Part shown: one piece after another, positions 1-59,866 of the stretch
Numbering within the stretch: position 1 is the stretch's first letter
Layout: every line of letters begins with the position of its first letter
DNA from: an uncultured Pelagibacteraceae bacterium
GTDB lineage: Bacteria; Pseudomonadota; Alphaproteobacteria; Pelagibacterales; Pelagibacteraceae
NCBI GenBank assembly: GCA_902532565.1
Contig: CACAIR010000005.1
Coordinates: 1-59,866, forward strand
Reading direction: 5' to 3'
Length of the DNA stretch: 59,866 nucleotides
Position numbers and translations under genes: made by a program
The notes under the pieces: generated by a model
What the model was told of the DNA's origin: nothing
Database searches by the model: none
The model's input: the letters and a program-made list of their open reading frames with translations, nothing else

Positions 1-76
1 TTTTTTTCCTAATTTTTTTATTTTTTTTCTTAGTGGACTTACTTTTTACTTTTTTTTTATTTTTTTTTTGTGGCAT
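1..76 (-). CDS. 5' end of a lysine-rich protein of unknown function, runs off the window
   Basis: An ATG at 76-74 opens a frame that stays open to the window edge and encodes MPQKKNKKKVKSKS followed by more Lys-rich residues, 25 codons in all. It lies 15 bases downstream of the EVE-domain gene on the same strand, so it could be the next gene of that operon. Lys-rich amino termini occur on many unrelated nucleic-acid-binding proteins. Nothing beyond the basic tail is visible, so no family is assigned. Because the codons are almost all AAA in an A-rich stretch, it could also be a chance open frame. Confidence 0.35.
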   Translation of the reverse strand, partial: MPQKKNKKKVKSKSTKKKNKKIRKK

Positions 77-91
77 GTTAAATTATTTATA

Positions 92-505
92 TTAAACTTT
101 ACCCATCTTATTTAAAATTTTCCAGCTTTTAGAATCTATTGGCATCACAGATAGTCTACTTTGCTTTATAAGAGATAAATGGCTTAATTCCTTTACTTTT
201 TTAATTTCTTCCAGAGTTATAGATTTATTAAGTTTTTTTATGAATTTAACTGTTACAGCAACAAAACGTCCAGTTTTGTCAGTTTTATCAAGATAAGCTT
301 CTTTTATAACTTCTACAATACCTACAATTTCTTTACCTATGTTTGAGTGATAAAAAAAACACAGATCACCTATTCTCATAGATTTCAAATTTTTAGCTGC
401 CTGGTAATTTCTGACACCATCCCAAGTAGCACCTTTAGAACCTGTTTTTTTTTGTTGATCAATTGACCAAACGTCTGGTTCTGATTTCATTAACCAGTAT
501 TTCAT
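92..505 (-). CDS. EVE domain-containing protein
   Basis: This 137-residue protein matches the EVE (thymocyte nuclear protein 1-like) family, a PUA-like fold thought to bind modified bases in DNA or RNA. The family hallmarks are visible: MKYWLMKSEPDVWSID at the start, W-DGVRNYQA around residues 30-38, and the MRIGDLCFFYHSN strand-turn near residue 45. The frame is open 16 codons further upstream, but that extension is only Lys/Phe-rich. The ATG at 505 starts exactly at the conserved domain and overlaps the stop of the upstream gene as ATGA, so I chose it. The protein is complete and short, as usual for the family. The cellular substrate is unknown. Confidence 0.9.
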   Translation of the reverse strand: MKYWLMKSEPDVWSIDQQKKTGSKGATWDGVRNYQAAKNLKSMRIGDLCFFYHSNIGKEIVGIVEVIKEAYLDKTDKTGRFVAVTVKFIKKLNKSITLEEIKKVKELSHLSLIKQSRLSVMPIDSKSWKILNKMGKV

Positions 506-1335
506 ATTTTTTTTTTTAAACTTAAAAAATATTTTTTGCTTATTTTTTTGCATTCCTTTTTAAGATCTGAAATTGATATTTTAATTTTGGTTTTTTTAAC
601 AATTTTATTATTATTTAAATAAAATGAGTCTTTATTAAAATTAAATCTATCATAATTTTTAATCTTGCATGTGTAAGGATTATAAAAGTTCAACCATTGA
701 ACAATATCGTCTAAATATATTTTTTTTCCTATTGATAAATTATAAATTCCGTTAGCATTTATTTTAATTAGTTTCGAAATTAATTGACCAAGTTTTTTTG
801 ATGAAACAAAATCTTTAAAAATATCCTTATTTTTTATAATAAAACCCTTTTTTATATTTTTAAAAAAAATATCTATAAATGTATTATGTAGTTTTTTATT
901 TGATTTTTTTTTTGTAATACCTATTACATTTGAAATTCTAAGCACCAGAAGTCTGTTATTTAATATTTTTTTAAGTTTATTTTCTGTGATTAATTTATTT
1001 TTTGAATAATTACACATCGGTTTAATCTTATCCGTTTCCTTACAATTTTTTTTTGGTTCGTAAACTTTTCTTGTACTTAGAAAAATATAAGATGAATCCA
1101 GTCTAATTATTTTTTTTGCAATTTTATAATCGAAATCATAAGCAGAATTATATCGTGAACTTATATATTTTTTGTTAGATGAGCAGTTTATTATATATTT
1201 GAAACTTGAGAAATATAATGAATTTTTTTTAATTAATTCAGAATAGCCTTTAATAGATATTGAAAAATTTTTATCGAGATATTCTTTTAAAAATTGTGTG
1301 ATCCTGCTATTTTTTCCTATTATTAAAATTTTCAT
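502..1335 (-). CDS. NAD-dependent epimerase/dehydratase-like protein (extended SDR)
   Basis: The 277-residue protein begins with a Rossmann strand-turn (MKILIIGKNSRITQFL) and carries an extended short-chain dehydrogenase active-site pattern: Ser/Thr in FLSTRKVYEP and a Tyr-x3-Lys in NYSKNKLITE about 35 residues later. RLLVLRISNVIG matches the strand after the active site in RmlD/GalE-type sugar-nucleotide enzymes. The glycine-rich loop is weak (G-K-N-S-R-I rather than GxxGxxG), so cofactor binding may be altered. It is divergent from the glycosyltransferase at 1395, which suggests a shared role in surface polysaccharide synthesis. The substrate is not readable. The low-complexity Lys/Asn/Ile composition makes it a fast-evolving member. 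Confidence 0.75.
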   Translation of the reverse strand: MKILIIGKNSRITQFLKEYLDKNFSISIKGYSELIKKNSLYFSSFKYIINCSSNKKYISSRYNSAYDFDYKIAKKIIRLDSSYIFLSTRKVYEPKKNCKETDKIKPMCNYSKNKLITENKLKKILNNRLLVLRISNVIGITKKKSNKKLHNTFIDIFFKNIKKGFIIKNKDIFKDFVSSKKLGQLISKLIKINANGIYNLSIGKKIYLDDIVQWLNFYNPYTCKIKNYDRFNFNKDSFYLNNNKIVKKTKIKISISDLKKECKKISKKYFLSLKKKI

Positions 1336-1394
1336 TTACGTAATTCAATTTTTTAAAATATATTAATTAAAAAATTTATATATAAAATTCATAA

Positions 1395-2537
1395 ATGAAC
1401 ATTCTTATTTGGTCGCCTTTTTTACAAAAAGTTGGCACTACTTCAAATGTTTGTAATTTAATTAATGCAAACACTAAGTATTATAAACAGGAACTAAATT
1501 CAATTGATTTGATAAATGTTTTTGGGGAATGGGATGAATACGATTTTGATAATAAAAAAGTAAATAAAATTAAATTATTAAATTTTAATTTTTTAAACAA
1601 AATAAAAAAAAGTGGTTTTTTTAGAAGCAGAATTTTTACATTTTTAATTATAATTTTATGTTTTGTTCCTTTAATTCAACTTATGAAAAGAAAAAATTAT
1701 GACTTTTTTTTTATACATTTGATAACATTTTTGCCGATATTTTTAGCAAGGTTTCTTAATAATAAAATTAAAATAATACTTCACATATCAGGGTTTCCTA
1801 AATTAACTTTTTTTAGGTCATATTTTTGGAAAAATAACCAAAAATATATTTATAAGGTAATATGCCCTTCTATTGAAACTCGAAATCTTTTAATTGAAAA
1901 AAACATTTTTGAAAAAGATAAAATGAATGTTATCAAGGACCCTCATATTAGCCCAAGCCAAATTATCAAATTAAAAAATGGGGCAAGTAAACAGAAGACA
2001 AAATTAAAAAATAATATTCTAGCCATTGGTCGTCTAACAAAACAAAAAAATTATATTTTTTTATTAGAAGTTTTTAAAAAATTATTAGTTTTAAAAGACG
2101 ATTTAAAATTAACAATAATTGGTGAAGGAGAAGATAGGGAGATTATTGAAAATAAAATCCGATCTTTAGGAATACAGTCCCATGTTATTTTGGAAGGGTT
2201 TCAAAAAAATGTATATAAATATTTAGATAATTCTCTTTGTTATTTTTCTACTTCATTATGGGAAGGTCCAGATTTAGCAATGCTTGATGCAGCGTTTTCA
2301 AATGTGCCTATAATTTGCAGTGATTGCAAAAGTGGAAGAAAGGAGTTTATAGAGAATAACAAGAGGGGATATATATTTAAAACAAATGATTTTAATTCCG
2401 CAGTCAAAACTTTTAAGATATTTTTAGATGATGAAAAATTTGAAATTAAAAGAAAATTGATTATGGCAAAAAGAGAAGTGAAAAACTTTACAAGATTTAG
2501 ATATTTTTTAGATTTAAAAAAAATACTCAATACTTAA
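1395..2537 (+). CDS. Glycosyltransferase family 4-like protein (GT-B fold)
   Basis: This 380-residue protein has the C-terminal donor-binding domain of GT-B glycosyltransferases: LAIGRLTKQKNYIFLLE near residue 215, LTIIGEGEDREIIENKI near 240 and SLWEGPDLAMLDAAFSN near 285. In GT4 enzymes the last motif is usually EGxxxxxxEA. Here the second acidic residue is Asp (LDA), a conservative change. The N-terminal acceptor domain contains a hydrophobic stretch (about residues 78-98, FLIIILCFVPLIQLM) that may anchor it to the membrane. It probably transfers a sugar in lipopolysaccharide or exopolysaccharide synthesis, in line with the divergent epimerase-like gene. Its stop codon shares the TTAA at 2534-2537 with the stop of tsaD on the other strand. 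Confidence 0.85.
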   Translation: MNILIWSPFLQKVGTTSNVCNLINANTKYYKQELNSIDLINVFGEWDEYDFDNKKVNKIKLLNFNFLNKIKKSGFFRSRIFTFLIIILCFVPLIQLMKRKNYDFFFIHLITFLPIFLARFLNNKIKIILHISGFPKLTFFRSYFWKNNQKYIYKVICPSIETRNLLIEKNIFEKDKMNVIKDPHISPSQIIKLKNGASKQKTKLKNNILAIGRLTKQKNYIFLLEVFKKLLVLKDDLKLTIIGEGEDREIIENKIRSLGIQSHVILEGFQKNVYKYLDNSLCYFSTSLWEGPDLAMLDAAFSNVPIICSDCKSGRKEFIENNKRGYIFKTNDFNSAVKTFKIFLDDEKFEIKRKLIMAKREVKNFTRFRYFLDLKKILNT

Positions 2538-3607
2538 TATTTAACACCTGCGCCTTTTAGAAAAGATGCATTTTCGTCTAGTGACCATCTTGGTTTAGCA
2601 GGATAATCCAGGTCATTAAACTTTTTTATTTTAAATTTTTCCAATCCTACTAAAGCAATCATTGCAGCATTATCTCCGCACAAATTTATTGGGGGAAAGA
2701 TTGGTTTATAATCATTCTGATTACAAAGATTAATTAGCATAGATCTAATCTTTTTATTAGCAGCTACACCTCCAGCAACAACGAATACCTTATTTTTTGA
2801 TTTATTTATTTTTTCAAATTGAATAAAAGCATTTTTAGTTTTTTTATATAAAATATCCTCAATTGTTTTTTGAAAAGATGCAGCAATATCGAATTTATCT
2901 TGTTCATTTTTAATATTTTTACTTACTTTTAATATTGCTGTTTTTAATCCAGCAAAAGAGAGATTACACCCACCTTTGTAAAATATTGGTTTAGGTAATT
3001 CATATTTATTTGGATCTCCCTTTTCAGCTAAAACTTCAATTTGTGGACCTCCAGGAAATTCTATTCCTAGTAATTTAGCAGTTTTATCAAATGCCTCACC
3101 AAGCGCATCATCTATTGTAGTTCCCAATCTCTCATAATCTCCAATTTGTTTAACTGACAAATATTGAGAATGACCACCTGAAATTAACAAAAGTAAATAA
3201 GGATAATCTAAATTTTCTTGTAATCTAGGACTTAAGGCGTGGCCCTCTAAGTGATTTACAGCAATAAAAGGAATATTCATTGTAGAAGCAAAAGACTTTC
3301 CAAAACTAAGCCCAATTGATAAACAAACAATTAATCCCGGACCAGCAGTAGATGCTACCGCATCAATTTCCTCTGTCTTTAAACCACTTTTAGAAATAGC
3401 CTCTCTTACAATCCAATCAATTTTATCTATATGAGCTCTTGCAGCAAGCTCTGGGACCACGCCACCAAATTTTTTATGTAACTCGAATTGGCTAGATATA
3501 ATGTTTGATAAAATTACTGGTATTCCTTGCTCATTTTCAGTAACAATAGACGCAGCTGTTTCATCACAGCTAGTCTCAATTCCTAGAATTATTGGCTTTT
3601 TGTTCAT
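2534..3607 (-). CDS. tsaD: tRNA N6-threonylcarbamoyladenosine transferase TsaD
   Basis: TsaD moves the threonylcarbamoyl group onto A37 of ANN-decoding tRNAs, working with TsaB and TsaE in the cytoplasm. The 357-residue length is normal. ILGIETSCDETA at residues 7-18 is the ASKHA phosphate loop, VNHLEGH (H119 and H123) is the metal-binding H-x3-H, LLISGGHSQY follows near 140, and AGGVAANKKIR and CGDNAAMIA complete the nucleotide and metal site. The start at 3607 is the only one that keeps the whole ASKHA domain. It diverges from hemC with 39 bases between the start codons, so both promoters must lie there. It converges on the glycosyltransferase with overlapping stops. Confidence 0.97.
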   Translation of the reverse strand: MNKKPIILGIETSCDETAASIVTENEQGIPVILSNIISSQFELHKKFGGVVPELAARAHIDKIDWIVREAISKSGLKTEEIDAVASTAGPGLIVCLSIGLSFGKSFASTMNIPFIAVNHLEGHALSPRLQENLDYPYLLLLISGGHSQYLSVKQIGDYERLGTTIDDALGEAFDKTAKLLGIEFPGGPQIEVLAEKGDPNKYELPKPIFYKGGCNLSFAGLKTAILKVSKNIKNEQDKFDIAASFQKTIEDILYKKTKNAFIQFEKINKSKNKVFVVAGGVAANKKIRSMLINLCNQNDYKPIFPPINLCGDNAAMIALVGLEKFKIKKFNDLDYPAKPRWSLDENASFLKGAGVKY

Positions 3608-3646
3608 TCAAATAGTTTTTATTAATAGTACAATCTCTTTACAAGT

Positions 3647-4567
3647 ATGAAAAAAGAAAAAATTATAATTGGTTCAAGAAATAGCAAATTAGCTCTTATT
3701 TATGCTCAAAATGTAAAAAATGAAATTCTAAATAATTCAGATTTAAAAGAGAACCAAATTTATTTGAAAGGTGTCATTACAAAAGGTGATAAAGTAAAAG
3801 ATAAAAGACTTTCTGAAGTAGGAGGCAAAGGATTATTCTCAAAAAATATTGAAAAAGAACTTTTAGAGGACAATATAGATATTGCGGTCCATGCACTGAA
3901 AGATATGCCTGCTATTGAAACAAAAGGTTTAAAATCTAACTTTTTTTTAAAACGTAATGATCCTAGAGAAATTTTGATAAGTAGAGATAACAAAAAGCTC
4001 AAAGATTTAAAAACAAAATCAATAATTGGTACCTCATCTTTAAGAAGAGAATTTCAAATTAAAAAATTAAAAGAGGATATTTCATGTAAATTAATAAGAG
4101 GAAATGTCGACACTAGGTTGAACAAACTTAAAGAAGGACTATATGATGCTATTATCTTAGCTTTAGCTGGTATTAAGTCATTAAATTTAGAGAAAGAAAT
4201 TGCGCAAATATTTTTAATTGATGAAATTATTCCAAGTGTGGGACAAGGTATAATTTGTATTCAGTGCAAAGAAAACAATTTAGAAATTATTGAATTGTTG
4301 AATAAGATTAACGACTCTGAAACTTATAAATGTGCAATAGCAGAGAGAGATGTTTTAAAAATCTTAGAAGGTGATTGTGAGACAGCAGTGGGAGCTAATG
4401 CAATATTAAAAGAGAATAAGATAACTCTTGAAGCTGAGTTATTTTCTTTAGATGGATCTCAACGATTTTATGAAAAGTTAACAAGAGATATTAATGATTT
4501 TGATAAGATAGGTATTGAAATTGGAAAAAATCTAAAAGAAAAATCTAGTGGGAACTATAAAAAATAA
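3647..4567 (+). CDS. hemC: Hydroxymethylbilane synthase (porphobilinogen deaminase)
   Basis: HemC polymerises four porphobilinogen units to hydroxymethylbilane in heme and siroheme synthesis. The 306-residue protein shows the family landmarks in order: IIGSRNSKLALIYAQ at 7-21, DIAVHALKDMP at 79-88 with the catalytic Asp in HALKD, IIGTSSLRRE near 127, RGNVDTRLNKL near 151, and LEGDCETAVGA, whose Cys244 carries the dipyrromethane cofactor. It heads a tightly packed plus-strand run (hemD, channel, YggT, folD, two small proteins). hemD follows after a single base, a typical pairing in alphaproteobacteria. Confidence 0.97.
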   Translation: MKKEKIIIGSRNSKLALIYAQNVKNEILNNSDLKENQIYLKGVITKGDKVKDKRLSEVGGKGLFSKNIEKELLEDNIDIAVHALKDMPAIETKGLKSNFFLKRNDPREILISRDNKKLKDLKTKSIIGTSSLRREFQIKKLKEDISCKLIRGNVDTRLNKLKEGLYDAIILALAGIKSLNLEKEIAQIFLIDEIIPSVGQGIICIQCKENNLEIIELLNKINDSETYKCAIAERDVLKILEGDCETAVGANAILKENKITLEAELFSLDGSQRFYEKLTRDINDFDKIGIEIGKNLKEKSSGNYKK

Positions 4568-4568
4568 T

Positions 4569-5267
4569 ATGCATATACTTTTAACAAGGCAATTAGAAGA
4601 TTGTTTAGATTTAATTGTTCGTTTTAAAGAGCTGGGTCATATTGTATCTCATTTACCTTTATTAAATTTTGAAAAAGTTTTATTCGATAGTGAATTAATT
4701 AGAGACCCCAAAAGTATTATCTTTACAAGTGCTAATGCAATCAAATTTTTAAACACAAAGGAAATAAATAAAAATATTAAATGTTTTTGTGTTGGAGTTG
4801 CTACTGAAAAAAAAGCAAAAAATGTTGGATTTCAAAATATAATTTCTGCAGAAGGAAATGTAAGAAATCTCAAGGAGCTTATTTTACAAAATTTCAAATC
4901 TTCTGATGGAAATATAGTTTATGTTAGTGGCGAAATTATTTCATCGGATTTGGATCAGGAACTTATTAATGAAGGTTATTCTGTAAAAAGAATAATTAAT
5001 TATAAAACAAATCCAAATGAAAATTATGACAGATTTTTCATTGAAAATTTAAAGATTAATACTCCTGATATAATCTATATATATTCCTATAATAGTGCAC
5101 TTAGTTTTTTAAATTTTATTAAAAATGAGAGATTAGAAAGCTTATGGATGGAAACAAATTTAATGTGTATGAGTGAAAAAATCTCATCTATATTGAATGA
5201 AATTAAATGGAAAAAAATATTTCTTTTTAACCCTGGAGAAGAAGAGTTTTTGTTATATAAAATTTAA
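4569..5267 (+). CDS. hemD: Uroporphyrinogen-III synthase
   Basis: HemD cyclises and inverts ring D of hydroxymethylbilane to give uroporphyrinogen III. The family is poorly conserved, but the 232-residue length, the opening MHILLTRQLED, SIIFTSANAIKFL near 55-65 and the mirrored second-half motif DIIYIYSYNSALSFLNFI match its two-domain layout. Position directly after hemC is strong support. A start 21 bases upstream (4548) is possible inside hemC. The ATG at 4569 is preferred because it begins at the conserved strand and follows the hemC stop by one base. Confidence 0.9.
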   Translation: MHILLTRQLEDCLDLIVRFKELGHIVSHLPLLNFEKVLFDSELIRDPKSIIFTSANAIKFLNTKEINKNIKCFCVGVATEKKAKNVGFQNIISAEGNVRNLKELILQNFKSSDGNIVYVSGEIISSDLDQELINEGYSVKRIINYKTNPNENYDRFFIENLKINTPDIIYIYSYNSALSFLNFIKNERLESLWMETNLMCMSEKISSILNEIKWKKIFLFNPGEEEFLLYKI

Positions 5268-5269
5268 TT

Positions 5270-6355
5270 ATGGAATTAATAAATAATTTTTCTGAAATAT
5301 TTTTATCTGTATGGAATAAAGGAATTCTAGGGGTTGATATATTTCAAATATTGATAGGGATTGGAATATTTTTAATATTTTTAATCTTTAGAGGTTTAAT
5401 AAGTAAACTGATCATAAAAAAATTAGAAATTATCTCAAAGAGAACCACGAATAAACTAGATGATACATTTGTTCAATCTCTTACAGGGCCTGCAAGATTT
5501 TTACCTGTCGTTATTGGTTTTTTTATAGCAAGCTATTATATGACTTTTTCAACAGAAGGTAGAGAAATAGTAGATACAATTAATAGAACTTTAATAACTA
5601 TTTTAATTTTTTGGGTAATCCATCAGATTATTGAACCTATTTCTTATATTTTAAGTGGATTAGATAAACTTTTAACAAGAGAACTTATTGGATGGATAAT
5701 TAAATCACTTAAAATTTTGATATTCATTTTAGGTTTGGCCGCAGTTTTGGAATTATGGGGTATTAAAATTGGTCCAATTATAGCCGGGCTTGGTTTATTT
5801 GGTGTAGCGGTTGCGCTTGGTGCGCAAGACCTATTCAAAAATTTAATCTCAGGAATTTTAGTTTTGGTTGAGAAGAGATTTAAAATTGGTGATTGGATAT
5901 CAGTAGATGGAATTATAGAAGGTATAGTTGAGAAAATTGGTTTTAGGTCAACAACTATTAGGAAATTTGATAAATCGCTTGCTATAATTCCAAATTTTCA
6001 ATTTGCTGAAAATGCAGTTGTTAATGTTAGCGAAACATCTAATTGGTTAATAAGTTGGATTATAACTCTTCAATACGATACCACAGTTGATCAACTAAAA
6101 AAAATCAGAGATCAAATAGAAAATCATATTAATACAAGTGAAGATTATAATACCTCAGTTGGTGTTGCAGTAAGAGTTGATAAATTTTCAGACAGCTCAA
6201 TAGATATGTATGTAAGATGTTTTACTAAGTCTGACAGTTGGAATAATTGGTTAAATGTTAAAGAAAAATTAGCGATTGCAATTAAAGAAATTGTAGAAAA
6301 AAATGGTGCAGCTTTTGCTTTCCCAAGTCAGTCTATTTACGTAGAAAAAAAATGA
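5270..6355 (+). CDS. MscS-family mechanosensitive ion channel
   Basis: This 361-residue inner-membrane protein has several hydrophobic segments in its first 190 residues and then the MscS core. The pore helix GLGLFGVAVALGAQDLFKN is rich in Gly and Ala as in TM3 of MscS. It is followed by the beta domain with LVEKRFKIGDWISVDG, VEKIGFRSTTIR and IIPNFQFAENAVVN. MscS-type channels open under membrane tension and release small solutes after hypo-osmotic shock. It sits two bases after hemD and overlaps the next gene by four bases (ATGA), so it is probably co-transcribed, though no functional link to heme synthesis is evident. Confidence 0.93.
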   Translation: MELINNFSEIFLSVWNKGILGVDIFQILIGIGIFLIFLIFRGLISKLIIKKLEIISKRTTNKLDDTFVQSLTGPARFLPVVIGFFIASYYMTFSTEGREIVDTINRTLITILIFWVIHQIIEPISYILSGLDKLLTRELIGWIIKSLKILIFILGLAAVLELWGIKIGPIIAGLGLFGVAVALGAQDLFKNLISGILVLVEKRFKIGDWISVDGIIEGIVEKIGFRSTTIRKFDKSLAIIPNFQFAENAVVNVSETSNWLISWIITLQYDTTVDQLKKIRDQIENHINTSEDYNTSVGVAVRVDKFSDSSIDMYVRCFTKSDSWNNWLNVKEKLAIAIKEIVEKNGAAFAFPSQSIYVEKK

Positions 6356-6642
6356 TAGCAATTTTTTATCTGATATTACAGATATTAAAACTTTATTCTT
6401 ATGTAGTAATAGCCAATGTAATTATTAGTTGGTTGGTTGCTTTTAATGTTTTGAACACTCATAATAGATTTGTTTACTCGATATTGGAGATTACATATAA
6501 ATTAACAGAACCACTTTTGAATAGAATAAGAAGGTTTTTACCTAACTTAGGTTCTTTAGATATATCTCCAATTATTCTTCTTTTATTGATTTGGTTTATT
6601 GAAATTTGTATGAAAATCTATATTGCTCCTTTAATATTTTAA
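6352..6642 (+). CDS. YggT family membrane protein
   Basis: The 96-residue protein contains two hydrophobic segments (about residues 5-27 and 70-92) separated by a polar stretch with TEPLLNRIRRFLPNLGSLDISPIILLL, the YggT family signature (P-x-R-R-x-x-P-x-x-G-x-x-D-x-S-P; read around residues 58-78). YggT proteins are small inner-membrane proteins, often near cell-division or osmotic-tolerance genes, with no settled biochemical role. It overlaps the MscS gene by four bases and folD begins five bases after its stop. Confidence 0.9.
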   Translation: MIAIFYLILQILKLYSYVVIANVIISWLVAFNVLNTHNRFVYSILEITYKLTEPLLNRIRRFLPNLGSLDISPIILLLLIWFIEICMKIYIAPLIF

Positions 6643-6647
6643 TTATT

Positions 6648-7493
6648 ATGATTTTAATTGACGGAAAAAAAGCTGCTGCAGAATTGCGAAATGAATTAAA
6701 ATATGAAGTTTCTGTCTTAAAGAAAAAATACAATAAGGTACCTGGACTAACTGTTATTTTAATTGGCGATTTAACTCCAAGCCAAATTTATGTTAGAAAT
6801 AAAGAAAAATCTGCAAATGAGGTCGGTTTAAAATCAGAGATTATAAAATATCCTTATAATGTAGAGGAAAAAGTTGTATTGGATAAAATTAAAGAGCTTA
6901 ATAAAGATGACACAGTTTCGGGTATCTTGGTTCAATTACCTCTTCCAAAACACATAGACAAGCAAAAGGTTATAGAGACTATTGATCCATCAAAAGATGT
7001 AGATGGCTTTCATCCAATGAATGTAGGAAATCTATCTTCCGGTTATGAAAGCTCAGTGCCATGTACCCCTCTTGGTTGCTATTTATTAATAAAAAAAATC
7101 GAACCAAATTTAAATGGAAAAAAAGCAGTCGTTGTCGGTAGATCTAATTTAAACGGAAAACCAATGACACAACTTCTGTTGAAAGAAAATTGTACAGTTA
7201 CAATTACTCATTCTAAAACAAAAGATCTTAAAGCAGAGTGCTTAGAGGCAGATATTATCATTGCAGCAGTTGGAATTCCAGAACTTGTAAAAGGTGACTG
7301 GGTAAGAAAAGATACTATTGTTATAGATGTTGGTATAAATAAAACTGATAAAGGTATTGTCGGCGATGTTGACTTTGAAGAAGTTTCAAAGAATGCAAAG
7401 GCTTTAACACCTGTCCCTGGAGGTGTTGGACCAATGACAATCGCTTGTTTGTTGAAAAATACAATTGACTGTTTCAAAAGATCGCAAAATTAA
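6648..7493 (+). CDS. folD: Bifunctional methylenetetrahydrofolate dehydrogenase/methenyltetrahydrofolate cyclohydrolase
   Basis: FolD interconverts 5,10-methylene-, methenyl- and 10-formyl-THF using NADP. The 281-residue protein opens with MILIDGKKAAAELRNEL. It has YVRNKEKSANEVGL with the catalytic Tyr and Lys around residues 50-60, VSGILVQLPLPKHID, DVDGFHPMNVGNL, the Rossmann segment VVVGRSNLNGKPMTQLL and the C-terminal TPVPGGVGPMTIACLL. The frame continues upstream to 6606 inside the YggT gene, but the ATG at 6648 begins at the conserved domain and lies just after the YggT stop. FolD links to the DMSP demethylase in this window, because DmdA passes its methyl group to tetrahydrofolate. Confidence 0.97.
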   Translation: MILIDGKKAAAELRNELKYEVSVLKKKYNKVPGLTVILIGDLTPSQIYVRNKEKSANEVGLKSEIIKYPYNVEEKVVLDKIKELNKDDTVSGILVQLPLPKHIDKQKVIETIDPSKDVDGFHPMNVGNLSSGYESSVPCTPLGCYLLIKKIEPNLNGKKAVVVGRSNLNGKPMTQLLLKENCTVTITHSKTKDLKAECLEADIIIAAVGIPELVKGDWVRKDTIVIDVGINKTDKGIVGDVDFEEVSKNAKALTPVPGGVGPMTIACLLKNTIDCFKRSQN

Positions 7494-7530
7494 TATTTAA
7501 TTCAATCAATTTTTTTTGTTAAGTTAGCTT

Positions 7531-7734
7531 ATGAAAAAACCAAAATATCCTTACAGAATTGCAATACTGATGGCTATACTTACAATTCCTCCAATAGGCG
7601 CTACACAGTTGGGATGGTATTTATATGATCAACAAACTGGTTTTGATTATGGTATGATTGTTGGAACATTTTCCGTCATATTTGCAGCCTGGTTAATGTA
7701 TGAAAAAAATTGGAGAGAGGAAGATGAAGACTAA
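7531..7734 (+). CDS. Small two-helix membrane protein of unknown function
   Basis: I do not recognise a family. The 67-residue protein has a basic start (MKKPKYPYR), two hydrophobic segments (about residues 9-28 and 41-56) and an acidic tail ending REEDED. The positive amino end suggests an N-in, C-in hairpin in the inner membrane. It follows folD by 37 bases and is followed three bases later by the SHOCT-domain gene, so the two small proteins are likely made together. Confidence 0.75.
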   Translation: MKKPKYPYRIAILMAILTIPPIGATQLGWYLYDQQTGFDYGMIVGTFSVIFAAWLMYEKNWREEDED

Positions 7735-7737
7735 TAT

Positions 7738-7995
7738 ATGGAAAAAATAATTTTTTTTTGTTTGGTTATTCCTATACTAGTATTTGTTCTCTATCTGGGT
7801 GGTAATGCAATTATGAAAGGCATGAGTGCCAAGAATACAAATAAAGAAAGTGAAGATGGACAAGACAATGGAGATACCTTCAAGGATGAAACAAAAATAA
7901 GTGATGAGATTGAAAAATTAAATAAGCTTCTAAAGGATGGTATTTTGACACAAGAAGAATTTGAAAAAGCAAAAAAAAAATTACTTGATAATTAA
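7738..7995 (+). CDS. SHOCT domain-containing small membrane protein
   Basis: The 85-residue protein has one hydrophobic segment at residues 4-22, an acidic and probably disordered middle (about 30-58), and a C-terminal SHOCT motif: ISDEIEKLNKLLKDGILTQ followed by EEFEKAKKKLL, the short helical pattern L..L...G.[IL]T..EFE..K..LL. SHOCT domains occur at the ends of many unrelated membrane proteins and are thought to mediate oligomerisation. Its stop shares the TTAA at 7992-7995 with the stop of the opposite gene. Confidence 0.85.
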   Translation: MEKIIFFCLVIPILVFVLYLGGNAIMKGMSAKNTNKESEDGQDNGDTFKDETKISDEIEKLNKLLKDGILTQEEFEKAKKKLLDN

Positions 7996-9053
7996 TTTTT
8001 TTCCATCAGCCATAAATTACCATTAGCTAAAAAATATATTTTTCCGTTTAAAGGATGGATTTGAATATCTCTAATTCGACCGATTTTATTTTTAAAAATT
8101 ATTTCTTCTTTTACATTACCAAGATCCTTAAAATCCAATTTTCTCAGAGATTGATCTTTTAAAGATGTAATAAGAGCTTTCCCATTCCATTCCTTAAATT
8201 CTTCACCATCATATATAGTAATTGCGCTAGTAGCAATTGAAGGAACCCAATATTGAATTGCTTTAGTAAAACCTGGTTTCCACTTAGGGCCGATTGGAAT
8301 ACCAGAATAATTTTTTCCACCCCAACCTAATATTTTCCAACCATAGTTTTCACCTTTTTTAATTTCACCAAACCAGTCTCCTCCTTTTGCACCATGATTG
8401 CTTGCGTAAATTTTGTTATCAAATTTAGAATGAGTTAAACCTTGAGGATTACGAACTCCAATTTGATATATTTCAGGCAGCCAATTATCCTTTCCTTCAA
8501 ATTTGGGATTATCTTTTGGAATGCTGCCATCTAAATTAATTCTAATAATACTTCCTGCATGATTAGTCGGATCTTGTGCTATCATCCCACCACCTCTTTC
8601 ACCAACTGATGCATAAATATGATTATCTTTAATAGCTAACCTTGAACCGAAGTGATAACCAGAATTGATGTCTGGAGTTGCTTGAAATATATTTTCAAAG
8701 TTAATATTTTTTCTATTAAACTTCCCCTTCGCTATCGAAGTATTAGATTTGCCACCACCTCTGTTTTCAGAATAAGATACCCAAAGATATTGATCTTTAT
8801 AAATAACATCTAATAAACCACCCTGGCCATCAACTAAAAAATTTATATTATGTTTTATTTTACTGAAGTTTCCATTCTCAATATTGATTAATTTAAACTC
8901 ACCAAATTTTTCAGTTACTATTAATTCATTATTATTAATAAAAGTTGATCCCCAGGGATCTTCAAGCTCTACAATTTTGCTAATTTTAATTTCATATGCG
9001 AAACAATTTAGACTTAATAAAAAGCTTAAAAAAAATAATATTATTTTTTTCAC
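7992..9053 (-). CDS. Secreted PQQ-dependent sugar (aldose) dehydrogenase-like protein
   Basis: The protein belongs to the soluble glucose/aldose sugar dehydrogenase (YliI/GdhB) beta-propeller family, which oxidises aldoses in the periplasm with PQQ. Visible landmarks are LEDPWGSTFINNNELIVTEK, GQGGLLDV, YHFGSRLAIKD, GERGGG, NHAGSIIRINLDGSIPKDNP, IGVRNPQGL, NHGAKGGDWFGEIKKGENYG and PSIATSAITIYDG. A GTG at 9053 puts the start directly before a signal peptide (KKIILFFLSFLLSLNCFA) and two bases after the upstream stop. An ATG at 9080 would overlap that gene and add a non-signal-like acidic leader, so I prefer 9053. No PQQ biosynthesis genes are in the window, so cofactor use is inferred from the family. 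Confidence 0.87.
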   Translation of the reverse strand: MKKIILFFLSFLLSLNCFAYEIKISKIVELEDPWGSTFINNNELIVTEKFGEFKLINIENGNFSKIKHNINFLVDGQGGLLDVIYKDQYLWVSYSENRGGGKSNTSIAKGKFNRKNINFENIFQATPDINSGYHFGSRLAIKDNHIYASVGERGGGMIAQDPTNHAGSIIRINLDGSIPKDNPKFEGKDNWLPEIYQIGVRNPQGLTHSKFDNKIYASNHGAKGGDWFGEIKKGENYGWKILGWGGKNYSGIPIGPKWKPGFTKAIQYWVPSIATSAITIYDGEEFKEWNGKALITSLKDQSLRKLDFKDLGNVKEEIIFKNKIGRIRDIQIHPLNGKIYFLANGNLWLMEKN

Positions 9054-9054
9054 T

Positions 9055-9765
9055 TTAAGATAATTTTGATCTTCCTCCATCTACAGCAATAATTTGGCCT
9101 GTAACCCAAGAACTTTCTTCAGTTAGTAGAAATTTTGCAAGAGAAGCAGAGTCTTTTCCTTCACCTAATCTTTTTAAAGGATGTGCTTTTGCAATACCTT
9201 CTGCGATATTAGCATTCTTTAACATTGGTGCAGCAATTTTTGATTTTGTTAAGCTTGGTGCTACACAATTAACTCTAATATTTGGGGCAAATTCTGCAGC
9301 AAGAGAAACAGTTAAACCTTCAACAGCTGCTTTTGTAGATGCTATTATTGCATGATTTGTAAATCCTCTTTGAGCAGCAACAGTCGAAAACATAACAATC
9401 GATCCATTGTTTTTTTTTAAACTCTCTTGAAAACTCTTAATCGCCTCTACTGCTGAATAGAGATTTAATTTCATACATTTTTGAAAATCTTGTTCATTAA
9501 CCATTCTAAACGGTTTTAAATCAATAGAACCAACACAATATGCTAGACCTTTAATTTCTGAAATATCAGATTTGACTTTTTGCATGAATCCTTCCTCTAG
9601 TACATCTGCTACTGTATGAGAACATTCAAGTTTTTTAGCAGCTTCACTAAGTTCATTTTCATTTCTTGCTACTAAATGAATTTCTTGTCCAGACTTTTTT
9701 AACTGTTCAGCCAAACTTGAGCCTATAGAACCTGTCGCACCAAAAATAAGATATTTTTCTGACAT
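9055..9765 (-). CDS. Short-chain dehydrogenase/reductase with an atypical active site
   Basis: The 236-residue protein has the classical SDR Rossmann motif (FGATGSIGSSLAEQL, residues 8-22), LNLYSAVEAI near 100, and the C-terminal VNCVAPSLTKS and GQIIAVDGGRS that mark classical SDRs. The active-site Ser is probable (FSTVAAQRG, S127), but the Tyr of the usual Tyr-x3-Lys is absent: the segment reads NHAIIASTKAAVEGL, so Lys145 is preceded at -4 by Ile141. A subset of SDRs has this replacement, so the protein may use another residue (His138 is near) or may not be a redox enzyme. It is the first gene of a two-gene minus-strand unit with the PQQ-type dehydrogenase. Confidence 0.85.
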   Translation of the reverse strand: MSEKYLIFGATGSIGSSLAEQLKKSGQEIHLVARNENELSEAAKKLECSHTVADVLEEGFMQKVKSDISEIKGLAYCVGSIDLKPFRMVNEQDFQKCMKLNLYSAVEAIKSFQESLKKNNGSIVMFSTVAAQRGFTNHAIIASTKAAVEGLTVSLAAEFAPNIRVNCVAPSLTKSKIAAPMLKNANIAEGIAKAHPLKRLGEGKDSASLAKFLLTEESSWVTGQIIAVDGGRSKLS

Positions 9766-9792
9766 AAAAAAATTAATTAGTTATATTTAAAT

Positions 9793-11283
9793 ATGAAGTT
9801 ATTTTTTATACTGGGTAATCAATTATTTCCATCAAAATACTTAAACCGCTTCAAAAAAGACCACCTGTTTTTTATGGCTGAGGATTACCAATTATGTACT
9901 TATGAAAAACACCATAAACAAAAAATACTTCTTTTTTTATCATCGATGCGCTCACATGCAGAAAACCTTAAAAAAGATAAATTCAAAATAGAGTATATAA
10001 AAATTGAGGATAAAGAATTTAAAGATGATTATATTAAAAAATTAAAAAAAATAATTAATTCAAAAAATATAAAAGAAATATCAAGCTTCGAGGTTGAAGA
10101 TAAATTTTTTGAAAAAAAAATATACCAATTTCTTAAAAAAGAAAAAATTAAATGGAATGTTATCCAAACTCCAATGTTTTTAAATTCAAGAGATGAATTT
10201 AAACAATATTTATCTAAATCAAAAAAACCTTTTATGGCAACTTTTTACAAAGATATTAGAAAAAAATCAGGAATATTGATGGGATCAGATGGAAATCCAA
10301 TCGGAGGTAAATGGAGCTTTGATGAAGATAATAGAAATAAATTACCAAAAAATATTTCAATTCCAAAGTTACCAAAAATAAATGAAACCAATCATACTAA
10401 AAACTTAAAACCAATTATTGAAAAATTATTCAAAGATCATCCAGGCAAAACTGACAATTTTTGGTTCGCTACTGAATATAATGATGTCATCAAGCTTTTA
10501 AATTTTTTTATTAAAGAGAAATCAAATTTATTTGGAGATTATGAAGATGCTGTTGATCAAAAAGATAATATTTTATTTCATAGTGCACTAAGTCCATATA
10601 TTAACTTAGGCTTAATTACTCCAGAATTTATTATCAAAAAAGTTTTAGAGTTTCATAAAAATAAAAAAATAAGATTAAATTCATTAGAAGGTTACATGCG
10701 TCAGGTAATTGGTTGGAGAGAATTTATGAGAGGAATTTATCAAAGTTATTCAAACGAAATGGAAAATGGAAATTTTTTCAAACAAAATAGAAAAATGAAA
10801 AAATCTTGGTATGAGGGCACAACTGGATTACCCCCACTTGATTATGCAATTAAGAATGCTCTAAACCATGGTTGGTCTCATCACATTGAAAGATTAATGA
10901 TCTTATCTAACATTATGAATCTTTGTGAAATAAAGCCTACCATTGTTTACAAATGGTTCATGGAAATGTTTGTTGACTCTTCAGATTGGGTAATGGTGCC
11001 CAATGTTTATGGTATGGGATTGTTTAGTGATGGAGGAATTTTTGCAACCAAACCTTATATATGCGGATCAAGTTACTTTATGAAAATGATGGATTTTAAA
11101 AAAGGTGAGTGGTGTAACACAATGGATGGTCTTTATTGGAGATTTATTGATCGTAATAGAAAGTTTTTTTTGAAAAATCCAAGACTATCAATGATGGTTA
11201 GAATTTTCGATAAAATGAAAACTGAAAGAAAAAAAATGATTTTGTCAGCTGCAGATAAATTTATTAAACAAAATACAATCTAG
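9793..11283 (+). CDS. Cryptochrome/(6-4) photolyase-like flavoprotein (FeS-BCP-related family)
   Basis: The 496-residue protein belongs to the bacterial photolyase branch that includes PhrB/CryB (deoxyribodipyrimidine photolyase-related, PF04244-type). Its N-terminal alpha/beta antenna domain starts MKLFFILGNQLF. The FAD domain contains LEGYMRQVIGWREFMRGIY, WSHHIERLMILSN and DWVMVPNVYGMGLFSDGG. In PhrB-type enzymes four Cys hold a [4Fe-4S] cluster. Here a closely spaced Cys-x2-Cys followed by Cys about 13 residues later is not present; the equivalent region reads MKMMDFKKGEWCNTMDGLYW. Only Cys378, Cys424 and Cys441 lie in the C-terminal region. It likely repairs UV lesions or senses blue light, without a standard cluster. 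DUF2256, the usual partner, follows with a one-base overlap. Confidence 0.9.
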   Translation: MKLFFILGNQLFPSKYLNRFKKDHLFFMAEDYQLCTYEKHHKQKILLFLSSMRSHAENLKKDKFKIEYIKIEDKEFKDDYIKKLKKIINSKNIKEISSFEVEDKFFEKKIYQFLKKEKIKWNVIQTPMFLNSRDEFKQYLSKSKKPFMATFYKDIRKKSGILMGSDGNPIGGKWSFDEDNRNKLPKNISIPKLPKINETNHTKNLKPIIEKLFKDHPGKTDNFWFATEYNDVIKLLNFFIKEKSNLFGDYEDAVDQKDNILFHSALSPYINLGLITPEFIIKKVLEFHKNKKIRLNSLEGYMRQVIGWREFMRGIYQSYSNEMENGNFFKQNRKMKKSWYEGTTGLPPLDYAIKNALNHGWSHHIERLMILSNIMNLCEIKPTIVYKWFMEMFVDSSDWVMVPNVYGMGLFSDGGIFATKPYICGSSYFMKMMDFKKGEWCNTMDGLYWRFIDRNRKFFLKNPRLSMMVRIFDKMKTERKKMILSAADKFIKQNTI

Positions 11284-11411
11284 TGAAAAAAGAAAATCTT
11301 CCTTCAAAAATTTGTTCTGTTTGTAAAAGATCTTTTATTTGGCGAAAAAAATGGAGATTGAATTGGGAAAAAGTTAAGTATTGTTCAAAAAAATGTTCAT
11401 CAAAAAAATAA
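11283..11411 (+). CDS. DUF2256 zinc-ribbon mini-protein
   Basis: This 42-codon gene starts with GTG sharing the last base of the photolyase stop (TAGTG). It encodes KKENLPSKICSVCKRSFIW followed by RKKWRLNWEKVKYCSKKC. The Cys11-x2-Cys14 and Cys34-x3-Cys38 pairs, with a Trp-rich basic linker between them, are the DUF2256 pattern, a probable single zinc site. DUF2256 genes are commonly found directly after genes of the cryptochrome/photolyase-related family, as here, so a functional partnership is likely. Its 3' end overlaps the start of the next gene by 19 bases in another frame. It is short enough to be missed by ordinary gene calling. Confidence 0.85.
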   Translation: MKKENLPSKICSVCKRSFIWRKKWRLNWEKVKYCSKKCSSKK

Positions 11412-12838
11412 AAAATTTTTCTAAATGTTTGATTTTATTCTTATTTGTAAATCTTACAAATAATGCTAGTGCAGAATTTTTTGAGAATTTATCGAAAATT
11501 ATTGAGAATAATGAAAGAAGACTTAGCTACGGTATTTCCGTAACAGATTTTAATATGGATGGAAATTATGAGTTTTTAGTTACAGGTTTTGGCTTTCCTA
11601 ATTTAGCTTTATCTTATCAGGATGGAAAATTAAAGGATTTAAACCAACAAAAAATTTTTTCAGATATTTCCAAGAAAACCATTGGAGTTGTTGCATGTGA
11701 TATTGACAAAGATGGCTTTGAAGAAATCTACTTTTTAAATACCGATACATACAGTGGAGTTAAAAAATATTCAGACAGATTATTAGATATAAAAGATAAT
11801 AATTATTTTGATTTATTTGAATTAGAAAAAAATAAAGAAAATCTAAATTTAACAGCAGGAAGATCTGTTGTTTGTGTAGATAGAAAGGGAGATGGTGAAT
11901 ATGGTATTTATGTTGCAAACTACGGAGGACCAACAAGGTTTTATGAGATTGAAAATGAACTTATCAAAGATAAAGCTCAAAATTTAAATCTTGATAATAT
12001 TACTGGTGGAAGAGCAGTTGTGTCTGGACATATCTTGACAGAAAGAGCGGATATCTTTGCAGCTAATGAGAGAGGAGCAAATTTTCTTTTTAAAAATAAT
12101 AATGGAAAGTTTAATGATGTTGCATTTGATTATAGATTAGATGATGCAATCCAAAATGGAAGGGGCACAGCTTTATCAGACATATATTATAGAGGTAGAT
12201 TAGATATTTTAAGTGGTAATTGGCTCGGATATCACAGAGCTTGGGTTTTGGAAAATAATGAATTTAAAGATATTGGAAATAATGATTTTGATGAACCCTC
12301 TAGAATAAGAACAATTATTTCTGCAGATTTTGATAACGATGGTTTTGATGAAGTTTTCATGAACAATATAGCAGAACCAAATAAGTTATTTCGCATTAAA
12401 GATAATGGAAAATTTGAACAGATAAATTTTAAGGTAGGACTCGAAGCTAATGGATATGGAACTGGGGCTGCAGTTGCGGATATAGACAATGATGGAGTTT
12501 TAGAATTATTAGTTTCTAGAGGTGAAAGTAAAGAACAAACATTAACTTTGTACAAGGCAATAGTTAAAAAAGAAAATAAATATTTAAGAATTAAACCGCT
12601 TAACAAACATGGTGCACCAGCAAGAGGAGCTACTGTAACGTTAATAACTGATCAGAGAAAACATTCAAAAACTATTGATGCAGGATCTGGTTACTTATGT
12701 CAAATGGAGCCTGTGGCACATTATGGAATTAGAAAAAATGAAAAAAATTTTAAAGTAGAGGTTAGATGGACAAATGGAAGTAAAGAAATGATTGATATAA
12801 AGAGACTAAATCAAACAATTTCTGTAAAACAAAAATGA
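11393..12838 (+). CDS. Secreted VCBS/FG-GAP repeat protein with C-terminal ASPIC/UnbV domain (CRTAC1-like)
   Basis: From the ATG at 11393 the 481-residue protein starts with a signal peptide (FSKCLILFLFVNLTNNASA). Repeated Asp-rich calcium-binding loops follow: DFNMDGNYEFLVTG, DIDKDGFEEIYFLN, DRKGDGEYGIYVAN, DFDNDGFDEVFMNN and DIDNDGVLELLVSRG, typical of FG-GAP/VCBS beta-propeller repeats. The last 100 residues (YLRIKPLNKHGAPARGATV ... VRWTNGSKEMIDI) match the ASPIC/UnbV domain. Such proteins are exported and probably bind calcium; their function is unknown. A TTG at 11381 is an alternative start but lengthens the n-region without benefit. It overlaps both DUF2256 and the next gene. Confidence 0.88.
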   Translation: MFIKKIKNFSKCLILFLFVNLTNNASAEFFENLSKIIENNERRLSYGISVTDFNMDGNYEFLVTGFGFPNLALSYQDGKLKDLNQQKIFSDISKKTIGVVACDIDKDGFEEIYFLNTDTYSGVKKYSDRLLDIKDNNYFDLFELEKNKENLNLTAGRSVVCVDRKGDGEYGIYVANYGGPTRFYEIENELIKDKAQNLNLDNITGGRAVVSGHILTERADIFAANERGANFLFKNNNGKFNDVAFDYRLDDAIQNGRGTALSDIYYRGRLDILSGNWLGYHRAWVLENNEFKDIGNNDFDEPSRIRTIISADFDNDGFDEVFMNNIAEPNKLFRIKDNGKFEQINFKVGLEANGYGTGAAVADIDNDGVLELLVSRGESKEQTLTLYKAIVKKENKYLRIKPLNKHGAPARGATVTLITDQRKHSKTIDAGSGYLCQMEPVAHYGIRKNEKNFKVEVRWTNGSKEMIDIKRLNQTISVKQK

Positions 12839-13524
12839 AAATAATATTAAATATTTCTTTAATAGTGTTTGTAATATTATTTCAACTTAAGTCGTTTGCA
12901 GAGGAAAAAAACTATCACAAGGAGTTGATTACTGATTGGTCAAGAATATTTCCAGATAAAAATAGAAATGCTGCAGGACCGAAATTTTTTAAATACATAA
13001 TAGATAAAAAAATTACCTATAAAGACTTCATTGAATTTAATAAATTATATTGTGCAGTTTCTGGATCTCTGATCGATCCAAACAGTGACTCAGAATTTTT
13101 ATATATCAAAGAAAGTAAAACAAACAAAAAAATTTGTGGAAACTATTATAGGTGTTGTGTACCATGTTCATGTGATTTAATGAAGTATTCTGAAGCTCAA
13201 AAAATGAAATATAAATTTGAAGATGGTTTTAAAGAATTTTATGTTTTAACAATAAAGAATCCTTGTACTAAAAAAGATTTTCCCAATAGAGTAAACAAAG
13301 ATTATTTTTGTGATGGTGAAAAAATAAATAAATCAGAGGTTTATAGTCTTAATGGTCGAATTGTAATAGGTTTATTGCACAATGGAAAAAATTGTGAAAA
13401 AGATGAAATAGACTTCGTCAAAAGTCACCAAGTTACCGGTAGATATTGTGAACTTAGAAATAGCACACCTTTAGAAAATTTAGATGCTGGTATGGGTGAT
13501 ATTTTTATTAAACTTGCAAGATAA
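12835..13524 (+). CDS. Secreted cysteine-rich protein of unknown function
   Basis: I do not recognise a family. The 229-residue protein starts with a signal peptide (about residues 1-22, ending KSFA). It has ten Cys in the mature part at 73, 101, 107, 108, 111, 113, 144, 159, 187 and 205. Five of them cluster as C-x5-CC-x2-C-x-C (CGNYYRCCVPCSC), which could bind a metal or form disulfides. Ten is an even number, consistent with five disulfides in the periplasm. It overlaps the VCBS/UnbV gene by four bases (ATGA), so the two secreted proteins are probably co-translated and may act together. Confidence 0.8.
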   Translation: MKIILNISLIVFVILFQLKSFAEEKNYHKELITDWSRIFPDKNRNAAGPKFFKYIIDKKITYKDFIEFNKLYCAVSGSLIDPNSDSEFLYIKESKTNKKICGNYYRCCVPCSCDLMKYSEAQKMKYKFEDGFKEFYVLTIKNPCTKKDFPNRVNKDYFCDGEKINKSEVYSLNGRIVIGLLHNGKNCEKDEIDFVKSHQVTGRYCELRNSTPLENLDAGMGDIFIKLAR

Positions 13525-13529
13525 AAAAC

Positions 13530-13751
13530 ATGAATAATAAAATTTTTGAATGGGCAGGTGTTATTACTGCAATATTATATTCGTTATTTGTAGCCTTGAA
13601 TATTGGTATAGAGTTTTTTGGTTTTAGCTTATTACTTATATCTGCAATCTTAATTGGAATTTGGGCTTATAGGGGTGGTCATAGAGGAATATTATTTTTA
13701 CAATTTTTTTATGCTACAGCTGGAATTATTGGGATGTTAAGGTGGTTTTAG
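13530..13751 (+). CDS. Small membrane protein of unknown function
   Basis: The 73-residue protein is almost entirely hydrophobic. It has about three short membrane segments (residues 6-25, 27-46 and 53-71) broken by a Gly/Arg/His turn (YRGGHRG), and ends MLRWF. The layout resembles small PnuC-like or DoxX-like membrane proteins, but I cannot name a family. It follows the Cys-rich protein by five bases. Its TAG stop overlaps the stop of the opposite photolyase-like gene (TTAG at 13748-13751). Confidence 0.7.
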   Translation: MNNKIFEWAGVITAILYSLFVALNIGIEFFGFSLLLISAILIGIWAYRGGHRGILFLQFFYATAGIIGMLRWF

Positions 13752-14887
13752 TTAAAAGTTGAAATTATTTTTGGGATATAATTTTTAAAATTAAAAAATC
13801 CTTTATTACAGTATTGCCAAGCTAATTGATCAAGTTTTCGATATAAAAAATCTATTCTTAAATTATTTGAATTTAAATAATCTAAATTTTCTCCCACGGT
13901 TGGATATAAACCATAAAAATTTTCAATATTTTTTATTTCACTTATGTCAATAACCTGACAATCAATAGATCGATCTTTTAATCTTTGCTGTTGGTCTTCT
14001 ATCAAGAGAGACTTAAATTTTTTTAATCTTTCACTAAGTTTTATAGATCTATTTTCATTTTTGTTAGAAACTAGGTAAATTTTTTTAAAGTTGTTTTCTC
14101 TAAAGTCAGTAATTTCAAACGAGAGATTATTTTCAAAAATTAAAAGATTTTTCTCTTCAATATTTTGAGGGTTATTAAAATCTTGTTTAATTATTTGGTA
14201 AGATTTTTCAGATACTTTTGGAAGAGCATTTTCATTTAATTTAATATTTTGAAACCTATTGTTAGTAAATTTTTTAATATTCCATTCATTTGCAAGGTAA
14301 TGCTTTCCTTGAGTTTGAACTCCAGCAACCCATCGCCATCCAAGAGTATTTGATGCAGCATCCCCATCATAAAGATGTTGCATAAAAAATTCTGCACCTA
14401 GTTGCCAAGGTAATTCTAAAGTAAAAATCCAAATACTAGCAAACCACATTCTGGCATGATTATGTAAATAATTATTCTCTTTCAGTTCTTTTACCCATTC
14501 ATTAAAGCACCCTATCTTCGTTTTTCCTTCTATCGCAGAAAGATAATTTTGATTATTTCTAAATTCACTTTTTATTTTGTTTAATTCAACAAGATAATCT
14601 GTCCAAACATTTGGTCTTAGCTCTAGCCAACCTTTCCAATAAGTTCGCCACAAGACCTCTTGAATGAATTTTTCGTTTTTTGAAAAAGAAAATTTATTTA
14701 GTGATTTTTGAATTACTTCTTGCTCATTAATTATCCCATGAGTAATATAAGGAGATAAACAAGAAACATTTGATCTTTTTTCTGGTCCGAAATCAAAATT
14801 TCTTAACTTTGAATATTCAGAAAGATTTTTTTCTACAAACTCATTTAATTTCTCAATGGCCTTTACCCTTGAACATCCAAACTTCAT
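13748..14887 (-). CDS. Photolyase-like FAD-binding protein with the alpha/beta domain apparently at the C terminus
   Basis: The 379-residue protein has the helical FAD-binding domain of the photolyase/cryptochrome superfamily at its N-terminal side: SCLSPYITHGIINEQE near 42, EVLWRTYWKGWLE near 78, YLHNHARMWFASIWIF near 140, and HLYDGDAASNTLGWRWVAG with QTQGKHYLANEWNI near 170-200. No N-terminal antenna domain precedes it. Instead, residues about 245-379 look like an alpha/beta domain (NLLIFENNLSFEITDF, KKIYLVSNKNENRSI) ending in an R-x-LD-x-LAW motif and GFFNFKNYIPKI. That order is reversed relative to standard photolyases. It may repair DNA or sense light. It precedes nothing else on the strand and follows argG by six bases. 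Confidence 0.82.
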   Translation of the reverse strand: MKFGCSRVKAIEKLNEFVEKNLSEYSKLRNFDFGPEKRSNVSCLSPYITHGIINEQEVIQKSLNKFSFSKNEKFIQEVLWRTYWKGWLELRPNVWTDYLVELNKIKSEFRNNQNYLSAIEGKTKIGCFNEWVKELKENNYLHNHARMWFASIWIFTLELPWQLGAEFFMQHLYDGDAASNTLGWRWVAGVQTQGKHYLANEWNIKKFTNNRFQNIKLNENALPKVSEKSYQIIKQDFNNPQNIEEKNLLIFENNLSFEITDFRENNFKKIYLVSNKNENRSIKLSERLKKFKSLLIEDQQQRLKDRSIDCQVIDISEIKNIENFYGLYPTVGENLDYLNSNNLRIDFLYRKLDQLAWQYCNKGFFNFKNYIPKIISTFN

Positions 14888-14893
14888 AATAAT

Positions 14894-16081
14894 TTATGAT
14901 CGTAATTTTTTTTTGTGATAATTAATAAATCTTTCAACATTTGATTTATTGAAGGTGTTATTTTCCTCAAATGAAACTTTTTTCATTGAGTATGCAAAAC
15001 TATTTGTATGTCTAGATTCAATTATTATATTTCCTTTATAAAGTTTTAGTTTCACTGATCCGTTAACATTTTTTTTTTTGAGGTCCACAACTTTTTGGAG
15101 TTTAGATCTTTCTTTAGAATACCAATATCCATTATAAATTAGCTCAGCATATCTAGGCATAATCTGATCTTTTTTATGCATAGTTTCTTTATCCAAAGTT
15201 ACAGATTCAATTGCTCTGTGTGCATGGATTAATAAAGTTCCTCCTGGTGTTTCATATACACCTCTAGATTTTATTCCTATAAATCTATTTTCAACCAAAT
15301 CGACTCTTCCTATTCCATTTTTTCCTGCAATATTGTTTAATTTCTCCAATAGTTTTGAAGGAGACATCTTTTTTCCATTGATTGCAAAAGGGTCACCTTT
15401 TTTAAAATTAATTGTAACAAAGGAAGGTTTGTTTGGAGCTTTTTCAGGAGAATTAGTTCTTTGAAAAATAAACTCTGGAGCTGGATTTTTTGGGTTCTCT
15501 AAGACTTTTCCCTCTGTTGAAGTATGAAACAAATTGTCATCTATTGAAAAAGGTGAAGCACCTTTTTTATCTTTAGGTATTTCTATTTTATGTTTTTTTG
15601 CATAATTTATTAAATCAGTTCTAGATTTTAGAGTCCAAATTCTCCAGGGTGCTATAACTTTTATTTTAGACCCAAAATAATGATAAGCTAACTCAAATCT
15701 TATCTGATCGTTGCCTTTACCTGTTGCACCATGAGATACAGCAAATGCTTTAAATTTTTTTGCAACTCTAATTTGATCTTTTGCAATTAGTGGCCTAGCA
15801 ATTGAAGTTCCCAACAAATATACTCCCTCGTAAATTGCATGTCCTCTTATCATTGGGTAAACATAATTTTTCACAAATTCATCTTTTAAATCTTGTATGA
15901 TAACATTTTTTACGCCAAATTTTTTTGCGTTACTTAAAATTTTTTTTCTATTAATTTTCTGACCAATATCTGCAGTGTAACAAATAACTTCAGCATTATA
16001 ATTTTCTTGAAGCCATTTCAAAATTATAGATGTGTCCAAGCCTCCAGAATAAGCTAGAACAATTTTTTTTTTTGATTTCAT
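14894..16081 (-). CDS. argG: Argininosuccinate synthase
   Basis: ArgG joins citrulline and aspartate with ATP to give argininosuccinate in arginine synthesis. The 395-residue length is normal. The PP-loop LAYSGGLDTSIILKWL lies at residues 9-24, GTSIARPLIAK and AVSHGATGKGNDQIRFE follow near 90-130, then WRIWTLKSRTDLINYAK, GIGRVDLVENRFIGIKSRG and PGGTLLIHAHRAIES. The gene begins three bases after the stop of the IalB-like gene and belongs to a minus-strand run of four genes (aldo/keto reductase, IalB-like, argG, photolyase-like). Confidence 0.97.
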   Translation of the reverse strand: MKSKKKIVLAYSGGLDTSIILKWLQENYNAEVICYTADIGQKINRKKILSNAKKFGVKNVIIQDLKDEFVKNYVYPMIRGHAIYEGVYLLGTSIARPLIAKDQIRVAKKFKAFAVSHGATGKGNDQIRFELAYHYFGSKIKVIAPWRIWTLKSRTDLINYAKKHKIEIPKDKKGASPFSIDDNLFHTSTEGKVLENPKNPAPEFIFQRTNSPEKAPNKPSFVTINFKKGDPFAINGKKMSPSKLLEKLNNIAGKNGIGRVDLVENRFIGIKSRGVYETPGGTLLIHAHRAIESVTLDKETMHKKDQIMPRYAELIYNGYWYSKERSKLQKVVDLKKKNVNGSVKLKLYKGNIIIESRHTNSFAYSMKKVSFEENNTFNKSNVERFINYHKKKLRS

Positions 16082-16084
16082 TGA

Positions 16085-16588
16085 TTAACTGCAAGCTTTT
16101 TTTGCAGCATTATAAGCTTTTGTAAAACCTAAGAGTGAATAATGGTCAATAGTTTGTGAACCTTCTTGATTATATCCAGTGATCATAATTCTTGAACCTT
16201 TTTTCATAACTTTAATCATTTTTTTTTCAATTCTTCCATCAGCTATCCAAGCAAAACCTTGCTGAACAATATCAAATTTAATTTTATTCTTACCAGATGT
16301 TGCGATAACTGAATTTTTTTTGTTGAATTCATACCCTGGACTAGCGCTTATTTCATCTTTAATTTTTTCACTTGGTCTAAAGGATACAAATAATCTTGCA
16401 TCTCTTTTATTAGATTTTGGTGCCTGCAATACTGGAGATGATTGTGCAAAACAAACTGTTCCAGCTGGTTCAACTAAAACCATAGTTTGCCAATCTTTAT
16501 ATTTTCCAATTTCTTTTAACTCCTCTGCTTTTAATGGGGTAATTACATATAAAATAATTAGTATAAGATAAAAGCAATGTTTAATCAT
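16085..16588 (-). CDS. IalB-family (invasion-associated locus B) secreted protein
   Basis: The 167-residue protein has a signal peptide (HCFYLILIILYVITPLKA) and the IalB layout common in alphaproteobacteria: KDWQTMVLVEPAGTVCFAQSS at the start of the mature protein, a central beta region, and the C-terminal DHYSLLGFTKAYNAAKKAC. The two Cys in the mature part (in TVCFAQ and at the very end, AACS-like KKACS) may form a disulfide. IalB proteins are periplasmic and of uncertain function; the name reflects Bartonella work and does not imply invasion here. I chose the ATG at 16588, which overlaps the upstream stop as ATGA, over the ATG at 16594. Confidence 0.85.
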   Translation of the reverse strand: MIKHCFYLILIILYVITPLKAEELKEIGKYKDWQTMVLVEPAGTVCFAQSSPVLQAPKSNKRDARLFVSFRPSEKIKDEISASPGYEFNKKNSVIATSGKNKIKFDIVQQGFAWIADGRIEKKMIKVMKKGSRIMITGYNQEGSQTIDHYSLLGFTKAYNAAKKACS

Positions 16589-17622
16589 GGACATGGATTT
16601 GGATAAATTTTTTGAACTTCATTAATTTCACTAATAACTTCATCAGTTAAATTTATATTTACACTTTCTATGTTAGTTTTCAACTGATCCATACTCGTTG
16701 CTCCAATAATTACACTTGTTATAAATGGCTGGATCTCACAAAATTTAATAGACATTTTAGTAAAATTAAGATCATGTTTTTTTGATATTTCATAATAATT
16801 ATCAACCGCTTTAACAGTATTAGGCTTATTGTAGCGTGTCCAAAAATCACCATCTCTCTCAAGTCTTGAATTTTTTGGCATTTGATTATTGCGATATTTC
16901 CCAGTTAAATAACCACTTGCAAGTGGAGAATATGCTAGCAAACCAACCTTATCTCTTATTGAAATTTCAGCTAAACCAACTTCGTAGGATCTATTTAGTA
17001 GACTATAAGGATTTTGAACAGACATCATTCTCGGAAGGTTATTATTCTCTGCTAAATTTAGATATCTAGAAACACCCCATGGTGTTTCGTTTGATAAACC
17101 AATATCTCTAATTTTTCCATCTTTGATAAACTTGCTTAAATGATCCAGAATATCCTCAAACTTATTCCATTCTTCATTTTCATCATGTACATAACCTAAT
17201 TTTCCGAACATATTTGTATTTCTCTCAGGCCAATGAAGTTGGTATAGATCTATATAATCAGTTTTTAATCTTTTAAGGCTATTATCTAGAGCCTCAGTCA
17301 TCTTATTTAGAGTATAGTTATTTCCACCTCCACGAATATATTTTCTGGATGGACCTGCTACTTTGGTAGCTAAAATTACTTTGTTTCTTTTTTTTGTTTT
17401 TTCAAACCAGTTACCAATGATAATTTCTGTTTTACCAAATGTTTCCTCTTTTGGTGGTACTGAATATAATTCTGCAGTGTCCCAAAAGTTGACCCCTCTA
17501 TCTAATGCAAAGTCCATTTGCTCAAAGCCTTCATCTTGAGTATTTTGCTCCCCCCAAGTCATTGTCCCGAGACAAATTGTGCTTACATTTATGTCTGTAT
17601 TGCCTAATTTTTTGTAATTCAT
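16585..17622 (-). CDS. Aldo/keto reductase (Tas-like)
   Basis: The 345-residue protein belongs to the aldo/keto reductase TIM-barrel family, which reduces carbonyls with NADPH. Its catalytic tetrad can be read: Asp in GVNFWDTAELYS (with the active-site Tyr four residues on), Lys in KVILATKVAG, and His in YIDLYQLHWPER. LLAYSPLASGYLTGKY and SVIIGATSMDQLKTN match the cofactor-binding end. The start MNYKKLGNTDINVSTICLGTMTWG and overall length fit the Tas subgroup of E. coli. The physiological substrate is unknown. It lies upstream of the IalB-like gene with a four-base overlap. Confidence 0.93.
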   Translation of the reverse strand: MNYKKLGNTDINVSTICLGTMTWGEQNTQDEGFEQMDFALDRGVNFWDTAELYSVPPKEETFGKTEIIIGNWFEKTKKRNKVILATKVAGPSRKYIRGGGNNYTLNKMTEALDNSLKRLKTDYIDLYQLHWPERNTNMFGKLGYVHDENEEWNKFEDILDHLSKFIKDGKIRDIGLSNETPWGVSRYLNLAENNNLPRMMSVQNPYSLLNRSYEVGLAEISIRDKVGLLAYSPLASGYLTGKYRNNQMPKNSRLERDGDFWTRYNKPNTVKAVDNYYEISKKHDLNFTKMSIKFCEIQPFITSVIIGATSMDQLKTNIESVNINLTDEVISEINEVQKIYPNPCP

Positions 17623-17684
17623 TGAAGTTAATTCTTTTATGGTATCTTGAATAATTAGTAAAAGACTATTATATCTTACATATT

Positions 17685-18446
17685 ATGGAATTTGACAAAA
17701 AAGGAATATTATCTAGAGCAAAAGCTGTAGCACAAGATACAGCTGTAATGGACCAGGGCTTAAGAGCCTATATGCTAAAAGTTTATAACTATATGGCTAC
17801 AGGAGTTTTGTTAACTGGGATAATTGCATTATTATCATTCAAACTATCTGTTGTTACAGACCCTAATGGAACTATTGTTTCTCTAACACAATTTGGTAAT
17901 GCGATTTATATGTCTGGTCTGAAGTGGCTTGTAATGTTAGCACCTCTTGGAATTGTCTTTTATATGAGTTTTGGAATCAATAAAATGAGTACATCAAAAG
18001 CTCAAACAACTTTTTGGGTTTTTGCAGCGTTAATGGGCTTATCATTATCGTCTATACTATTAGTTTACACAGGATTAAGTGTAACAAGAGTATTCTTTAT
18101 ATCTTCAGCAACTTTTGGCGCGATGAGTATTTATGGTTATACAACAAAAAGAGATTTAACAAAGTTTGGATCTTTTTTAATGATGGGATTAATAGGAATA
18201 ATTATTGCATCATTAGTAAATATTTTTTTAAAATCCTCAATGATGTATTTTGCAATTTCAATCATCGGAGTATTAATTTTTGTCGGTCTAACAGCATATG
18301 ATACTCAAAAAATAAAAAATATGTATGTATCAAGTGATTCTTCCGAGCTAGTTGGAAAGAAAGCTGTGATGGGAGCTCTTACTTTATACTTAGACTTCAT
18401 AAACTTGTTCATAATGCTTTTAAGATTATTTGGTCAAAGAAGATAA
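17685..18446 (+). CDS. Bax inhibitor-1/YccA family membrane protein
   Basis: The 253-residue protein has a 30-residue cytoplasmic start including DQGLRAYMLKVYNYMATG, a family hallmark, then about seven hydrophobic segments. AYDTQKIKNMYVSSDSS between the last two segments and the ending LYLDFINLFIMLLRLFGQ are typical of the UPF0005/BI-1 family. Bacterial members are proposed pH-sensitive calcium leak channels or regulators of the FtsH protease. It stands alone on the plus strand, 62 bases from the divergent aldo/keto reductase, and converges on DUF2794 with six bases between the stops. Confidence 0.93.
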   Translation: MEFDKKGILSRAKAVAQDTAVMDQGLRAYMLKVYNYMATGVLLTGIIALLSFKLSVVTDPNGTIVSLTQFGNAIYMSGLKWLVMLAPLGIVFYMSFGINKMSTSKAQTTFWVFAALMGLSLSSILLVYTGLSVTRVFFISSATFGAMSIYGYTTKRDLTKFGSFLMMGLIGIIIASLVNIFLKSSMMYFAISIIGVLIFVGLTAYDTQKIKNMYVSSDSSELVGKKAVMGALTLYLDFINLFIMLLRLFGQRR

Positions 18447-18452
18447 TTTTTC

Positions 18453-18791
18453 TCAAAGTTTTTTCCAATTAGTACTTTTTAATAAGCCCTTAAGTTCAAA
18501 AGAATTTTTTAAAATTTTTCCGTTAGTATCTGTAATTAAATATTTTAAATTTTTATTTTTTGGTTTAAAATTTTTACAGATCTTGTAGATAGCGTTTTCC
18601 GCAGCATTTTTAAAAACACTAAAACTGACTTGTTTACTTGAAATGCTAAGTCCATAATCTTTCCAAGATCCTTCAGACACCATTTGTGCATATAAATCTA
18701 AGATTACTTGCAATTCTTCTTTCTCAAAAAAATATTTTTCTTCAATTTTTTTTTTTGAATTATTAACAACTAATTTTAAAATATTATTCAT
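18453..18791 (-). CDS. DUF2794 family protein
   Basis: The 112-residue protein fits DUF2794, a small family typical of alphaproteobacteria. Characteristic pieces are YFFEKEELQVILDLYAQMVS, GSWKDYGLSISSKQVSFSVF (usually W-R-D-Y with F-S-V-F-R-R), NAAENAIYKICK and the tail TNGKILKNSFELKGLL. Its function is unknown. It overlaps the upstream septation protein A gene by eight bases, so the two are almost certainly co-expressed, as is common in relatives. Confidence 0.85.
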   Translation of the reverse strand: MNNILKLVVNNSKKKIEEKYFFEKEELQVILDLYAQMVSEGSWKDYGLSISSKQVSFSVFKNAAENAIYKICKNFKPKNKNLKYLITDTNGKILKNSFELKGLLKSTNWKKL

Positions 18792-19335
18792 TTGCTTTAT
18801 ATTTATTTATTAAACTAATTTGAAATCCAGTAAAAATAATTGTTATAGGTAACATACCCCACACTTTAAAATTTACCCAAAATTCCTCTGTTTGCGTTCT
18901 CCAAATAAATTCATTTAATAATGCAAGACCAATAAAAAAAAACATCCATCTTTTATTTAGAATTTGCCATCCAATATCATTTAAAGGTATTGATTTACCC
19001 ATTATCTTCTTTAGGATTGGTTCTTTAGTGAAGTACTTGCCTAAAAACAAAGTTAAAGCAAACATAATATTAATTATAGTTGGTTTTATATAAATAAATG
19101 TAGGGTCGTTAAAATAGATAGTAAGTCCTCCAAAAAAAGTAATTAAAATTCCACTTAGTAAAGGCATTGGAGGTATTTTTTTTTCAAATACCCAAACAAT
19201 GATTAGTGCTATTATTGTCGCAATAATCAGAGGAGGAATGGCAATTGATAAATTTTTATCATTACTATAATAATAGAAAAAAAATATTGCTAATGGCCCA
19301 AAATCTGTAAGAAATTTTAAAAAAGATTTATTCAC
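18784..19335 (-). CDS. yciB: Septation protein A / inner-membrane spanning protein YciB
   Basis: The 183-residue protein is an IspZ/YciB family inner-membrane protein with about five hydrophobic segments. Family marks are the start FLKFLTDFGPLAIFFFYYY, the central PLLSGILITFFGGLTIYF followed by DPTFIYIKPTIINIMFAL, and LNKRWMFFFIGLALLNEFIW. YciB affects cell envelope synthesis and division in enterobacteria and Shigella. It lies immediately before DUF2794. 89 bases separate it from the divergent hspQ, which should hold both promoters. Confidence 0.93.
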   Translation of the reverse strand: MNKSFLKFLTDFGPLAIFFFYYYSNDKNLSIAIPPLIIATIIALIIVWVFEKKIPPMPLLSGILITFFGGLTIYFNDPTFIYIKPTIINIMFALTLFLGKYFTKEPILKKIMGKSIPLNDIGWQILNKRWMFFFIGLALLNEFIWRTQTEEFWVNFKVWGMLPITIIFTGFQISLINKYKANE

Positions 19336-19424
19336 TTAAAAGATATTACCATAATTAGTTGTGTCATAAAAACTTTATATTTTTTCTTATTGATTTTTAA
19401 TTCTAAATCTTCATATTAATCTAT

Positions 19425-19745
19425 ATGGCAATACAAAAAGCTAAATTTTCAATTGGAGAAATTGTAAAACACAAACACTTTGAATTTAGAGGTGTGATTT
19501 ATGATGTCGACTTTGAATTTAATAATTCTGAGGAATGGTACCAATCTATTCCAAAAAATGTTAGACCAAGAAAAAATCAACCATTTTATCATTTACTTGC
19601 AGAAAATGATGAAATTACATACGAGGCATATGTTTCTGAGCAGAATCTTCTTATGGACGACTCTGATGAACCTATTAAACATCCTATGATTGAGGAGATT
19701 TTTTCGGGAAAGAAAGGCTCTAGTTATTTTAAGCCTTCTAATTAA
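19425..19745 (+). CDS. hspQ: HspQ family heat-shock/hemimethylated-DNA-binding-like protein
   Basis: The 106-residue protein contains the YccV/HspQ fold: KFSIGEIVKHKHFEFRGVIY at residues 7-26, DVDFEFNNSEEWYQSIP, PFYHLLAENDEITYEAYVSE and LLMDDSDEPIKHP. HspQ proteins have been described as heat-shock factors that affect DnaA stability and as specificity enhancers of the Lon protease in enterobacteria. It is a single-gene unit. Its own start lies 89 bases from the divergent yciB. Confidence 0.9.
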   Translation: MAIQKAKFSIGEIVKHKHFEFRGVIYDVDFEFNNSEEWYQSIPKNVRPRKNQPFYHLLAENDEITYEAYVSEQNLLMDDSDEPIKHPMIEEIFSGKKGSSYFKPSN

Positions 19746-19816
19746 AATAATCATTTTTCAAACACATTTAGTTCAAATCTTAGACATAGAAATTGAATAA
19801 TTTGATAATATTATCT

Positions 19817-19870
19817 GGTCAAGAGTGTAAAAAATTACCCTCATTATTATCTCCCTCTACATTCTTGATC
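19817..19870 (+). other. Predicted stem-loop in the hspQ-ccmC intergenic region
   Basis: The arm at 19817-19829 (ggtcaagagtgta) pairs with 19858-19870 (tacattcttgatc) over 13 positions, including two G-U pairs. The loop of 28 bases contains two C-rich pieces (ccctc and ccctc). It lies 40 bases before the ccmC start in a 164-base gap, long for this genome. No U-run follows on the plus strand, so it is not an obvious terminator. A 5' leader structure for the ccm genes is the best guess. Confidence 0.5.
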
Positions 19871-19909
19871 GGATATATTTTTCGTAATAAAAGATCCAAA
19901 AAATAATTT

Positions 19910-20617
19910 ATGTTGAAAATTTTTGAACCGAATAGAATTTTTTTGATAACATCAAAAGCTCCAAAATATGTATTCGCATTATTTATTCTTGTGCTTTCAG
20001 TAGGTTTGGTTGAGGCATTAATTTTGTCACCTGAGGATTATAAACAAAGCCATTCGGTAAGAATTATGTACGTGCATGTTCCTTCAGCTTGGATTTCTTT
20101 AGGGATTTTTTCTTCAATCACATTTCTATCATTAAGTGGTTATATTTTTAAGAATAAAAATTTTTTTTTGATTGCAAAAAGTCTTGCACCTTCAGGATTA
20201 GTTTTTAACATTGTGGCATTAGTGACAGGCTCTATATGGGGAAAACCTACTTGGGGCACATGGTGGGCATGGGATGCTCGAATTACTTCCATGTTAATTT
20301 TAGCTATTTTCTATTTATTATATTTGATCGCTTGGAGAATCTATGAAGACAAAGATCAAGTTTTAAAGATTACAACTCTTATAACCATCTTAGGAATTAT
20401 AAATATTCCAATTATCAAATATTCTGTTGATTGGTGGAATACTCTACACCAGCCAGCTTCAATAAATATTTTATCTAAATCTTCAATTCATTCTTCAATG
20501 CTTTTACCTTTGATAATTATGACTGCGGCATTTGCTCTATTTTCATTGTTAATTTTTTTAATGAAATATAATACGGAACTGATAAAGTTAAAAAATAAAG
20601 GGTTAGACAGATTATGA
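19910..20617 (+). CDS. ccmC: Heme exporter/handling protein CcmC
   Basis: CcmC places heme on the chaperone CcmE in system I cytochrome c maturation. The 235-residue protein has about six membrane segments and the heme-handling WWD motif, GKPTWGTWWAWDARITS near residues 117-133, flanked by the expected His in YVHVPSAW and in NTLHQPASI. It starts the ccmCDEFGH run, which is packed with overlaps of four bases. ccmA and ccmB, which usually precede ccmC, are absent at this location; hspQ is the upstream gene instead. Confidence 0.96.
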   Translation: MLKIFEPNRIFLITSKAPKYVFALFILVLSVGLVEALILSPEDYKQSHSVRIMYVHVPSAWISLGIFSSITFLSLSGYIFKNKNFFLIAKSLAPSGLVFNIVALVTGSIWGKPTWGTWWAWDARITSMLILAIFYLLYLIAWRIYEDKDQVLKITTLITILGIINIPIIKYSVDWWNTLHQPASINILSKSSIHSSMLLPLIIMTAAFALFSLLIFLMKYNTELIKLKNKGLDRL

Positions 20618-20841
20618 TAAACGAATTTCTAGATATGAACGGTTATGGACTTTACGTCTGGTCAGCTTTCTCGTTTACTTTTTTAAGTTTTACAACTTTG
20701 TATGTAACAGTAAAAGCACAGTATATAAGAGAAAGAAAAAAGTTCATAGATAAGTACGGATCCCTTAATACTAAAAAAGCTAAGATTGCGAGAAATCAAA
20801 TTATTAATCAAGAAATTCTATCTAGTGGTCAAATCATTTAA
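20614..20841 (+). CDS. ccmD: Heme exporter protein CcmD
   Basis: This 75-residue protein has the CcmD layout: a short start (FLDMNGYGLYVWSAF), one membrane helix (about residues 13-31) and a basic cytoplasmic tail (YIRERKKFIDKYG). CcmD helps release holo-CcmE from the CcmC complex. It overlaps ccmC by four bases (ATGA) and is followed ten bases later by ccmE. CcmD proteins vary greatly in sequence, so position is a major part of the evidence. At 75 residues it is at the long end for the family. Confidence 0.88.
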   Translation: MINEFLDMNGYGLYVWSAFSFTFLSFTTLYVTVKAQYIRERKKFIDKYGSLNTKKAKIARNQIINQEILSSGQII

Positions 20842-20851
20842 CTTTTGAACC

Positions 20852-21271
20852 ATGTATGGTCGAAAAGTTAAACTTAGATTCTTTTTTATCCTATTAGTTT
20901 TATCTGTATTAATTTTGTCAGTATTTTTAGTTTTAAAATCTTTAGAGGAAAATGTGGTTTATTTTAAATCTCCCTCTGAAGTTAAGATGATCAAAGAATT
21001 AAATGATAAAAAAATTAGAATTGGAGGAATGGTTAAAAAAGAGTCTGTAGAAATGTTAAAAAATGAAATTAATTTCATTATAACAGATCTAAAAAATGAG
21101 ATTAAAGTTACTTATTCAGGTGTAATTCCAAATTTGTTTTCTGAAGGAAAGGGAGTAGTTGCTGAGGGATTTTTAAAAGATAGAAATTTTTTTCAAGCAT
21201 CAAAAATTCTTGCAAAACATGATGAGAATTATATGCCACCAGAGGTTAAAGCGTCTTTAAAAGAAAAATGA
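20852..21271 (+). CDS. ccmE: Cytochrome c-type biogenesis heme chaperone CcmE
   Basis: CcmE carries heme in the periplasm to CcmF. The 139-residue protein has an N-terminal membrane anchor (about residues 8-28), an OB-fold domain with [10 protein letters not shown] and [21 protein letters not shown], and the heme-binding segment [14 protein letters not shown], in which His123 is the covalent heme ligand and Tyr127 the axial ligand. All elements are present, so it should be active. It overlaps ccmF by four bases. Confidence 0.96.
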
Positions 21272-23145
21272 TGATTTATAGTGCTATTGGTTTTTATTCT
21301 TTAATTTTAGGTTTAGCTATGTCATTTCCTGTAATTTTCTTTTCAATTAAAAACTTTAAAGACAATAAAATATTAGACAGTAAAATTATTAACTTTTCAT
21401 TCCTTCAACTTTTACTTGTTATTATTAGTTTTTTAGGATTAATAATGTCTTTTGTATTTTCTGATTTTAGTAATGAAACAGTATTTAATAATTCTCATAC
21501 GTCTGAACCACTATTTTATAAAATTACAGGGACATGGGGTAATCACGAGGGGAGTCTACTATTATGGCTTCTTGTACTTAATTTATTTATTTTTATTTTT
21601 TTAATCCAATCTAGAGATTTATTAAAGAACTACAGAATTTTAACAGTTTTATTTCAACAAATTATAATTATCGGTTTTTTTATTTTTTTAATAGACACAT
21701 CTAATCCCTTTAATCATGTTTTTCCAACTCCAAGTGAGGGTCTAGGGCTAAATCCAATTTTGCAAGATCCAGCTTTAGCAATTCATCCACCTATTTTATA
21801 TTTAGGTTATGTAGGTTCTTCCATAATTTTTTCTAGTGCACTTGCTGCAACGACTTTAAATTACATTTCAAAAACTTGGGCTACTCATTTCAAAATTTGG
21901 GTATTAATTTCTTGGATATTTTTAACATTGGGTATTTTGTTAGGATCAATTTGGGCATATTACGAATTAGGATGGGGTGGTTTTTGGTTCTGGGATCCGG
22001 TTGAGAATGTTTCTCTAATGCCTTGGTTAGCTCTTACAACATTATTACATTGTGTTTTAGTTTTAGAAAAAAGATCTACACTTACTTCCTGGGTAATAAT
22101 ATTATCTATTTCCACTTTTACTTTAAGTATGTGTGGAACATTTTTAGTGCGTTCTGGGATTTTAAATTCTGTTCATACATTTGCAAGTGATCCTGAAAGA
22201 GGATTATTTATTTTATCTTTTTTGTTTATATTAGTATTTATTTCATTTTTTGTTTTTTTTGTTTTCCATAAATCAAATAGACAAGAAATTATTTCATTTT
22301 CATTATTTAGTAAGGAAACATCATTATTAATAAATAACTGGATAATGATGTACTTTTTATCAGTCGTATTAATTGGTACTATTTATCCAATATTTTTAGA
22401 CGTTATTTCTTCTCAAAAAATTTCAGTAGGTCCACCTTTTTACCATAAGCTGATAATCCCTTTTTTGATTCCCTTTTTAATATTTATGGCTTTAGGTCCT
22501 CAGTTAAAATGGATTAAATCTAGATTTGATGAAAAGATATATCTCATATTTTTTCTTATCATTTCATTCATAACATCTTATTTTATAGTAAAAAATTTTA
22601 GTGAAAGTTTTTTAATTAACACAATTTTAGTTGGTAGTGCTTTTTATCTCTTTTTAATAACCATAAGAGATTTTTTAAAAAAAAAAAAAATAAACTTTTC
22701 ACAAAATTTGTCTCATTTTGGGTTTAGTTTATTTATCTTAAGTATTTTATTAAATAATATTTTGTCAAATGAAATCATAACTAACTTAAGAGTTGGAGAA
22801 ACCTTCGAAAATGAAAAACTTCAAATAAAATTTAAAGAGCTTAAAAAATATGAAGAGAAAAATTACATATCCTTTAAGGGTTATTTTTTAATTAAAGAAA
22901 ATAAGTCAAAAGAGGAATTAGAGCCAGAGTTAAGAGTTTATAATCAGCCCAACATAGTTACAAGTGAAGCTGATATAAAAACAACATTTTTGAAAGATAA
23001 ATTTATCACAATGAATACAGTCCAAAATGAGGAATATTTTAATATTAGATATCAAGTAAAACCTTTTATGTTATGGATTTGGATATCTGTTTTGATAATT
23101 TCTTTAGGAGGAATTTTAGGCTTATTCAAAAATAAGAGTTTATGA
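21268..23145 (+). CDS. ccmF: Heme lyase subunit CcmF
   Basis: CcmF is the core of the heme lyase that attaches heme to apocytochrome c. The 625-residue protein has many membrane segments and the WWD-type motif [18 protein letters not shown] near residues 235-252. Conserved family segments include [35 protein letters not shown] and [20 protein letters not shown]. The His residues in these segments are heme ligands in known CcmF. A second ATG three bases on is also possible. The protein is somewhat shorter than the E. coli form, as in other alphaproteobacteria. Confidence 0.96.
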
Positions 23146-23657
23146 AAAAAGGACTAATATCTTTTTTAATCATTATTTTATTTATATTTACATTTATAGT
23201 TTTTTATAAAGGCTTAAATAAAACATCCCTTTACAAACCAAAAAGTGAAATTAAAAATGTTCCTGAATTTTTAGGATTGTCTCTTTTTTTAAAAGAGGAA
23301 AAAGATTCAAAAAAAATTTTTAATGAAAATAAATATTATTTATTAAATATTTGGGCTTCTTGGTGTGTACCTTGTAGAGATGAGCACCCTATATTAATTA
23401 GTTTAAGCAAAGATGATAATTTAGATATTATAGGTTTAAATTATAAAGATAATTTAAGTAACGCAAAAAAATTTCTTGATGAGCTAGGAAATCCTTATAA
23501 AGAAATCTTTATTGATCAAGAAGGAATAATTGCAATTGAGTGGGGTGCATTTGGTGTTCCAGAGACATTTTTAACTTATAATAATAAAATTATAAAAAAG
23601 TTTATTGGACCATTAAATCAAAATTCAGTTTTAGAAATTAAACAAGCGATTAAATGA
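23142..23657 (+). CDS. ccmG: Thiol:disulfide interchange protein CcmG/DsbE
   Basis: CcmG is a membrane-anchored thioredoxin that keeps apocytochrome heme-binding Cys reduced. The 171-residue protein has an N-terminal anchor (about residues 4-22) and the thioredoxin motif NIWASWCVPCRDEHP with Cys75 and Cys78. WGAFGVPETFLT carries the conserved cis-Pro, and the typical CcmG acidic active-site feature GxxGVPET is present. It overlaps ccmF and ccmH by four bases each. Confidence 0.95.
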   Translation: MKKGLISFLIIILFIFTFIVFYKGLNKTSLYKPKSEIKNVPEFLGLSLFLKEEKDSKKIFNENKYYLLNIWASWCVPCRDEHPILISLSKDDNLDIIGLNYKDNLSNAKKFLDELGNPYKEIFIDQEGIIAIEWGAFGVPETFLTYNNKIIKKFIGPLNQNSVLEIKQAIK

Positions 23658-24019
23658 AAATATTGAAAATTATTTTTTTATTTTTTATAGTTTTTTATTT
23701 TAATTCCGCTAATGCATTAGAAGATAAATTGCAAAACAAAATAACAAAAAATTTAAGATGTTTAGTTTGTCAAGGTCAATCAGTTTACGATTCTGACTCA
23801 GCTTTTGCTGTAAGTTTAAAATTATTAGTAAAAAAAAAAATTGATCAGGGATTATCAGAAAAAGAAATATATGATTTTTTAACAATCAAATACGGTGATT
23901 GGATTTTGTATGATCCAAAATTTAACAAAAATACATATTTATTGTGGTTTTTGCCTCTATTGATCTTCTTAATAGGTGGTGCAATAGTGTATAAAAAATT
24001 AATAAAAATTAAAAAATAA
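23654..24019 (+). CDS. ccmH: Cytochrome c-type biogenesis protein CcmH
   Basis: The 121-residue protein is a CcmH (CcmL-type) thioreductase with a signal peptide ending SANA, the redox motif NLRCLVCQGQSVYDSDS (Cys36 and Cys39), IYDFLTIKYGDWILYDP and a C-terminal membrane helix (about residues 98-115). It cooperates with CcmG and CcmF. No CcmI-like TPR part is fused to it and no ccmI gene follows; the next gene encodes a PagL-like protein. Confidence 0.95.
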   Translation: MKILKIIFLFFIVFYFNSANALEDKLQNKITKNLRCLVCQGQSVYDSDSAFAVSLKLLVKKKIDQGLSEKEIYDFLTIKYGDWILYDPKFNKNTYLLWFLPLLIFLIGGAIVYKKLIKIKK

Positions 24020-24035
24020 TCTGTTGATCAAAGTA

Positions 24036-24545
24036 ATGATTTTAAAATTAATTAGTACATTTTTTATAATTATTTTTTTAACTGCAAAACTAATAGCTTC
24101 TGAGATAAATACTAACGAAAATCAATTTAATTTTTTTATTGGAAATTTTGATTTTAGTGATGACAAACAGAAAGCAGTTTTAGTTGGTTTTCAACATCAA
24201 AACGAAAATTTAAATAGAAATACATTTATAGGAAATATATCTCCAATAACAGGCGGTTTCGTTACTGAAAATTCTGCAGCCTATATCTATACAGGATTTG
24301 AATGGAATGTAGACATGGGAAAAGGCTTAATTTTCACTCCAAGTTTTGCACCTGGACTTTATCATGAAGGAGATGGTAAAGATTTAGGTCATATATTAGA
24401 ATTTAAGTCAGAAGTTCAATTATCATATGTTACCTCAGATAGAACTAGCTTAGGCATTTCTTATAATCACGTATCAAATGCTAGTTTAGGTGATAAAAAC
24501 CCTGGTGCAAATAGTTACATGTTAAATCTTATTAAAAACTTTTAA
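24036..24545 (+). CDS. PagL-like outer-membrane protein (lipid A deacylase / acyloxyacyl hydrolase family)
   Basis: From the ATG at 24036 the 169-residue protein has a signal peptide (about 1-22) and a beta-barrel-like body ending in Phe. The PagL active-site region is visible as YNHVSNASLGDKNPGANSY, with His145 and Ser147 in the H-x-S-N-A motif and the NPG turn. PagL removes a 3-O-linked acyl chain from lipid A. In characterised PagL a Glu 14 residues after the His completes the triad; here that position is Asn159, so activity may be altered. A TTG four codons upstream is an alternative start. It follows ccmH by 16 bases. Confidence 0.8.
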   Translation: MILKLISTFFIIIFLTAKLIASEINTNENQFNFFIGNFDFSDDKQKAVLVGFQHQNENLNRNTFIGNISPITGGFVTENSAAYIYTGFEWNVDMGKGLIFTPSFAPGLYHEGDGKDLGHILEFKSEVQLSYVTSDRTSLGISYNHVSNASLGDKNPGANSYMLNLIKNF

Positions 24546-24554
24546 ATTAGTTAT

Positions 24555-25706
24555 ATGAATTTAAATGATTGTCATAATTTTAGTGACTTTAGAAAACTAG
24601 CTAAGAAAAAACTACCTTCACCGATATTTCATTATATTGATGGTGCTGCTGACGATGAAATTACGTATGCTAGAAATACAAGTTCTTTTGATGATGTAGA
24701 CTTAGTTCCTAATGTTTTAAGAGGAGTGGAAAATGTAGATTTGTCTACAACGATTTTTGGAAAAAAGTTAGACTTACCTTTTTATCTTTCACCTACTGCA
24801 CTTCAAAGACTTTTCCATTACGATGGTGAAAGAGCAGTTGGAAAAGCAGCAAAAAAATTTAATACAATGTTCGGTGTTTCAGCTTTAGCAACAGTTAGTG
24901 TGGAGGAGATTTCATCCATGATTGATACACCAAAAATGTTTCAGTTTTATTTCCATAAAGATAGAGGTTTAAATGATTCTTGCTTAGAGAGAGCTAAGGC
25001 AGCCAAATTTGATGTAATGGCTTTAACAGTTGATACAATAACAGGAGGAAATCGTGAAAGAGATTTAAGGACAGGTTTTACATCTCCTCCAAAATTAACA
25101 TTATCAAGTTTATTTAGTTTTGCAGTGAAACCAATGTGGGGAATAAATTATTTAACCAAAGGTAAATTTGAATTACCCCATCTTCAAGATTTTGTTAAAG
25201 AGGGTACAAGTACTAATTCTTCAATTGGAAATTATTTTTCTACAATGCTAGATCAATCTATGAATTGGAAAGATGCTGAACAACTTTGTTCTAAATGGGG
25301 TGGTCATTTTGCACTTAAAGGAGTAATGAGTGTTGAGGATGCTAAGAGAGCTGTTGATATTGGATGTACAGGTATAATGGTTTCAAATCATGGTGGGAGG
25401 CAACTAGATGGATCTAGAGCACCTTTTGATCAATTAGCAGAAATTGTTGATGCAGTTGGTGATAAGCTGGACGTGATTTGTGAAGGTGGAATTCATAGGG
25501 GAACACATATGCTTAAAGCTTTATCATTAGGAGCTAAAGCTTGTTCGGGTGGTAGATTATATCTTTACGCTTTAGCAGCAGGAGGTCAGGTTGGTGTTGA
25601 AAGAGCTATAGAAAAATATAAAGCTGAATTAGTTAGGGATATGAAATTAATGGGTTGTACAAAGATTAGCGATCTTAATAGAAGTAATTTAAGATTTAGA
25701 AGATAG
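24555..25706 (+). CDS. FMN-dependent alpha-hydroxy acid oxidase/dehydrogenase (first tandem copy)
   Basis: The 383-residue TIM-barrel protein belongs to the glycolate oxidase/L-lactate dehydrogenase (LldD) family. Active-site residues are readable: Tyr27 in FHYIDGAADDE, Tyr132 in FQFYFHKDR, Asp160 in ALTVDT, Lys in FALKGVMSVEDA, and His and Arg in VSNHGGRQLDGSRAPFDQ. The FMN phosphate loop, usually DGGxRRG, reads CEGGIHRGTHML here, with Glu and His replacing Asp and Arg. It oxidises a 2-hydroxyacid such as L-lactate or glycolate to the oxoacid; the substrate is not decided by sequence. The next gene is a paralogue, and the stop of one shares a base with the start of the next. Confidence 0.92.
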   Translation: MNLNDCHNFSDFRKLAKKKLPSPIFHYIDGAADDEITYARNTSSFDDVDLVPNVLRGVENVDLSTTIFGKKLDLPFYLSPTALQRLFHYDGERAVGKAAKKFNTMFGVSALATVSVEEISSMIDTPKMFQFYFHKDRGLNDSCLERAKAAKFDVMALTVDTITGGNRERDLRTGFTSPPKLTLSSLFSFAVKPMWGINYLTKGKFELPHLQDFVKEGTSTNSSIGNYFSTMLDQSMNWKDAEQLCSKWGGHFALKGVMSVEDAKRAVDIGCTGIMVSNHGGRQLDGSRAPFDQLAEIVDAVGDKLDVICEGGIHRGTHMLKALSLGAKACSGGRLYLYALAAGGQVGVERAIEKYKAELVRDMKLMGCTKISDLNRSNLRFRR

Positions 25707-26857
25707 TGAGTTTAAAAGATTGTTATAATTTTGAAGATTTTAGAAAATTAGCAAAAAAAAAATTACCATCACCAATTTTTCATTACATAGATGGAGGTGC
25801 TGATGATGAATCAACTTTAAGAAGAAATACCGATTCATTTGAAGATTGTGATTTAGTTCCAAATATTCTAGCAAGTGTTGGTAAACCTGATTTATCAACT
25901 ACTTTATTTGGAAGAAAAATAGATATGCCTATCTTTCTTTCTCCTGCTGCTATGCAAAGACTTTATCATCCTGATGGAGATAGAGCTTCAGCTAGAGCTG
26001 CTGAAAAATTTAACACTTTCTACAGTATGTCCTCGATGGGAAATAATACTATTGAAGAGGTTTCAAATATTTCAAGTGGTCCAAAATTATTTCAACTTTA
26101 TGTTCATAAAGATAGATCAATTTCAGATGATTTAATTGATAGATCTAGGAGATCTGGTTTTGATGCTATGTGTTTAACTGTAGACACATTAGTTGCTGGT
26201 AATAGAGAAAAAGATCATAGAACAGGATTTACGACTCCACCAAAACTTACACTTAATAGTCTAATTAGTTTTGCAATGAGACCAAGTTGGGTATTTAATT
26301 ATTTAACTGGAAAAAAATTTGAGCTTTCAAATGTTAAAAAAAAAACAGACAAAGGTACAAATATTGCAAAGTCGGTAATTGAATATATTAATGAGCAATA
26401 TGATCCACTGATGGGATGGAAAGATGCTGAGTATTGTGCAAAAAAATGGAATGGTCCTTTTGCACTTAAAGGAGTAATGTCAGTTGAAGATGCAAAAAGA
26501 GCAATTGATATTGGTTGTACAGCTATTATGATATCTAATCATGGTGGCAGACAACTTGATGGATCAAGATCACCTTTTGATCAAGTTAAGGCAATTTCTG
26601 ATGCGGTTGGTGATAAATTGGAAATTATTTTAGATGGAGGAGTGAGAAGAGGGACCCATGTATTAAAAGCTATTGCTGCAGGCGCAAAAGCTTGTAGTTT
26701 TGGGAAGATGTTTTTGTTCTCATTAGCCGCAGGGGGTCAAAAAGGAGTTGAGCAATTATTACAAAATATGCACGATGAAATTAATAGAAACATGATTTTA
26801 ATGGGCTGCAAAAATTTAAAAGAGTTGAATAGTTCAAAATTAATATATAGAAAATAA
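25706..26857 (+). CDS. FMN-dependent alpha-hydroxy acid oxidase/dehydrogenase (second tandem copy)
   Basis: This 383-residue paralogue of the preceding gene begins with GTG in the overlap TAGTG. Its start (SLKDCYNFEDFRKLAKKKLP) lines up with the first copy with no gap. The catalytic residues are kept: Tyr in FHYIDGGADDE, Tyr in FQLYVHKDR, Asp in LTVDTLVAGN, Lys in FALKGVMSVEDA, His and Arg in SNHGGRQLDGSRSPFDQ. Here the FMN loop is canonical (DGGVRRGTHVLKA). Equal length and adjacent position point to tandem duplication followed by divergence, perhaps for two substrates or as hetero-oligomer subunits. Confidence 0.92.
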   Translation: MSLKDCYNFEDFRKLAKKKLPSPIFHYIDGGADDESTLRRNTDSFEDCDLVPNILASVGKPDLSTTLFGRKIDMPIFLSPAAMQRLYHPDGDRASARAAEKFNTFYSMSSMGNNTIEEVSNISSGPKLFQLYVHKDRSISDDLIDRSRRSGFDAMCLTVDTLVAGNREKDHRTGFTTPPKLTLNSLISFAMRPSWVFNYLTGKKFELSNVKKKTDKGTNIAKSVIEYINEQYDPLMGWKDAEYCAKKWNGPFALKGVMSVEDAKRAIDIGCTAIMISNHGGRQLDGSRSPFDQVKAISDAVGDKLEIILDGGVRRGTHVLKAIAAGAKACSFGKMFLFSLAAGGQKGVEQLLQNMHDEINRNMILMGCKNLKELNSSKLIYRK

Positions 26858-26867
26858 AAGGTAAAAT

Positions 26868-28034
26868 ATGAAATTAGCAAAAAGTTTAGAAAGATTAGGA
26901 ACTGAGTCTGCATTTACTGTGCTTGCAGAGGCAAAAAAATTGGAAGCCCAAGGAAAGCCCATGATACACTTAGGATTGGGACAACCTGATTTTAAAACTC
27001 CAAAACATGTTGTTGAAGCGGCCAAGAAAGCATTAGATGATGGACATCATGGATATGTCATGTCTAATGGTATTCCTGAGTGTCGACAAGCTGTGACAAG
27101 GTGGATAAAAAACCGTTACAATGTTGATATCGATTTTGAGAGAATTATAATTATGCCAGGTGGGAAACCAACAATGCATTATGCTATTCAATGTTTTGGA
27201 GAACCAGGGGCAGAAATTATACACCCTACGCCAGCCTTTCCAATCTATGAGTCAATGATAAACTATACTGGATCAACTTCAGTTCCGTATGATTTAACGG
27301 AAGATAAAGATTTAAAATTTAATCCAGACAAAATATTATCTTTAATTACAGACAAAACTCGATTATTAATTTTAATTAATCCAAATAATCCGACAGGAAG
27401 TTTTGTTGATAAATCAGATATCGATGTTTTAGCTGATGGTCTTAAGAAACATCCTCATGTAACAATACTTAGTGACGAAATTTATAGTAGGCAAATTTTT
27501 GATGGAAAAGAAATGCCAACTTTTTTTAATTACCCAGAGTTAAGAGAAAGGTTAATAGTTTTAGAAGGGTGGAGTAAAGCATATTCAATGACAGGATGGA
27601 GACTTGGTTGGAGTTTTTGGCCTCAACACCTAGTTGAACATGTTAACAAATTATTAATTAACAGTGTTTCGTGCGTTAATGCTGCTGCTCAGTTTGCTGG
27701 AATTGCTGCATTAGATGGGCCAGATGATTCAATTAAGGAAATGATGGAAAAATTTACGCAAAGAAGAGATTTGATTCATAAAGGATTAAATGAGCTTGAA
27801 GGAGTAGAGTGTAGTTTGCCTGGAGGTGCCTTTTATGCGTTTCCTAAAGTTATTGGCACGGGAATGAATGGAGCTGAATTTGCCAGGAAAGCTATGCATG
27901 AAGCTGGAGTAGCAATAGTACCAGGCTCTGCTTTTGGTGAAACTTGCCAAAATTATGTTAGATTTAGTTTTGCTGCTTCTCAAGATAATATTTCCCAAGC
28001 TTTAGAAAACATTAGGAAAATGCTAGCTAAATAA
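26868..28034 (+). CDS. PLP-dependent aminotransferase, class I/II (fold type I)
   Basis: The 388-residue protein is an aspartate/aromatic-type aminotransferase. It shows MIHLGLGQPDFKTPKHVVEA at the start, INPNNPTGS near 170 with the pyridine-ring Asn, SDEIYSR near 205 with Asp and Tyr, and EGWSKAYSMTGWRLGW, whose Lys (about 238) binds PLP. The C-terminal VRFSFAAS carries the carboxylate-binding Arg. A good ribosome-binding site (aaggta) precedes it. Between hydroxyacid oxidases and a hydroxyacid dehydrogenase, it would logically aminate an oxoacid such as glyoxylate or pyruvate, but the substrate is inferred from context only. Confidence 0.93.
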   Translation: MKLAKSLERLGTESAFTVLAEAKKLEAQGKPMIHLGLGQPDFKTPKHVVEAAKKALDDGHHGYVMSNGIPECRQAVTRWIKNRYNVDIDFERIIIMPGGKPTMHYAIQCFGEPGAEIIHPTPAFPIYESMINYTGSTSVPYDLTEDKDLKFNPDKILSLITDKTRLLILINPNNPTGSFVDKSDIDVLADGLKKHPHVTILSDEIYSRQIFDGKEMPTFFNYPELRERLIVLEGWSKAYSMTGWRLGWSFWPQHLVEHVNKLLINSVSCVNAAAQFAGIAALDGPDDSIKEMMEKFTQRRDLIHKGLNELEGVECSLPGGAFYAFPKVIGTGMNGAEFARKAMHEAGVAIVPGSAFGETCQNYVRFSFAASQDNISQALENIRKMLAK

Positions 28035-28072
28035 GCTGTATTTTTGACTGAAATTTTATTAGTATTCATTTC

Positions 28073-29446
28073 ATGAACGAGCAAATTCAAGCAGAGTTTA
28101 AAAAAATATTTAACGGAAGATTCTCAACCTCAGAGTCTACAAGAGCTAATTATGCTAGAGGAGAAGATACTTATGATCCAATTTTATCTCAGGCAGTAGT
28201 TTTTCCAGAAACCAATGAAGAAGTTTCAAAAATACTAAAATTATGCAATGAACATAAAATACCTGTTGTTCCATTTGGAACAGGTACATCATTAGAGGGT
28301 AATGTTGTAGGAAATGAAAATGGCATAACTATATGCTTGGAAAAAATGAATAAAATTTTGAGTGTAAATACTGAAGATTTTGATTGCAGAGTTCAGGCAT
28401 GCGTAACAAGAGAACAATTAAATGAGTATTTAAGGGAGGATGGTGTTTTTTTTCCTATAGATCCAGGAGCAAACGCTGCATTAGGTGGTATGGCCTCAAC
28501 TTCTGCTTCAGGAACTATGGCAGTAAAATATGGGACCATGAAAACAGTAATTTCTGGTCTAACTGTAGTATTACCAAATGGAGATATTATAAATACAGGT
28601 GGAAGAACTAAAAAAACTTCAGCAGGTTATAATTTAACAAATTTATTTATTGGATCAGAAGGAACTCTCGGTATTATTACTGAAGTTCACTTAAGATTAT
28701 CTCCAATACCAGAAAGTATAATGAGTGCGGTATGTCATTTCCCTTCATTAGAGGATGCAGTAATGACAGCTCAACAGGTTATTCAGTATGGTGTTCCAAT
28801 TGCAAGAATTGAAATGCTTAACGCAGATCAGATGGGAATTTCTATAAACTACTCCAAATTAAAAGACATTGAGGCAGTTCCAACTTTATTTTTTGAATTT
28901 CACGGATCTGAGTCTTCAAATAAAGAAAATATTAATATTGTAGAAGAATTATCAAAAGATAATAATGGAAGTTCATTTAAATGGGCCAAAGACTTAGAAG
29001 ATAGAAATAAACTTTGGAAAGCAAGATGGGATGTATATTATTCTGTTAAAGCTTTAAACGATAATGGAAGAGTTTATTCAACTGACGTTTGTGTTCCAAT
29101 TTCAAAAATAACTGAATGTGTAAAATTTGCAGAGGAAAAAGCAAAAGAATTCGGAGTTAGAGCGCCAATGGTAGGACATATGGGGGATGGCAATTTCCAT
29201 GTTGTATTACCTTACGATCCTGCAAAAAAAGAAATGTACAAACAACTTAGAGCATTTAATGGGACTTTAATTAGAAAAGCTTTAGAGCTTGAGGGAACTA
29301 TTACGGGCGAACATGGAGTAGGTCTTCACAAAAAAGAATATTTACTTGAACAACACCCTGATAGCATTCAAGTTATGAAATCAATTAAAAAAACATTAGA
29401 TCCGAATAACATAATGAATCCTGGAAAAATTTTTGATTTAAACTAA
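28073..29446 (+). CDS. FAD-linked oxidoreductase (glycolate / D-lactate dehydrogenase, GlcD/Dld-like)
   Basis: The 457-residue protein has the VAO/PCMH FAD domain (IPVVPFGTGTSLEGNVVG near 62-80, DPGANAALGGMASTSASG near 131-148) and the C-terminal FAD-oxidase domain with APMVGHMGDGNFHVVL and GTITGEHGVGLHKKEYL, both carrying conserved His residues. Length and layout fit D-lactate dehydrogenase (cytochrome) or the GlcD subunit of glycolate oxidase. No glcE or glcF genes are adjacent, which favours a single-subunit D-2-hydroxyacid dehydrogenase. In this cluster it gives D-hydroxyacid oxidation beside the FMN enzymes. Confidence 0.93.
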   Translation: MNEQIQAEFKKIFNGRFSTSESTRANYARGEDTYDPILSQAVVFPETNEEVSKILKLCNEHKIPVVPFGTGTSLEGNVVGNENGITICLEKMNKILSVNTEDFDCRVQACVTREQLNEYLREDGVFFPIDPGANAALGGMASTSASGTMAVKYGTMKTVISGLTVVLPNGDIINTGGRTKKTSAGYNLTNLFIGSEGTLGIITEVHLRLSPIPESIMSAVCHFPSLEDAVMTAQQVIQYGVPIARIEMLNADQMGISINYSKLKDIEAVPTLFFEFHGSESSNKENINIVEELSKDNNGSSFKWAKDLEDRNKLWKARWDVYYSVKALNDNGRVYSTDVCVPISKITECVKFAEEKAKEFGVRAPMVGHMGDGNFHVVLPYDPAKKEMYKQLRAFNGTLIRKALELEGTITGEHGVGLHKKEYLLEQHPDSIQVMKSIKKTLDPNNIMNPGKIFDLN

Positions 29447-29454
29447 TCTAAAAT

Positions 29455-30408
29455 ATGAAAAAAATCTTGATCACTAGAAGATTATTAAGATCATGTGAGG
29501 ATAAAGCTAAAGAAACATTTGAAGCAAATTTTAATTTAAATGACGAATTATATTCTCAAAAAAAATTAATTGAGTTAAGCAAAGGACAAGATGGAATATT
29601 GTCATCTCTAACTGATAAATTAGACGCTGATACAATTAATCAACTTCCAGACTCTATAAAAATTATTTCTAATTTTGCTGTTGGATTTGGAAATATAGAC
29701 TTAGAAGCAGCAAAGAAGAGAGGTATTGCAGTCACGAATACTCCCGACGTACTAACTGATGCAACAGCTGAAATAGGAATGCTGTTAATATTAGGTGCTT
29801 GTAGACGAGCTGCTGAAGGAATTGAAAGTGCTAAAGAAGGTGGCTGGAAGTGGTCTGCAGATTACTTAATTGGAAAGCAATTAACAGGTGCCAGACTTGG
29901 AATACTTGGGATGGGTAGAATTGGTCAAAAAATTGCAAAAGTTGCTAAATCTTTAGGAATGATCATTCATTATCATAATAGATCTAAGTTAAGTGAAGAT
30001 AAAGAAAGTGGAGCAACATACCACGACAATTTGAAAGACTTACTGTCAGTATCAGATGTATTATCTGTTTGTTGTCCAGCCTCAAAAGAAACAGTCGATA
30101 TGATCAACAAAGATACAATTGAATATTTACCTAAAGGAGCAATTGTCACAAATGTTGCTAGAGGAGATATAATAGAGGACGAAGCATTAATTGATGCTCT
30201 TGATCGAAGAAAAGTTTATGCAGTAGGATTAGATGTTTATAAAAACGAACCAAATTTAAATCCTGGATATCTTAAACATAAAAGTGCTTTTATTCTTCCA
30301 CACTTAGGTAGTGCAACAAAGGAAACTAGGACTGCGATGGCTAACCTTGCTATCGATAATCTAGATGAGTTCTTCAAAACAGGTAACTGCAAGAATAGAG
30401 TTAATTAA
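29455..30408 (+). CDS. D-2-hydroxyacid dehydrogenase (glyoxylate/hydroxypyruvate reductase-like)
   Basis: The 317-residue NAD(P)-dependent enzyme has the catalytic Arg in TNVARGDIIEDEALIDAL, Glu in YKNEPNLNPGYL, and His in ILPHLGSATKETRTAM. The Rossmann motif is GARLGILGMGRIGQKIAKVA near 144-163. VTNTPDVLTDATAEIGMLL matches the glyoxylate reductase subgroup. It would interconvert glyoxylate and glycolate, or hydroxypyruvate and glycerate. It follows the FAD-linked dehydrogenase by eight bases and ends the cluster. Confidence 0.93.
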   Translation: MKKILITRRLLRSCEDKAKETFEANFNLNDELYSQKKLIELSKGQDGILSSLTDKLDADTINQLPDSIKIISNFAVGFGNIDLEAAKKRGIAVTNTPDVLTDATAEIGMLLILGACRRAAEGIESAKEGGWKWSADYLIGKQLTGARLGILGMGRIGQKIAKVAKSLGMIIHYHNRSKLSEDKESGATYHDNLKDLLSVSDVLSVCCPASKETVDMINKDTIEYLPKGAIVTNVARGDIIEDEALIDALDRRKVYAVGLDVYKNEPNLNPGYLKHKSAFILPHLGSATKETRTAMANLAIDNLDEFFKTGNCKNRVN

Positions 30409-30483
30409 TATAAAAATAAGTGATGTTAAAAGAGTTTTCTCTACTGTGGGTTGTATCAAACATTTTAACACTTAAAAGTGGCA

Positions 30484-30511
30484 TTGACTCCTGCTCTCAT
30501 TAATTTTTAAT
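30484..30511 (+). promoter_or_regulatory. Sigma-70-like promoter before the alcohol dehydrogenase/ABC operon
   Basis: ttgact at 30484-30489 and tttaat at 30506-30511, separated by 16 bases, each match five of six consensus positions. It lies in a 133-base gap after the 2-hydroxyacid dehydrogenase, and the start codon follows at 30542 after a purine-rich site (gaggga at 30534-30539). This is where a promoter would be expected, though AT-rich DNA gives chance matches. Confidence 0.45.
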
Positions 30512-30541
30512 AAGGTGTTTTAAATTAATAGAAGAGGGACA

Positions 30542-31603
30542 ATGAAAGCACAAGTTTTGCACAAATATGACACAGAAATGAAAGAGAAGGTTTGGGTTAC
30601 AGGTCAAGAAATGCCGGATCCAAAAATTGAAAAGGCATCAGATGTAATTGTAAAAATTGGTGCTGCAGGAGTTTGCAGAACAGACTTACATATAATTGAG
30701 GGAGTATGGAAACACATTCAAGATCCAGATGGAACTTTGTTGCCATGCGTGATGGGACATGAAAATGCTGGATGGGTAGAGGATGTTGGTAAAGACGTAA
30801 CTGATTTTAAAAAAGGTGATCCTGTGATATTACACCCACTGATATCTGGGACTGGTGGCACATGTTTAGATTGTAGAAGAGGTAATGATATGCATGCTGC
30901 TGCTGGAGCCTTTCCTGGCTTAAGTATTAAAGAGGGAGGTTACTCAGAACTCTTAAAAACCAGTGTTAGAAATTTAATTAAACTTCCAAAAGTTTTAGCT
31001 CCTAAAGATGTTGCTCCTTTTTCAGATGCAGGTCTTACAGCTTACAGAGTTGTTAAAAAAGCAACTAGGCATTTACTACCAGGCCAAAGTTGTACAATAA
31101 TTGGTGCTGGAGGCTTGGGGCATATAGCAATACAGTGTTTGAAAGCAATGTGTGCTGCTGACATTATTATAGTTGAGAAGTCTGAGACAGCTTTGAAACA
31201 TGCAATGGAGCTTGGTGGTGATCACGGAGTTTTAATTGATGGAAATGAAATCGAAAAAGTTAAAGAACTTACCAAAGGCTTAGGTTCTGAAGCTGTTATC
31301 GATTTTGTAGGTGAAAAAGGATCTACTGCTATGGGAATTCAAATGACTTCTAATGGTGGTTTTTACTACATAGTTGGATACGGAGAGGAAATTAAATCTC
31401 TTGCAGTTGATTTAATTATTTCTGAGAAAACTATTGTAGGTAATTTAGTGGGAACGTGGTCTGAACTATATGAACTAATGGAATTAGCTGATCGAGGAAA
31501 AGTTAAGTTATCCATGAAAGAATATAAATTAGACGATGCTAACAAAGCACTTCATGATCTTAATGAGGGAAAAGTTAAGGGTCGTGCAGTACTAGTTCCA
31601 TAA
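30542..31603 (+). CDS. Zinc-type NAD(P)-dependent alcohol dehydrogenase lacking part of the structural zinc site
   Basis: The 353-residue medium-chain dehydrogenase keeps the catalytic zinc ligands Cys45 (GVCRTDLH) and His73-Glu74 (MGHENAGWVEDVG), and the Rossmann motif SCTIIGAGGLGHIAIQC. The structural zinc loop normally has four Cys (C-G-x-C-x2-C-x7-C). Here it reads GTGGTCLDCRRGNDMHAAAG, with only Cys108 and Cys111; the outer two are Gly and Ala. The enzyme probably oxidises an alcohol or polyol. It directly precedes the ABC importer genes, 23 bases before the binding protein, suggesting it acts on the imported compound or its product. Confidence 0.92.
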   Translation: MKAQVLHKYDTEMKEKVWVTGQEMPDPKIEKASDVIVKIGAAGVCRTDLHIIEGVWKHIQDPDGTLLPCVMGHENAGWVEDVGKDVTDFKKGDPVILHPLISGTGGTCLDCRRGNDMHAAAGAFPGLSIKEGGYSELLKTSVRNLIKLPKVLAPKDVAPFSDAGLTAYRVVKKATRHLLPGQSCTIIGAGGLGHIAIQCLKAMCAADIIIVEKSETALKHAMELGGDHGVLIDGNEIEKVKELTKGLGSEAVIDFVGEKGSTAMGIQMTSNGGFYYIVGYGEEIKSLAVDLIISEKTIVGNLVGTWSELYELMELADRGKVKLSMKEYKLDDANKALHDLNEGKVKGRAVLVP

Positions 31604-31626
31604 TTAACAATAAGGAGAGGATAAAC

Positions 31627-33162
31627 ATGAAGACAATAAAAACCTACGTAGTAGCTCTTATATCGGCTTTGTTGGTATTAAGTCCTGTTGCGTATGCTGA
31701 TAAGTGGAGCGATCAGTTTCCACATATTAAGGCTACTGGAGATATTCCAGGTGAGTGTTCTTACGAGTCTATGTCTAAGAAAAATTACAAAGGTAAGACA
31801 CTTAAAATAAATACACATGCTGTTCCAGTTATGGGGGAGCCAACAGCTTTACACGCTGAGCAATTTGCTAAACTTACAGGAGCAAAAGTTGATGTAACAC
31901 ATACGCCTGCTGGTGATTTGTATGCAAAAGCTATGGTCCCATTTCAAGCAGGTCAAGCCCCATATGATATAGTTTTTGGATTTTCAAACTTTATTAATGA
32001 TTGGAAAAGATACTTAGAGCCAGTCCCAAAAAAATATGTTGAGATGAAACAAATGCAAGACGTTACTCCATCTCACATTGGTATAGCATCTTGGGATGGT
32101 GTTATGTATCAGTTTCCAGTTGATGGTGACAGACACTATTTAAAATATAGAAAAGACGTGATTGATAACCCCGAGTATCAAAAAAAATATAAAGCTGATA
32201 CTGGCAAAGAGTTAAGAGTCCCACAAACATGGAAAGAGTATGGAGAAATGGCTGCGTACTTTAATGGTTGGGATTGGGATGGTGATGGCGAGAAAGAATA
32301 TGGATCTGCAGAGGTTATGAAAAAAGATGACTTGATGTATGCAGCTTTTTATTCAAGATCTGCTGCTTACTCAAAAAATCCTAAAACTCCAGGTGGTTTT
32401 TTCTTTGATTTAAAAACTATGAAACCACTGATAAATAATCCAGGTTTTGTGGAAGCTTTAACCGACTGGGTTGCAGCTACTAAATATGTTCCTCCAGGAG
32501 GAATAAACTTTGGTCTTGGTGATGAAATTGGATCATTTGGTGGAGGACAAACTTTGTTTAGTTTCTCATGGGATGATGCATTTGTTGCTGCTATGCAACC
32601 TGACAGTCCTATTAACAACAAAGTTGGTGCTGCTCAATTACCTGGCGCAATGAAAGTTTGGAATAGATCAACAAACTCTTGGGATGAAGGCTTTAACCAA
32701 GCTCCTTTCTTCGTATGGGGATGGGCAGTTGGTGTTGCCAAGAAAAGTAAAGAAAAAGAAATGGCGTTTGATTACTTATGTTTCTTTGCAAACGAAGCAA
32801 ATCACCAAGCTGATATAGGTATTGGTCGTTTCGGAGTTAACCCATTTAGAAATGATGACTTTAAAGCAGATGTTTGGACTCAAATTGGTTGGGATAAAGA
32901 TATTGCCCAATCATATGTTGATACCCTAGCTCAAATGGAAGATAGTAAGAATAGAGTTTTCCCTTTGAGAGTTCCAGGTACATTTGAGTTTAACGCTGCA
33001 TTAGCTACAGCTGCTGCAAAAGCTTTAGCTGGTCAGTTATCACCACAAGCTGCCTTAGACGAAGCTGCTAAGCAGTGGGAAGATATACTCAATAGAGTAG
33101 GAAAAGATAATGTAAGAAAAGCTTATTCTGTCGGTGTAGCAATGGAAGATAACAAGCTTTAA
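31627..33162 (+). CDS. ABC transporter substrate-binding protein, polyol/sugar type (GlpV-like)
   Basis: The 511-residue protein has a signal peptide ending SPVAYA (cleavage near residue 24) and the layout of family-1 carbohydrate binding proteins: LKINTHAVPVMGEPTALHAE near 59, LTGAKVDVTHTPAGDLYAK, PYDIVFGFSNFINDWKRYLE, DGDRHYLKYRKDV and FSWDDAFVAAM. A strong ribosome-binding site (aaggagagg, 31612-31620) precedes the ATG, fitting the high expression usual for binding proteins. The two permeases and two unusual ATPases that follow resemble the rhizobial glycerol importer GlpPQST, so a glycerol-like or other polyol substrate is a reasonable guess, not a proof. Confidence 0.9.
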   Translation: MKTIKTYVVALISALLVLSPVAYADKWSDQFPHIKATGDIPGECSYESMSKKNYKGKTLKINTHAVPVMGEPTALHAEQFAKLTGAKVDVTHTPAGDLYAKAMVPFQAGQAPYDIVFGFSNFINDWKRYLEPVPKKYVEMKQMQDVTPSHIGIASWDGVMYQFPVDGDRHYLKYRKDVIDNPEYQKKYKADTGKELRVPQTWKEYGEMAAYFNGWDWDGDGEKEYGSAEVMKKDDLMYAAFYSRSAAYSKNPKTPGGFFFDLKTMKPLINNPGFVEALTDWVAATKYVPPGGINFGLGDEIGSFGGGQTLFSFSWDDAFVAAMQPDSPINNKVGAAQLPGAMKVWNRSTNSWDEGFNQAPFFVWGWAVGVAKKSKEKEMAFDYLCFFANEANHQADIGIGRFGVNPFRNDDFKADVWTQIGWDKDIAQSYVDTLAQMEDSKNRVFPLRVPGTFEFNAALATAAAKALAGQLSPQAALDEAAKQWEDILNRVGKDNVRKAYSVGVAMEDNKL

Positions 33163-33169
33163 AAAAACT

Positions 33170-33196
33170 TTGTGGCCGTCATAACGACGGCCACAA
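33170..33196 (+). other. Intercistronic GC-rich hairpin after the substrate-binding protein gene
   Basis: tgtggccgtc (33171-33180) and gacggccaca (33186-33195) pair perfectly around a five-base loop, with one more T-A pair outside. It begins eight bases after the binding-protein stop and ends 26 bases before the permease start. There is no U-run downstream on the plus strand, so it is more likely an mRNA-stabilising or partial-attenuation hairpin than a terminator. It would raise binding-protein levels over permease levels. Confidence 0.75.
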
Positions 33197-33221
33197 CAAA
33201 CAAATTCCAAAAATTACAATT

Positions 33222-34088
33222 ATGAATTTTAAGCACAAGTATGTTTTTTTATTTCCTGGTTTATTTGTGCTAATAGGAATACTTATTTTTCCTATAATTT
33301 TTACTATTAGATTAAGTTTATCAGGCTGGAATAGTTATACGCCTGAAATGAATTTTATAGGAATTACAAATTATATAAGACTTTTTACTGATGACCCAAG
33401 ATTTTGGGAGTCTTTTTTTAGACTGAGTTTTTTATCAGTTACTACTGTTATTCTTCAATACATAATTGGTTTTGCATTAGCACTTATAGTTTGGAGAGAA
33501 ATTAAATTTAAAAGATTCTTCAGAGTTATTTTTCTAATTCCTATGATGACTACGCCTGTCATTATGACAGTAATTTGGAGAACGTTTTTTCATGAGTCTC
33601 TAGGTCCTGTAAATGATCTTTTAGGAAACTTAGGAGTAGAGCCTATATTATGGCTCAGTGATCCAGTTATTGCTAAATTCACTGTAATTATCGTTGAAGT
33701 TTGGCAGTGGACCCCATTTATGTTTTTATTGTTACTTGCAGGTTTATTATCTCTGCCCAAAGAACCTTTTTTAGCTGCAGCCATAGATGGTGCAAGTCCT
33801 TTTAGAAAGTTTGTATATGTTACGTTTCCACTAATGGCTCCAATCTCAATTGGTGCAATTATTATTAGATTAATTGAGGCTTCAAAGATAATGGATACAG
33901 TTTTTGTATTGACTTCTGGAGGACCAGGTACCGCAACAGAGACTTCAAGCTTTTATATTTACATTAAAGGTTTAAGGGAGTTTCAAATGGGTTATGCTGC
34001 AACACTTTCTTTCACTTACTTAGTTATAATGATCATAAGTCTAACGATCATAGCAAAAGTTTTAACAAAATTAATGATTAAAGAATAA
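33222..34088 (+). CDS. ABC transporter permease, carbohydrate type (GlpP/UgpA-like)
   Basis: The 288-residue inner-membrane protein has about six hydrophobic segments. The permease EAA loop DGASPFRKFVYVTFPLMAPI near residues 188-207 contacts the ATPase. The start (YVFLFPGLFVLIGILIFPII) and WNSYTPEMNFIGITNY match CUT1-family permeases of the MalF/UgpA type. It forms a heterodimer with the next gene product. Only one base overlaps between its stop and the next start. Confidence 0.93.
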   Translation: MNFKHKYVFLFPGLFVLIGILIFPIIFTIRLSLSGWNSYTPEMNFIGITNYIRLFTDDPRFWESFFRLSFLSVTTVILQYIIGFALALIVWREIKFKRFFRVIFLIPMMTTPVIMTVIWRTFFHESLGPVNDLLGNLGVEPILWLSDPVIAKFTVIIVEVWQWTPFMFLLLLAGLLSLPKEPFLAAAIDGASPFRKFVYVTFPLMAPISIGAIIIRLIEASKIMDTVFVLTSGGPGTATETSSFYIYIKGLREFQMGYAATLSFTYLVIMIISLTIIAKVLTKLMIKE

Positions 34089-34936
34089 TGGAAAAACTCT
34101 ACAAATTTTTAAAATATACTTTTATTATTCTCTGGACAGTTTTTATTGTGGCTCCTTTTCTGTGGGCTATTTCTACTTCTTTTAAAGATTTCCAGTCAGT
34201 AAATAGTAAAGTTACTTATATTCCTTGGTTAGATTTTGAACCAACACTTGAAGGATGGCGTGTATTAATTAAGTCACCTGCAAGAGGTGGAGTGGATATT
34301 GTTGAACCTTACTTTAATAGTCTTTTTGTAACCTGCACTGCAAGTTTAATAAGTATAGTTTTAGGCACATTAGCTGCTTATGCTCTTTCAAGATTTACTT
34401 TTAAAGCTGGTTTTGTGAGAAATAACGATATTACTTTCTTTTTTATATCGCAAAGAATAATGCCGCCGATTGTTTTATCGATACCCTTCTTTATATTTTT
34501 AAGCACGATTGGATTATTAGATAGTTTGATAGGACTAGTAGTAGTTTACATAGTTCTATTAATGCCTATAGCAGTTTGGATTATGGTAGATTTTTTTAAC
34601 AGAGTTCCGAAAGAGTTAGATGAAACTGCATTGATAGACGGATGTAATCCTTACCAGGCATTCTATAAAGTTGTATTGCCAAACTCTATACCAGGATTAA
34701 TTGTTGCAGGTATGTTTTGTATTATATTTGGTTGGATAGATTTTTTCTTTGCATTTATTTTAACATTTACTGAAGTACAGCTATTACCTGTAAAAGTTGT
34801 AGCACTTAATTCTTCAATCACACCTTGGTGGAGTTTATCAGCTTCTGCCTTAATATCGGTTGCGCCTTTAATCATCGTCGCTTTTATTGTCGAGAGATAT
34901 TTATCTAAAGGAAATTTATCTGGAGCATTGAAATAA
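34088..34936 (+). CDS. ABC transporter permease, carbohydrate type (GlpQ/UgpE-like)
   Basis: The 282-residue protein has about six membrane segments and the MalG/UgpE-type EAA loop ELDETALIDGCNPYQAFYKV near 177-196. The first segment (FIILWTVFIVAPFLWAIST) followed by SFKDFQSVNSK and the ending RYLSKGNLSGALK (a conserved G-x-x-x-GA-x-K tail) are typical of this partner permease. It overlaps both neighbours by a single base, so the transporter genes form one translational unit. Confidence 0.94.
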   Translation: MEKLYKFLKYTFIILWTVFIVAPFLWAISTSFKDFQSVNSKVTYIPWLDFEPTLEGWRVLIKSPARGGVDIVEPYFNSLFVTCTASLISIVLGTLAAYALSRFTFKAGFVRNNDITFFFISQRIMPPIVLSIPFFIFLSTIGLLDSLIGLVVVYIVLLMPIAVWIMVDFFNRVPKELDETALIDGCNPYQAFYKVVLPNSIPGLIVAGMFCIIFGWIDFFFAFILTFTEVQLLPVKVVALNSSITPWWSLSASALISVAPLIIVAFIVERYLSKGNLSGALK

Positions 34937-36015
34937 TGAATTTAATCGGAGAAAATATAACTTATAAGCCAGACGATCAGTTTCATTTAAACGATGTTTC
35001 ATTTAATTTTAAAAAAGGAAATTTGTATACTATTTTAGGAAGAACTTTATCTGGAAAAACTACATTTTTAAAAACAATTGCTGGTTTGCTTAACCCTGAC
35101 AGTGGAAATTTATCATTTGAAGATAACGATTTTATCAAAATACCTGTGTGGGAAAGAAATGTTGCAATGGTTTATCAACAATTTATTAATTATCCTCATC
35201 TAAATGTTTATGAGAATATAATTTTCCCGCTTAAACAAAGGAAAATAAGCGAAGATCAAATAAAGAAGGATGTAGAAGAAGCACTTAAAACTGTAGGACT
35301 AGTCGGTTTCGAAAATAGGAAGATACAAGAATTATCTGGAGGTCAGCAACAAAGAGTTGCTTTAGCGAGATCATTAGCAAAAAAAGCAAAAATATTATTA
35401 CTGGATGAACCTTTGGTGAATTTAGATTACAAATTAAGAGAACAATTAAGAGAGGAATTTAAAAGAATATTTACACAAGGTTTATCAGAAGATACTATTT
35501 TAATCTACTCTACTACTGACCCACAGGAAGTCATGGAATTAAATGGTGAGGTAATAGTGTTAGATGAGGGTAAAGTTTTACAAAAAGGACCCGCAAAAGA
35601 AATTTTTGAAAATCCTAGAACTTTAAAGGTGGCTGAAATTTCAAATGATCCACCAATGAATATTTTAAAGGGAACAAAAAGTTCTGAAAAATTAAGTTTT
35701 GAAAACATTTTAATTAATTCTCCTTCCCATTTTAAAAACTTAAGTGATCAAGGTTATAATTTTGGGATTAGGGCCTCAGAAATAAAATTAGATGATCAAG
35801 GTGAAGAGTTTGAAATTGAACTTTCTGAAATTAGTGGCTCAGAAACCTTATTGCATTTAAAAAAAGGAAATTCCAAAGTAATAGCTCTTATAGAAGAGGT
35901 TATGAATTTTAAAATTCACGGAAAAGTAAAAATTAAATTTAATGAAAATAAATTATATGCCTTTAATCAAAATGAAGAATTAGTCTCTTCACCTTATGGA
36001 GTATCCCATGGCTAA
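34936..36015 (+). CDS. ABC transporter ATPase, GlpS-like, with a degenerate H-loop
   Basis: The 359-residue protein is a MalK/UgpC-type ATPase with an extra C-terminal regulatory region. Walker A is LGRTLSGKTT (Lys41), close to the LGPTLSGKT form remembered for rhizobial GlpS. The signature QELSGGQQQR (133-137) and Walker B LLLDEP (Glu158) are canonical. The switch His is missing: YSTTDPQEVM places Thr194 where YVTHDQ is expected. It would therefore hydrolyse poorly at its own Walker A but lend an intact signature to its partner. It overlaps the next ATPase gene by eight bases. Confidence 0.93.
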   Translation: MNLIGENITYKPDDQFHLNDVSFNFKKGNLYTILGRTLSGKTTFLKTIAGLLNPDSGNLSFEDNDFIKIPVWERNVAMVYQQFINYPHLNVYENIIFPLKQRKISEDQIKKDVEEALKTVGLVGFENRKIQELSGGQQQRVALARSLAKKAKILLLDEPLVNLDYKLREQLREEFKRIFTQGLSEDTILIYSTTDPQEVMELNGEVIVLDEGKVLQKGPAKEIFENPRTLKVAEISNDPPMNILKGTKSSEKLSFENILINSPSHFKNLSDQGYNFGIRASEIKLDDQGEEFEIELSEISGSETLLHLKKGNSKVIALIEEVMNFKIHGKVKIKFNENKLYAFNQNEELVSSPYGVSHG

Positions 36016-37084
36016 AATTGAGTTGTCAAATATTTCTCATACTTATAATCCAAAAGACATTAATCCAACTTACGCACTTAATCCGTTTTCTATGACTTGG
36101 GAAAACGGAAAGAGATACGCAATTTTAGGGCCATCTGGTTGTGGAAAAACCACAATGTTAAATATCGTTTCAGGATTAGTTAAACCATCAAAAGGAAAAA
36201 TTTTATTTGATGAAAATGATGTTACAGACCTTATAACGGAAGAGAGAAATATAGCTCAAGTCTTTCAATTTCCAGTCATTTATAACACCATGACAGTTTA
36301 TGATAATTTAGCTTTCCCATTAAGATGTAGAAATTTTACAGATCAAAAAATTGAAGAAAGGGTCAAATCAGTTTCAGACACTCTTAGATTGTCGTCTTTT
36401 CTAAATTCACCGGCTAGAAAACTAACTGCCGACCAAAAGCAACTCATATCTCTTGGAAGAGGATTAGTAAGAGAGGATGTTGTGGGTGTCTTAATGGATG
36501 AACCACTAACTGTAATTGATCCAGATTTAAAATTTAGATTAAGAAGAAATTTAAAAGAAATTAATGAACAATATAAAACTACATTAGTTTATGTCACTCA
36601 CGATCAAAATGAGGCAATGACATTTGCTGACAATATCATTGTGATGGATCAAGGTGAAATAGTTCAAGTAGGACTTCCAAAAGACTTATTTGAAAAACCA
36701 AGAACCACTTTTGTTGGATATTTTATTGGTTCCCCAGCTATGAATTTGTTTAATTCTGAAATTCTTTCAGATAACTCATTAAAGTTTAATAATGATACTA
36801 TTAAAACAAGAACTGACTTGTCAAAAATTAAAAACAAGAATGTAAAATTAGGAATACGATCAGAATTCATTAAAATTGCAACTCATCAAAAAGAAAATGT
36901 TGTTAGTGTTAAAGTAACAAGAGTTGAAGATTTTGGAAATTTTAAACTCATAACTGGTAAAGCTGGTGATTTAGAGATCAAGTCTAAGGTTGAGAGAGAA
37001 ATTCCAATATCAACTGAGGAACTAAAACTTCATTTACCTGCAGAAAAATGTTGTATTTACTCTGACGAAAAGCTCGTTAATTAA
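36008..37084 (+). CDS. ABC transporter ATPase, GlpT-like, with a degenerate signature motif
   Basis: The 358-residue ATPase starts MAKIELSNISHTYNP. Walker A is canonical (LGPSGCGKTT, Lys47), Walker B is VLMDEP (Glu165) and the switch His is present (YVTHDQNEAM, His198). The signature, normally LSGGQ, reads KLTADQKQ (139-143), and the D-loop is TVIDPDLK. RNIAQVFQFPVIYNTMTVYD is very like rhizobial GlpT. Together with the previous ATPase it would form a heterodimer with one complete and one broken ATP site. An ATG at 35996 is an alternative start. Its stop lies two bases from that of the convergent gamma-glutamyltransferase gene. Confidence 0.93.
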   Translation: MAKIELSNISHTYNPKDINPTYALNPFSMTWENGKRYAILGPSGCGKTTMLNIVSGLVKPSKGKILFDENDVTDLITEERNIAQVFQFPVIYNTMTVYDNLAFPLRCRNFTDQKIEERVKSVSDTLRLSSFLNSPARKLTADQKQLISLGRGLVREDVVGVLMDEPLTVIDPDLKFRLRRNLKEINEQYKTTLVYVTHDQNEAMTFADNIIVMDQGEIVQVGLPKDLFEKPRTTFVGYFIGSPAMNLFNSEILSDNSLKFNNDTIKTRTDLSKIKNKNVKLGIRSEFIKIATHQKENVVSVKVTRVEDFGNFKLITGKAGDLEIKSKVEREIPISTEELKLHLPAEKCCIYSDEKLVN

Positions 37085-37086
37085 CA

Positions 37087-38664
37087 CTAATATCCAGATG
37101 CATATCCATCTTTTCTAGGATCTGAACCTCCAATTAATTTGCCTTTTTTTCTATCTATTTGGATTGCTTGACCTCCACCATGTGGATCATTAGTAAACTC
37201 TACTTTATGGCCAATTGATTCAAGTTTACTTTTAATATCATCACTTATTTCTCTCTCAAGTTTGTAGATATTATTGAAATGAAATGCTCTTGGATAAGAA
37301 ATGGCTTCTTGGGGAGTCATATTATAGTCAAAAATATTATTAAATACATGCACTTGACCAACAGGTTGATATTGACCACCCATTACTCCAAACGAAAGTA
37401 CAGTTTTATTGTTATTGTTTAAAGCTAAACCTGGGATAATGGTGTGTAATGGTCTTTTGCCACCCTCAATACAATTTGGATGATCTCTTTCTATTCTAAA
37501 ATTAGTTCCTCTATTATGAAATAAAATACCTGAATTGTTAGATGTAATCCCACTTCCAAACGAGTAACAAATAGAATTTATAATGGAGACAGAATTTAAA
37601 TCTTTATCAACCACTGTTAAATATACAGTTTCAGGATGATTTGGAATCTTTAGATCATTGATTTTATGACAGTTGTTTAAAGATATATTATTAAATAATT
37701 TTTGAATATTTTGTTTACTTAGAATTTTTTCTAGATCAATATTTACAAAATTTGGGTCTGCAATATTTTCTTCTCTTATTTTATAACATAGTTTTGTTAC
37801 CTCAGCTTCAAGATGGAACCTTTCAACACTATCTGGATTAAAATTATTTATTTTTAATTTCTCTAACAGCTTTAACATTAATAAGACTGTTACACCTGGT
37901 CCGTTAGGCGGGCATTGGTGAACATTTATATCTTTAAAATTAGATGATATGGTTGTAGATTTTAAGGTTTTTTGAATTGAAAAATCTTCAATTGAATGTA
38001 GCCCGCCAATTTCATTTAAGCTCTCTATCATATCCATGGCTATTGAACCTTGATAAAATTCTTTTATTCCATTTTTTTTTATTAATTTTAGAGTATTCGC
38101 TAAAGGAATATTTTTCCTAAGTTCATTATTTTTATAAACTTTTCCATTTTTCAAATACAATTTTTTAGTAATTTTGTGATTATTTAATTTTTTAAATGAT
38201 TTTTTCCAAGCTTCTGAAACCTTTTTAGTTACTCTATATCCATTCTCAGCATAATAGATCGAATTTAAAAATAACTCCTCAAAGTCCAACTTACCATGAT
38301 CGTCGTGAATAGTTTTCCAAGCATCAAGGGCTCCGGGAATAGTAACGGAATGAGGGGTTGTTAACTCTATCTTATCAATTTTTTTTCTTGCGAAAAATTC
38401 TAAGTTAGATTTTTTAGGAGCGATACCTGATCCGTTGTATGAAATTGGATCTTTATTTTCCATTTTAACTATTGCAAAACAATCACCACCAATACCAGTC
38501 GAATTTGGTTCTACAACTGATAAGCAAATTGATGCTGCAATTGCAGCATCTACTGCATTCCCACCTTTTTTTAGAATATTAAGAGCCTCTTCCGTTGCGA
38601 GTGGGTGTGAGGTAGCAGCCATTGCGTTTGCAGAAATAGAGTCTGAATGTTTGTTAGATTTCAT
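37087..38664 (-). CDS. Gamma-glutamyltransferase family protein
   Basis: The 525-residue protein is a self-processing Ntn-hydrolase of the GGT family. The catalytic Thr is Thr346 in HPETVYLTVVDKDLNS, seven residues before the conserved Asp, with the helper segment GSGITSNNSGILFHNRGTNF after it. The N-terminal half has AMAATSHPLATEEAL and NAVDAAIAASICLSVVEP. No signal peptide is visible, so it is likely cytoplasmic, like GGT-related amide hydrolases (for example HpxW-type), rather than periplasmic glutathione hydrolase. It diverges from the TRAP transporter and amidase, which suggests a role in using an imported gamma-glutamyl or amide compound. Confidence 0.92.
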   Translation of the reverse strand: MKSNKHSDSISANAMAATSHPLATEEALNILKKGGNAVDAAIAASICLSVVEPNSTGIGGDCFAIVKMENKDPISYNGSGIAPKKSNLEFFARKKIDKIELTTPHSVTIPGALDAWKTIHDDHGKLDFEELFLNSIYYAENGYRVTKKVSEAWKKSFKKLNNHKITKKLYLKNGKVYKNNELRKNIPLANTLKLIKKNGIKEFYQGSIAMDMIESLNEIGGLHSIEDFSIQKTLKSTTISSNFKDINVHQCPPNGPGVTVLLMLKLLEKLKINNFNPDSVERFHLEAEVTKLCYKIREENIADPNFVNIDLEKILSKQNIQKLFNNISLNNCHKINDLKIPNHPETVYLTVVDKDLNSVSIINSICYSFGSGITSNNSGILFHNRGTNFRIERDHPNCIEGGKRPLHTIIPGLALNNNNKTVLSFGVMGGQYQPVGQVHVFNNIFDYNMTPQEAISYPRAFHFNNIYKLEREISDDIKSKLESIGHKVEFTNDPHGGGQAIQIDRKKGKLIGGSDPRKDGYASGY

Positions 38665-38729
38665 TTATAAATTCTACAGAATTAATTTAATTTAACATAA
38701 ACAATTAAAATACAATCTGAAATTGAATA

Positions 38730-38782
38730 AATCGTCATTAGGGGCAAAACGTCCAATTTTTTAGAAAGACTCTAATGTGATT
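38730..38782 (+). promoter_or_regulatory. Predicted folded 5' leader of the TRAP binding-protein gene
   Basis: cattaggg (38736-38743) pairs with ctctaatg (38770-38777) over eight positions including one G-U. The outer aatc (38730-38733) pairs with gatt (38779-38782) across a small internal loop, giving a 12-pair stem with a 26-base loop. It lies in the 163-base gap between the divergent gamma-glutamyltransferase and TRAP genes. It does not match a riboswitch I know. It could control transcription or translation of the TRAP genes. Confidence 0.45.
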
Positions 38783-38794
38783 CTATGTTTAAAT

Positions 38795-38818
38795 TATTAA
38801 AGTTAATTAACTTTAATA
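38795..38818. repeat. Perfect 24-base palindrome just before the TRAP binding-protein ribosome-binding site
   Basis: The 12 bases tattaaagttaa at 38795-38806 are followed immediately by their exact reverse complement at 38807-38818. The last base abuts the ribosome-binding site (aggag, 38818-38822) of the TRAP gene at 38828. It could be an operator for a dimeric repressor or, in RNA, a hairpin next to the ribosome site. It is AT-rich, but an exact 24-base match with symmetrically placed G and C is unlikely by chance. Confidence 0.6.
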
Positions 38819-38827
38819 GGAGTAATA

Positions 38828-39985
38828 ATGACAAAAGAAAATAAATCATTGAAGGTGAAAACATCTTCAAGACGTAAGTTCTTTAAAACTGCTGCTAAAG
38901 CTGGTGCTGTAGCTGCAGCTACAGTTGCAATGCCAAACATCGCAACTGCTGGCGGTCATAAAACTTTAAAGATGCAAGCTGCATGGCCAAGTGGAGCAAA
39001 CATCTTTTTTGAAATGGCTGGAGACTACTGCAAAATGGTAGATGAAATGTCTGGTGGAACACTTAAGATAGATCTTCAACCTGTTGGAGCGGTCGTAAAG
39101 ACTTCAGAAATCGGACAAGCAGTTAGTTCTGGTGTAGTTGATATGGGTCACTGGGTAACTGCATATTGGTATGGAAAAAATCCAGCTGCATCACTATTTG
39201 GAACTGGTCCTTCATACGGTATGTCATCTCAAGAAGTTATGGGATGGATGGAGTATGGTGGAGGAAGAAAATTATATGACGAAACACTTGCAAAAGTTGG
39301 TTTCGATTATGTTGGGTTCTTTCATATGCCTATGCCTGCACAGCCCTTTGGTTGGTTCAAAAAGAATGTAACTAAAGTATCTGATGTTAAAGGTATGAAG
39401 TACAGAACAGTTGGTCTAGCGACTAACGTTTTAACTGCGATGGGAATGGTAGTAAGACAATTACCAGGTGGTGAAATTCAGCCAGCTATGAAAACTGGTT
39501 TGATTGAAGCTGCTGAGTTTAACAACCCAACTTCAGACTCTCAATTTGGTATGCAAGATGTTTCTAAGCATTATCACTTAGGAAGCTTCCACCAATCTCA
39601 AGAGATGTTTGAGATCCCAGTTAACAAAAAAACATTTAATAGTTTGTCACCAGCACATCAAGCAATATTAAAGAATGCCGCTTATGCTGCAAACAGTGAT
39701 AACTACTTTAAAGCTTTAGTAAGATACTCAGCTGACTTAGCTAAGTTGATGAATGAGCATAAAGTAAATGTTTACCAAACTTCAGATGCTATCCTTGCTG
39801 AACAACTAAAAGGGTGGGATAAAGTAATTGGTGACTTCAATAAGAAAGATCCTTTCTTTAAGAAGGTTGTTGACTCTCAAAAAGCATATGCGAAGAAAGT
39901 AATGAAATACTTGCTGATGAATCAGCCTAATTACAAACTTGCGTATGAAAATGAGTTTGGTCCAATTGGAAAAGTTAAGATATAA
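38828..39985 (+). CDS. TRAP transporter substrate-binding protein (DctP family, Tat-exported)
   Basis: The 385-residue protein has a twin-arginine signal (TSSRRKFFKTAAKAGAVAAA, residues 12-31) ending NIATAGG. The mature part has the DctP fold as found in the so-called mannitol/chloroaromatic subgroup: LKMQAAWPSGANIFFEMA, VVKTSEIGQAVSSGVVDMGH, MKYRTVGLATNVLTAMG with the carboxylate-binding Arg, and EAAEFNNPTSDSQFGM. It captures an organic acid in the periplasm. The substrate is unknown. Expression is probably high: a good ribosome site precedes it and a terminator-like hairpin follows before the membrane subunits. Confidence 0.94.
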   Translation: MTKENKSLKVKTSSRRKFFKTAAKAGAVAAATVAMPNIATAGGHKTLKMQAAWPSGANIFFEMAGDYCKMVDEMSGGTLKIDLQPVGAVVKTSEIGQAVSSGVVDMGHWVTAYWYGKNPAASLFGTGPSYGMSSQEVMGWMEYGGGRKLYDETLAKVGFDYVGFFHMPMPAQPFGWFKKNVTKVSDVKGMKYRTVGLATNVLTAMGMVVRQLPGGEIQPAMKTGLIEAAEFNNPTSDSQFGMQDVSKHYHLGSFHQSQEMFEIPVNKKTFNSLSPAHQAILKNAAYAANSDNYFKALVRYSADLAKLMNEHKVNVYQTSDAILAEQLKGWDKVIGDFNKKDPFFKKVVDSQKAYAKKVMKYLLMNQPNYKLAYENEFGPIGKVKI

Positions 39986-40006
39986 TTAACTTTTATAAAT
40001 TTTATT

Positions 40007-40030
40007 AAGGGGGCTTCGGCCCCCTTTTTT
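40007..40030 (+). terminator. Rho-independent terminator/attenuator between the TRAP binding protein and membrane subunits
   Basis: gggggc (40009-40014) and gccccc (40019-40024) form a perfect stem around a UUCG tetraloop. The stem can be lengthened by AA-TT and is followed by six T (40025-40030). This is the only textbook intrinsic terminator I see in the window. As dctQ follows on the same strand 41 bases later, partial read-through would give much more binding protein than membrane subunits. Confidence 0.93.
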
Positions 40031-40070
40031 ATTTGATTATTTAAGTACAATTCAATAAAAGTTTATATCT

Positions 40071-40661
40071 ATGATGAGATCATACATAAAGTTTGCTGAT
40101 CGTTTAAGCGTCTCGATGGGTAAGGCCTTTTCTTGGTGTATAGTTATCTTAATGGGTGGAACATGCTATGAGGTGTTTATGGCATATGCACTAAACGCTC
40201 CCACTTTATGGAATTTTGATTTTAGTCTTCAAATGTATGGAGCAATTTTTATGATGGCAGGTGCTTATACATTATCAACTGAAGCGCACGTTAGAGGAGA
40301 TGTTATCTACAGATTATTCTCTCAAAAAACACAGGCTTATATCGATTTAGTTTTATATTTTATTTTCTTTTTTCCAGGTGTCATCGCTCTTGCCTTTTAT
40401 GGTTATGAATATGCTGCTTTGGCTTGGAAAATTGGAGAGACCAGCTGGAATAGTCCGGCACAAATACAAATTTATATGGCAAAGTCTCTAATACCTTTGT
40501 CTGGAACTCTTTTAACATTGCAGGGCATTAGTGAAGTATTCAGATGTTTGATTTGTATCAAACAAGGAAGTTGGCCGGAAAGAGTTTCAAGAGACGCTGA
40601 GGAAACTGAAAAAATATTAATGAGAACTGCTCAAAAAGGAAATGTAGACGATGTTATTTAG
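40071..40661 (+). CDS. TRAP transporter small membrane subunit (DctQ family)
   Basis: The 196-residue protein has four hydrophobic segments and the DctQ features: WCIVILMGGTCYEVFMAYAL in the first helix, LQMYGAIFMMAGAYTLSTEA followed by HVRGDVIYRLF (a conserved x-H-x-R-V/G-D element) in the middle, and a final helix with LIPLSGTLLTLQGISEVFRC. A second ATG three bases on is also possible. It overlaps dctM by 11 bases. Confidence 0.93.
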   Translation: MMRSYIKFADRLSVSMGKAFSWCIVILMGGTCYEVFMAYALNAPTLWNFDFSLQMYGAIFMMAGAYTLSTEAHVRGDVIYRLFSQKTQAYIDLVLYFIFFFPGVIALAFYGYEYAALAWKIGETSWNSPAQIQIYMAKSLIPLSGTLLTLQGISEVFRCLICIKQGSWPERVSRDAEETEKILMRTAQKGNVDDVI

Positions 40662-42012
40662 TCTTACTAATCCAGAAGTAGCAATTATGATGATGGGGAT
40701 ATTCCTTTTTGCAGTTTTATTAGGATTTCCAATTGCATTCACATTAATGGCAATGGGTTTGGGTTTTGGATATTATGCCTACTTTGACCCAACAAAAATG
40801 GAACATCTTTTTGATAATAGGATATTCCAACTTTTTGTGCAAAATACCTATACGGTAATGGACAACAATGTCTTGACCGCCGTACCACTTTTTTTATTCA
40901 TGGGTTATTTAGTTGAAAGAGCGGGAATAGTTGCAAAATTATTTTTTGCAATTAGGTTAGCTTCTCACAAACTTCCTGCTTCTATGGCAGTCGCAGCACT
41001 AATAACTTGTACTTTATTTTCAACAGCAACAGGAATTATTGGAGCTGTTGTTACTTTAATGGGACTTTTAGCTTGGCCAGCAATGGTAAAAGCTGGGTAT
41101 GATAAAAAATTTGCATCTGGAATAATTTGTTCGGGAGGGTGCTTAGGAATTTTAATTCCACCAAGTATTATGTTAATTGTTTACTCTGTTATTGCACAGT
41201 TATCTCCTTTAAGATTATTTGCTGCCGCGATATTTCCAGGACTGATGTTAGCTGGATTATACATTGGTTATGCGGTTTTTAGGGCTTGGTTAAATCCATC
41301 AATAGCCCCAAAACCAGCTGCAGAAGAGATACCACCGCCATCTGTAATCATGAGAGAAGTTTTAGTTTCATTCTTACCATTATTCTCACTTATTATTTTA
41401 GTTTTGGGGACTATACTTGCGGGTATTGCTACTCCAGCAGAGGCTGCCGCAGTGGGTGCCTTTGGTGCATTAGTGCTCTCCTATTTCTATAAAACCTTAA
41501 AATGGAAAAATTTTAAAGAGTCAGTTTTTTTAACAGCAAAGACAACAGCTATGATTATGTGGTTGTTTATCGGTTCTTGGACTTTTGCTTCTGTTTTTTC
41601 CTATTTAGGTGGTCATGAGGTATTTGAACATTTCTTTAAATCTTTAAATCTTCAGCCTTGGCAGTTCTTGGTAATAACCCAAATAATTATTTTTTTATTA
41701 GGGTGGCCACTAGAATGGACAGAAATTTTAATTATTTTTGTTCCAATTTTTTTACCGTTGGTTGAATTTTTTGGAGTTAATCCATATTTCTTTGCAATGT
41801 TGATTGCATTAAACTTACAAACTTCATTTTTAACCCCACCAATGGCAATGTCTGCCTACTATTTAAAAGGTGTGCAATCAAGAAATGTTGAATTGATGCA
41901 AATATTTAGTGGTATAATGCCGTTTTTGGGAATTGTAATTTTAGCAATGGTTTTAATGTATTTGTTTCCAGGAATAGCACTTTGGTTGCCTGAGACTTTA
42001 TTTGCTAATTAA
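40651..42012 (+). CDS. TRAP transporter large membrane subunit (DctM family)
   Basis: The 453-residue protein has 12 or so membrane segments and the DctM hallmarks: VPLFLFMGYLVERAGIVAKL near 79, TLFSTATGIIGAVVTLMGLL, SGGCLGILIPPSIMLIVYSV (IPPS element) and TPAEAAAVGAFGALVL. It uses a sodium or proton gradient to move the substrate delivered by the binding protein. WPLEWTEILIIFVPIFLPL near the end places it in the same subgroup as the binding protein. The amidase gene follows after six bases. Confidence 0.95.
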   Translation: MLFSLTNPEVAIMMMGIFLFAVLLGFPIAFTLMAMGLGFGYYAYFDPTKMEHLFDNRIFQLFVQNTYTVMDNNVLTAVPLFLFMGYLVERAGIVAKLFFAIRLASHKLPASMAVAALITCTLFSTATGIIGAVVTLMGLLAWPAMVKAGYDKKFASGIICSGGCLGILIPPSIMLIVYSVIAQLSPLRLFAAAIFPGLMLAGLYIGYAVFRAWLNPSIAPKPAAEEIPPPSVIMREVLVSFLPLFSLIILVLGTILAGIATPAEAAAVGAFGALVLSYFYKTLKWKNFKESVFLTAKTTAMIMWLFIGSWTFASVFSYLGGHEVFEHFFKSLNLQPWQFLVITQIIIFLLGWPLEWTEILIIFVPIFLPLVEFFGVNPYFFAMLIALNLQTSFLTPPMAMSAYYLKGVQSRNVELMQIFSGIMPFLGIVILAMVLMYLFPGIALWLPETLFAN

Positions 42013-42018
42013 CTTTGA

Positions 42019-43347
42019 ATGACAGACATATTCTCTTTAAGCTTAGAAGAATTAAGTGAAAAAATAAAGAGCGGTCAACTTACATCAGTTGAGGTTTGTG
42101 AAACGTATGTAGAGAGAATAAAAAAGTTTGATAAAGATATAAAAGCCTGGGCACATTTTGATAGGAAGGTTTTGTTAGAAAAAGCAACTGAAGCAGATGA
42201 ACATAGAAGGGCAGGTAAACCCACAGGTTCTCTTCATGGAGTGCCAATAGCAGTTAAAGATATAATTGGAACTGTTGACATGCCAACTGAGTGTGGAACC
42301 GTCATTAGAAAAGGTAAATCTTATTCACAAAATGCTGAAATAATTGATTTGCTTCATACATCAGGAGCAATTGTTATGGGTAAAACAGCAACTTCAGAAC
42401 TTGCTTATTTGGGCCCACCACCAACCACAAATCCACATGATAAAAGTAGAACACCAGGTGGTTCATCAAGTGGATCAGCTGCCTCTGTTGCCTCCTTTAT
42501 GGCACCAGCTTCTATTGGCTCTCAAACAGGTGGATCTATAATTAGACCAGCATCTTACTGTGGGGTTGTTGGTTACAAACCAAGTTATGGACTTATTTCA
42601 AGAAATGGTGTTTTGAGAACATCATATAATTTAGACCAAATTGGTATGTTTGGTCGTAAGGTTGAAGATGTAGCTATGCTAGCGAAAGTTTTGATTAAAA
42701 AAGATAAATATGACCCAGCTACAATTCACTATTCAACAGAAAATATTTTATTAGAAACAAAAAAAGGTCCAATATTTGAGCCTAAGTTTATTTTTTATAA
42801 AACTGATCATTGGAAAATAATTGATAAAAAATCAAGAGAGGCTTTTGAGTATTTTATTAAATCTTTCAAAAAAAATATTGAGATTTTTGATACTCCATCG
42901 TATTTCAAAGATATACACAAATATCATCAGATTATTCATGAAACTGATTTAGCTAATAATTTCTCAATTTATTATAAAAAGTATAAAAAAAAACTTTCTA
43001 AATTTATGCAGGATGCTATTTCGAACGGAAATAAGTACACTGCTAAAGAGTATGCTGAGGCAATTGATTTTATGAAAAGAAGCTACGAGTCTTATGAGGA
43101 AGTATTTGAGGATTATCATGGAGTTTTGTCCCCATCCAGCCCCGGTGTTGCACCAAAAGGCTTAAAAAGCACTGGAACAGCGGAATTTAATAAAGTTTGG
43201 TCTTATCTTGGAACACCATGTATTTCACTGCCTTTACTTGAGGGAGAAAATAATTTACCATTAGGGGTTCAATTAATTGGCAATAAATATGACGATCACA
43301 GATTTTTGGGAACTGCTAAATGGTTAGAGAAAAAATGTCAGGAATAA
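42019..43347 (+). CDS. Amidase signature family hydrolase
   Basis: The 442-residue protein carries the Ser-cisSer-Lys triad of amidase signature enzymes: Lys80 in GVPIAVKDIIG, Ser149 in TPGGSSSGSAA and nucleophile Ser173 in GSQTGGSIIRPASYCGVVG, with the expected spacing of 24 residues between the two Ser. The C-terminal part has TPCISLPLLEGENNLPLGVQ. It is not GatA: it lacks gatB/gatC neighbours and sits directly after the TRAP transporter. It probably releases ammonia from an imported amide. No signal peptide is present, so it works in the cytoplasm. Confidence 0.92.
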   Translation: MTDIFSLSLEELSEKIKSGQLTSVEVCETYVERIKKFDKDIKAWAHFDRKVLLEKATEADEHRRAGKPTGSLHGVPIAVKDIIGTVDMPTECGTVIRKGKSYSQNAEIIDLLHTSGAIVMGKTATSELAYLGPPPTTNPHDKSRTPGGSSSGSAASVASFMAPASIGSQTGGSIIRPASYCGVVGYKPSYGLISRNGVLRTSYNLDQIGMFGRKVEDVAMLAKVLIKKDKYDPATIHYSTENILLETKKGPIFEPKFIFYKTDHWKIIDKKSREAFEYFIKSFKKNIEIFDTPSYFKDIHKYHQIIHETDLANNFSIYYKKYKKKLSKFMQDAISNGNKYTAKEYAEAIDFMKRSYESYEEVFEDYHGVLSPSSPGVAPKGLKSTGTAEFNKVWSYLGTPCISLPLLEGENNLPLGVQLIGNKYDDHRFLGTAKWLEKKCQE

Positions 43348-43351
43348 TCGT

Positions 43352-43528
43352 ATGAATAAAATAACAACAGTAATAGGTTTATCGTTTGCTGTTTTCTTTT
43401 TAGTTGGTTTGGCAACAACGCTCACTAAATCAATGATGATAGGTTTTCTCGATGTGTTGCCAGTTTATATTTTAATGGCTGCTGCTATCATTATGATGAT
43501 TTATGAAGCCTTTTTTGATAAAAGTTAA
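43352..43528 (+). CDS. 58-residue two-helix membrane protein
   Basis: An ATG at 43352, four bases after the amidase stop, opens 58 codons ending with TAA at 43528. The product begins MNKITTVIGLSFAVFFLVGL and has two hydrophobic segments (about residues 6-23 and 32-51) joined by a short polar turn (TLTKSMMIGFLD). It ends YEAFFDKS. Without it a 190-base gap would remain in a genome with almost no gaps, which supports it as a real gene. I do not recognise a family. Its place suggests an accessory membrane subunit for the TRAP/amidase unit. Confidence 0.65.
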   Translation: MNKITTVIGLSFAVFFLVGLATTLTKSMMIGFLDVLPVYILMAAAIIMMIYEAFFDKS

Positions 43529-43539
43529 TTTCAATTAAA

Positions 43540-44445
43540 TTGATTAACTTGAAAAAAAATTTTTTTTCATTTTCCTTATTATTTATTCAACCTATTTTCA
43601 TGGCAAGTAATCTTGTTGTGGCAAGAGGTGGTGTTGAGTTTGTCCCTCCAATATCGTTAGCTTTTTGGAGATGGACACTAGTTTTTTTAATATTATTACC
43701 TTTTACGTATGTAACATTAAAGAAAAATTTAAAAATCATAAAAAAGGAATACAAAAAATTATTTTTTTTAGGTTCAATGGGATGTGGAGTATGCGGAGCC
43801 TTTCCATTTTTAGCAGGTGAAACTACAACAGTTATAAATATGGGAATTATTTATACATCTTCACCTGTGTTTATAATTTTGATTTCATACTTTTTTTTTC
43901 ATGAAAAAATAAATTTCACAAAAATAATGGGATTAATTGCTTGTTTAATAGGTGTTTTTACAATCATTATAAAAGGAGATTTAAATTTACTAATTAATTT
44001 ACAATTTACAATTGGTGATTTATGGATGTTGGCTGCTGCAATTGGATGGGCATTATATTCAATTTATTTATTTTATTGGAATTCAGAACTAAAAATTTTT
44101 GAAAGATTTACTTTAATATCATTTTTTGGAGCTTTAAGTTTATTACCATTCTATATTAGTGAAGAAATATTTTATAAACAGACTGATTTTATACCTGAAT
44201 TTTACTTCTGGGTAATTTTTGCTGCTATTTCACCGGGAATAATAGCTTTTACACTTTATACAGTTGCTCAAAAAAAATTAGGCGCGTCTTTAACAGGATT
44301 TACTCTTTATGTTTTTACAGTTTATGGAGCAATTTATGGGTACTTTTTATTTAATGAAAAATTCGAAAATTATCATTTCATTGGAACGATATTGGTATTT
44401 TTTGGCATATACTTAGCGAAAAAAAAAAATGTTAAAAAAGTTTAG
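43540..44445 (+). CDS. EamA/DMT-family transporter
   Basis: The 301-residue inner-membrane protein has about ten hydrophobic segments in two repeated EamA halves. ISLAFWRWTLVFLILLPF and FLAGETTTVINMGIIYTSSP lie in the first; GDLWMLAAAIGWALYSIY and SPGIIAFTLYTVAQKKLGA lie in the second, with the usual Glu-rich end FLFNEKFENYHFIGTILV. DMT proteins export or import metabolites; the substrate is unknown. It appears to start with TTG (43540), as no ATG precedes the first helix. The next gene overlaps it by 17 bases. Confidence 0.9.
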   Translation: MINLKKNFFSFSLLFIQPIFMASNLVVARGGVEFVPPISLAFWRWTLVFLILLPFTYVTLKKNLKIIKKEYKKLFFLGSMGCGVCGAFPFLAGETTTVINMGIIYTSSPVFIILISYFFFHEKINFTKIMGLIACLIGVFTIIIKGDLNLLINLQFTIGDLWMLAAAIGWALYSIYLFYWNSELKIFERFTLISFFGALSLLPFYISEEIFYKQTDFIPEFYFWVIFAAISPGIIAFTLYTVAQKKLGASLTGFTLYVFTVYGAIYGYFLFNEKFENYHFIGTILVFFGIYLAKKKNVKKV

Positions 44446-45247
44446 GAATAGTTTGTTGTTATTCTTTCAAATAATTATTTTTGTTTATTTTTTAATCTTA
44501 GTTTTTTTATATTTTTATCAGAGAAATTTATTATATCACCCGAATGAAAATAACTATTCTGGTGATCAAATATCAGTCCTTATTGAAAAAGTAAAAATCA
44601 ATACGAAGGATAATATTGAATTATTGGGCTGGTTTCATAAAAAAGACTTACAAAAATATAAAACAGTTTTATTTTTTCATGGAAACGCTGGCTCACTTGG
44701 AAATAGAATTCATAAATTAAACCATTTCAATAACATGGATGTCAACTTTTTAATAATTGCTTGGAGAGGGTTCAGCGGTAATAATGGTAAACCATCTGAA
44801 GAAGGTCTTTATGAAGATGGAAGAAGTGCAATCAATTGGCTAATTAAAAAAGGCGTAAAAGAGACAAACATTGTTATTTATGGTGAGTCATTAGGAACTG
44901 GCGTTGCAACTCATTTGTCACAAAATAAAAATTTTGCAGGCGTTGTGTTGGAAACCCCTTTTACTTCTATGATTGATGCAGCTAAAGTATTTTATCCCTA
45001 CATACCTGTAAGTTTTTTATTGAAAGATAAATTTGATAATAAAAACAAAATTAAGAATATAAACGCTCCTGTTTTAATAATGCATGGCGAAGCTGATCAA
45101 ATAGTTCCATTTTTTATGGGAAAGAAAATGTACGAAATAGCAAATGAACCAAAATATTCTTATTTTACAAAACATGACAATCATATGATGGAGTATGACG
45201 AAAATCTTGTTAAAGCTCTAAATTTATTTTTAAAAAGTTTAAATTAA
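44429..45247 (+). CDS. Membrane-anchored alpha/beta hydrolase (BEM46/ABHD13-like)
   Basis: The 272-residue protein has an N-terminal membrane anchor (residues 7-29) and a hydrolase domain: oxyanion segment VLFFHGNAGSLGNR, WRGFSGNNGKPSEEG, nucleophile elbow YGESLGTGVA, acid in MHGEADQIVPF and His in KHDNHMMEY. Layout and motifs match the BEM46 family of serine hydrolases. The substrate may be a lipid or thioester, but is not known. It overlaps the EamA gene by 17 bases. Confidence 0.9.
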   Translation: MLKKFRNSLLLFFQIIIFVYFLILVFLYFYQRNLLYHPNENNYSGDQISVLIEKVKINTKDNIELLGWFHKKDLQKYKTVLFFHGNAGSLGNRIHKLNHFNNMDVNFLIIAWRGFSGNNGKPSEEGLYEDGRSAINWLIKKGVKETNIVIYGESLGTGVATHLSQNKNFAGVVLETPFTSMIDAAKVFYPYIPVSFLLKDKFDNKNKIKNINAPVLIMHGEADQIVPFFMGKKMYEIANEPKYSYFTKHDNHMMEYDENLVKALNLFLKSLN

Positions 45248-45296
45248 GCCACAATCTCAACAAATATACTTCAGAATTTAATTTTATTAAAAAATA

Positions 45297-45860
45297 ATGA
45301 AAAGTTTGTTTTTTTTATTTATTACAGTCTTTATTTTTATTACTAACGTTAATTCACAAGACGAATTTTATCAACCAGATGATTTATTTCATATAGATCA
45401 TATGGACTCACATAGCAAAGAGTTTAGCTTATATTTTAAAGGTAGAGAAAAATCTATATTAGCTAGAGGCGAAAATGACAATTATATAAATGATTATCCC
45501 AAAGATCTTTATATTTATAATCATTTAACCAAGCTCACTTCACCTTTAATTTCTTATGAGTGGTTTCCTTCACAAGCTAGATATTTTTTACAAGAATATG
45601 ATTTTCCTGTATTTCCAGATGATTTTGCATATTATTTATTAAAAGATGACAATACATTAGTAATGATTAGTGCTGTAAAAAGTCTAAATGTTAATTTCAA
45701 ATATGATATAGCTAGAAAAAAACTAGAACTTTATCCTACCACTGGTAACTTTGATTTTATAATCTCATCATTTTCAAAAGATTGTGGTCACTATAAATTT
45801 GATGAGAATTATAAATGTAGTATCTATAAACCTTTGATATCTAGCAATTTAATTAATTAA
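45297..45860 (+). CDS. Secreted protein of unknown function
   Basis: I do not recognise a family. The 187-residue protein starts with a signal peptide (KSLFFLFITVFIFITNVNSQ). The mature part is rich in aromatic and acidic residues (DEFYQPDDLFHIDHMDSHS) and has two Cys near the end (KDCGHYKFDENYKCSIY), probably a disulfide. It follows the alpha/beta hydrolase by 49 bases. Its stop overlaps the ftsY stop region by eight bases. Confidence 0.75.
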   Translation: MKSLFFLFITVFIFITNVNSQDEFYQPDDLFHIDHMDSHSKEFSLYFKGREKSILARGENDNYINDYPKDLYIYNHLTKLTSPLISYEWFPSQARYFLQEYDFPVFPDDFAYYLLKDDNTLVMISAVKSLNVNFKYDIARKKLELYPTTGNFDFIISSFSKDCGHYKFDENYKCSIYKPLISSNLIN

Positions 45861-46770
45861 TTTGAGTAAAAGCTTCAGCGAATTTTTTTGCCTCAAATAT
45901 CTGTAAGTCGTCCTCTTTTTCACCTAAGCCCAGTGCAATAATTGAAATTTCATATTTTTTTGCTAACGCTAATAAAATACCTCCTTTAGCTGTCCCATCT
46001 AATTTTGTCATCACAATACCTGTTATTGGGATAATTTTATTAAATTCTTCTACTTGATTTAATACATTTTGTCCTGAAGTTGCATCTAAAACTAAAATAA
46101 CATTGTGAGGTGCCTTAGGATCTACTTTTTTTGTTACATTTGCTATCTTTTTATACTCTTCCATTAAATTTTTTTTATTCTGGAGTCTTCCCGCAGTATC
46201 TATTAAGACTTGATCAAAATTATTTTTAATAGCTTCATCCACAGCCTTAAAAGCAACTGAAGCAGGATCAGCTCCTTGAGATGATTTTACTATTTGAACA
46301 TCTACTTTACTTGCCCAATTTTCTAGTTGCTCAATTGCAGCGGCACGAAATGTATCTGAAGCTGCAAACATGACTTTACTGCCGTTAGTCTTCAATATTT
46401 TTCCTATTTTACCGATAGTTGTTGTTTTACCAACGCCGTTCACACCAGAAATTAACGTTGCATTGAGATTTTCTTTTTTCTCAAAAAAGGATTTATTTTC
46501 TAAGGGTGTCATCAAAGAAATTATATATTCTTTTAAAATAGAGTTTATCTCTTTAGATAGATTTTTATTTGGATCAATTTTTTTCTTAGAAATTATTTCT
46601 TTTATTTCAGATGCAGCCTCAACTCCCACATCTGATCGAATTAAAAATTCCTGAATTTTATTTAAGCTTTCGTCATTAATTTCTTTTTTTACAATTATTT
46701 CTTTAAGTCCAGATGTAAACGCTGATGCACTTTTCTTAAATCCGATTTTAAATTTATCAAAGATTCCCAT
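45853..46770 (-). CDS. ftsY: Signal recognition particle receptor FtsY
   Basis: FtsY is the membrane-associated SRP GTPase that receives ribosome-Ffh complexes. The 305-residue protein has a four-helix N domain and the G domain with ISGVNGVGKTTTIGKI (G1), AASDTFRAAAIEQLENWA, VLIDTAGRLQNKKNL (G3), VMTKLDGTAKGG (G4) and LGLGEKEDDLQIF. The acidic A domain of enterobacteria is missing, as in most alphaproteobacteria. It shares one base with dapF (46770) and stands in a minus-strand unit opposite ffh. Confidence 0.97.
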   Translation of the reverse strand: MGIFDKFKIGFKKSASAFTSGLKEIIVKKEINDESLNKIQEFLIRSDVGVEAASEIKEIISKKKIDPNKNLSKEINSILKEYIISLMTPLENKSFFEKKENLNATLISGVNGVGKTTTIGKIGKILKTNGSKVMFAASDTFRAAAIEQLENWASKVDVQIVKSSQGADPASVAFKAVDEAIKNNFDQVLIDTAGRLQNKKNLMEEYKKIANVTKKVDPKAPHNVILVLDATSGQNVLNQVEEFNKIIPITGIVMTKLDGTAKGGILLALAKKYEISIIALGLGEKEDDLQIFEAKKFAEAFTQIN

Positions 46771-47594
46771 TACAATTTTATCTTTATTTCTTTAATATCT
46801 GAAACAGGTCCTTTCATGTGAATAGAGTTATTTTCATCTATTGAAATTGATAATTTTCCAGTTGCAAACTCTATATCAGTTTTATTTTCTGTAAGATTAT
46901 TTAATTTACCTGCATATGCTGTAGCACACGCTGCAGTTCCACAAGCTTTAGTAAGACCAACTCCTCTTTCCCAAACTTTTACTTTGATCAAATTTTTATT
47001 AAAAATTTGTGCAATTGTTACGTTACATTTCTCTGGGAAGATTTCATGATTTTCTATCTCAGGGCCAATTTTTTCTATATTGAAATCCCCAATTCTTTTT
47101 ACAAAAAAAACAATATGTGGGTTACCCACATTAATTGCAGTACCACCTAAGTACTCATTATTATTTGTATCAATAATTTTGATATTTAAGTTCTTTGTAT
47201 CCATTTCTTTTGATAAAGGTATTTGATCCCATTTTAACTTTGCTTTACCAATTTCTGTTGTAACAATTTTTTTTTCTAAAATTTCAGATTTTAATTTTCC
47301 AGATAGCGTATTCAAAATTATTAATTTGTTATTTTTTTCATTTGAAATCAAATTTGCAACACATCTAGTTCCATTTCCACATGCCCCAGACTCTCCTCCA
47401 TTTGAATTAAAAAATCTTAAACTTGCATCTGCAGAACTATCTGGCTCAATAAATATTAGTTGATCACAGCCAATAAAATTTCTGTCACAAATTTTAACTA
47501 TTTGATCCTTCGTCAAATTGGTAATTTTTTCTCTATTATCGATTATCACAAAATCATTACCCAATCCGTCCATTTTAAAAGCTTTGATGTCCAT
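46770..47594 (-). CDS. dapF: Diaminopimelate epimerase
   Basis: DapF converts LL- to meso-diaminopimelate for lysine and peptidoglycan synthesis. The 274-residue protein starts FKMDGLGNDFVIID and carries both catalytic Cys: one in GESGACGNGTRCVA near residue 73, the other in TKACGTAACATAYAG near 217. VGNPHIVFF and ERGVGLT are further family marks. In alphaproteobacteria dapF is often upstream of ftsY, as here. The 161 bases between it and ffh contain a strongly folded region. Confidence 0.97.
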   Translation of the reverse strand: MDIKAFKMDGLGNDFVIIDNREKITNLTKDQIVKICDRNFIGCDQLIFIEPDSSADASLRFFNSNGGESGACGNGTRCVANLISNEKNNKLIILNTLSGKLKSEILEKKIVTTEIGKAKLKWDQIPLSKEMDTKNLNIKIIDTNNNEYLGGTAINVGNPHIVFFVKRIGDFNIEKIGPEIENHEIFPEKCNVTIAQIFNKNLIKVKVWERGVGLTKACGTAACATAYAGKLNNLTENKTDIEFATGKLSISIDENNSIHMKGPVSDIKEIKIKL

Positions 47595-47646
47595 ATATAG
47601 TTATTTAACTTATTTATTGACTTTTTGAACCTCTATTATAGTTTGT

Positions 47647-47741
47647 GGCAGTTTCCGCAAAAACATTAAATTTGCGGTGTCTTTGGAAACAAAGAGATCG
47701 ACACTAGTCAGCGAGGGTTCGCCCACTAGTGGGATTACTGC
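47647..47741 (+). ncRNA. Predicted multi-branched structured RNA / 5' leader of ffh
   Basis: About 95 bases fold into a cloverleaf-like form. The closing stem is gcagt (47648-47652) with actgc (47737-47741). Hairpin 1 is ccgcaaa (47655-47661) with tttgcgg (47671-47677). Hairpin 2 is tctttg (47680-47685), a GAAA tetraloop, and caaaga (47690-47695). Hairpin 3 is cactagt (47702-47708) with actagtg (47725-47731), enclosing ggg-TTCG-ccc and a six-base bulge, extendable by atc-gat. It ends 14 bases before the ffh ATG. It lacks the GGAAGGAAGC core of SRP RNA and is not a tRNA. It is either a cis-regulatory leader or a separate small RNA. Confidence 0.6.
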
Positions 47742-47755
47742 TGTGTGTAATAAAT

Positions 47756-49114
47756 ATGTTTGAAAATTTAACAAATAAATTTGAGGAAGTTTTTTCCTCT
47801 CTAAAAAAAGCTCCATCACTTGATGAAAATCAGGTTGATGAAGGATTAAGAGGAATAAGACAAGCTTTATTAGAAGCTGATGTGTCCCTTGAAGTTGCTA
47901 AAGATTTTATTGAAAAGGTTAAACCAAAAGCCTTAGGTCAAGAAATTATTAGATCAACGTCACCTGGTGATATGGTGGTAAAGATTGTCTATGATGAATT
48001 AGTAAATCTTTTAGGTGAAAAAAATAATGATGTAAATTTAAATGCTGTACCACCAGTGCCAATGATGCTGGTCGGGTTACAAGGTTCTGGTAAAACAACA
48101 ACAACTGCTAAACTTGCTAGATATTTAGAGAATACAAAAAAAAAGAAAGTAATGATGGTCAGTTTAGATATTTACAGACCAGCCGCTCAAGAACAGCTAA
48201 AATCTTTGGGTGAACAAAATAATATATTAACTCTCCCAATAATTGAAGGTCAACAACCCAGTGATATTTGTCAAAGAGCAATTAGTGCAGCAAACTTGAA
48301 TGGTGCAGATATTATCTTGTTCGATACTGCTGGTAGAACACAAATAGATTTGCAGATGATGAGTGAAATTAAACAAATTGAAAATACCATCAAACCGGCA
48401 GAGACGTTTTTAGTTGCTGACTCGCTTACTGGACAAGTAGCTGCATCAGTTGCAAAAGAATTTAATAATACAGTAAATTTATCTGGAATTATTTTAACGA
48501 GAGCAGATGGTGATGCGAGAGGCGGAGCTGCCGTAAGTATGAAATTTGTTTCACAGGTTCCAATTAAATTTTTAGGTATTGGTGAAAAGATTGAAAATCT
48601 TGAAGTTTTTCACCCAGATAGAATTGCAAATAGAATTCTTGGGATGGGAGATATAGTTTCTCTTGTTGAAAAAGCAGCCCAAGATCTTGGGGAAGAAAAT
48701 ATAAAAAAAACAGAGGAAAATTTAAAAAAAGGACAATTCTCTATGCAAGATTATTTAACTCAACTAAGGCAAATGAAAAAAATGGGAGGGATAGAAGGCA
48801 TCATGTCTTTCATGCCAGGAGTTTCAAAGGTTAAATCTCAAATGGATTCAGCGGGTATTGATGAGAGTGTTATTACAAAAAATGAGGCTATAATTTTATC
48901 AATGACCAAAAAAGAGAGAGAGAACCCAAAAATAATTAACGGTTCTAGAAAAAAAAGAATTGTTAATGGTTCAGGAACTGATCCAGCCACTATCAATAAA
49001 TTGTTAAAACAATTTAAAATGATGTCTGAAATGATGAAAAAAATGTCAAAAGGAAATCTGAAAGGTATGTCTGATAAAGGAATACCTCCAGAATTATTTA
49101 ATCAATTAAAATAA
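47756..49114 (+). CDS. ffh: Signal recognition particle protein Ffh
   Basis: Ffh binds signal peptides and SRP RNA for co-translational membrane targeting. From the ATG at 47756 the 452-residue protein has the N domain (MFENLTNKFEEVFSSLKK), G domain (VGLQGSGKTTTTAKLARYL, SLDIYRPAAQEQL, LFDTAGRTQIDLQ, LTRADGDARGGAA, GIGEKIENLEVF) and the Met-rich M domain with FMPGVSKVKSQM, the RNA-binding NGSRKKRIVNGSG, and FKMMSEMMKKMSKG. A GTG at 47729 is in frame but lies inside hairpin 3 of the upstream RNA structure and adds no domain residues. No clear ribosome-binding site is seen before the ATG, which makes control by the RNA structure plausible. Confidence 0.97.
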   Translation: MFENLTNKFEEVFSSLKKAPSLDENQVDEGLRGIRQALLEADVSLEVAKDFIEKVKPKALGQEIIRSTSPGDMVVKIVYDELVNLLGEKNNDVNLNAVPPVPMMLVGLQGSGKTTTTAKLARYLENTKKKKVMMVSLDIYRPAAQEQLKSLGEQNNILTLPIIEGQQPSDICQRAISAANLNGADIILFDTAGRTQIDLQMMSEIKQIENTIKPAETFLVADSLTGQVAASVAKEFNNTVNLSGIILTRADGDARGGAAVSMKFVSQVPIKFLGIGEKIENLEVFHPDRIANRILGMGDIVSLVEKAAQDLGEENIKKTEENLKKGQFSMQDYLTQLRQMKKMGGIEGIMSFMPGVSKVKSQMDSAGIDESVITKNEAIILSMTKKERENPKIINGSRKKRIVNGSGTDPATINKLLKQFKMMSEMMKKMSKGNLKGMSDKGIPPELFNQLK

Positions 49115-49127
49115 AAAAGGAGAGTAA

Positions 49128-49607
49128 ATGTTAAAATTAAGATTATCTAGAGGTGGCACAAAAAAGAGGCCCTTTTATAAGGTTGTTGTAGCCGACAGTC
49201 GATTTGCAAGGGATGGTAGATTTATAGAGAAAGTAGGTTTCTTTAATCCCTTGTTGCCAAAAGAAAAAAAAGAAAGAATTGGATTAGAGGCTGAAAGAAT
49301 AAAATATTGGTTGGGTCAAGGTGCGCAACCTACAACAAGAGTAGCTAGAATTTTAGGTGAGAATGAATTGATGCCTATGCCTGCTAATGGAAATAATCCA
49401 CAAAAAGCAATTCCAAAAAAAGATAGAAAAAAAGAAGTTACAGAAGAGACTAAAAATGAAGAGTCTCCAAAAGCAGAAGCTAAAAAAGAGGAAGCTCCAA
49501 AAGCAGAAGCTAAAAAAGAGGAAGCTCCAAAAGCAGAAGCTCCAAAAGCAGAAGCTAAAAAAGAGGAAGCTCCAAAAGCAGAAGCTAAAAAGGAAGAGAA
49601 GAAATAA
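49128..49607 (+). CDS. rpsP: 30S ribosomal protein bS16 with a repetitive charged C-terminal tail
   Basis: The first 90 or so residues are a normal S16 ([59 protein letters not shown]). The remaining 65 residues are an Ala/Glu/Lys/Pro tail built from repeats of [10 protein letters not shown]. Total length is 159 residues against about 80-90 in many bacteria. The tail is probably disordered. It is preceded by a strong ribosome-binding site (aaggaga). trmD follows after 14 bases, with no rimM between. Confidence 0.95.
49466..49600 (+). repeat. Tandem 30-base repeats in the rpsP tail
   Basis: Three exact 30-base units, each starting tccaaaagcagaagctaaaa, lie at 49466-49495, 49496-49525 and 49541-49570. 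A half unit (15 bases) sits at 49526-49540 and a diverged unit at 49571-49600. The repeat is in frame and encodes [20 protein letters not shown]. Exact copies suggest recent slippage and likely length differences between strains. Confidence 0.95.
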
Positions 49608-49621
49608 AGTAAAGGAGATCA

Positions 49622-50308
49622 ATGTTGCACACTCAAGTATTTACACTTTATCCAGATATTTTTCCTGGGCCTTTAGGGAAAGGTCTTTACGGAAAAGCAA
49701 TGTCTAAAAAATTGTGGAGTTTGAATGTGATAAATATAAGAGATGCAGCTACAGACAAACATAAAACAGTTGATGATACTCCTTATGGTGGCGGAACAGG
49801 CATGTTATTAAAACCAGACGTTTTAGCAAATTCTATAGATCGAAACATAAATAAAGGAGATAGGATTTTGTATCTTTCACCGAAAGGTAAAGTATTTAAT
49901 CAAAAACTTGCGCAAGATCTATCATTAGAAAAATCATTTTCATTAATTTGTGGTCATTTTGAAGGAGTTGATGAGAGAGTATTATCTACAAGAAATATTG
50001 AGGAGGTTAGTGTTGGGGACTATGTATTATCAGGCGGAGAAACTGCTGCGTTAGTAGTGCTTGATAGTGTATTGAGACTTTTACCTGGAGTATTAGGGAA
50101 TGATAAATCAGCTTCAGAAGAAACTTTTGAAAATGGCCTTTTGGAGTATCCACAATATACCAAACCTCAGATTTGGGAGGAAAAATCAGTTCCAGACGTG
50201 TTATTATCTGGTGATCACGCTAGAATTAAAGACTGGCGTTTATCTCAATCTGAGGCTATAACACGCGACCGAAGACCAGATTTATGGCATAAATATAAGA
50301 AGAATTAA
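49622..50308 (+). CDS. trmD: tRNA (guanine-N1)-methyltransferase TrmD
   Basis: TrmD methylates G37 of tRNAs reading CNN codons, using SAM, and prevents frameshifting. The 228-residue protein begins [15 protein letters not shown] and contains [16 protein letters not shown], the SPOUT-knot segment [48 protein letters not shown] and [14 protein letters not shown]. All are canonical. It lies between rpsP and rplS as in most bacteria. Confidence 0.97.
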
Positions 50309-50324
50309 TTTGTTAGATATTAAA

Positions 50325-50879
50325 ATGAAAACAATAGAAGAAATTAATCAAAACAACGTTAAAAAAATTCTTTCAGAAAAAAAGATCCCTGATTTTTTTC
50401 CTGGTGATGTTGTTAAAGTTGGTGTCAGAATTACAGAGGGAAAAAAAGAAAGAATTCAATATTTCGAAGGTGTTTGCATAGCTAAAAAAAGTAGAGACAT
50501 AAATTCATCTTTTACTGTTAGAAAAATATCTTTTGGAGAAGGTGTTGAAAGAACTTTTCCGTTGTATGGAACTGTTATTGACTCAATCAAAGTAATTCGT
50601 TCAGGAAAAGTAAGAAGAGCTAAACTTTATTATTTAAGAGATAGAACTGGTAAATCTGCTAGGATTGCTGAAAAAATAAGAGAAAAAATTGGTATTGATA
50701 TTGATGTTAAGCCTGAGACTGTTACTGAAGAAAATCTAGCACCAGCTGAAAAAGAGAGTGTACCGGAATCTGCAAAAGAGGCTACCCCAACTGTAGAGCC
50801 TAAAAAAGAGGAAGCCCCAAAAACAGAGATGAGGAAAGAAGTAACCAAAGCTGAAACTAAAACTGAAAAAAAACTTTAA
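50325..50879 (+). CDS. rplS: 50S ribosomal protein bL19 with an extended charged tail
   Basis: From the ATG at 50325 residues 1-118 form a normal L19: [60 protein letters not shown] and [19 protein letters not shown] tail of about 65 residues follows, rich in Glu, Lys, Pro, Thr and Ala ([17 protein letters not shown]), similar in style to the rpsP tail. A TTG at 50310 is an alternative start. The usual L19 length is about 115-125 residues, so the tail is a lineage feature. Confidence 0.96.
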
Positions 50880-50911
50880 AATTTACAGGAAAAAAAATAA
50901 TTTTTTTCTCA

Positions 50912-52315
50912 ATGCCCAATACTCTTTACAATAAAATTTGGAACCAACATTTAGTTCATCAGCAAGAAGATGGAACAGCTTTATTGTTTGTTGACAGACA
51001 TTTAGTTCATGAGGTCACTAGTCCACAAGCTTTTGAAGGATTAAGAAATTCTAAACGTAAAGTAAGACATCCAAAATTGACATTAGCAGTTGCAGATCAT
51101 AATGTTCCAACAACAGATAGGTCAAAAGGTATTTCAGACCTTGAGTCTAAAATTCAAGTTGAAACTTTAGAGGCTAATTGTAAAGAGTTTGGTATCAAAC
51201 TTTTTGGAATGAGTGATAAGAGACAAGGAATTGTTCATGTCACAGGGCCTGAACAAGGATTTACCCAGCCCGGCACAGTTATTGTATGTGGTGATAGTCA
51301 TACAGCAACACATGGAGCATTTGGTGCATTAGCTTTTGGTATTGGAACTTCAGAAGTAGAACATGTTTTAGCAACTCAAACACTGGTTCAAAAAAAAGCA
51401 AAGAATTTTAGAATAAATGTCAACGGCACACTTCCATTAGGTGTTACATCAAAAGATGTAATTCTTCAGATAATTGGAAAAATTGGAACTGCAGGAGGAA
51501 CAGGATGTGTAATAGAATATGCAGGTGATCTAATTAAATCACTTAGTGTTGAGAATAGAATGACAATTTGTAATATGACAATAGAAGGTGGTGCAAGGGC
51601 AGGATTAATTGCTCCTGATGAAAAGATATTTAAATACTTAGAAGGTAGACCAATGTCTCCTAAAGGAAATGATTGGGATAAAGCATTAGAAAATTGGAAA
51701 AATTTAAATACTGATGAAGGTGCAAAGTTTGATAAAGAAGTAAACCTAAGTGCTAATGAAATTTCGCCAATGATAACTTGGGGTACTTCACCTCAGGATG
51801 TTATTACGATAGATGAAAAAGTACCAAATCCAAAAAATGAGAAAGACGAGGATAGAAAAAATTCTTTGGAACGAGCATTGAATTATATGGGTTTGAAACC
51901 AGATATGGCAGCCAAGGACATTAAAATTGACAAAGTTTTCATTGGGAGCTGTACAAATGGAAGAATTGAAGATTTAAGAGAAGCTGCAAAAATTTTAAAA
52001 GATAAAACAATTGCTTCCCATGTTCATGCGATGGTTGTTCCTGGGTCAGGGTTAGTTAAAGAACAAGCAGAACAAGAGGGATTAGATAAAATTTTTGTAA
52101 AGTCAGGATTTGAATGGAGAGAGCCAGGTTGTTCAATGTGTTTAGCAATGAATGCAGACAAATTAAAACCAGAAGAAAGATGTGCCTCTACATCAAATAG
52201 AAATTTTGAAGGCAGGCAAGGTAGAGGTGGGAGAACCCATTTAGTTAGCCCAGGTATGGCTGCAGCAGCAGCAATATCTGGAAACCTTGATGATGTAAGG
52301 AAATATCAAAATTAA
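50912..52315 (+). CDS. leuC: 3-isopropylmalate dehydratase large subunit
   Basis: LeuC with LeuD isomerises 2- to 3-isopropylmalate in leucine synthesis. The 467-residue protein keeps the three [4Fe-4S] Cys: one in [16 protein letters not shown] and two in [35 protein letters not shown] and [19 protein letters not shown] are further aconitase-family marks. It leads leuCDB, 32 bases after rplS, and leuD starts one base after its stop. leuA is not in the window. Confidence 0.97.
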
Positions 52316-52316
52316 C

Positions 52317-52922
52317 ATGCAAAAATTTAACACTTTAAAGAGTATACCAGCGTATTTGCCAATAGTTAATATTGATACAGATATGATTATTCCAAAACAA
52401 TTTTTAAAAACAATTAAAAGAACTGGACTCGGCAAAAATTTATTTTTTGAGATGAGATATGACGACCAAGGTAAAGAAATAAATGATTTTGTTTTAAATG
52501 AAGATCCTTACAATAACTCAAAAATTTTAATTGCTGGAAAAAATTTTGGATGTGGTTCTTCAAGAGAACACGCTCCATGGGCATTATTAGACTTCGGTAT
52601 CACTTGTGTTATAAGTTCAAGTTTTGCAGATATTTTTTATAACAATTGTTTTAAAAATGGAATTTTACCAATAATTTTAGATGATGATAAAATTAAAGAA
52701 CTATCAGAATATGCAAAAAGAAAAGAAGAAATTTTTATAGATCTTAAGGAAGAAAAAGTTATTTTTGGGAATAATGAGGTAAAATTTAAAGTAGACTCGT
52801 TTAAAAAAAAGTGTTTGTTAGAAGGATTAGACGATATAGCTCTTTCATTAAAAAAATCTGATAAAATAGAAATTTTTGAAAAAGATTTAAAATTAAAAAA
52901 GCCCTGGGTATTTAATGATTAA
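52317..52922 (+). CDS. leuD: 3-isopropylmalate dehydratase small subunit
   Basis: The 201-residue protein has the swivel-domain features of Leu[18 protein letters not shown] near 15, the substrate-binding loop [20 protein letters not shown] near 79, and [19 protein letters not shown] near 101. Its length matches bacterial LeuD. It overlaps leuB by eight bases. Confidence 0.97.
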
Positions 52923-54021
52923 AGTAAAAAAAAGAAGAGTGTTATTACTACCAGGTGATGGAATAGGTCCTGAAGTTATTGCAGAGGTTAAAAAAGTAAT
53001 CAATTGGTTTAATGAAAAAAAATCTTTAGATTTTGAAATTGATGAGGATTTAGTTGGAGGAATTTCTTTTGATAAGCATGGAACACCTCTTACTGATGAA
53101 GTTTTTTACAAAGCATTAGAGAGCGCTGTAATAATGTTAGGTGCGGTTGGTGGACCTAAATGGGATGGTGTAGAATTTTCAAAAAAACCTGAGAGAGCAC
53201 TTTTAAAACTTAGAAAAGAATTAAAACTTTTTGCTAATTTAAGGCCAGCAATATGCTTTGAACAACTGGTAAATGCTTCAACTTTAAAACCAGAAATTGT
53301 ATCAGGTTTAGATATTTTAATAGTTAGAGAATTAACTGGTGGAGTATATTTTGGTGAACCTAGAGGAATTAAACCAATAGAAAATGGAGAAAGAAAAGGA
53401 GTAAACACTCATACTTATACTAGTAATGAAATTATTAGAGTAGCTAGAGTTGCTTTTGACTTAGCAAAAAAAAGATCAAATAGAGTAATATCTTGTGAAA
53501 AATCTAATGTAATGGAAGCGGGTCAACTTTGGAAAGAAGAAGTGCAATCATTACATGATAAAGATTATAAGGATGTTGAGTTAAGTCACATGTTAGCTGA
53601 TAATTGTGCGATGCAATTAGTAAGAAACCCAAAACAATTTGATGTAATCTTAACTGATAATTTATTTGGTGACATGTTATCAGATGAGGCCTCTATGTTA
53701 ACAGGTTCTCTTGGATTACTACCTTCAGCATCATTAGGTGCAAAAAATAAGGATGGCGAAATGAGAGCTATGTATGAACCTATTCATGGTTCAGCTCCAG
53801 ACATTGCTGGGAAAGGAGTCGCAAATCCTATTGCCTCAATTTTGAGTTTTGCTATGGCGCTAAGATATTCCTTAGATTTAGATAAAGAGGCAGAGGCCTT
53901 AGAAAAAGCTGTACAACAGGCTCTTAATGATGGATTAAGAACAAAAGATATAATGTCTGATAAAATGAAAGAGGTTTCTACTTCTCAAATGGGTGATGCG
54001 ATCATTTCAAAATTGCAATAA
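52915..54021 (+). CDS. leuB: 3-isopropylmalate dehydrogenase
   Basis: LeuB oxidises and decarboxylates 3-isopropylmalate with NAD. The 368-residue protein has [18 protein letters not shown] near the start, [12 protein letters not shown], the substrate-binding [35 protein letters not shown] with the conserved Arg and Tyr, and [19 protein letters not shown] with the metal-binding Asp residues. [18 protein letters not shown] ends the NAD site. It closes leuCDB; dmdC starts 26 bases later and could be read from the same transcript. Confidence 0.97.
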
Positions 54022-54047
54022 TTAATTAATTATCTTAAAGTCATACT

Positions 54048-55811
54048 ATGCCAAGCTATACCGCTCCTGTTGATGATATGATGTTTCTATTTGAGAAACT
54101 AAGAAATAATCAAAAATATAATGAGTTAGAAAAATATAAAGAGGTAACCACTGATTTAGTAAAAGATATTTTGCAGGAAGCAGCGAAGATTAATCAAAAT
54201 TTAGTTTTACCATTAGCTAAAGCTGGTGACGAAAATCCTGCAGTTTTAGAAAATGGAGTAGTAAGAACCCCTCCAGGTTATAAAGAAGCTTACAAAAAAT
54301 ATATCGAGGACGGGTGGACTTCACTATCTTGTGATCCAAAATATGGGGGTCAAGGTATGCCAAAAACTGTAAGTGCATTTTTTGATGAAATGCTTTCCTC
54401 TGCAAGCCTGTCTTTTAAATTATATAGTGAACTAAGTATAGGTGCATATAATTGTATTAATCATCATGCTACAGACGATATAAAAAATAAATATTTACCT
54501 AAAATAGTTGAGGGAAAATGGAGCGGCACTATGTGCTTAACTGAGCCAGTATGTGGTACCGATTTGGGTTTATTAAGAACAAAAGCTAAGAAACAAACTG
54601 ATGGAACTTATAAAATAAGCGGTCAAAAAATATTTATTACATCTGGTGATCATGATTTAACTGAGAATATTATTCATCTAGTTTTGGCAAGAGCAGATGA
54701 CTCTCCAGCAGGCACAAAAGGAATAAGTTTATTTTTAGTTCCAAAATTTGTGGTTAAAGACGATGGAACAATCGGACCAAGAAATGGGATATCTACAGGT
54801 TCTATAGAGACTAAGATGGGAATAAAGGGATCAGCAACTTGTGTATTAAATTTTGATGATGCTACTGGATACATGATAGGTGCTAAAGAAAAAGGATTAA
54901 GCGCAATGTTCACTATGATGAATCTTGAAAGAATAGTTGTTGGTATACAAGGATTAGGTATTTCAGAAATTGCCTATCAAAATTCACTTACTTATGCAAA
55001 AGAAAGAAAACAAGGAAAGTCAAATAACTCTAATTCAAAAAATGGTGCAGATTTTATAATTGAACACGCTGACATTAGAAGAACTCTACTCAATATGAAA
55101 TCAATTATTGAAGGTGAAAGAGCTTTATGTTTTTGGTTGTCACAGCAAACTGAAGTAAGTTTAAATCATCCAGATGAAAAAACTCGTCAGGAGGCCTCAG
55201 ATTATGTTTCCCTCATGACTCCTGTGGTAAAATCATTATTCACAGATTTAGCAATGGAAATAACAAGTGATGCTATGCAAATTCATGGTGGATATGGATA
55301 CACTAAAGATCAAGGAATAGAACAATTATATAGAGATAATAGAATTACACCTATCTACGAAGGTACAAATTCGGTCCAAGCTTCTGACCTGGTTTTCAGA
55401 AAATTATCAAATAAAAATGGTAATATAATAAATAAATTTTTAGATCAGGTTAAGTCAGAGTGTAAAACTGACAATGAAAAAATTAAACCATTTTTATCAG
55501 AATTTAATAAGAATTTAGACACTCTTAAAAAATTTAGTGATTGGATGACAGATAAAGCAAAAACAGAAAAAGATGATGTTAGCGCAGGGGCTAATGACTA
55601 CCTTAAAACTTTAGGTTATGTGTCTATTGCATATGCATGGATTAAGGTTCTAGAGGTGAGTTTTAAAGATTATGAGGAAAATAAAAATTTTTATAATGAT
55701 AAAATAGACACTGCTAAATTTTATTTTGACAAAGTATTACCTAGAGCCGAACATCACTATAAGTCTGCAATTTCTGGAAGTTCAAATATAATGAATTTCA
55801 AGTTCAATTAA
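54048..55811 (+). CDS. dmdC: 3-methylmercaptopropionyl-CoA dehydrogenase (DmdC, acyl-CoA dehydrogenase family)
   Basis: DmdC oxidises methylmercaptopropionyl-CoA to methylthioacryloyl-CoA in DMSP demethylation. The 587-residue length fits DmdC, which is longer than ordinary acyl-CoA dehydrogenases (about 380). It starts MPSYTAPVDDMMFLFEKL, a DmdC-type start. GTMCLTEPVCGTDLGLLRTK lies in the FAD/acyl domain, GIKGSATCVLNFDDATGYMI follows, then QIHGGYGYTKDQGIEQLYRD and the catalytic Glu in ITPIYEGTNSVQ. The assignment rests on its position with dmdB and dmdA; a close paralogue acting on other acyl-CoAs is possible. Confidence 0.92.
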   Translation: MPSYTAPVDDMMFLFEKLRNNQKYNELEKYKEVTTDLVKDILQEAAKINQNLVLPLAKAGDENPAVLENGVVRTPPGYKEAYKKYIEDGWTSLSCDPKYGGQGMPKTVSAFFDEMLSSASLSFKLYSELSIGAYNCINHHATDDIKNKYLPKIVEGKWSGTMCLTEPVCGTDLGLLRTKAKKQTDGTYKISGQKIFITSGDHDLTENIIHLVLARADDSPAGTKGISLFLVPKFVVKDDGTIGPRNGISTGSIETKMGIKGSATCVLNFDDATGYMIGAKEKGLSAMFTMMNLERIVVGIQGLGISEIAYQNSLTYAKERKQGKSNNSNSKNGADFIIEHADIRRTLLNMKSIIEGERALCFWLSQQTEVSLNHPDEKTRQEASDYVSLMTPVVKSLFTDLAMEITSDAMQIHGGYGYTKDQGIEQLYRDNRITPIYEGTNSVQASDLVFRKLSNKNGNIINKFLDQVKSECKTDNEKIKPFLSEFNKNLDTLKKFSDWMTDKAKTEKDDVSAGANDYLKTLGYVSIAYAWIKVLEVSFKDYEENKNFYNDKIDTAKFYFDKVLPRAEHHYKSAISGSSNIMNFKFN

Positions 55812-57428
55812 ATGAGCCATTACGAAACTAATCTTGATAAAAATGATGCAAATCATGTTCCATTGACACCTTTGACTTTTTTAAAAAGAGCTTATGAAAT
55901 TTATCCCAATTATGAAGCAGTTATTTATGAGGATAGGAAATATACTTGGAGTCAAGTTTATAAACGAACTGTAAAATTTGCTAGTGCACTTAATAAAATT
56001 GGAGTAAGTAAGGGTGATACTGTTTCATTCTTATCTTTTAATACCCCTGAAATTTTTGAAGGACACTATTCAGTTCCAATGACAGGTGCAGTTCTTAATA
56101 CTATTAATATAAGATTAGATGCTAAGACAATTGCGTATATTTTAGAACATTGTGAGGCAAAAGTTTTAGTTGTTGATAGACAACTTCATGTTGAGGTAAA
56201 AAAGGCTCTAAATACTTTAAAAAGAAAAATCACAATAATTGATATCAACGATAAATTTGCAGACCAATCTAAGTGTGAGAAAATTGGAGAATTTGAGTAT
56301 GAAAGTTTTTTAAATACTGGTGACGAAAATTATAATTGGGAAATGCCAGAGGATGAATGGCAAGCATTATCACTTAGTTATACTTCAGGAACCACTGGAA
56401 ACCCTAAGGGTGTAGTTTACCACCACAGAGGATCATATTTGATGTCCACTGGAAGTGCAGTTGCATGGAATATGCCAAACAGATTAAATTTTTTGACTAT
56501 TGTGCCAATGTTTCATTGTAATGGCTGGGGTTATCCGTGGACTGTTCCTATGTTAAATGGAAGAACTATTTGCTTAAGAAATATTGATGTGAAAAAAATT
56601 TTTGAATTAATTGATAAATATAACGTCACTCATTTTGGAGGGGCACCAATTGTATTGAATATGATTACAGGAGCTCCTGCGTCTGATAGAAAAAAGCTAA
56701 AACAAAAAGTTTATGTATTGACTGCTGGAGCACCGCCACCAAGCATCATTTTTAAAAAAATGAAAGAACTTGGATTTGAAGTAATGCATGTTTATGGATT
56801 AACAGAAACCTATGGTCATGTTACCCAATGTGCTTGGAATGATTCTTGGGATGAATTTGATGAAGAAAAACAGAATGAGATTAAGGCGAGACAGGGTGTG
56901 AGATATCCCAATACAGAAGGCATTACAGTTATGAACCCTGAAATAATGAGAGAAGTACCAAAAGATGGAAAAACAATTGGTGAAATTATGATTAAAGGGA
57001 ATGTTGTCATGAAGGGCTATTTTAAAGATAAAGCAGCTACAGATAAAGCCATGAAAGGTGGATGGTTTCATTCTGGAGATTTGGCAGTGATGCATCCAGA
57101 TGGGTACGTAAAAATTCAAGACAGATCTAAAGATATCATCATTTCAGGTGGTGAGAACATATCTTCAATCGAAATAGAAAATACTTTAGCGAAGCATCCA
57201 TCGGTCTCAATTGCGGCAGTAGTGGCAAAACCGGACGAAAAATGGGGTGAAGTCCCATGTGCATTCATTGAGATGGTTCAAGATAAACCAGTTACAGAAA
57301 AAGAATTAATCAGCTTTTGTAAAGAAACTCTAGCAGGATTTAAGGTGCCAAAACAAGTTATTTTTTGTGAATTACCAAAAACTTCAACAGGTAAAATTCA
57401 AAAATTTGAATTAAGAAAAAAATTTTAG
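55812..57428 (+). CDS. dmdB: 3-methylmercaptopropionate-CoA ligase (DmdB, AMP-forming)
   Basis: DmdB activates methylmercaptopropionate, the DmdA product, with ATP and CoA. The 538-residue adenylate-forming enzyme has LSYTSGTTGNPKGVVYHHRG (P-loop), MHVYGLTETYGHV, HSGDLAVMHPDGYVKIQDRS with the hinge Asp, DIIISGGENISSIEIENTL and the catalytic Lys in LPKTSTGKIQKFELRKKF. It starts immediately after the dmdC stop (no gap), so the two are translationally coupled. The family also includes medium-chain fatty acid ligases, so the substrate is inferred from the cluster. Confidence 0.93.
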   Translation: MSHYETNLDKNDANHVPLTPLTFLKRAYEIYPNYEAVIYEDRKYTWSQVYKRTVKFASALNKIGVSKGDTVSFLSFNTPEIFEGHYSVPMTGAVLNTINIRLDAKTIAYILEHCEAKVLVVDRQLHVEVKKALNTLKRKITIIDINDKFADQSKCEKIGEFEYESFLNTGDENYNWEMPEDEWQALSLSYTSGTTGNPKGVVYHHRGSYLMSTGSAVAWNMPNRLNFLTIVPMFHCNGWGYPWTVPMLNGRTICLRNIDVKKIFELIDKYNVTHFGGAPIVLNMITGAPASDRKKLKQKVYVLTAGAPPPSIIFKKMKELGFEVMHVYGLTETYGHVTQCAWNDSWDEFDEEKQNEIKARQGVRYPNTEGITVMNPEIMREVPKDGKTIGEIMIKGNVVMKGYFKDKAATDKAMKGGWFHSGDLAVMHPDGYVKIQDRSKDIIISGGENISSIEIENTLAKHPSVSIAAVVAKPDEKWGEVPCAFIEMVQDKPVTEKELISFCKETLAGFKVPKQVIFCELPKTSTGKIQKFELRKKF

Positions 57429-57436
57429 GAAAATAA

Positions 57437-58210
57437 TTGATATTCCAATTAGAAAACAAATATATTCACGCTTCTGACTCCGGTCAGGGGCTAGATATGA
57501 ATAAAGACACGATAGTATTTTTACACGGAAGTGGTCTTTCTCATATTATCTGGTCACTAGCAGAACAATTTTTTTCATCAAAAGATTTTAATGTATTATC
57601 TATAGATTTACCCGGACATGGTAATTCAGATGGTCCTTGTTTAGATAGTATTGAAAAAATTGCTGATTGGTTAGAGAAAGTATTTGATAAATTAAAATTA
57701 AAAAATTTAATTTTAGTTGGTCATTCTCAGGGATGTTTAGAAATACTTGAATATACTAATAGATATAAAGAGAGACTAAAAAAATTAATTTTTGTTGGAG
57801 GTTCATATAAAATGCCGGTTCATCCAGATTTAATTGAACTAGCACAAAATGGCCACCCTGATGCTGTTAAACTAATGATGAAATGGGGATATGAGGGTTC
57901 AAAAAAGTTTATTGGTGGTAATCCGGTTGAAAAAATAATTCAATCACCGAGAGATATTAGTGAAATTTTGGCTATTGATTTGAACGCATGTAATAATTAT
58001 TCAAATGGTTCTGAAGCTGCCAAAGGAATTGATTGTCCCTCTTTGCTTATATTAGGAGAATTGGACAAAATGGTTATTTTAGATGCTGGAAAAAAATTCT
58101 CTAATTTGATTAAGAATTCAACAACTCATGTAATTAAGGGATGTGGACACATGATAATGATTGAAAAAGCATTCGAAATGAGAGAAAAGATTTTGAAATT
58201 TTTAAATTAA
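57437..58210 (+). CDS. Alpha/beta hydrolase encoded between dmdB and dmdA
   Basis: The 257-residue protein is an alpha/beta hydrolase with [19 protein letters not shown] (oxyanion region), [14 protein letters not shown], nucleophile Ser in [11 protein letters not shown], Asp in [11 protein letters not shown] and His in [12 protein letters not shown]. The start appears to be TTG at 57437, six bases after an AGGA site that overlaps the dmdB stop. Its stop shares one base with the dmdA start. It has no membrane anchor or signal. Its role is unknown: a thioesterase or hydrolase step in DMSP breakdown is plausible from position only. Confidence 0.9.
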
Positions 58211-59319
58211 TGAAAAGTTATCCGATAATTAAATCAAGAAGAATAAGAAGCACTCCATATACTTCAAGAATTGAAAATCAAGGTGTAACTGCTTACACTG
58301 TTTACAATCACATGCTGCTACCTGCAGCATTTGGATCTTTGGAAGAATCTTGTCATCATTTAAAAAAAAATGTTCAAGTATGGGACGTATCAGCAGAAAG
58401 ACAAGTTGAAATCTCAGGTGGTGATGCCGCTCAACTTATTCAACTTATGACCTGTAGAGATTTGTCCAAATCTAAAATAGGCAGATGTTATTATTGTCCA
58501 ATAATTGATGAAAATGGAAATTTAGTAAATGATCCTGTAATTTTAAAATTAGCCCAAGATAGATGGTGGGTATCTATTGCTGACTCTGACGTAATCTTTT
58601 TTGCAAAAGGTTTAGCATCTGGTAATAATTTCAACGTAAAAATTTTTGAACCTAATGTTGATATTATTGCTATTCAAGGGCCAAAATCTTTTGACTTGAT
58701 GGAAAAAATTTTCGGTAAAGAGATAAAAGAATTAAAATTTTTTGGTTTTAATTATTATGATTTTAAAGGTGTAAAACATTTAATTGCAAGATCTGGTTGG
58801 TCAAAACAGGGAGGTTTTGAAATTTATGTTGAAAATATAAAATCTGGGTTGGAATTATATGATCAATTCTTTGAATTAGGAAAAGAATTTAATGTAAAAG
58901 CCGGATGTCCAAATTTAATTGAAAGAATAGAAAGTGGTTTACTTTCTTATGGAAACGATTTTGACAACAATGATAACCCATTTGAGTGTGGTTTTGAAAA
59001 GTATGTGAATTTAGATACTGATATAAATTTCCTAGGTAAGGATAAATTGATAAAGATCCAAAAGGATGGAATTAAGCGAAAATTAATGGGTGTTCAGATT
59101 GATATTAACAAAATTAACTTAACTAGATCTCTTCATATCAAAGATGAAAAAGGAAATTTCATTGGAGATTTAAGATCTGCTTGTTATTCACCTTATTTTA
59201 AAAAGTCTATAGGTATTGCAATGATAAACGAGCCATATTGCAAAGCATCTGCTACAGGTTTATTGGAAATTGATGGAAATTCAATAGCTGTAAAAGTTTG
59301 CGATTTACCTTTCATCTAG
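58210..59319 (+). CDS. dmdA: Dimethylsulfoniopropionate demethylase DmdA
   Basis: DmdA moves a methyl group from DMSP to tetrahydrofolate, yielding methylmercaptopropionate and 5-methyl-THF. The 369-residue length equals the Pelagibacter enzyme as I remember it. It is a GcvT-fold protein: the start [60 protein letters not shown] and [18 protein letters not shown] are typical of DmdA rather than aminomethyltransferase. The folate made here can enter the pool handled by folD in this window. It is the last gene of the dmdC-dmdB-hydrolase-dmdA unit. Confidence 0.95.
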
Positions 59320-59334
59320 TATAAAACTTACATC

Positions 59335-59866
59335 ATGAATATTGCAATAGTAGGTGCAACTGGAAATGTTGGAAGAAAAACTTTAGAAGTTCTTGAAAAA
59401 AAAGGACTTACTATAGAGAATCTTTATTTGGTTGCTTCCTCAAAAAGTGTTGGAAAAAAAATTAATTTTAAAGGTAAAGATATTTTAGTTAGCGAGTTAG
59501 AAAAATTTGATTTTTCAAAAGTAAAAATCGCTTTTTTTGCAGCAGGAGGAAAAATTTCTGAAAAATTCGCCCAAAAAGCAGCTAAGCATTGTTTGGTAAT
59601 TGACAATTCAAGCTTTTTTAGAATGGACCCAGACGTTCCTTTGATAGTTCCACAGGTAAATTCAAATGCTTTAAAGTCTATTAAAAAAAATATTATTTCA
59701 AATCCTAATTGCTCAACAGCACAATTAGTTATTGCATTAAAACCATTACATGACTTATTTATTATTAAAAGAATAGTTGTATCTACATATCAATCTGTTT
59801 CTGGTGCTGGTAAAGCCGCAGTGGATGAATTAATCAATCAAACTAAATTAGCCTTAGATGGTAAAG
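59335..59866 (+). CDS. asd: Aspartate-semialdehyde dehydrogenase, 5' part (truncated by window end)
   Basis: Asd reduces aspartyl phosphate to the semialdehyde for lysine, methionine and threonine synthesis. The 177 codons present include the NADP motif IAIVGATGNVGRKTLEVLE, FFAAGGKISEKFAQKAA, VIDNSSFFRMDPDVPLIVPQ, the active-site Cys in IISNPNCSTAQLV and STYQSVSGAGKAAVDEL. The reading frame is intact and runs off the window; the C-terminal half is not seen. It starts 15 bases after dmdA. Confidence 0.96.
   Translation, partial: MNIAIVGATGNVGRKTLEVLEKKGLTIENLYLVASSKSVGKKINFKGKDILVSELEKFDFSKVKIAFFAAGGKISEKFAQKAAKHCLVIDNSSFFRMDPDVPLIVPQVNSNALKSIKKNIISNPNCSTAQLVIALKPLHDLFIIKRIVVSTYQSVSGAGKAAVDELINQTKLALDGK

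Follow-up and report, generated by a model that had tools for sequence, protein, structure and literature searches.

A SAR11 photolyase-family protein with its FAD domain first: a probable member of the NewPHL class, with a two-gene counterpart in the sister clade

The DNA analysed here, referred to as the window, is a stretch of 59,866 nucleotides from a Pelagibacter (SAR11) assembly that comprises 0.87 Mb in 33 contigs and is 67% complete. Positions 13748 to 14887 of its minus strand carry an ATG-initiated frame of 379 codons, uninterrupted by internal stops, which we call P0001 and which is identified as a gene for a photolyase of the NewPHL type by its open reading frame, its Pfam match and its place in a phylogenetic tree. 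The best 80 loci matching P0001 in our named collection are all from Pelagibacteraceae and exhibit 84-92% identity. The protein comprises an N-terminal FAD-binding, catalytic domain (residues 1-215, window 14243-14887, minus strand), delimited by the match to PF03441 and by mapping of residues onto the E. coli photolyase Phr, and a C-terminal α/β domain (residues 240-379, 13751-14170, minus strand), delimited by an AlphaFold2 model of residues 235-379 and by fold and profile comparisons. The latter includes two motifs seen in an alignment of 20 proteins, R-x-LD-x-LAW (residues 350-357, 13817-13840) and GFF-x-FK (residues 363-368, 13784-13801), both encoded on the minus strand as well.

Directly upstream of the P0001 gene lies argG (14894-16081, minus), and with a gap of 6 bp and the same orientation the two genes are likely to be co-transcribed. 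A second gene of the photolyase family, a DPRP of the prokaryotic (6-4) type (9793-11283, plus), is convergent with the P0001 gene and ends 2,464 bp away from it, which agrees with the distance of about 2.5 kb given in the preliminary description of this region. We counted neighbours in the best 80 Pelagibacter loci, with flanks of up to 4 kb: 78 of them have argG upstream in the same orientation, usually at a distance of about 0.9 kb, and a DPRP gene is present downstream and in convergent orientation in 76, where the gap between the P0001-type match and the DPRP match ranges from 127 to 3,776 bp and is most commonly 1,074-1,077 bp. The pairing of the two photolyases is conserved in the closest Pelagibacter loci, while the genes between them vary; the "light/UV island" proposed for this region thus stands as far as the pair is concerned, but does not extend to the intervening genes. 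A further 51 loci, which represent 47 distinct genes, were inspected with flanks of about 1.5 kb; a DPRP gene was met in three of them, and a neighbour of the AarF/ABC1/UbiB type, seen in Ruegeria and Peteryoungia and considered as a candidate for a conserved partner, was met in none.

Several features of this neighbourhood deserve a separate mention. The segment 11284-13747 of the window is a variable insert, whose genes for a VCBS-like protein and for a protein of 229 aa find a match in 6 of the 80 loci each, within the 4 kb flanks. The DPRP protein encoded at 9793-11283 is devoid of at least three of the four Fe-S cysteines that are kept in 20/20 aligned relatives, and one of its Cys residues sits one position off the fourth; the CxxC motif is also absent from all 74 recognised Pelagibacter DPRP segments. 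The DPRP gene is adjoined by an SDR gene (window 9055-9765), whose three best distant relatives also adjoin a DPRP gene (in genomes G086, G064 and G085, the last with a broken DPRP frame).

The order of domains in P0001 is evident from comparisons of its N-terminal half. FAD_binding_7 (1.2e-17, best stretch 74-262) is the sole Pfam family matched by the protein up to E = 1, residues 8-197 align with the C-terminal halves of the best photolyases of the PDB, and the alignment with E. coli Phr begins at the FAD domain of the latter, so that the swapped order reported in the preliminary description is borne out. Pfam, the alignment with E. coli Phr and the FAD-domain tree all agree in the absence of an N-terminal antenna domain from P0001. 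Conservation of residues was counted over 20 aligned alphaproteobacterial proteins, P0001 among them; FAD_binding_7 is found in all 20, and any other Pfam family in at most one. In E. coli Phr, numbered as in the literature, residues are assigned to binding of FAD, to the pocket for cyclobutane pyrimidine dimers (CPDs) and to the Trp triad, of which W306 is the third, distal member. E274, W277, R278, N341, M345, W359, D372, D374, N378 and W382 of that enzyme correspond to E77, W80, R81, N143, M147, W161, D174, D176, N180 and W184 of P0001, identical in 20/20 proteins, N180 being the counterpart of the FAD-facing Asn, while W384 corresponds to W186, a position where Trp is kept in 19/20. The position of W306, on the other hand, is occupied by Trp in none of the 20 proteins, which exhibit other residues or gaps there, and this leaves a Trp dyad of W184 and W161, both present in 20/20. 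Residue 144 of P0001 (window 14456-14458), which adjoins the CPD-binding Asn, is His in 20/20 proteins where class I photolyases have Arg342. P0001 has Cys residues at positions 5, 43, 127, 310 and 360 only and no CxxC motif, hence the cysteines of the Fe-S cluster are absent.

The NewPHL class of photolyases was reportedly founded by Emmerich et al. 2020 (Nucleic Acids Res). Passages of later papers characterize its members by an FAD domain that comes first and is followed by a short C-terminal domain (PMC13274461, PMC8948257, PMC12083526, PMC9426592), by a Trp dyad (PMC8948257) and by a conserved FAD-facing Asn (PMC12083526); P0001 shares all these features, and in a comparison by such described traits we found none that distinguishes it. 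According to passages of PMC9426592, Phr7 of Prochlorococcus HL and LLI strains comprises an N-terminal FAD domain and a C-terminal domain, there named the Z-domain, and has no Fe-S cysteines, which makes it similar to P0001 in layout, in the absence of these cysteines and in its origin from a surface-ocean lineage, although Prochlorococcus belongs to another phylum. The same source describes Phr4/Phr5 and Phr6 of marine Synechococcus and Cyanobium, in which, as in P0001, the FAD domain comes first and the antenna domain second; however, Phr4 and Phr6 retain the Fe-S cysteines and Phr4/Phr5 are encoded by two genes, whereas P0001 is a single gene without these cysteines. Phr7 is regarded as nearest to Phr4 and Phr6 by the authors of PMC9426592, in the passages available.

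In the FAD-domain tree, 28 rows of the NewPHL type (27 distinct), including those from Ruegeria and Peteryoungia, form one clade with support of 99/99; the tree was made without the characterised NewPHL members A8LJA9, M7YZC8, Q2N8F4 and B6IPR5, class membership being judged by the published traits. Class I (98/96) and DPRP (100/100) are separate from this clade, with a long-branch warning between the two and with a root placed for drawing only. We assign P0001 to the NewPHL class, and to Phr7 within the cyanobacterial nomenclature, with high confidence. The layout is not new: homologues that share it are already described in the passages cited above, an outcome that the preliminary description had listed among those that would refute it.

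Within the genus, 23 of 37 genomes, the one that carries P0001 among them, hold a full or nearly full-length homologue and two more a fragment; among the six genus genomes with at least 90% completeness, five have a homologue. Homologues are also present in 2/24 genomes of the order's other family and in 32/397 genomes of a wider draw (E <= 1e-50, its own genome counted). Given the copies in 23 of the 37 genus genomes, the layout of P0001 is no accident of assembly. Homologues were also found on plasmids of Asticcacaulis, Novosphingobium, Peteryoungia, Niveispirillum and Ruegeria, where they cover 98-100% of the query at 32-35% identity and mostly carry just the annotation "FAD-binding domain-containing protein". 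A search of viral contigs with P0001 and with the family alignment revealed no relative, and an origin from phages was rejected, as phage records match the FAD half only, over at most 52% of the query.

These data bear on the possibility that P0001 is a class I photolyase of SAR11 that lost its antenna domain and acquired a new tail. Class I shares the catalytic residues of the FAD domain with P0001, and the best NCBIfam match of the N-terminal half is to the class I family PRK10674, though at 2.1e-22 it falls far below the cut-off. However, class I photolyases, as exemplified by E. coli Phr, have the N-terminal antenna, the Trp triad and Arg342, in place of which the NewPHL type has His, and FAD domains of the NewPHL type constitute a supported clade of their own. 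Moreover, Pelagibacter genomes hold, in addition to the P0001 type, a class I-like gene whose product has about 480 aa (one such protein is 34% identical to E. coli Phr), and the FAD-first layout is common to several alphaproteobacterial families. A truncated class I enzyme, one form of the truncated photolyase that the preliminary description gave as an option, is therefore disfavoured to the point of being scarcely credible.

As a NewPHL photolyase, P0001 would very probably act on CPDs: its FAD, photoreduced by way of the two-Trp chain of W184 and W161, would split those bound in a pocket that we predict to comprise E77, W80, N143, M147 and W186. By analogy with the described NewPHLs, the substrate is probably CPDs in single-stranded DNA, and the C-terminal domain, most likely descended from an antenna, may now serve mainly to close the FAD pocket; like the chemistry and the substrate, this sealing role is what we infer from analogy, whereas the domain order, the conserved residues, the α/β fold as predicted and the clade are shown. 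A protein of the same class by sequence could also act in SAR11 as a cryptochrome-like light sensor and not in repair, since a sensor would need no more than the same FAD domain; repair activity in SAR11 is argued from the class, and all 20 proteins have His where E. coli Phr has R342. The conservation of the CPD pocket described above, invariant at E77, W80, N143 and M147 and kept at W186 in 19/20, speaks against a sensor, as does the fact that Pfam finds no signalling domain in P0001. Passages of PMC9426592 and PMC13274461 cite repair of CPDs by the described NewPHL/Phr7 members, and a role as a sensor appears improbable.

The C-terminal domain required a different kind of analysis, as Pfam finds no match for this part of P0001 up to E = 1. 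G332, G363 and F365 are invariant in the 20 aligned proteins, D353 is kept in 19/20 and W357 in 18/20, so the two motifs first noticed in the sequence are both real and conserved. The AlphaFold2 model of residues 235-379 is of α/β type with five short strands (pLDDT 77.2, pTM 0.73), which corroborates the α/β character that had been guessed for this region and is at odds with a merely helical one; the full-length model, made with close relatives alone in the alignment, is poor (pLDDT 51.4, pTM 0.37). In a comparison by VIA-align, the top ten rows are all antenna domains from the bacterial (6-4) photolyase family (Z 8.1-6.8), representing five distinct proteins that are all matched via their N-terminal antenna domain, e.g. 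cryptochrome B of Rhodobacter (3zxs, Z 8.1, 3.4 Å over 120 residues). Unrelated structures (Can2, universal stress proteins (USP), eIF2B) follow from Z 6.8, which ties with the tenth photolyase row, and VIA-align itself warns that a Z-score under 8 may reflect merely a common arrangement. Foldseek yielded no match for the same model at E <= 0.001.

In profile comparisons, a profile of the C-terminal domain made from 75 rows (70 distinct proteins) scores 28.5 over 112 columns against DPRP antennas and 24.8 over 112 columns against class I antennas, values reached by 0/200 shuffles in both cases, while an earlier profile of 46 rows had been weak (P 0.011 against DPRP, 0.25 against class I). Among the controls, the HUP domain of argG scores 18.2 and SDR 16.6, but USP reaches 23.9 over 54 columns, hence the match to class I antennas should be taken to indicate no more than a shared HUP fold class. 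Trimming of the C-terminal alignment to its match columns lowered the score against class I to 15.9, a value reached by 28/300 shuffles and by the reversed profile (17.5), whereas the score against DPRP antennas stayed above all 300 shuffles. The method has little power, as the antennas of class I and DPRP, a known pair, score just 16.7 to 20.6 against each other in the same kind of test. In a panel of 223 single proteins, the top score belongs to an unrelated protein (29.1 over 44 columns), the medians being 18.2 (20 DPRP), 15.3 (25 class I) and 12.5 (178 others); alignments spanning 90 columns or more were obtained for 4/20 DPRP, 3/25 class I and 0/178 others, although photolyases are related to each other and such counts are not independent. 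In one comparison with class I, the GFF-x-FK motif aligned with the end of the antenna domain. Taken together, the profile and fold results support, without proving, antenna ancestry of the C-terminal domain, closest to the DPRP type.

The alternative is that an unrelated HUP/Rossmann-like domain was joined to an antenna-less FAD domain. In its favour, the Pfam match is missing and the Foldseek result weak, the USP control nearly equals the class I antennas (23.9 vs 24.8), the trimmed class I score is within reach of shuffles, and unrelated structures start at the Z-score of the tenth photolyase row. It is countered by the uniform identity of the ten best VIA-align rows, by profile matches that are in register over 112 columns with DPRP and over 128 columns with the antenna-like genes described below, beyond any of 200 shuffles, by the restriction of long panel alignments to photolyases, and by a sister clade that has the same order as two genes. 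We consider the unrelated domain unlikely, though it is the most serious of the competing explanations.

The sister group of the NewPHL-type clade (94/91, just under the mark of the tool) is formed by four short proteins that consist of the FAD domain only. With one of them as the query, 386 alphaproteobacterial genomes yielded ten matches with E-values from 7.5e-205 to 5.1e-65, followed by genes of the NewPHL type from 6.2e-41 onward. Each of the ten alphaproteobacterial FAD-only genes (L282-L291) is directly followed by a small ORF on the same strand, in most cases slightly overlapping, of 131-153 aa with the boundaries used (e.g. L287:2210-2638:+ and L129:2139-2597:+). The offset between the two is -3 in six cases, -7 in two and +15 in one; in L285 the longest start of the small ORF lies at -64, and we took an internal one instead. 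In L283 and L284 the open frame of the FAD-only gene extends upstream and, counted from its first start, comprises 451 and 562 codons, but Pfam finds FAD_binding_7 alone in both (the L284 gene was scanned as L128), thus the extra part is probably not coding. CxxC is kept in 3/10 FAD-only proteins.

The free-standing small proteins are antenna-like. They score 59.6 (P 2.5e-9, 135 columns) against an alignment of class I antennas and 31.5 over 128 columns, i.e. nearly their whole length, against the NewPHL C-terminal profile, a value reached by 0/200 shuffles; the scores are 24.7 over 88 columns against DPRP antennas and 31.3 over 37 columns against USP. Of five members scanned against Pfam, two gave a match to PF00875 below its cut-off (E 0.013 and 0.1), and a sequence search of the PDB with one member found nothing better than E 0.099. 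When one member was searched alone in 241 genomes, it was found in eight, always beside an FAD-only gene. The split pairs resemble phr4/phr5 of marine Synechococcus, as these are described in passages of PMC9426592.

Since the sister clade keeps an FAD gene followed by an antenna-like gene in the same order, NewPHL looks like a fusion of such a split pair. Together with the ten best structural rows, this arrangement leads us to favour, modestly, a relocated antenna over a new domain as the origin of the C-terminal part of P0001; of the options left open in the preliminary description, the rearrangement fits better. Short photolyase-like (SPL) proteins, reportedly treated by Xu et al. 2021, have been regarded as the antenna-less forms from which the whole family descends. 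The antenna-like genes are possibly the missing half of these proteins, and we found no mention of a link between SPL proteins and a partner gene in the passages of the photolyase literature cited above and related ones, though it may be reported elsewhere. We propose tentatively, as a possibility of real but less than even weight, that NewPHL arose by fusion of an older two-gene photolyase, that SPLs are half of a two-subunit enzyme and that the alphaproteobacterial pairs are working heterodimers.

P0001 brings SAR11, an abundant lineage of the ocean, into the NewPHL class, and the adjacent genes of the same order in the sister group may explain how the reversed order of domains arose. The split pairs also bear on the question whether antenna-less short photolyases really root the family: if the fusion took place as proposed, SPLs would represent one subunit of a two-part enzyme instead of a primitive state.
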